IMG/VR virus record: IMGVR_UViG_3300007963_000054
Span: 1-22,384 of that record
Length of the DNA stretch: 22,384 nt
Source: a virus
Reading direction: 5' to 3' (one strand)
Position numbers and translations under genes: made by a program
The notes under the pieces: model-generated
What the model was told of the DNA's origin: nothing
What the model saw: the letters and a program-made list of their open reading frames with translations, nothing else
The model's database searches: none
Part shown: positions 1 through 22,384 of the stretch, piece after piece
How positions within the stretch are numbered: position 1 is the stretch's first letter
How the letters are laid out: the number at the start of each line of letters is the position of its first letter

Positions 1-1053
1 CCAGAAAGTATTGCTTCTATAAAATATAATGCACCTTTGGATTATGCTGCTCAAGGAAGGTGTGTTACTACTGAAGATTATAAGGTTGTTGTTAAAGGTC
101 TATACAACGATACGAAATCATTACAGGTGTGGGGTGGTGAGAGCGGTTCTTATGATACAAGTCTTGGAGTTGTGGATACTAAAGAATATGGTAAGGTTTT
201 TATTTCAATTAAATCTACCACAGGACAAATGCTCACAAAACAAGAAAAAAATGAAATTGTCGTAGGACTTGCAACGTATAAAGTTGCAGGCATAACACCA
301 GTTGTGGTTGATCCAGAAACAACGAAATTGATATTGAATACTACGTTTAAATATGATTCTAGTAAAACAACGGAAACTAATTCTAGTCTTGTCACTCTTG
401 TTACTAATACACTAACAACATACAACACAGATAACCTTAGTCAGTTTGATGGGATTTTCAGATTATCCAAAGTTCAAAGACTCATAGATGAAACAAATTC
501 TTCATTGTTAAGTAATATTACAACTGTAACTATTGCAAATACAATTACTCCTACTTTAAATTCAGCAACTTCTTATACATCAACCTTTAATAATGCTTTC
601 TATGCTCCGTATTCTGGTTACAATAAAGAAAAGGGTGGAGTGATTGCAACAACTGGCTTTAAAATACAGGGTGATACAGTTAATACAATGTTTTTTGATG
701 ATGATGGTGAGGGCAATTTAAGAATGTATTATCTTGTTGCTGGAGCTAGAGTTTACCAATTAATTAACGGAACTACTACTGTAGGAACAGTGGATTATGT
801 TAAAGGTACTGTAAAAACTGTTAGTCTTACCATTACAGATATAGGCAATGTGGATGGTGCAACTTCTACATCAATTCGCATTACAGCAATACCTAGTTCA
901 AATGATATAGTACCAGTTAGAAATCAGCTATTGGAAATTGATTTTGTCAATTCAGTTATAACAGGTGAGGTTGACACTATCGCTGTCAGTGATGCCAGTG
1001 CTGGTTCTACTTATCAAACAACTTCATCCGTAACATCAACATCGAGCTACTAA
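1..1053 (+). CDS. 6: Baseplate wedge subunit gp6 (T4-like), C-terminal part; 5' end outside window
   Basis: The reading frame is open from base 1 and ends at TAA 1051-1053, so the gene begins before the window and about 350 residues are visible. In T4, gp6 forms the inner ring of the baseplate wedge and carries a baseplate-J-like fold. Visible family features are the segment around 'NAPLDYAAQGRCVTTEDYK' (nt 31-93), equivalent to the T4 stretch in which an aromatic/Gln-rich loop precedes 'AVTAEDY'. 'VWGGE' (nt 127-141) and 'YGKVFISIK' (nt 187-213) follow, then the 'GITPVVVDP' strand and the 'LSQFDGIFRLSKVQRLID' segment near nt 436-490. The TTG at 37 is not a real start, because the conserved sequence continues upstream of it. 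The last ~20 residues are Ser/Thr-rich. The next gene starts one base after the stop, which suggests coupled translation. The family call is by recognition of these motifs and is strong. Confidence 0.9.
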   Translation, partial: PESIASIKYNAPLDYAAQGRCVTTEDYKVVVKGLYNDTKSLQVWGGESGSYDTSLGVVDTKEYGKVFISIKSTTGQMLTKQEKNEIVVGLATYKVAGITPVVVDPETTKLILNTTFKYDSSKTTETNSSLVTLVTNTLTTYNTDNLSQFDGIFRLSKVQRLIDETNSSLLSNITTVTIANTITPTLNSATSYTSTFNNAFYAPYSGYNKEKGGVIATTGFKIQGDTVNTMFFDDDGEGNLRMYYLVAGARVYQLINGTTTVGTVDYVKGTVKTVSLTITDIGNVDGATSTSIRITAIPSSNDIVPVRNQLLEIDFVNSVITGEVDTIAVSDASAGSTYQTTSSVTSTSSY

Positions 1054-1054
1054 A

Positions 1055-4000
1055 ATGTCACCATTTGATAACCCATATGCACTGACCTCAGAGCTAGAAA
1101 ATAAAATTAGTACTCAGCTGTCTGGCCAGATGCCGATGTTTGTTACTGATGAACATCCACTATTTGTAAAATTTTTAAAATATTACTATGAGTTTTTAGA
1201 AGCTGGTGAACTTACATTAATTGCGACCATAGATAACATTGCTCAAGAAACAGCTGCTTCAAATCTCATACTTGATGAAAATGGTGAGAAGATTGTTACA
1301 GAGAGGGGTGCTGGTACTCTTACAAAATTTGTAATTGGTGAAACAATAACTGGTGGTACTTCTAACGCAACTGCAAAAGTACTTGCTGAAGATTTAGCAA
1401 ATGGTAAAGTTTTTATAACTGCAAAAACTCAATTCATTAATGGTGAAACTGTAACAGGAGGAACTTCTAGTTCAACAGGTACAGTAACCAAATATAGAGC
1501 AAACCCTATACAAAATATTCAACAGTTGTTATCTTATGCTGATGTTGATAATACGATATATGATTTTCTAGATCAGCTTCGTGATTCTTTTATGAATTCT
1601 ATTCCAAAGAAACTTGCTGATGGAGTAGACACAAGAAACTTAGTTAAAAACATAAGAGAATTATACAGAGCGAAAGGTACTTCAGAAGGTCATAAAATTT
1701 TTATGAAGATGCTTCTTGGAGAATCTGCTGAAGTATTTTATCCAAATACTCGTATGATGCGTGTTTCTGACGGTAAGTGGAATCTAGTAACAAAAATAAG
1801 ATGCTCTCCCGGCAATAATGTTGAAGCTTCAGAGGTTGTGAATAGAACTCTTACTGGGCAAACTTCTGGTGCAACAGTTGTCATAAGTAATGCTGCAACT
1901 TTTTCTGAAACTGCTGATCCTATCATAGAGTTTGAGGTTGATGCTTCATCTCTTGTTGGAACTTTTGTTAATGGCGAAGTCTGTAAAGCTGTATCAAAAG
2001 AAACTGGTTATAATTATGATTTTACCATTAGACAGATTGTTAATGGTTTTACTTTAACAAATAATGGTATTTTATATTCTGTTAATGATCTTTTAGATAT
2101 TGATAGCAATACTGCGATAGGTAATGGTCTTGCTGCAGCTAAAGTTAAAACTATTAAGTCGGGTAGTATTTTTGATATTGTTGTTGATGATGCTGGAACA
2201 GGCTATAGAGAAGGTGAACCTCTTGTATTTACAACTTCAGAGGATGATGTGGATACTGCTACAGGTGTTGTTTCCATTCTTGAAGGCTCGTTACTATTAG
2301 ATGGTACAGCAGAAGTTTTAGACAATGGTGTTACGCAAACTTCAACGGATGCTGGAGACTTCATAGTTCTAGAAGAGGGTTCTGTTTTTCATGAAAATGA
2401 ATGGTCATTCGTATTAGAAGATGGTACACTCAATGCTCCATATGCGGTATATGGAATTGATATCTCATATAGTGATACAAAAGGTTATTATTATCCTCTT
2501 TATCTTAATCTTCAAGATGCTGAAAGCTCAACTATAACAAAAGCAAAAGCAACCACTAACGGAAAAATAACTGATTCAAAAACTTTGGTTCTAGATGGTA
2601 ATAGTGGAACTATTGCAGTTGATATGGTGGTCTTTGGTGAGGGCCTCGATCCTAGTGCAACTATCAAAGTTGCAACTGTAACAGATCAAAATAATATAAT
2701 TTTGGATACAACAGTAACACTTGCTGATGATGTTGTATTATCTTTTAGATCAATTAAAACAGCAGTTCATACTCATAAATTTTTAGAGTTTCCTAACGAA
2801 ACTTTTTATATGCCATCTTCATCAACTAATCATCATAAGGACAGTTATGATTCCAGTACATATGATTTATATGTGAAACATTTACGATTAGATAGCACTG
2901 AGATTGCTGGTTATTCAGAAGCATCTGGCAGTCGTATTGCAGCAGAGTATGGAACTTCCAGACCTGTATCAAGAGATACTTACGGAACCAGTGCAGATAG
3001 AATTGGTCTTGAAGAAGGTTCTACAACAACTGAATCCAGTAGAGGAAGTATTGGTAGAGCAGTAGTAACTGATTCTGGTGGTGGTTATACTTCGTTACCA
3101 ACCGTTTCAGTATCAACTGGTGACGGTACAAGCACAAAACTACTAGCAACTACAACCGACATTGGAGGTGTTGATAGTGTTGAATTAACCAATATTGGTT
3201 TCAAATATTTTGAAGCACCGCAATCTGATTTTAGGGCAAACTTTGTTCTTAAAGATGTAACAGGAACATTTGCTGTAGATAATACGTTAACCACACACAC
3301 AGGAACGGTTAGAAGTTGGAATTCTAATACACAGGTTCTACAAGTAAGCATAGAAGATAATATAAGAGTTGCACTTAATATTCCTTCTTCAATTGCTATT
3401 GGTTTGGAAGATGGGCTTATTACCCACAATTCTGCTGATGGGAATCAAAACCTATTACAATTAGAAAATATTCTTGATGAAGGTGATCAGATAGTTGATG
3501 CTGATGGCAATCGAATTGTTACAGATGCTTTAGGAACGAGTGATGAATATCTTGTATTAGAATCTGGAAATGGGGAAACTGCTGGTAGTGCTATTATAAT
3601 GGAATCTGAGGATGCAACATATTTTCCACCTATTTCATTAGAATCTGCAACGGATACAACTGATGATGGCGGACATATCGTAAATGAAGGTTCTAGTGAT
3701 AACATTCTTACAGAGACAGCTGTATCAAAGGGTGATTCAACTGGTGGGCAACAAAATCAAAGAATATTAACAGAGTCATCCCAAAGAACTGAAGATGATT
3801 TTGGACCAATTGATTCTACTGATAATTTAACAGAAATCCGTGAGCTTGGCAGTGTATTTAATATCGGGGAACCTTTAAAATTTAATGGTGCAATCGTTGA
3901 GATTGGTGGTGCAATTCTTTTAGATGGTACAGATGCAAGTGGTACGGATGGCGGTAGTCAAATCCAGCATGAAGCTTTTGATGAAAGTAACAGTATTATT

Positions 4001-6391
4001 ATTAACGGCACGGATTCTGATTTATCAGATGCAAATGACGAGATTATATTAGAGTCTGGTTCTTTACCATCAGCTGGCAGTGTTGCGATTGATGGAACAA
4101 ACAGTTCCAGTTTTCATGCTGGTGATAATATTATTAATGAAGCAACTGGTATAGATTATTCTGCTGGAACAACAGTCATAACCGATAGTGGTGGAGCATC
4201 TGGAACGATTGTTAATGCTGATGTTGCAAAAGGTAATTTGTCTGTTGGTGTGACTACTGAAACATATGGTTCTTACGGAACTGATGTTGCCAGTCGTATC
4301 AGTGAAGATTTAATCCGTATACAGGATTCATATTATTATCAAGATTTTTCCTATGAGGTGCAAACTGCATCTGGAACAAATAGTTACATAAACGAACTTA
4401 GAAAAGCAGTACATCCAGCTGGATTTGTACCATTTGGTAAAGTTAGTATAGCAAGTTCTATTTCTGCTGCTATAGGAACGGTTGGTTCTAGTCTTGGTGG
4501 CGGTTATACTTCCGATACCGATACCTATTCACCGATACTTGCTTCCACTCTTGAAGTTATATTCTCTGAGACAATGCAACGCAGACTTAAAGCTATTGAT
4601 ATTGGTATTGGTAGTTTTGAAGAAGCAATTATATTGGAAAGTGAAGAGAACGCAAATAATGTTGGTGACACCATTGTTCTGAATGGTACAGATTCTTCAA
4701 GCACTAATGCTGGGGATTCCATACTAGCAGAAACACAACTTTTTGTTTTCCCCGACTTTGAGGGTATAGAACTTGAACATCAAACAGATACGAGTGCTGG
4801 TGGATACGGCCGTGTCATTCTTAATGGAACAGATGCATCATCTTCTAATGCTGGTGATATAATAATATCTGAAAGTGCAGAGGCATTATCAAACAATCTG
4901 GTTCTTGATAGTTATGAGGACAGTAATCATTTTGTAAGAACTGATGCTGGTAGTGACATATTATTAGATGGAACAGATTCAAGCTCTAGTAATTCTGGCA
5001 GTGCGATAGAATTAGAAGACCCTGTTTCTGACGGTAATGTAAAAATTGGTTTACAGACAATTGATAAAGATAAATTGTCAACACTTCTAAATGAAGATGG
5101 TGGAGATCAACAACTTGAAACCGCATTTGAGGGGGATGGACCAGATCACGAAACAGCTATAGTTTCCTTTATAAGCAGAAGAATTCAAATAGCAGATGCT
5201 CTACCAAGACATCTTTCCACTGGTGCTGTTACAATTGCAAGAGCAGGGTTTTCTAAAAGGGGTTCCATAGAACTAGAAGGTGCTCAAGAAAAAGGTAAAC
5301 TGTTAATTAATCTTGCTGAAACTGAAAGTGTAACTTATGCAACGCATACACATTCTGCTGGAGAAGGTTTTGCATTAGAGGATGGTACAGACCTTGATAG
5401 AGATAATTCATTTAGTTTTGTAGATATTGATAACTATCGAAATGATAAAATTGTTTTAGATGGACATAACGATTTGATTATTTTAAATGGCACTGATGGT
5501 AGTTCTTCTAATGCTGGTGATAATCTTATTTTAAATGCTACTGATGGTAGCGCTTCTAACGATGGAAGTAACATAGTATTTGATTCTGAATTTACAACTG
5601 GTCATAATATTTTGACAGAAGATGCTACAGATGCAAATTCCAGTGCCGGTGCTGATATTTTAGTTACCGAAGATATTTTTAGTGGCTCAGTATTCTTAGA
5701 TAATATTCAACGTAGTGATTTGATACTTATGGATGATGCTATCACGGATGCTACAGGTGGTAAAAGAAATAGTGATATAGATGGAACAGCAATTCTTTTG
5801 GAAGGAAGTGCTGGCACAGTCGCATGTAGACAAGAAGATGGAACACAAGTTGCGACCACATTTGGAGATCGTATTTTACTTGAGGGAGGTATTGGTTGGA
5901 ATGATCAATTAATGATAGATGTTCCTGATAGAATTGCAGCAGAAGAGGGTAGTAATAAGGGAACAATACCATTTAAAAATTATACCATATCAAAAACAGA
6001 ACCTTTAACAAGATCAGCTGAAATTAAAGGTCGAGATATAGGTCAGATATCATTAGAGGATGAAGCAGATGAAGTAACTAACATTAGGTTAGAAGGTCAT
6101 GGAGATGCTACAGGTATTATCATAATGAATGGTATCAACATAAGTTCTGAAGAAGAAGGTAATCCTATAGCAATGGAAAAACCTCATGATATTCCAATAC
6201 ATCATGGAACAGGTAGTGTTATTCTTAATGGTACTGATGGTAGTTCTACTAATGCTGGTGATCAAATAACATTTGAAGCAGGAACATTTGAAGAATTTGA
6301 AAGAAACTTCCCAACTCTTGTTCCTGCCCGTTGGGATTCAAAAAATACTACGTTTGATACGACTAATATAACATTTGATAACATAGATTAA
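1055..6391 (+). CDS. Large repetitive baseplate/tail structural protein (1778 aa), between gp6 and later baseplate genes
   Basis: The protein is very large and has a conserved head and a repetitive body. Residues ~27-50 ('MPMFVTDEHPLFVKFLKYYY' and on) and ~203-243 ('LYRAKGTSEGHKIFMKMLLG', then 'MMRVSDGKW') match the N-terminal region I know from large structural proteins of marine T4-like phages. That region probably anchors to the baseplate. Between them lie two 'GETxTGGTS' beta motifs (nt ~1327-1500). Residues ~570-610 hold a His-rich stretch ending 'YDLYVKHLRL'. From about residue 955 on there are some ten degenerate NGTD..S.NAGD units. The C-terminus reads 'VPARWDSKNTTFDTTNITFD'. The position after gp6 is that of T4 gene 7, but I see no direct gp7 signature, so I leave the symbol empty. 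ATG 1055 is one base after the gp6 stop and has no strong Shine-Dalgarno, consistent with coupling. A structural role is likely; whether it is a wedge or a fibre protein is unclear. Confidence 0.75.
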   Translation: MSPFDNPYALTSELENKISTQLSGQMPMFVTDEHPLFVKFLKYYYEFLEAGELTLIATIDNIAQETAASNLILDENGEKIVTERGAGTLTKFVIGETITGGTSNATAKVLAEDLANGKVFITAKTQFINGETVTGGTSSSTGTVTKYRANPIQNIQQLLSYADVDNTIYDFLDQLRDSFMNSIPKKLADGVDTRNLVKNIRELYRAKGTSEGHKIFMKMLLGESAEVFYPNTRMMRVSDGKWNLVTKIRCSPGNNVEASEVVNRTLTGQTSGATVVISNAATFSETADPIIEFEVDASSLVGTFVNGEVCKAVSKETGYNYDFTIRQIVNGFTLTNNGILYSVNDLLDIDSNTAIGNGLAAAKVKTIKSGSIFDIVVDDAGTGYREGEPLVFTTSEDDVDTATGVVSILEGSLLLDGTAEVLDNGVTQTSTDAGDFIVLEEGSVFHENEWSFVLEDGTLNAPYAVYGIDISYSDTKGYYYPLYLNLQDAESSTITKAKATTNGKITDSKTLVLDGNSGTIAVDMVVFGEGLDPSATIKVATVTDQNNIILDTTVTLADDVVLSFRSIKTAVHTHKFLEFPNETFYMPSSSTNHHKDSYDSSTYDLYVKHLRLDSTEIAGYSEASGSRIAAEYGTSRPVSRDTYGTSADRIGLEEGSTTTESSRGSIGRAVVTDSGGGYTSLPTVSVSTGDGTSTKLLATTTDIGGVDSVELTNIGFKYFEAPQSDFRANFVLKDVTGTFAVDNTLTTHTGTVRSWNSNTQVLQVSIEDNIRVALNIPSSIAIGLEDGLITHNSADGNQNLLQLENILDEGDQIVDADGNRIVTDALGTSDEYLVLESGNGETAGSAIIMESEDATYFPPISLESATDTTDDGGHIVNEGSSDNILTETAVSKGDSTGGQQNQRILTESSQRTEDDFGPIDSTDNLTEIRELGSVFNIGEPLKFNGAIVEIGGAILLDGTDASGTDGGSQIQHEAFDESNSIIINGTDSDLSDANDEIILESGSLPSAGSVAIDGTNSSSFHAGDNIINEATGIDYSAGTTVITDSGGASGTIVNADVAKGNLSVGVTTETYGSYGTDVASRISEDLIRIQDSYYYQDFSYEVQTASGTNSYINELRKAVHPAGFVPFGKVSIASSISAAIGTVGSSLGGGYTSDTDTYSPILASTLEVIFSETMQRRLKAIDIGIGSFEEAIILESEENANNVGDTIVLNGTDSSSTNAGDSILAETQLFVFPDFEGIELEHQTDTSAGGYGRVILNGTDASSSNAGDIIISESAEALSNNLVLDSYEDSNHFVRTDAGSDILLDGTDSSSSNSGSAIELEDPVSDGNVKIGLQTIDKDKLSTLLNEDGGDQQLETAFEGDGPDHETAIVSFISRRIQIADALPRHLSTGAVTIARAGFSKRGSIELEGAQEKGKLLINLAETESVTYATHTHSAGEGFALEDGTDLDRDNSFSFVDIDNYRNDKIVLDGHNDLIILNGTDGSSSNAGDNLILNATDGSASNDGSNIVFDSEFTTGHNILTEDATDANSSAGADILVTEDIFSGSVFLDNIQRSDLILMDDAITDATGGKRNSDIDGTAILLEGSAGTVACRQEDGTQVATTFGDRILLEGGIGWNDQLMIDVPDRIAAEEGSNKGTIPFKNYTISKTEPLTRSAEIKGRDIGQISLEDEADEVTNIRLEGHGDATGIIIMNGINISSEEEGNPIAMEKPHDIPIHHGTGSVILNGTDGSSTNAGDQITFEAGTFEEFERNFPTLVPARWDSKNTTFDTTNITFDNID
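3914..6281 (+). repeat. Degenerate NGTD..S.NAGD protein repeats inside the 1055-6391 gene
   Basis: About ten to eleven units of roughly 20 codons share the pattern I-hydrophobic-L-(N/D)-G-T-D-x-S-S-x-N-A-G-D-x-I-x-x-E. They begin near nt 3914, 3994, 4083, 4673, 4816, 4960, 5478, 5528, 5611 (weak), 6121 (weak) and 6219. The best-preserved are those at 4673, 4816, 5478 and 6219. Spacing is irregular (about 50 to 530 bases), so this is not a simple tandem array. Codon choice differs between units, so the repeats are conserved as protein rather than as DNA. Asp/Asn-rich turns between short strands suggest a beta structure that may bind calcium; this is inference. The same motif recurs once in the DUF4815 gene near nt 12658-12770. 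Confidence 0.8.
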
Positions 6392-6395
6392 TCGT

Positions 6396-6403
6396 TATAA
6401 ATA
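6396..6403 (+). promoter_or_regulatory. T4-type late promoter element TATAAATA for the gp10-like gene
   Basis: This is a perfect match to the T4 late -10 element, recognised in T4 by RNA polymerase carrying gp55 with the gp33 co-activator and gp45 clamp. By T4 geometry the transcript would start near 6409. That leaves a short leader with a good Shine-Dalgarno (AGGAAG, 6416-6421) five bases before ATG 6427. The element lies in one of the few true intergenic gaps, just after the stop of the 1778-residue protein, which favours function over chance. Confidence 0.75.
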
Positions 6404-6426
6404 ATAAAGAATAAAAGGAAGTAAGG

Positions 6427-6699
6427 ATGGCATATCAATCACTTAATATAGGAACAACAGGTGGTGACGGCACTGGTGATACTATTCGTGTCGGTGGTGA
6501 TAAAATCAATGATAACTTTTCAGAGATTTATACCCTTTTAGGTGATGGAACTGATCTTAGTAGTGGTATAAGTGCTACTGCAAGTGTAATCACCTTAACC
6601 TCGCCAACTATAACCACACCAACAATTGCAGAAATTGATTCAGGCTCTACCATCACTTTGGATGCAACCACTGATATTGTTCTTGATGCAGACGGTTGA
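6427..6699 (+). CDS. gp10-like baseplate fibre protein, N-terminal fragment (90 aa) ending at an in-frame TGA
   Basis: Residues 3-40 ('YQSLNIGTTGGDGTGDTIRV' followed by 'GGDKINDNFSEIYTLLGDGTD') match the N-terminus of T4 gp10, which has NIG..DDGTGD..R.GG.KINENFDELY. In T4 gp10 and its relatives this part attaches the fibre to the baseplate. A good ribosome site precedes the ATG (AGGAAG at 6416-6421). The frame meets TGA at codon 91 (6697-6699). The same frame then continues open to 8568, and the sequence directly after the stop (D-I-F-F-K-D-D-G-T-T-F-G) continues the fibre-repeat pattern. I therefore read 6427-8568 as one gene of 713 sense codons with one interrupting stop: a nonsense mutation, a base error, or a stop that is read through. 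If the stop is real, only a 90-residue anchor piece is made. Confidence 0.85.
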   Translation: MAYQSLNIGTTGGDGTGDTIRVGGDKINDNFSEIYTLLGDGTDLSSGISATASVITLTSPTITTPTIAEIDSGSTITLDATTDIVLDADG

Positions 6700-6759
6700 G
6701 ATATCTTTTTTAAGGATGATGGAACTACGTTTGGCTCTGCAACAAATACTTCTGGTAAT

Positions 6760-8568
6760 TTGATCATCAAATCTGGTACAACAACAGCTGCAACATTTAG
6801 TGGTGCCAATGTAACACTTGCTGGTACTGTTGCCTCTACTGGTGTTCTTACTGCTAATGCTGGCGTGGTAATAGATAATTTTACAATTGATGGTGCAGAG
6901 ATTGATCTATCTTCTGGTGATTTAGAAATTGATGTTGCCGGAGATATAACACTTAATGCAGATGGTGGTGATTGGAACTTTAATGACGATACTGCATCAA
7001 TATTAAAAATTACTAATAGTTCAGGCGATGTTATTTTTAAACCAACCACAGACGCAAAAGATATTATTTTTCAACAGTATGATGGAACGGAAGTTGCAAG
7101 AATAGAAGACGGTGTTCAACTTAATGTAAGTGCAACTACAGCATCCTCAAGCACCACAACTGGTGCGTTGATTGTTGGTGGAGGTGCTGGTATTGCTGCT
7201 GACCTTTCTGTTGGAGATGATATTAATCTTCTCTCAGATAGTGCAGCTATATTTTTTGGTGCTGATAAAGATATTGTGGTTTCCCATAATGCTGATGTCG
7301 GGCTGTTTATAAAAAATGCAAATACTGGTGATGATAAACCAATTGTTCTTAATCTACAAACTGGTGAAACGGATATTCAAGCTTCTGATGTATTAGGAAG
7401 TATTAGATTTAATGCTCCAGACGAGGGCACAGGAACAGATGCCCTATTAGTTGGTGCTGCTATTGATGCTATTTCAGAAGGTAATTTTAGTTCTTCAAAT
7501 AATGCAACAAAATTAGCATTTAGAACTGGCGCAAGTGAAACTGCGACAGAGAAAATGGCTTTGACTTCTGGTGGTAATTTACAATTACCTACTGATACCA
7601 CTGTTCTTAGTTTTGGTGCAGATAGTGAGGTTACTTTAACGCACGTTCACAATACTGGTTTGCTTTTGAATAGCACAAACGTCATTCAGTTTAACGATGC
7701 AAGTCAGAATATTGGGGCTCCAAGTGCAACCGTTCTGGATATCAATGCTACAGATGAGATCGAACTTAACGCAACTCTTGCTGATGTCAATGCAAACCTA
7801 GATGTTTCTGGAACTTATACTGGTGGTGGATTGATGACCACTGGTGGAAACATTGTTATTCCAGATGCTGGAAATATTGGTTCTGCCAGTGATACGGATG
7901 CTATCGCAATTGCTTCTGGTGGGAGTGTAACATTTAGTCAGGCTCCAGTATTTCCTGATGGTTCTATTAATATTCGAGATTTGGATATTGATGGTGCTGC
8001 TGCGACATCAACTCTTGCTGATGCAGACCTGTTTATTGTTGATGACGGTGCAGGGGGAACAAACAATAAGGTAACTGCTACTAATGTAAGAGAATATATG
8101 GGTTTTGGTAGTGGTACTGTTATGTTGTTTCATCAATCTTCTGCCCCTACAGGGTGGACAAAATTAACAGCAACAAGCACTGAAGCACTTGCTGATGCAG
8201 CAATAAGGGTTATTGGAACTACTTCTTATAATGCTGGTGTGAATGGTACTGTAGCATTTGAAACCGCATTTGCAAGTAAATCTGTTGCTGGTAATATTGC
8301 TGGTAACACCGCTGCAACTACATTGCAACTTGCACAAATTCCATCTCATTCTCACTCCCTTGCTGCCAGTCCTAGTACGGCCGATAATAAACAATCTGGA
8401 GCCAAACCTACGGCAAGCAGCAATTCTGGACTTAACTCAGGTGCGAACACTGGCAGTGCTGGTAGTGGGCAATCTCATACTCATGGCGTAGGTAACTTTG
8501 CTTTTACTGGTACAGCAATTGATATGGATGTTAAATTTATTGATGTTATTGCTGCAAGTAAGGATTAA
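6760..8568 (+). CDS. gp10-like fibre/tail-collar protein, C-terminal part, continuous in frame with 6427-6699
   Basis: The frame is open from 6700. TTG 6760 is merely the first possible start and has no Shine-Dalgarno, so this is probably not an independent gene. From the N-terminal side the protein shows fibre repeats ('IIKSGTTTAATFSGANVTLA'), a 'TTGALIVGGGAGIAADLSVG' module (~nt 7150-7215), and a module ending 'NATKLAFRTGASETATEKMA' (~nt 7500-7560). Next is a copy of the ~135-residue repeat also found in the 17599-19836 gene (nt ~7590-7920). The C-terminal tail-collar domain starts at 'GTVMLFHQSSAPTGWTKL' (~nt 8116) and carries 'IPSHSHS' and 'QSHTHGVG', His-x-His pairs of the kind that bind metal in T4 gp12 and gp37. 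It ends 'MDVKFIDVIAASKD'. The likely role is a baseplate-attached short fibre or adhesin. Without its N-terminal anchor the product would probably not assemble. Confidence 0.8.
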   Translation: MIIKSGTTTAATFSGANVTLAGTVASTGVLTANAGVVIDNFTIDGAEIDLSSGDLEIDVAGDITLNADGGDWNFNDDTASILKITNSSGDVIFKPTTDAKDIIFQQYDGTEVARIEDGVQLNVSATTASSSTTTGALIVGGGAGIAADLSVGDDINLLSDSAAIFFGADKDIVVSHNADVGLFIKNANTGDDKPIVLNLQTGETDIQASDVLGSIRFNAPDEGTGTDALLVGAAIDAISEGNFSSSNNATKLAFRTGASETATEKMALTSGGNLQLPTDTTVLSFGADSEVTLTHVHNTGLLLNSTNVIQFNDASQNIGAPSATVLDINATDEIELNATLADVNANLDVSGTYTGGGLMTTGGNIVIPDAGNIGSASDTDAIAIASGGSVTFSQAPVFPDGSINIRDLDIDGAAATSTLADADLFIVDDGAGGTNNKVTATNVREYMGFGSGTVMLFHQSSAPTGWTKLTATSTEALADAAIRVIGTTSYNAGVNGTVAFETAFASKSVAGNIAGNTAATTLQLAQIPSHSHSLAASPSTADNKQSGAKPTASSNSGLNSGANTGSAGSGQSHTHGVGNFAFTGTAIDMDVKFIDVIAASKD

Positions 8569-8580
8569 TAGGAGAATAGA

Positions 8581-8955
8581 ATGAGAGTTCAAATAATGCC
8601 CGCAGATGATATGGTTTCTATGGGCGACCATGCATTTAATGATTTTGATATGTCGGAAGTGCCCGGCTATCCAGATTTTCCTACAGGTTCTATACATTGT
8701 ATTCATTGGGATACAGACTTGGGCCAAGGAGAAGTAGAATTTTCTGATGATCCTTTTGATGACATTGAGTGCCCAAACAATGAAAAGATAACAACACTAC
8801 CAGATTGGGCAAATAAATTAATTGCAGCACATGGGCGTAAGTTAATAGAATGGGAAGAAGAACAAATTGCAGAAGATGAACCAGAAGAAAGAGAACTACC
8901 AAACAGGGTATTAGTAAGGAGATTAGAAGCGTTAGAACAACTTAACGACTCTTAA
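8581..8955 (+). CDS. Small acidic protein, possible fibre-assembly helper
   Basis: The product is 124 residues. The start has a clear Shine-Dalgarno (AGGAG, 8570-8574) six bases upstream and the gene follows the collar gene by 12 bases. The middle, 'IHCIHWDTDLGQGEVEF' (residues ~38-54), resembles a short segment seen in many small phage proteins encoded next to tail fibres ('HAVQW....GEVEF'). The C-terminal third is a charged Glu-rich helix ('LIEWEEEQIAEDEPEERELP') that could form a coiled coil. Position after a collar-type adhesin and this architecture suggest a tail-fibre assembly chaperone or similar factor; that is inference from context. No membrane segment or signal peptide is visible. 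Confidence 0.6.
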   Translation: MRVQIMPADDMVSMGDHAFNDFDMSEVPGYPDFPTGSIHCIHWDTDLGQGEVEFSDDPFDDIECPNNEKITTLPDWANKLIAAHGRKLIEWEEEQIAEDEPEERELPNRVLVRRLEALEQLNDS

Positions 8956-8978
8956 AAATATATTATGGAAAGTGAAAA

Positions 8979-9305
8979 ATGGCAAAACTTGAAGTAAAGG
9001 ATAATTGTCCTTTAAATAATTTTGAAAAATGCAAGCAATGGGATTGTGCTTGGTATATACAGGTAAGAGGAAAAGACCCACAAACTGGTCAAGAAATAGA
9101 AGATTGGGGTTGTGCAGTAGCATATCTACCTATGTTGTTGATTGAAAATGTTAGAATGTCAAATCAGACAGGAGTTGCGGTAGAGAGTTTTCGGAATGAG
9201 ATGGTAAAAGATAATGCGAAGTTGCAAAGTCTTTTCTCAGACAAAGAAGAGGGAATGTTATTAGAGACAAAAAAAGTTAATAAAGGGTTATTGGAAGCAA
9301 AGTAA
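8979..9305 (+). CDS. Conserved small four-cysteine protein, function unknown
   Basis: The product is 108 residues. Cysteines at 10, 18, 23 and 45 (C-x7-C-x4-C-x21-C) lie in 'NCPLNNFEKCKQWDCAWYIQ' and 'EIEDWGCAVAYLP'. The region is rich in Trp and ends with 'VAVESFRNEMVKDNAKL'. I recognise this pattern from uncharacterised small proteins of marine T4-like phages in the same structural neighbourhood. Four cysteines could hold a zinc ion or an iron-sulfur cluster, but this is not shown. The C-terminal half looks helical and charged. The ribosome site is weak (GGAAAG-like, 8967-8972). An ATG at 8965 in another frame gives only a few codons and is not a better start. Confidence 0.7.
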   Translation: MAKLEVKDNCPLNNFEKCKQWDCAWYIQVRGKDPQTGQEIEDWGCAVAYLPMLLIENVRMSNQTGVAVESFRNEMVKDNAKLQSLFSDKEEGMLLETKKVNKGLLEAK

Positions 9306-9308
9306 CTC

Positions 9309-9316
9309 TATAAATA
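9309..9316 (+). promoter_or_regulatory. T4-type late promoter element TATAAATA upstream of gene 8
   Basis: This is a perfect TATAAATA in the 42-base gap before the gp8 gene. By T4 late promoter geometry the transcript would begin near 9322, with AGGA (9337-9340) as ribosome site and ATG at 9348. It would drive gp8 and, by the tight packing that follows, the DUF4815 gene and beyond. Confidence 0.75.
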
Positions 9317-9347
9317 TAGTTAACATTGTCAGATATAGGATAAAGAA

Positions 9348-10850
9348 ATGGCAGCAATTATCACAGAAAAATTCAGACTTCACAATGCAACTCAGTTCTA
9401 TGAGTCCTTTAGTGAAACATCAAAAAATCTTTACTATCTTATGATAGGAAAAGCTACACCCTTTACATCAACGACTTCTGGTGGTTCTGATGAATCACCC
9501 CCAACACCAGCTGATGATGTTAGTAGTAATTACTATGAATGGGACCAAACTATTGCACTTAAAAATATATCAAGTTCAGATATAACGTATACTTTGCCTC
9601 GCAGAAATTGGGCAAATGGTACGACTTATGATATGTATGAACACAACATAAGCTCTTCCAATACTACGACTTCTGGTGCAACAAATCTATACGATTCTAC
9701 ATTTTTCTTTAGAACTGCTAATAACAGGGTTTACAAAGTATTAGATAATAATGCGGGCTCTGCTTATTCTGGTGCTGAACCTACTTCTGAATCAACTTCA
9801 CCTTTTGCGATTGGTGGATATGTTCTCAAATACATGTATACAATTACTGCCTCTGAACAAACTAAATTTTTGACAACGGATTTTATGCCAGTTTCCACAG
9901 ACAGTACTGTAAGTGCAGCTGCCACAGATGGAAAGATTGAGTCACTTATAATTACTGCTGGATCAGGATATACTGCTGGAACATATTATGCAGCAGTGTA
10001 CGGAGATGGATCAAGTGCTGGTACATCCTCTGGTGCAATTGTTAGTATCGTTGTTGGAAGTGGTGGTACAATTACTTCATTTGGATTAACTGCTGGATCA
10101 GATACAACAATACACTCTGGCGGTTCTGGTTATACATATGGAACAGTAAATATTGGATCAAGTTATACATTTTCTGATGCTGCTCTTAGTAGTTCTTCCT
10201 CAATGGGAAGTGGTACAGGTGGAGCAGTTCAAGTTGTAATTAGTCCTAAAAATGGACATGGTTATAATGCTGTAGAAGAATTGGGTGGTCACTATGTTAC
10301 CTGTAGAGCAACTTTAACAGGAGCAGAAGGTGATGACGTTTTGACAGGGAATGATTTTAGAAACATTGCTATTGTCACCGATCCAACTACATACGGAACA
10401 TCTACAGTTGCTACTGCAAGTACATATCGTCAAACTTATGCAGCCAAATTAACTTCTGTATCAGGAACATTTACTGTTGATGAAAAAATATCTCAAGCAT
10501 CTACAGGAGCTATTGGTAAGGTTGTTGAGTGGGATAGTACTCTCTCGATACTTTATTATCATCAAGAAAAATATGCAGACTATGGAACAAATAGCACAAC
10601 AGGTGCTTATGTTGCTTTCTCTGGTGCAAATGCGATAACAGGTGCTTCTTCCAGCGCAGCAGGGACTCCTGATGCAGATGCTGATAGTGCGGTTACTCTC
10701 GCAGGCAATAATACAATCACATTCACAAATGGATATGCAAATCCAGAGTTGCAACCAGACAGCGGTAATATCATATACAGTGAAAACAGAAAACCAATTT
10801 CAAGAGCAACTGATCAAACTGAAGATATCAGGATAATAGTGGAATTCTAA
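9348..10850 (+). CDS. 8: Baseplate wedge subunit gp8 (T4-like), enlarged
   Basis: The C-terminal 23 residues ('SENRKPISRATDQTEDIRII' then VEF) correspond closely to the end of T4 gp8 ('MENRPPIIMAMDQTEEINIL' then FTF). The N-terminus agrees as well: 'TEKFRLHNATQFYESF' followed by 'LYYLMIGKATPFT' and 'YTLPRRNWANGTTYDMY', as in the T4 'VIPRRDWGD' region. In T4, gp8 forms a dimer in each wedge and binds gp7, gp10 and gp6. At 500 residues this version is longer than T4 gp8 (334). The surplus is mainly a Gly/Ser/Thr-rich insertion at about residues 195-300 with two 'GSGYT' motifs, and a 'GTFTVDEKISQASTGAIGKV' beta motif near residue 375. Its own late promoter and ribosome site lie just upstream. 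The TAA stop is one base before the next ATG. Confidence 0.9.
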   Translation: MAAIITEKFRLHNATQFYESFSETSKNLYYLMIGKATPFTSTTSGGSDESPPTPADDVSSNYYEWDQTIALKNISSSDITYTLPRRNWANGTTYDMYEHNISSSNTTTSGATNLYDSTFFFRTANNRVYKVLDNNAGSAYSGAEPTSESTSPFAIGGYVLKYMYTITASEQTKFLTTDFMPVSTDSTVSAAATDGKIESLIITAGSGYTAGTYYAAVYGDGSSAGTSSGAIVSIVVGSGGTITSFGLTAGSDTTIHSGGSGYTYGTVNIGSSYTFSDAALSSSSSMGSGTGGAVQVVISPKNGHGYNAVEELGGHYVTCRATLTGAEGDDVLTGNDFRNIAIVTDPTTYGTSTVATASTYRQTYAAKLTSVSGTFTVDEKISQASTGAIGKVVEWDSTLSILYYHQEKYADYGTNSTTGAYVAFSGANAITGASSSAAGTPDADADSAVTLAGNNTITFTNGYANPELQPDSGNIIYSENRKPISRATDQTEDIRIIVEF

Positions 10851-10851
10851 T

Positions 10852-13800
10852 ATGGCACAAAAAACTGATTTAAATGTAGCACCTTATTATGATGACTTTG
10901 ATGAGGATAAGAATTATCTAAGAACTCTTTTTCGACCCGGCTATGCTGTTCAAGCAAGAGAACTTACGCAGTTACAAAGTGCATTACAAAACCAGATAGA
11001 AAAATTTGGCGGTCATGTATTTACTGAAGGTGCGATGGTCATACCCGGCCAAATATCTCTTTTAACAGATTACTATTCTCTTAAACTTGCATCTACATTT
11101 GGGACAGAAACGATTGATGTATCTCAATACTTTAGTGATACAACACCAGTAACAATTACTGGTGCAACATCTGGCGTGACTGCTCAGGTAATTGGTTTTG
11201 ATGTTGCAACAACAACAGATCAACCCACACTTTACATACGGTATACAAATACAGGTACAGATACCGTTACTTCTGTATTTTCTGATGGAGAAAGTATCTC
11301 TGCTGATATTTCAGTTACACACACATCTTCGTATTCTTCTGGAGCTGCTTCGGCAACAACTTATACATCTACTTTTAATACAGAGACAGCAACTTCTACA
11401 TCATTGGCAAGTTCATCTGGTCCAGCTGCAAGAACTGGATCAGCAGTAAATATTCAAGCAGGCGTTTATTACATTCGTGGTTTCTTTGCAACGGTGACAG
11501 AACAAACTCTTGTTCTTGACAAGTATGATAATAATCCATCATACCGTGTAGGATTGACAATTACTGAGGGTCTTACAACTTCTGATGATGATACAACTCT
11601 TTTGGATAATTCAAGTGGTTCTAGTAACTTTGCTGCCCAAGGAGCGCACAGGCTTAAATTTACTTTGACACTTGCTAAGATTGCGAGAGATGCGAGCACT
11701 GATGATAGTTTTGTCGAGTTATTGGATACAAAAGCTGGTAATATCATGTCTATGGTTCGTGAGACAGAATATTCTATTTTGGGCCAAACTCTTGCTCGCA
11801 GAACCAAAGATGAGTCTGGTGACTATACAGTTCGACCATTTCAGTTTGAAGTTAAGGAAAGTATAACAACTAATAATGATACAGGTGTTTATACAAAAGG
11901 TCAAACCACTGATGATGGTGCCACTGCTGCAAACACTTTTCTTTCTATTAAGGTATCCCCCGGCAAGGCATACGTTGGGGGTTATGAAATTGAAAAGATA
12001 GGACCAACTTTTAAAGACGTACCAAAGGCACGAACCTTTGATACAGTAAATGCTGGTGTATCAACCTTTCACATGGGTAATTATGCTTTCATTGAAAATA
12101 TTTACGGCACCCCTGATATTTCTTCAGTATCAGGTGAGACAACTCCATTTAAACTTATAGAATTATATGACGCAAAAATTGCTACAAGAGGTTCTGCTGC
12201 TGGTAGTTTGGTTGGTATAGCAAGAGCACGTTCTTTAGAATATTTTGCTGGAACAGCTGGTTCAACTTCTAGTAATAATGATTCACAATATAAACTATAT
12301 TTGTTTGATCTGAAACCGATAACAAAATTAGAATTAAGTGGAACACCAGCTACACTACTTACAGCAAATCATTCTAATGGTGGTGTAAAAATTACTGATG
12401 CAACTTCTGGTGCAACAGGGTTTGTTTATGCTTCTGGTACAAGTGGAAATATCGTTAGGTTAACAAATGTCTCAGGTACTTTTTCTGCTGGTAGTAATAT
12501 AACTGCATCTGATAGAAGTGGAAATCTTGGAGTGACAATTACAAATGTCCATAATTATGAATTCAGAGATGTTGCTTCGGTATATATGAGCGATCCTGAT
12601 ACGGGACAAGATTTCACTGCTGATGTGATTGCTACGAAAGTAGCTGGTCTTGCTGGTTCTATTACTATGAATGGAACTGATGCTAATGGTGCTAATGCGA
12701 ATGACAATATATTGTTAGATGGGTCTGCAGCTGGAGGTGCTGATCAATTTGGTGAGATAGAATTAGAAACCGGCCTTGCATCAAAGCAACCTAAACTTCA
12801 AGACCCTGATATAAATAAATCTTTAGTGAGTCTTTCTAAAAGCGCAATTAAAACACTGTTGACAGAAGATAATAATGGGTTAACCGATACTCAATATACG
12901 ATTAGAAGGCAGTTTGTGGGAACAACAAACTCTTCTGGTGCTGTGTCATTCAGTGCTGGTGCAAACGAAACCTTTGTTGCTCATGCAGAAAAAGATTACA
13001 CTGTTTCGGTTCTTACCTCTGGTGGTGGTTCTGCAAGTCAAGGTGACTTGATTAGTATTGCATCAACCATGTCTGGTGCTGGTACTGCCGTTCTTACAAT
13101 TACAGATAGTACTTTGCTAGGTAATGCTGCAAAGGTGAAGGTATTTGCAACAATTCTAAAAACAAGTGTTAATCATAAAATTAAAACTACACAATTAATG
13201 AAACAGGTAAAAGTAGTATCTGGAACTTCTGATGCTTTTGGAACTCGACCAACAGATGAAACTATTTCTCTTGGTCGTGCAGATTCGTTTAAACTTGTTG
13301 CGGTCTATGATTCAGAAGGCACTTCTACAGATGCTGTTGCACCAACATTAACAACAGGTTCAACCACTGGTACATTTACCCGTGGTGAGAAAATAACTGG
13401 CTCTTCAAGTGGAGCAACTGGTAGACTTATTACTACTTCAAGCCCATTTCAATATGTACTAACAAGCACTGGAACTTTTACTGATACAGAAACCATAACA
13501 GGAGATAGCTCTGGTGCAACCGCTGTCATATCTTCTCAAACTGATGGAAGCAAGGTTTTAACCAGCAATTATCTTTTAGATACTGGACAAAGAGATAACT
13601 ATTATGATATTTCAAGAATAGTGAGAAAACCAAATGTGTCTTCTCCCACAGGTAGATTGCTTATTGTGCATGATTATTTTGAACATGGAGCTGGAGATAT
13701 TTTAACAGTAGATTCTTACTCAGATATTGCTGGTCGAATGACCTTTGATGATATTCCTTTTTACAATTCTTTAAAACTTGATCCAGATGATGAAGACATT

Positions 13801-16800
13801 GGCGGGTTTCCTTTAGCCGATTTTATTGACTTTAGACCAAGAGTTGAAGATATTGCTGGAGCATCATCTACTTTATCAACAGTAGATGAAATAACAGGTA
13901 ATTCTTTTGATTTTTATCACAGACAATTTGATGGTAGTGGTGCTTCACTGGTTGATTTTCCAAAGCCCGGCTCTACAGTTCAAGCAGATTTTGAGTATTA
14001 CCTTCCAAGGATTGATCTTCTTTCCTTAAATCAAGAGGGAAGGGTTATTTTAACAAGTGGTATTGCATCGGCCGTCACGACTTTTCCTGTGCCGCCAAAT
14101 GACGCAATGCTCTTAGCAACTCTGACTATTCCAGCTTACACTTATAGGCCGGAAGATGTAAAAGTTAGAAGGCAGAAGAATCAAAGATTCACTATGAGAG
14201 ATATTGGTAATCTTGAAGCACGAATGGATACCATTGAATATATGACAGCTTTAAGTCTTTTAGAAAAATCAGCAGAATCCTTTGAAGTGACAGATGCAAA
14301 TGGTCTTAATCGATTTAAATCTGGTTTTGTTGTAGATAATTTCAGCGGTCATATTGTTGGCGATACTGCTCATGCAGACTATAATATTGCAATGGATATG
14401 GAAAGCAATACAGCAAGGCCGATGCATAAAACAAGAGGTCTTTTTCTATCAGAAAATGCCACAACTGATGGGGAAAGAGCATCACTTGGCTATAAAAAAA
14501 CGGGCGATCTTATAACACTACCATATACAGAGGAAACTTTTACAGAACAGAGTTATGCTACTAGAGTAGAACGTGTTACCCCATTTTTGGTTTCTCAGTG
14601 GGTTGGTGATTTACAACTAGACCCACAGCATGATGAATGGTTTGAAACTGAAATTGCACCAGAACTTGTTATTAATAGAGAAGGTGATTTTAATGCCACA
14701 GTAAATCGGTTATCCAATCAACTTGGAACTATTTGGAACGCATGGGAAACACAATGGACAGGTTGGGCCCAAAATAGAGTGGAGAGAAGCAATGTTTTCG
14801 CCTTGCAACAAGCGGGCGATGCACAAATTATTAGTCAATGGGGGGCAATACCTACTGCGAACGAGCAGCGCAATTGGGACGATGGAGCAAGCCCTTGGTT
14901 CGAGAATAGAACGAGGTTACAGAGAACAGTTAGACAAAGAACAGGAACACGATCAAGAACGGGCGTTAATACTCAAGTTTTGGTAGATACTGAAAGAGAG
15001 TCACAAGGTTTTAGAGTTATTCAACGTGCTGTTATTCCTTTCATGCGTTCAAGAGCTGTCAGTTTTACAGGTCATGGATTTAGGCCAAAATGTAAACTCT
15101 TTGCGTTCTTTGATAAGACGGCAGTTAGTTCTTATGTGACACCAAAGAGTGAAGAATATAGTGTAGCAGGTAACGCAACTCCTGTAGAGGGCGATGTTCT
15201 GGTATCCAATGCGATTGGTAAAGTTGAGGGAACATTTACAATACCTGATCCAAAAATCAGTGGCAATCCAAAATTTGAAACTGGCGATGCACTATTCCGA
15301 CTTACTTCCAGCTCTTCTAATAATACTGATTATAGTGCTGGAACAAATACTATTGCAGATGATGTGTTCACACAAGGAGATGCACTTTACACAGCGAAAG
15401 GTATTTTGGAGACTGAACAGGAAACTATTATTGCTACTAGAAATGCTAGAGTTGTTAGAACAGCAGTCAATCAGAGTGAAGCTGCGCTAGGTGAAGTAGA
15501 AGGTGGTCGTTGGACAGTATGGGACCCATTGGCTCAAACATTTATTGTTCAGCAGGACGGTAATGAGAATTCTAATGCCGGAGGAAAATTTATAACTTCT
15601 GTTGATTTGTATTTCTTTGAAAAAGATGCAAGCTTTCCTGTTACAGTAGAACTTAGAAATGTTATAAATGGTTATCCGGGCCCAAAAATTCTACCCTTTG
15701 GTAGTATTACTTTGGAGCCAGAAGACGTTAATGTGTCTGCAACTGCTGCAACAGCAACAAGATTTACTTTTCCATCACCTGTATTTGTTCAAAATAGTGT
15801 GGAGTATTGCATAGTTTGTATAACAAAAGTTCCCACATATAAAGCTTGGATTGCCCGTATGGGTGAAAAAGATGTTGGTGGATCAAGAACAGTTTCAACA
15901 CAACCCCATATCGGCGTTCTGTTCAAGTCTCACAATAATAGAGCTTGGGCAATGTCACCTATGGAAGATTTGAAATTTAAAATCAATACCGCAAAATTTG
16001 ATACAAGTGGGTCTGGTCAAATACCTCTGGTTAATGATACTGTTCCTGCTGCAACTTTAAGATTAAATCCTTGTGTTATAGAACATGCAAGCACTACGGT
16101 AAAAGTAAAACATCCAGATCATGGCATGTATACCGCAACAAACAATGTAACTATTGATAAGGTAAAATCTGGAGCAAGTACAACATTAAGTGGTGCTATT
16201 ACCGCAACAGACACAACACTTACTTTATCAAGCGGTGGAAACTTTGATGATACGTCAGGTAAATATGCGGTATGTGCAAATGGTCTTTATTACATAAAAA
16301 TTGGTGATGAGATATTAAGTTATACTACTATCAGTGATAATGCTGTATCTGGTGTTACAAGGGGTGTAAACAGTACTACAGCAACAAGTCATTCCTCTGG
16401 GGCAACTGTAGAACTTTATAACATACATAAAGTACCATTGCAAGAGATTAATAAAACACACACATCAATTTCAAATATTACTATTGATGGTTATACCGTA
16501 TCGATATCAACTTCACCAGATGTTGGTTCTTCTAGTGATACCTCCGAAATTGGTGGATCAGTTGCAACTGCTACAGAAAATGCAATGATGGATCAAATGA
16601 ATACTATTATAGGTGCCTTGGAGTTTACTAACACAGAAGTTACAGCTGAAGTTCAAACAACAAGTGCGACAAGTGTTGCCGGTTCACAGTCTTCATTTTC
16701 TAAGACTGCAAGTGCATCTGCCAGAAGTGTTCTTATTAATGATTATTATATTTTTGATACTCCAAGAATGATTGCTTCTGGTATTAACGAAACAAATGAA

Positions 16801-17367
16801 ATGGGTGGTGTAAAATCATTTGAACTTTCAGTTAAAATGACTTCAAGTGATTCATCAGTGAGTCCTGTTATTGATTTGAAACGAGCATCTGTATTAACTG
16901 TTGGCAATAGAATTAATAATGTTGATAGTTCATCTGGTGTTTATCCAACAAGTGACTATAAAGCATCGACAGAGCCAGAGGGAGATCAGAACGCAGCAAT
17001 TTATCTAACAAAACAAATTACTCTTGAACAGCCTGCTACTTCTTTAAAAGTATTGATTGCTGCATATAGACCATCGACTGCTGATATAAAAGTTCTTTTC
17101 AAAACTCTTAAATCAAATGATGCTACAGACTTTGATGAAATACCATACACTTTCTTTAATAGTGATGGTAGCCCAGATATAACAGTAGCATCTTCTGTAA
17201 GTGGTGAGTTTAAAGAATATGAATATACAGCTGGTATAACTGATGAAGGAATTGGTGATTCACTTGAAGAATATACTTCTTTTCAAGTGAAGATTGTTTT
17301 GCAGGGAACAAACTCTGCTGATGTTCCTAAGTTAAAAGATTTTAGAGCACTGGCGTTGGCGAATTGA
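10852..17367 (+). CDS. DUF4815-family virion structural protein (2171 aa)
   Basis: Residues 1-65 ('DKNYLRTLFRPGYAVQAREL', 'TQLQSALQNQIEKFGGHVFT') are the signature of DUF4815. The family core also shows 'SPGKAYVGGYEIEK' (~369-382), 'LADFIDFRPRV' (~988-998) and 'VIQRAVIPFMRSRAVSFTGH' (~1388-1407) followed by 'LFAFFDKTAVSSYV'. A large conserved domain at ~1565-1720 runs from 'ITSVDLYFFEKDASFPVTVE' to 'NRAWAMSPMEDLKFKI'. Inserted beta motifs of the 'ITG.TSGAT' type occur at ~103, ~513 and ~840-900, one NGTD-type repeat at ~604-640, and an 'IGDEILSY' module around 1777-1865. It ends 'NSADVPKLKDFRALALAN'. The protein is probably a baseplate-associated or fibre-like virion component of marine T4-like phages; its exact T4 equivalent is not certain. 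ATG 10852 follows the gp8 stop by one base with no strong ribosome site, so coupling is likely. TGA is used here as a true stop. Confidence 0.85.
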   Translation: MAQKTDLNVAPYYDDFDEDKNYLRTLFRPGYAVQARELTQLQSALQNQIEKFGGHVFTEGAMVIPGQISLLTDYYSLKLASTFGTETIDVSQYFSDTTPVTITGATSGVTAQVIGFDVATTTDQPTLYIRYTNTGTDTVTSVFSDGESISADISVTHTSSYSSGAASATTYTSTFNTETATSTSLASSSGPAARTGSAVNIQAGVYYIRGFFATVTEQTLVLDKYDNNPSYRVGLTITEGLTTSDDDTTLLDNSSGSSNFAAQGAHRLKFTLTLAKIARDASTDDSFVELLDTKAGNIMSMVRETEYSILGQTLARRTKDESGDYTVRPFQFEVKESITTNNDTGVYTKGQTTDDGATAANTFLSIKVSPGKAYVGGYEIEKIGPTFKDVPKARTFDTVNAGVSTFHMGNYAFIENIYGTPDISSVSGETTPFKLIELYDAKIATRGSAAGSLVGIARARSLEYFAGTAGSTSSNNDSQYKLYLFDLKPITKLELSGTPATLLTANHSNGGVKITDATSGATGFVYASGTSGNIVRLTNVSGTFSAGSNITASDRSGNLGVTITNVHNYEFRDVASVYMSDPDTGQDFTADVIATKVAGLAGSITMNGTDANGANANDNILLDGSAAGGADQFGEIELETGLASKQPKLQDPDINKSLVSLSKSAIKTLLTEDNNGLTDTQYTIRRQFVGTTNSSGAVSFSAGANETFVAHAEKDYTVSVLTSGGGSASQGDLISIASTMSGAGTAVLTITDSTLLGNAAKVKVFATILKTSVNHKIKTTQLMKQVKVVSGTSDAFGTRPTDETISLGRADSFKLVAVYDSEGTSTDAVAPTLTTGSTTGTFTRGEKITGSSSGATGRLITTSSPFQYVLTSTGTFTDTETITGDSSGATAVISSQTDGSKVLTSNYLLDTGQRDNYYDISRIVRKPNVSSPTGRLLIVHDYFEHGAGDILTVDSYSDIAGRMTFDDIPFYNSLKLDPDDEDIGGFPLADFIDFRPRVEDIAGASSTLSTVDEITGNSFDFYHRQFDGSGASLVDFPKPGSTVQADFEYYLPRIDLLSLNQEGRVILTSGIASAVTTFPVPPNDAMLLATLTIPAYTYRPEDVKVRRQKNQRFTMRDIGNLEARMDTIEYMTALSLLEKSAESFEVTDANGLNRFKSGFVVDNFSGHIVGDTAHADYNIAMDMESNTARPMHKTRGLFLSENATTDGERASLGYKKTGDLITLPYTEETFTEQSYATRVERVTPFLVSQWVGDLQLDPQHDEWFETEIAPELVINREGDFNATVNRLSNQLGTIWNAWETQWTGWAQNRVERSNVFALQQAGDAQIISQWGAIPTANEQRNWDDGASPWFENRTRLQRTVRQRTGTRSRTGVNTQVLVDTERESQGFRVIQRAVIPFMRSRAVSFTGHGFRPKCKLFAFFDKTAVSSYVTPKSEEYSVAGNATPVEGDVLVSNAIGKVEGTFTIPDPKISGNPKFETGDALFRLTSSSSNNTDYSAGTNTIADDVFTQGDALYTAKGILETEQETIIATRNARVVRTAVNQSEAALGEVEGGRWTVWDPLAQTFIVQQDGNENSNAGGKFITSVDLYFFEKDASFPVTVELRNVINGYPGPKILPFGSITLEPEDVNVSATAATATRFTFPSPVFVQNSVEYCIVCITKVPTYKAWIARMGEKDVGGSRTVSTQPHIGVLFKSHNNRAWAMSPMEDLKFKINTAKFDTSGSGQIPLVNDTVPAATLRLNPCVIEHASTTVKVKHPDHGMYTATNNVTIDKVKSGASTTLSGAITATDTTLTLSSGGNFDDTSGKYAVCANGLYYIKIGDEILSYTTISDNAVSGVTRGVNSTTATSHSSGATVELYNIHKVPLQEINKTHTSISNITIDGYTVSISTSPDVGSSSDTSEIGGSVATATENAMMDQMNTIIGALEFTNTEVTAEVQTTSATSVAGSQSSFSKTASASARSVLINDYYIFDTPRMIASGINETNEMGGVKSFELSVKMTSSDSSVSPVIDLKRASVLTVGNRINNVDSSSGVYPTSDYKASTEPEGDQNAAIYLTKQITLEQPATSLKVLIAAYRPSTADIKVLFKTLKSNDATDFDEIPYTFFNSDGSPDITVASSVSGEFKEYEYTAGITDEGIGDSLEEYTSFQVKIVLQGTNSADVPKLKDFRALALAN

Positions 17368-17368
17368 T

Positions 17369-17599
17369 ATGAGTAAAAATTATGTCGAAGTTGAAAACCA
17401 TCCTGATTTGGCAAGAGATATCGAAACCGGAGCTGTTGTAAATCGTAATCGTCATGCATATGAAATGGCAAAAAAACGTGCTGCAGAAGCGCAAAGACAA
17501 AGGGATGAAATAAGAAACACCACAAGGGAGATAAATAATATAAAATGCGAAATGCATGAAATTAAAAATCTTCTTAAAGAATTGATAGGGAAAGAATAA
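17369..17599 (+). CDS. Small coiled-coil protein of marine T4-like phages
   Basis: The product is 76 residues. The N-terminus 'VEVENHPDLARDIETGAVVN' followed by 'RNRHAYE' resembles short uncharacterised proteins in the same position in T4-like cyanophages ('DLVRD..T.AV.N.D..AYE'). Residues ~28-75 are a charged helix with regular hydrophobic spacing ('IRNTTREINNIKCEMHEIKN', 'LLKELI'), a likely coiled coil. The ATG starts two bases after the TGA of the DUF4815 gene with no clear Shine-Dalgarno, and its TAA shares one base with the next ATG (TAATG). Both suggest coupled translation. A structural or assembly role alongside the neighbouring fibre is plausible but not shown. Confidence 0.7.
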   Translation: MSKNYVEVENHPDLARDIETGAVVNRNRHAYEMAKKRAAEAQRQRDEIRNTTREINNIKCEMHEIKNLLKELIGKE

Positions 17600-19836
17600 T
17601 GGCAGTAACAGCAAGTTCAGTAGGGACGGGAGATACCCTCGAAACCTTTAGACAAGAGTTCAATAATGCTGTAGTTGATCTAGGAAATCTAGATAGCGCA
17701 TCAGTATCGTCTATTTCTATTTCTGCGAATAACTCTACAAATGAAACAGTTTTTCTCACATTTGTTGATGGTGCAACTGGTAATCAGGGATTGGAATCTG
17801 ATACTGGATTAACATATAATCCTTCAACTGGATTAATAACTACTGCTACTCTTACTACTACAGGACTTATTACTTCTGGTAGTAATATAGTAATTGCAGA
17901 TGCTGGAACTATTGGTAGTTCTTCTGATACAAATGCTATTGGTATTTCTTCTGGTGGTGTTGTCTCAATAACAGCAACAACCGCAAACACAAGTGCCTCT
18001 GATGGAGCATTAACTGTAGCCGGTGGTGCTGGTATTGCTGCTGATCTTTCTGTTGGTGATGACCTTAGACTTATTTCAGATGCTGCTGTTCTTAGTTTTG
18101 GTGCAGATAGTGATGTTACTTTAACACACGTTGCTGATACAGGTATTTTATTAAACAGCACAATGGCAATTCAGTTTAATGATGCGTCACAGTATATTAA
18201 TGCACCTTCCAATGCAATTTTAGATATTAATGCTACAGATGAAATTGAATTGAACGCAACTCTTGCTGATGTTAATGCAAACCTAGATGTAAGTGGTACA
18301 TATACTGGTGGTGGTTTGATGACCACAGGTGGTAATATTGTTATTCCTGATGCTGGTAATATTGGTTCTGCTTCAGATACAGATGCGATTGCAATCAGTT
18401 CTGGTGGTGTTGTTACATTTAGTCAAACACCAATATTCTCTGGTGACTTACAAATAGAAGATGACTTAATTCTAGATTCTGATGCCGCAGTTATTTCGTT
18501 TGGTGAAGATAACGAAGTTACTCTAACACATGTTGCTGATACTGGACTTCTTCTCAACAGCACCATGCAACTACAATTCAATGATGCTTCTCAGAATATT
18601 AACGCACCAAGTGCTACAGTTTTAGATATTAACGCAACGGATGAGATCGAACTTAACGCAACTCTTGCTGATGTAAACGCAAATCTAGATGTATCAGGCA
18701 CATATACTGGTGGTGGTCTTATGACTACGGGTGGTAATATCGTTATACCTGATGCTGGTAATATTGGTTCTGCTTCAGATACTAATGCAATTTCAATTTC
18801 TTCTGGCGGTGTTGTTGCAGTAACAGCAACAACTGCAAATACAAGTGCTAGTGACGGTGCATTAACTGTCGCTGGTGGAGCTGGAGTTGCAGCAGACTTA
18901 TCAGTTGGTGATGATCTTAGACTTATTTCCGATGCTGCTGTTCTCAGCTTTGGTGCAGATAGTGATGTTACTTTAACACATGTTGCTGATACAGGTATTC
19001 TTCTGAATAGCACAATGGCAATTCAGTTTAATGATGCTAGTCAGTCTATTAATGCGCCTAGCAATGCTATTCTCGACATTAACGCCACAGACGAAATCGA
19101 ATTGAACGCAACTCTGTTAGATGTTAATGCGAACATAAACGCAAGTGGAACATACACTGGTGCTGGATTGATGACCACAGGTGGTAATATAGTCATACCA
19201 GATGCAGGTAATATTGGTTCTGCTTCAGATACAGATGCGATTGCAATTTCATCAGGTGGTGTGGTAGCAATTAGTGCAACAACTGCCAATACAAGTGCAT
19301 CTGATGGTGCATTAACTGTTGCTGGTGGTTTGGGTGTTGCTGCTGATGCATCTATAGGTGATGATCTAAGATTAATTAGTGATGGTGCAGTTTTATCGTT
19401 TGGTGCTAACTCAGAAGTTACAATGACCCATGTGCATGATACGGGTCTTACTATGACGCACACTGCAACAGGCGATAACACGCCAATGGTACTACAATTG
19501 AAATCAGAAGAAGATGCGATTGTAGCCAATGAGGTTATTGCTTCTATTGAAATGGCAGCAGGTGACTCTGATGGCACAGACGGCGCAACAGTTGCTGCTG
19601 GTATTCACGCAATTGCAGAGGGTACTTTCTCTGCTAGTGCTAACGCAACCAAACTGGTTTTTACATGTGGTGTATCTGAGACTGCCGCTTCTTCTGCAAC
19701 TGCTAAGATGACACTTGCTTCAGATGGTGATTTAACTCTTGCCGGAACTGTAACTGCTGATGCAACTGCAACTCTTCTTATAAAGAACTCAAGTGGTTCC
19801 ACATTGAAAACAATTAATGGTATTGCAGCAAACTAA
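17599..19836 (+). CDS. Repeat-built tail fibre-like structural protein (745 aa)
   Basis: The N-terminus 'GTGDTLETFRQEFNNAVVDL' is a short fibre-anchor type sequence comparable in layout to the gp10-like 'GTGDTIRVGGDKINDNFSEI'. The body is made of repeats. A 'SASDGALTVAGGAGIAADLS' lead-in is followed by 'VLSFGADSDVTLTHVADTGI', then 'LDINATDEIELNATLADVNA', then 'GGNIVIPDAGNIGSASDTDA'. Three full units and a fourth partial one are seen. The C-terminal ~150 residues ('FSASANATKLVFTCGVSETA' and around) match a module in the gp10-like gene, and the protein ends 'LIKNSSGSTLKTINGIAAN'. No tail-collar or other receptor-binding C-terminal domain is visible. The composition (Ala, Ser, Thr, Gly, Asp; almost no Cys) fits a trimeric beta fibre. 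The ribosome site is AGGGAAAG (17587-17594). A fibre role is inferred from repeats and context. Confidence 0.8.
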   Translation: MAVTASSVGTGDTLETFRQEFNNAVVDLGNLDSASVSSISISANNSTNETVFLTFVDGATGNQGLESDTGLTYNPSTGLITTATLTTTGLITSGSNIVIADAGTIGSSSDTNAIGISSGGVVSITATTANTSASDGALTVAGGAGIAADLSVGDDLRLISDAAVLSFGADSDVTLTHVADTGILLNSTMAIQFNDASQYINAPSNAILDINATDEIELNATLADVNANLDVSGTYTGGGLMTTGGNIVIPDAGNIGSASDTDAIAISSGGVVTFSQTPIFSGDLQIEDDLILDSDAAVISFGEDNEVTLTHVADTGLLLNSTMQLQFNDASQNINAPSATVLDINATDEIELNATLADVNANLDVSGTYTGGGLMTTGGNIVIPDAGNIGSASDTNAISISSGGVVAVTATTANTSASDGALTVAGGAGVAADLSVGDDLRLISDAAVLSFGADSDVTLTHVADTGILLNSTMAIQFNDASQSINAPSNAILDINATDEIELNATLLDVNANINASGTYTGAGLMTTGGNIVIPDAGNIGSASDTDAIAISSGGVVAISATTANTSASDGALTVAGGLGVAADASIGDDLRLISDGAVLSFGANSEVTMTHVHDTGLTMTHTATGDNTPMVLQLKSEEDAIVANEVIASIEMAAGDSDGTDGATVAAGIHAIAEGTFSASANATKLVFTCGVSETAASSATAKMTLASDGDLTLAGTVTADATATLLIKNSSGSTLKTINGIAAN
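18058..19440 (+). repeat. Tandem in-frame repeats, ~402 and 450 bp, within the fibre gene
   Basis: Units start at the codons for 'DDLRLISD' or its equivalent: 18058, 18460, 18910 and 19360, giving spacings of 402, 450 and 450 bases (134, 150 and 150 residues). The first unit lacks the ~16-residue 'TTANTSASDGALTVAGGAG' type lead-in before the next unit begins. The fourth unit keeps the start and then diverges after about 19440 into a different C-terminal module. The encoded residues are nearly identical while many third positions differ, so selection acts on protein rather than on recent DNA duplication. A related copy is in the gp10-like gene at about 7590-7920. Confidence 0.85.
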
Positions 19837-19848
19837 GGGTGTTAAACA

Positions 19849-20802
19849 ATGACTGCTAGAACCCTAGTACATTACGATGGAACAGACATAAAAGCAATGA
19901 CCTCAGCTGAAATGGTAGAAATTCAAAAAAGAATGATCTACCATTATGGCACTGCTGCAACTGTTGCATTAACCGTAGATGGTAGCTCTGCTGGTAATCT
20001 AACCGCAATGTCTGATACAAGATTACAAGCAGGTGCGACATCTCAATCCAGCACTGCTTTCGTTGCAGAAGGAACAACTGCTGAGCCGGGTACGGTTACA
20101 GTTTCTTATGACAAAATACATCTTGCATATACTTCTTCTGGAAGCATAACCAAAACAGCTGATGATGGTGATACCTTTCCGATGTATCTAGATGCCAGTA
20201 ATAATCTTCAAGCATTAAACCTTGCTGACTTTAAGGATACTCTTCTGCATCCAGCAATTGATCTTATGATTGCAAGTGCAGATAGTGACAATACTGCAAA
20301 ATCATTTACAATCACAACTAGTTCTACTGCTGCAACTGGTTATACAAATATTTCTTCAACAGCAGTTTTTGGAGATACAAGAGCAAATACAAGTGCATAT
20401 TCTTCTGATGGTATACCTGAGACACTTGATCAGCCAACCTCTGTGCTTACAAACTATTATTTACATCAAAAAAATAATATGGCTGCACCCACTCCAAGTG
20501 TGTTTCCTTTAGTAACAGATGGCGATGGTAATTTAAATCAAATGTCAACCTCTACCATAGATAGTGTTTTGGGCGCTTGGCTGAGATTTACTGCTGCTCA
20601 TTCTAGTGATGGTTATAAAATTACATACGACACGGCAGCATCTGGTGGTAATACAAAAGGCACTGCTATGGTGGATACGAAACTTGATGGCTCTGGTAAC
20701 TATCAAACTCGACAGGTTGGTGACGATTATCGATCACAAGAATTTCCAAATGGATCGGCTGCAACTGTAACAACGTATAATTTGCGTATAAATAAAACAT
20801 AG
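19849..20802 (+). CDS. Conserved marine T4-like phage structural protein (317 aa)
   Basis: The N-terminal part 'MTSAEMVEIQKRMIYHYGTA' and the following 'GNLTAMSDTRLQAGA' form a pattern I recognise from putative virion proteins of T4-like cyanophages and relatives. The function is not known to me. No catalytic motif, signal peptide or membrane segment is visible. The rest is Thr/Ser/Ala/Asp-rich and probably beta-structured ('SITKTADDGDTFPMYLDASN'). The ribosome site AAGGG overlaps the stop of the fibre gene, 10 bases before the ATG. Placement directly after the fibre suggests a fibre- or baseplate-associated part. Its final codons contain the late promoter of the next gene. Confidence 0.65.
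   Translation: MTARTLVHYDGTDIKAMTSAEMVEIQKRMIYHYGTAATVALTVDGSSAGNLTAMSDTRLQAGATSQSSTAFVAEGTTAEPGTVTVSYDKIHLAYTSSGSITKTADDGDTFPMYLDASNNLQALNLADFKDTLLHPAIDLMIASADSDNTAKSFTITTSSTAATGYTNISSTAVFGDTRANTSAYSSDGIPETLDQPTSVLTNYYLHQKNNMAAPTPSVFPLVTDGDGNLNQMSTSTIDSVLGAWLRFTAAHSSDGYKITYDTAASGGNTKGTAMVDTKLDGSGNYQTRQVGDDYRSQEFPNGSAATVTTYNLRINKT
20787..20794 (+). promoter_or_regulatory. T4-type late promoter element TATAAATA for the 20812 gene
   Basis: This is a perfect TATAAATA inside the last codons of the 317-residue protein gene. T4 geometry puts the start near 20800, so the transcript would begin almost at the ribosome site AGGAG (20801-20805) ahead of ATG 20812. The leader would be very short but usable. 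The element overlaps coding sequence, so chance is a little more likely than for the two intergenic copies. Confidence 0.6.
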
Positions 20803-20811
20803 GAGTGAAAC

Positions 20812-21405
20812 ATGGCCATTGAAGAAGGAACCCCATTTGCATTTTGTGGACGTATAATAGAAGCATATTATACTAATCCAGAACTAGATACGATAGGTGT
20901 TATCTGGAGCGATGGAGAAAAAAATCGTGAGTATTATGTTGTGGTTGATGAGGAGGACGAGCAGTTTCAAGCTCTTTTAAAAGAATACTCATATGAAAGT
21001 CTTGATGAGACTACACGCAATAGAAACGAAGCAACAAGACAAGAGTTTAGAGATGCATTTCACAGATATGCAACTCGAAATAATTTGTATGGCCATGGAA
21101 ATCCAGATGGACAAGTAAAGACTGAAACTGAAATTGTTGAGCTTGAAATTGATACTGTGAGAGAAAGAGAGGTTAATGTTGCTAGTTCACAAAAAGCGCA
21201 CCACTCTTTTGAATTCCTACTAGATAATTTATCTGAGTTTGATCCTGACAATGAACAACATAGAGAACAATTATTCAAATTAAAGCTTAAAGCATTTGAA
21301 AAAGATGTTGTTACAAAGAGTAAAGCAAAAACAAAAAAGACTGCTCTTCGCAAAGCAGAGAATCCATTACAAGTATTGAGTGCATATCAATCTTTTCTAA
21401 AATAG
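20812..21405 (+). CDS. Hypothetical protein (197 aa), charged, function unknown
   Basis: I do not recognise a named family. The N-terminal ~60 residues look like a small mixed alpha/beta domain ('FAFCGRIIEAYYTNPELDTI', then 'VIWSDGEKNREYYVVVDEED'). The remainder is mostly helical and highly charged ('RNRNEATRQEFRDAFHRYAT'), with a Lys-rich segment near the end ('VVTKSKAKTKKTALRKAENP'). There is no signal peptide or membrane segment. It has a strong ribosome site (AGGAG, six bases before ATG) and a late promoter match just upstream, so it is probably made late. A virion or assembly role is inferred only from its place at the end of the structural block. ATG 20812 is chosen because of that ribosome site. 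Confidence 0.7.
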   Translation: MAIEEGTPFAFCGRIIEAYYTNPELDTIGVIWSDGEKNREYYVVVDEEDEQFQALLKEYSYESLDETTRNRNEATRQEFRDAFHRYATRNNLYGHGNPDGQVKTETEIVELEIDTVREREVNVASSQKAHHSFEFLLDNLSEFDPDNEQHREQLFKLKLKAFEKDVVTKSKAKTKKTALRKAENPLQVLSAYQSFLK

Positions 21406-21445
21406 TCCTTGACTTTTAATATTAAATGATATAAGGTGAATAGTT

Positions 21446-22384
21446 ATGAAGATATTGGGAATTTCTGAAGGCTTTCATGATGCTGCGGTTTGTTTACTGC
21501 ATGATGATAAAATACATTATGCATCTTCCAGTGAAAGATATAGTGGCATCAAAAATGATAAATGGATTCATAAGGACCAATGGCCCACTAGTAAATTAAA
21601 TAAACCTGATGTTGTTGCATACTACGAAAAACCATTTCTCAAAAATTTAAGACGTTGGTATGCTGGTCAAAAATGTCAGAAACCAAGATTAAAATATGAT
21701 GTAAACTTTGGCCATCATGAGTCTCATGCTGCTGCTGGATATTATACTGCACCCTTTGATGATTGTAATGTTCTTGTTATAGATGCGATAGGGGAATGGG
21801 ATACTATCTCTATATGGGAAGGCAAAGATAACAAACTCAAAAAAATTAAATCTTGGAAGTATCCATATTCCCTTGGACTTCTTTACTCTGCAATTACACA
21901 TCGTATAGGGTTAAAACCCAATGAAGATGAATACATCACTATGGGCATGGCAGCATTTGGTGAGCCAAGATATGACTTGACTGAGTTATTGTGGAAAAAC
22001 AACCATAAAGGCGTGGGTCAGATATGGAGTGGTGCAAAGAATGAAGACCTTGCAGCATCCGTACAAGACCTGTACGAGAGAGAGTTTCTTAAACTCGTAG
22101 AACAATGCCCTAAAAAGAATCTTGTTATCATGGGTGGTTGTGCTTTAAATTGTGTTGCAAACTCAAAGATCAAAGACAAGAACCTTTGGATTATGCCATC
22201 ACCCGGCGATGCTGGTAGTGCATTAGGTGCCGCTGCTTTAGTGCGAAAAGAAAAAATTCAATGGAGTTCTCCATATCTTGGATACATAATATCAAGGCCA
22301 ATTGAGCCAAAAGATGTGGTTGATGAACTCTTAAAGAATAAAGTTTGCGGGATTGCAAATGGTAGAGCAGAGTTTGGTCCTAGA
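21446..22384 (+). CDS. NodU/CmcH-type carbamoyltransferase, N-terminal 313 residues; 3' end outside window
   Basis: The frame is open to the last base. Family members transfer a carbamoyl group from carbamoyl phosphate, via a carbamoyl-adenylate, to a hydroxyl group of a small molecule or sugar. Visible motifs of the Kae1-like domain are 'ILGISEGFHDAAVCLL' (H11, D12), 'ER' at 30-31, 'HHESHAA' (H90, H91, H94; the H-x3-H pair is the metal site in TobZ), 'DAIGEWDT' (113-120), 'GGCALNC' (230-236) and 'PSPGDAGSALGAA' (D255). The window ends in 'GRAEFGPR' (306-313), the start of the family's second conserved block, so the YrdC-like domain is cut off. That block comes earlier than I expect for full-size members (~570 aa), suggesting a shortened first domain. 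The ribosome site is AAGGTG (21433-21438). Related genes are known in T4-like cyanophages. The substrate could be a cell-surface sugar, a nucleotide or a modified base; the sequence does not say. Confidence 0.88.
   Translation, partial: MKILGISEGFHDAAVCLLHDDKIHYASSSERYSGIKNDKWIHKDQWPTSKLNKPDVVAYYEKPFLKNLRRWYAGQKCQKPRLKYDVNFGHHESHAAAGYYTAPFDDCNVLVIDAIGEWDTISIWEGKDNKLKKIKSWKYPYSLGLLYSAITHRIGLKPNEDEYITMGMAAFGEPRYDLTELLWKNNHKGVGQIWSGAKNEDLAASVQDLYEREFLKLVEQCPKKNLVIMGGCALNCVANSKIKDKNLWIMPSPGDAGSALGAAALVRKEKIQWSSPYLGYIISRPIEPKDVVDELLKNKVCGIANGRAEFGPR

Follow-up and report, generated by a model that had tools for sequence, protein, structure and literature searches.

How does a phage tail-fibre gene come to carry a stop codon within its first hundred codons? 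In the window, which is the whole 22,384-nucleotide stretch of viral DNA analysed here, a plus-strand tail-fibre frame at positions 6427–8568 runs from ATG to TAA over 714 codons, including the end codon, and is interrupted once, at codon 91. The initial annotation left four options for this TGA: a sequencing or assembly error, a recent host-range or defective mutant, natural UGA readthrough, and a host that reads UGA as tryptophan. The comparisons described below retain the error and the recent defective mutant, and lend no support to readthrough or to UGA as tryptophan. A literature search returned nothing directly on this point.

The interrupted frame and its product

The TGA at 6697–6699 is the only internal stop in the frame, which is open on both sides as originally reported. 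It separates a 90-residue upstream part (6427–6696), comprising the baseplate anchor and the start of the repeat region, from an open downstream part of 622 codons (6700–8568) that comprises the repeats and the tip. A strong purine-rich ribosome site, AAGGAAGTAAGG, lies ahead of the start codon at 6427, in the region 6410–6426. In the downstream part, the first common start is TTG 6760, and the scan for starts and ribosome sites detected no purine-rich site before it, in agreement with the initial reading of this part as one without its own translation signals. The parallel N-A-D-G-G-D stretch that had been noticed in the same gene is also present, at 6952–6981 (LNADGGDWNF).

Residues 1–63 of the fibre match phrog_677 (baseplate wedge tail fiber protein connector) with an E-value of 6.8e-19, and the N-terminus matches PF07880 with 41.2 bits (E-value 2.3e-10), which exceeds the curated cut-off of 25 bits and places it with the T4 gp9/gp10-type N-terminal connectors. 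The connector-family match is limited to these 63 residues and does not extend to a full-length similarity to gp10. In the part behind the stop, residues 394–599 of that part match the tail protein family phrog_5795 (E-value 3.9e-12). T4 gp10 itself was considered and rejected as the identity of the protein, since the residues beyond 63 match phrog_5795 in part and not the connectors. The earlier label “gp10-like” is thus appropriate for the N-terminal connector and not for the whole protein, and on these family matches 6427–8568 is a predicted fibre with a gp9/gp10-type N-terminal anchor rather than gp10.

The neighbourhood is that of a T4-like baseplate. Like the N-terminal domain of T4 gp9/gp10, residues 1–63 are encoded among baseplate wedge genes, with a wedge-like protein at 1055–6391 and gp8 at 9348–10850. 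In contrast to T4 gp10, the rest of the window protein forms a fibre rich in repeats that ends in a tail-protein tip, and the window copy is stopped at codon 91. The wedge-like product has 1,778 residues with many copies of a ILNGTDSSSTNAGD-type repeat, and also matches families of very large virion structural proteins. A second fibre-like gene at 17599–19836 has repeat blocks in common with 6427–8568, present in several copies and with 73–80% DNA identity; the likeness suggests that repeats have been exchanged or duplicated between the two genes. At the end of the window, an open reading frame (21446–22384) runs off the sequence and encodes a putative carbamoyltransferase that resembles the NodU/CmcH type by eye.

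The best named relatives of the fibre are the repeat-rich fibre and baseplate proteins of Pelagibacter phage HTVC008M (I899_gp062 and its neighbours), which share the LDADGGD-(F/L)-KD-GTTFGS-TN-GNLIIKSGTTT repeat type and the T4-like baseplate neighbourhood. The likeness is confined to the repeats, with approximately 50% identity over one fifth of the query. Unlike the window fibre, HTVC008M has no stop at the aligned codon.

Codon 91 in a near-identical record and in homologues

A second IMG/VR record, IMGVR_UViG_3300006928_000446, overlaps window positions 1–9701 over 9,701 bases with 99.96% identity and no gaps, and reaches 2,447 bases further upstream than the window. The two sequences differ at four positions (423, 426, 1462 and 6697). 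Three of these are silent third-position transitions (TAC/TAT, AAC/AAT and GGA/GGG, respectively), while at 6697 the TGA of the window is replaced by GGA, which encodes glycine. Of the four, only the change at 6697 is non-silent, and it alone is a transversion; the fibre frame of the second record is unbroken over 713 residues. Because this near-identical record has GGA and an open frame, the stop is not fixed in the phage population.

Scanning IMG/VR for the local sequence with any base at 6697 returned the Gly-bearing record only, and a degenerate pattern with TGA returned no match, both in scans from which the window's own record was possibly left out. Exact-pattern scans near positions 13000 and 21000 found no further records of the same population, so the record comparison is confined to the initial 9.7 kb. 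A scan of genome contigs for relatives yielded three distant ones only.

The alignment of homologues at this codon, proposed initially as a check, points to the same residue. All of the fetched relatives together gave 147 distinct homologous stretches that align with codon 91, some of them repeat units within one gene and not orthologous positions. Gly is present in 65, Ala in 29, Asp in 13 and a gap in 11, with other residues in the rest. Neither a stop nor Trp occurs at this position in any of the 147, and Gly is present in nearly all of the closest full-context matches. Together with the GGA of the near-identical record, this distribution supports the original proposal that codon 91 was once Gly and changed from GGA to TGA. 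In-frame stops in long, low-identity alignments with other fibre loci were considered as candidates for further interrupted fibre genes and rejected: all of those met in the fibre-homologue alignments mark the ends of genes, close to the start of the following gene, and the alignment had bridged the boundary.

The homologues also bear on whether the frame is really a pair of genes, one for a small anchor protein and one for a fibre that starts independently. It had been recognized from the outset that the N-terminal 90 residues might normally form a separate gene. A split arrangement was sought in the homologues and rejected, as those examined are continuous across the site and none is split at codon 91. 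The stop itself is all that speaks for two genes, against which stand this continuity and the lack of a ribosome site before TTG 6760, and we consider the arrangement extremely improbable.

Readthrough and recoding of UGA

Programmed readthrough would yield a short anchor together with occasional full-length fibres, and the downstream frame is indeed open to its normal end. However, a sense codon or a gap occupies the site in the near-identical record and in all homologues, so the stop is not conserved as a programmed one would be. No stable stimulatory structure was found downstream of the TGA (folding z = +0.96 over 121 nt). The base directly after the stop is G, whereas the leakiest UGA contexts have C at this position. 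With no relative that carries the stop and no structure behind it, the readthrough option is unsupported and highly unlikely. It is similarly hard to credit that the stop is genuine in one genotype and that low-level readthrough of UGA limits its supply of fibre, so that few baseplate sites carry one.

A phage or host that reads UGA as tryptophan is an even poorer explanation, to which we assign a negligible probability. Codon 91 alone would speak for it. Against it, TGG occurs 42 times and in-frame TGA once among 7,391 codons, instead of many in-frame TGA codons at Trp positions; the aligned residue is never Trp, being Gly in the matching record; and a tRNA scan of the window detected no tRNA gene, suppressor or other. 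UGA recoding is excluded for practical purposes. The initial annotation had argued against full recoding from the TGA at 17365–17367, which ends a 2,171-residue gene and is followed by the T-ATG of the next gene (17365–17379). The conclusion holds on codon usage and the other evidence above, but the argument itself is weak: the old frame continues past this TGA as TAT GAG TAA, with a second stop two codons on, so readthrough would add only Tyr-Glu.

Sequencing error or recent mutation

The stop at codon 91 is very probably a private one-base change in this contig, when error and defect are taken together, to judge from the aligned sequences. The locus would then be an ordinary fibre gene of a marine T4-like phage, whose product has a gp9/gp10-type anchor, presumably for attachment to the baseplate, then repeats and, at the distal end, a tip; one assembled sequence would carry a single-base change from glycine to stop. 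This change would most likely be a sequencing or consensus/assembly error; otherwise, one genotype would have recently acquired a nonsense mutation. We judge that an error is probably the case rather than a rare loss-of-function genotype.

A real nonsense mutation in a minority genotype, which may leave an anchor fragment of 90 residues in place of this fibre, and a phage that is defective or altered in host range, is possible but rather doubtful. Such a phage could perhaps survive by its other fibre genes, and the window does contain the related fibre-like gene at 17599–19836, similar in parts. Because three silent differences also distinguish the window from IMGVR_UViG_3300006928_000446, the two may be different genotypes, which would allow for a real mutation. 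On the other hand, the stop is the sole non-silent change over 9.7 kb, and it was found in no other record. A single base substituted at random in these genes would create a stop in approximately 3.7% of cases. False stops are rare, because no spurious stop occurs in 39,934 codons of gp8 in 80 homologues of the same collection, although this yardstick is still compatible with as much as roughly half a stop in a window of such length. A single stop is unremarkable in a window that was picked for having one.

The stop was correctly read from the sequence, and there is no evidence of new biology. Since the near-identical record has Gly, the locus reflects an error at one base or a private defect, not a new way of protein making. 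Its main value is as a caution: when an assembled viral contig shows a solitary in-frame stop, comparison with near-identical records should precede any proposal of readthrough or recoding. Should the T at 6697 be genuine, the window would represent a natural fibre-null phage genotype, which would be of modest interest.

Follow-up and report, generated by a model that had tools for sequence, protein, structure and literature searches.

The window, by which we mean the whole stretch of 22,384 bases that was analysed, is a complete virus record and represents a fragment of a marine T4-like virus; with the whole window as query, megablast returned no close phage record. Among its genes (Table 1) is one for a T4 gp8-like baseplate wedge protein, which places the locus studied here in the T4 structural operon. 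At the far end lies a gene for a predicted class III O-carbamoyltransferase (CT), inside which the contig ends.

Table 1. Features of the window, with positions counted from its first base.
Feature	Position	Strand	Remarks
Baseplate wedge match	1-1053		phrog_219
1778-aa protein	1055-6391		baseplate and head-closure matches
Tail-protein match	6760-8568		phrog_5795; same cluster (cl16) as 17599..19836
T4 gp8-like baseplate wedge	9348..10850	+	PF09215, phrog_438
2171-aa protein	10852-17367		matches phrog_358 (unknown function), E 0, 1847 bits; apparently a large conserved structural protein
cl16 gene, 745 aa	17599..19836	+	clusters with the phrog_5795-matching 6760-8568; probable tail/fibre protein
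Conserved gene cl3, 317 aa	19849..20802	+	without family match; upstream of CT, late block
TATAAATA box	20787..20794	+	starts 25 nt before the ORF at 20812
Conserved gene cl4, 197 aa	20812..21405	+	without family match; directly upstream of CT
Compact class III O-carbamoyltransferase (CT), predicted	21446..22384	+	N-terminal 313 of ~445 residues; Pfam, PHROG, alignments
His11 codon	21476..21478	+	aligns with GdmN general base H27
HHESH codons, residues 90-94	21713..21727	+	two Fe ligands (GdmN H133/H137)
Asp113 codon	21782..21784	+	Fe ligand (GdmN D156)
Asp255 codon	22208..22210	+	Fe ligand (GdmN D333)

The CT open reading frame starts with ATG and meets no stop codon before the contig end, giving 313 aa in which the Kae1-like domain is complete and the YrdC-like domain is cut off. 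The product matched PF02543, the N-terminal Kae1-like domain (E 2.5e-41), and phrog_1601, a 'Nol-like carbamoyltransferase' in the PHROG category moron/AMG (E 8.8e-38). Both values are far beyond chance and bear out the NodU/CmcH-type enzyme proposed in the initial annotation. The kind of enzyme is known, and PHROGs already has a label for the copies in phages. Relatives were collected by two scans, one keeping the best 80 of 248 confirmed viral relatives and the other the best 80 of 481, so the counts given here cover just the closer relatives; ORFs and their starts in these loci were called mechanically. An uninterrupted start-to-stop CT gene was present in 78 of the 80 viral relatives, the other two being cut by sequence ends (L067 on the 3' side and L072 on the 5' side).

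Complete viral relatives are 437-456 aa long. The canonical bacterial CTs used for comparison, 26 rows, span 563-694 aa, and the compact form that had been suspected from the early arrival of a second conserved block is thus real. All four full-length relatives checked matched both PF02543 and PF16861, the C-terminal YrdC-like domain, above cut-off. Compared with the 26 canonical rows, the compact enzymes lack segments after residues 51, 80, 194, 275, 288 and 295 (numbered in L005, a full-length viral relative) and, at the C terminus, a tail spanning about 30 columns. As read from these alignments, compactness is a loss of loops and not of a domain.

In the window protein the motifs HDAAV, HHESH, VIDAIGE, GGCALN, PGDAGS and AEFGPR start at residues 11, 90, 111, 230, 253 and 308, with D113 in the third and D255 in the fifth. 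In GdmN, the iron ligands are H133, H137, D156 and D333 and the base is H27 (PMC9633730). In an alignment of 61 rows (25 compact, six bacterial compact-clade, 26 canonical and four phage 5-hydroxymethylcytosine (hmC) enzymes) the iron ligands were present in every row and the base His in 60; only L168 lacks it, its row starting at an annotated start codon that falls within the match. The key first-domain motifs for which the enzyme had earlier been said to look active are all in place, and with candidate ligands at H90, H94, D113 and D255 and a candidate base at H11 the protein looks active as far as its sequence goes. The segment S-G-I-K-N-D had been singled out as departing from the pattern expected in the family; the departure is real, but it is not unusual, since the Lys is kept in 25/25 compact, 24/26 canonical (R in the other two) and 4/4 hmC rows, and N or G commonly follows it among relatives.

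An AF2 model of the L005 enzyme (pLDDT 81, pTM 0.83) matched GdmN best, end to end (Z 34.7, rmsd 2.8 A, 445 residues), followed by TobZ (Z 33.7), NovN (33.0) and VtdB (30.6), with 442-447 residues aligned across the four. The next family after these O-carbamoyltransferases was TsaD, which aligned over residues 1-276 of L005 (Z 18.2, 252 residues). The predicted fold is thus the GdmN/TobZ fold over the full length.

The relationships of the enzyme were examined in a quick maximum likelihood tree of 71 rows, with SH-aLRT values as the only support, for which compact enzymes were thinned so that each group at 80% identity had one member (25 kept), and 26 rows of canonical bacterial enzymes were selected from 73 loci. 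The compact enzymes grouped in a single 36-row clade with support 100, inside which the window CT lay nearest to L005 (80% identity over 313 columns); we place the product of the window gene in this compact, separate clade of the class III O-carbamoyltransferases. The clade holds 29 phage-type rows, including L088 and L091, which come from contigs binned in bacterial MAGs. It also contains phage C48C1 (505 aa), a Streptomyces parvus enzyme nested among the phage rows, and a bacterial subclade (support 97) of Antrihabitans, Mesorhizobium, Glycomyces, Actinomadura and S. goshikiensis (471-495 aa). Canonical bacterial, cyanophage/pelagiphage and hmC enzymes fell outside it, the last as a clade of their own (support 100, branch 2.19). 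The long branches of S-SCSM1, HTVC008M, Mosig, BF503P2 and C48C1 are placed unsurely. The contigs of L088, L089 and L091 were binned in Gammaproteobacteria, Parcubacteria and Rhodobacteraceae MAGs but, judged by CT and partner, appear to derive from phages; that of L089 agrees in length and range with the viral contig of L046.

All-against-all clustering of the ORFs in the loci revealed one family beside the CT, an SGNH-fold protein (clusters cl0 and cl35). Among 79 viral loci (the 80 less L067, in which the CT is cut on its 3' side) the SGNH gene adjoined the CT gene in 70, being next downstream in 68 and next upstream in two (L044 and L046); in six of the remainder it lay elsewhere, L043 and L045 had none, and L012 ended too early. 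When a single locus was kept among those with equal-length CTs more than 95% identical, the two genes were adjacent in 40 of 47 non-redundant loci, compared with 9.6 expected under random order. The partner started between -70 and +1 nt from the CT stop in 66 of the 68 downstream cases (90 and 97 nt in the other two), and in the virus of the window it would therefore lie beyond the end of the contig.

A profile built from phage partners only matched the CT neighbours of Glycomyces (1.6e-9) and Actinomadura (6.1e-8), both of them DUF6071 proteins, and the SGNH partner is by this comparison a predicted homologue of DUF6071 (PF19547). In the reverse direction, PF19547 gave values of 7.5e-5 and 1.8e-4 with phage partners of clade C, below cut-off, and no match in scans of a phage cl0 protein and of the L091 genome. 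As the Pfam model misses the phage-type partner in L091, zeros obtained with it apply to DUF6071 proper. In the bacterial compact-clade loci the pair was adjacent in four of six (L093, L094, L168 and L169), and the L094 partner matched PF19547 with E 1.5e-29. On a plasmid of S. goshikiensis the annotated DUF6071 gene overlaps the CT gene by 4 nt, and on one of Mesorhizobium huakuii it lies 274 nt upstream. The Antrihabitans partner (L092) starts about 765 nt past the CT stop, with one ORF between. In S. parvus the partner (G018:C12:47045-47764) and the CT (~59290-60597) lie about 11.5 kb apart on opposite strands of the same contig, and the surrounding genes include NRPS modules and TauD; this cluster in strain JCM 4069 (L090, L174) also holds an amidinotransferase-like gene with weak dimethylargininase matches and a thioesterase gene besides the DUF6071 and TauD genes. 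The nesting of the S. parvus CT within the marine phage clade of the quick tree suggests an apparent exchange of genes between phages and Streptomyces.

PF19547 had one match in each of the four actinobacterial genomes with a compact-clade CT, a match in only one of 394 genomes sampled within the class to which Glycomyces belongs, that one being the centre genome, and none in 49 further genomes, 48 of which carry non-compact CT relatives (29-35% identity); the 0/49 result, which alone is not proof of absence, was obtained with the same query that matched 4/4 actinobacterial genomes. No partner was detectable in the 31 kb fetched for C48C1, which the quick tree puts in the compact clade, or around the larger CTs of HTVC008M and S-SCSM1, and tblastn with the L005 partner against the annotated phage collection found Mosig only.

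The model of the partner (pLDDT 91) has an SGNH fold, with TesA as best match (Z 15.1, rmsd 3.0, 171 residues aligned) and carbohydrate esterases and PatB among the others. Residues S16, R84 and H245 were invariant in 38 rows. Inspection of the alignment by eye showed no clear GxND motif for block III, mostly segments of the W-[ST]-x-x-x-R type standing in its place, and D-x-H replacing DxxH, the Asp being mostly at -2 and not -3 of the His. This suggests that the partner may not be an ordinary hydrolase. A literature search found no paper naming DUF6071, and among the literature matches listed, the titles and abstract beginnings did not mention a gene-cluster pair of a CT with an SGNH protein. 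In these searches we found no description of the frequent pairing, in phages as well as bacteria, of compact-clade CTs with SGNH proteins of the DUF6071 type.

At least one late-block gene (cl18, cl16, cl3 or cl4) preceded the CT gene in 31 relatives as well as in the window, and the SGNH gene followed it in 30 of the 31, the contig of the last (L012) ending 36 nt after the CT. The pair was followed by a varying number of genes, among them a radical SAM gene (cl17; PF04055, 2.6e-11) in 13 loci and a second (cl2), with a weaker match below cut-off, in nine. The families cl5, cl6, cl10, cl14 and cl15 occurred in 25, 23, 20, 18 and 16 loci, respectively. Cluster cl10 matched the Asp/Arg beta-hydroxylase family PF05118 and was present in 16 of the 19 loci with at least 4.5 kb after the CT; many loci end sooner. 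A T4 neck protein of the gp13/14 kind (PF11649, cl37) was encoded in seven loci, six of them also encoding gp15 (PF16724, cl47).

None of cl5, cl6, cl14 and cl15 had a Pfam match, and a PDB profile search gave no significant match for them (best E 0.12, 0.89, 0.086 and 0.3, respectively). On reading the alignments, the invariant DLD/DID motifs of cl6 and cl15 would fit GT-A-like enzymes, and cl5 looks Rossmann-like. Cluster cl14 (e.g. L008:15482-16768) is a conserved protein of 428 aa in L008 and 524 aa in L013 with many invariant His, Trp and Gly residues. In L064, on the same strand, and in L063, on the opposite strand and outside the set of 31 relatives, cl5, cl6 and cl15 precede the CT, indicating that the cassette has been rearranged there. 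In the most distant viral clade (L073-L083, ten loci; e.g. L073:2059-7491) genes for a QueC-like protein (PF06508, E 1.1e-5 in L073), a SPASM radical SAM protein and an NAD-dependent DNA ligase precede the CT pair in L073 and several other members, an arrangement that hints at some connection with 7-deazaguanine-type chemistry.

Among relatives of the window's lineage the pair opens a tailoring cassette (radical SAM, Asp/Arg beta-hydroxylase, glycosyltransferase-like and methyltransferase-like genes) between the tail/fibre and neck genes; for the window itself, C terminus and cassette are deduced from these relatives. A carbamoyltransferase among virion genes had initially seemed unexpected. 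It does lie directly behind T4-like structural genes, but it is not a lone enzyme: a tailoring cassette, placed ahead of the neck genes, usually begins with it in relatives.

The sequence TATAAATA, a T4-type late-promoter-like box, occurred in the 32 loci 54 times on the plus strand and three times on the minus strand, and in 13 of the 32, the window included, it stood 25-28 nt upstream of the gene that precedes the CT. No copy was found within 100 nt before the CT gene in any of the 32 loci. The window alone has four copies compared with 2.3 expected, which is not significant, and only the strand bias and position over the 32 related loci are therefore useful. A sigma-70 promoter scan around the CT gene was uninformative (six compared with 6.3 expected), and no terminator-like site was found on the plus strand between 20700 and 22384 of the window. 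With a box before the preceding gene, none before the CT gene and no terminator, expression by late read-through appears likely, and the cassette is probably expressed late. A literature search found no paper combining carbamoyltransferase, tail fiber, phage and radical SAM, and we did not find a description of a compact CT at the head of a tailoring cassette among late genes.

The reading that we favour, with a probability of about 0.5, is that the enzyme carries out late O-carbamoylation of a hydroxyl on a peptide- or amino-acid-like acceptor together with its SGNH partner, a glycan acceptor being the main alternative. By homology, the YrdC-like C-terminal domain would make carbamoyl-AMP from carbamoyl phosphate and ATP, and in the Kae1-like domain, which binds Fe, His11 would serve as base for passing the carbamoyl group to a hydroxyl. 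We infer that the CT acts jointly with the SGNH-fold DUF6071 homologue, with which it opens the cassette, putatively expressed late, that this phage lineage has between its tail/fibre and neck genes. The acceptor hydroxyl may belong to an amino-acid, peptide or protein-borne group and could perhaps be made by the Asp/Arg beta-hydroxylase of the cassette, and the carbamoylated product would then decorate the virion or leave the infected cell.

A peptide or amino-acid acceptor is favoured because two of the six bacterial compact-clade loci (S. parvus and Antrihabitans) are NRPS clusters. The Antrihabitans locus encodes, in order, an A-T-TE protein, a hexapeptide transferase, a 185-aa ORF, the CT, a 279-aa ORF, DUF6071, an Asp/Arg hydroxylase (PF05118, E 1.3e-49) and a GNAT protein. 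In S. parvus the TauD gene lies beside that for DUF6071, and in Mesorhizobium radical SAM and 2OG oxygenase genes are found nearby on the other strand. Such nearby hydroxylases are weak evidence, however, as 2OG oxygenases and other oxygenases also surround unrelated CTs in the marine phages examined.

Several contexts would instead suit a sugar acceptor, namely that of Glycomyces, where the neighbours are of sugar type (GT2, epimerase and GFO/IDH), that of phage clade B, with a UDP-glucose/GDP-mannose dehydrogenase, and that of Mosig, with a DegT-type aminotransferase. Here the CT would carbamoylate a sugar hydroxyl, and the cassette would build or edit a glycan on the virion or the host surface, both of them sites that the initial annotation had offered. 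NodU-type and TobZ-type enzymes act on sugars, the larger cyanophage CTs stand among annotated sugar epimerases, heptose genes and glycosyltransferases, and the resemblance of the partner fold to carbohydrate esterases and PatB, among others, is in keeping with this idea, as are the GT-A kind of motifs read in cl6 and cl15. Against it, cl6 and cl15 lack any significant family or PDB match, none of the cassette representatives examined from the window lineage matched a sugar-nucleotide enzyme, and there remain the two NRPS clusters. We regard a glycan acceptor as possible, with perhaps one chance in three left to it by this balance.

It is rather improbable that the pair is a phage-borne route to a specialised metabolite that acts on competitors or the host, has nothing to do with the virion and is only incidentally in a late position. 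The occurrence of the module in actinobacterial NRPS clusters, the nesting of the S. parvus copy in the phage clade of the quick tree and the other phage clades that hold the pair away from these structural genes are all what such a route would lead one to expect; the CT behind at least one of cl3, cl4, cl16 and cl18 in 31 relatives and the window, and the late-promoter-like box that 13 of 32 loci have ahead of the gene upstream of the CT, speak against it.

The initial annotation had also considered a nucleotide or modified base as acceptor. Phage 5-hydroxymethylcytosine carbamoyltransferases exist and belong to the same superfamily (PMC8670742), and the window enzyme could in principle hypermodify phage DNA in the same way. 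In all three hmC-type phages tested, a gene of the thymidylate synthase/dCMP hydroxymethylase family PF00303 lay within about 2 kb of the CT, whereas the family had no match in 17 of 17 records, namely 14 viral contigs with a compact CT (fragments of 27-115 kb, 663 kb in total) and three complete phages. It had no match in a fourth complete phage, Mosig, either; only C48C1 of these four falls in the compact clade. In the YrdC-like domain, the compact enzymes keep the canonical residues at the positions of L005 R325, K343 and R349, where all four hmC rows have T, N and M, and they keep D389, which is replaced by Y, Y, K and T in the hmC rows. With no PF00303 gene found, a separate clade and different YrdC-domain residues, a role in DNA hypermodification is disfavoured and we consider it highly improbable.

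For the favoured peptide-like acceptor, a fuller version can be proposed in which compact CT and DUF6071 SGNH-fold protein form an undescribed carbamoylation module common to actinobacterial NRPS clusters and marine T4-like phages, and in which the phages use it while the virion is being assembled, radical SAM enzymes and the beta-hydroxylase contributing, to make a peptide-like decoration that is both hydroxylated and O-carbamoylated, so that the phage would encode a tailoring pathway for its own particle; this version is speculative, and we think it unlikely in all its parts. The pairing itself turns the label 'Nol-like carbamoyltransferase, moron' into a testable two-gene unit. Because the pair also occurs in cultivable Streptomyces, Actinomadura, Glycomyces and Mesorhizobium, its chemistry could be solved there, and a related cassette in the cultured SAR11 phage Mosig EXVC030M makes a test feasible in a phage. 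The outcome would show what DUF6071 does and account for the presence of tailoring enzymes within the structural operon of ocean phages, and may uncover a new virion modification.

Among known systems, TobZ, GdmN, NovN and VtdB resemble the compact CT in having both domains (seen in its full-length relatives), the iron ligands, the base His and the predicted fold. The compact enzyme differs in its length of about 445 aa, in the loops and tail missing relative to the 26 canonical bacterial rows, in forming a clade separate from those rows (in a tree built without the PDB sequences of TobZ type) and in having an SGNH/DUF6071-type protein as its usual neighbour. NodU (NF041651) belongs to the same superfamily as full-length L005 (E 7.4e-34), but a direct NodU assignment was rejected, L005 scoring 117.4 bits against an equivalog cut-off of 1000. 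The 5hmC carbamoyltransferases of Xp15, MD-2021a and BF503P2 are likewise phage-borne and of the same superfamily as the window CT (PMC8670742); unlike the compact enzymes they form their own fully supported clade, have other YrdC-domain residues and are linked to a thymidylate synthase/dCMP hydroxymethylase. The CTs of HTVC008M, S-SCSM1, S-SSM7, P-RSM4 and Mosig also come from marine T4-like phages (cyanophages and pelagiphages), but are 501-600 aa long and lie outside the compact clade. The S. goshikiensis and M. huakuii plasmids carry the same pair of compact-clade CT and DUF6071 (PF19547), although it is bacterial there and the CT is longer (471-495 aa).

The crocagin peptide pathway similarly joins an SGNH-fold protein (the protease CgnD), a carbamoyltransferase (CgnI) and a hydroxylating enzyme (the dioxygenase CgnC) in one peptide-tailoring cluster (PMC10070186). 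CgnD matched the partner model with Z 12.3 and rmsd 5.0, behind TesA as the best match, and for the CT/SGNH pair crocagin may serve as an analogy only. The cultured Pelagibacter phage Mosig EXVC030M has a cl0-like SGNH gene (29% identity, E 6e-22) in a block with a radical SAM gene, a CT from outside the compact clade and two annotated Asp/Arg hydroxylases beside the tail-fibre genes. As annotated, this block (L175) also contains genes for a taurine dioxygenase, nitroreductases, a fatty acid desaturase, aminotransferases and molybdenum-cofactor-type enzymes.
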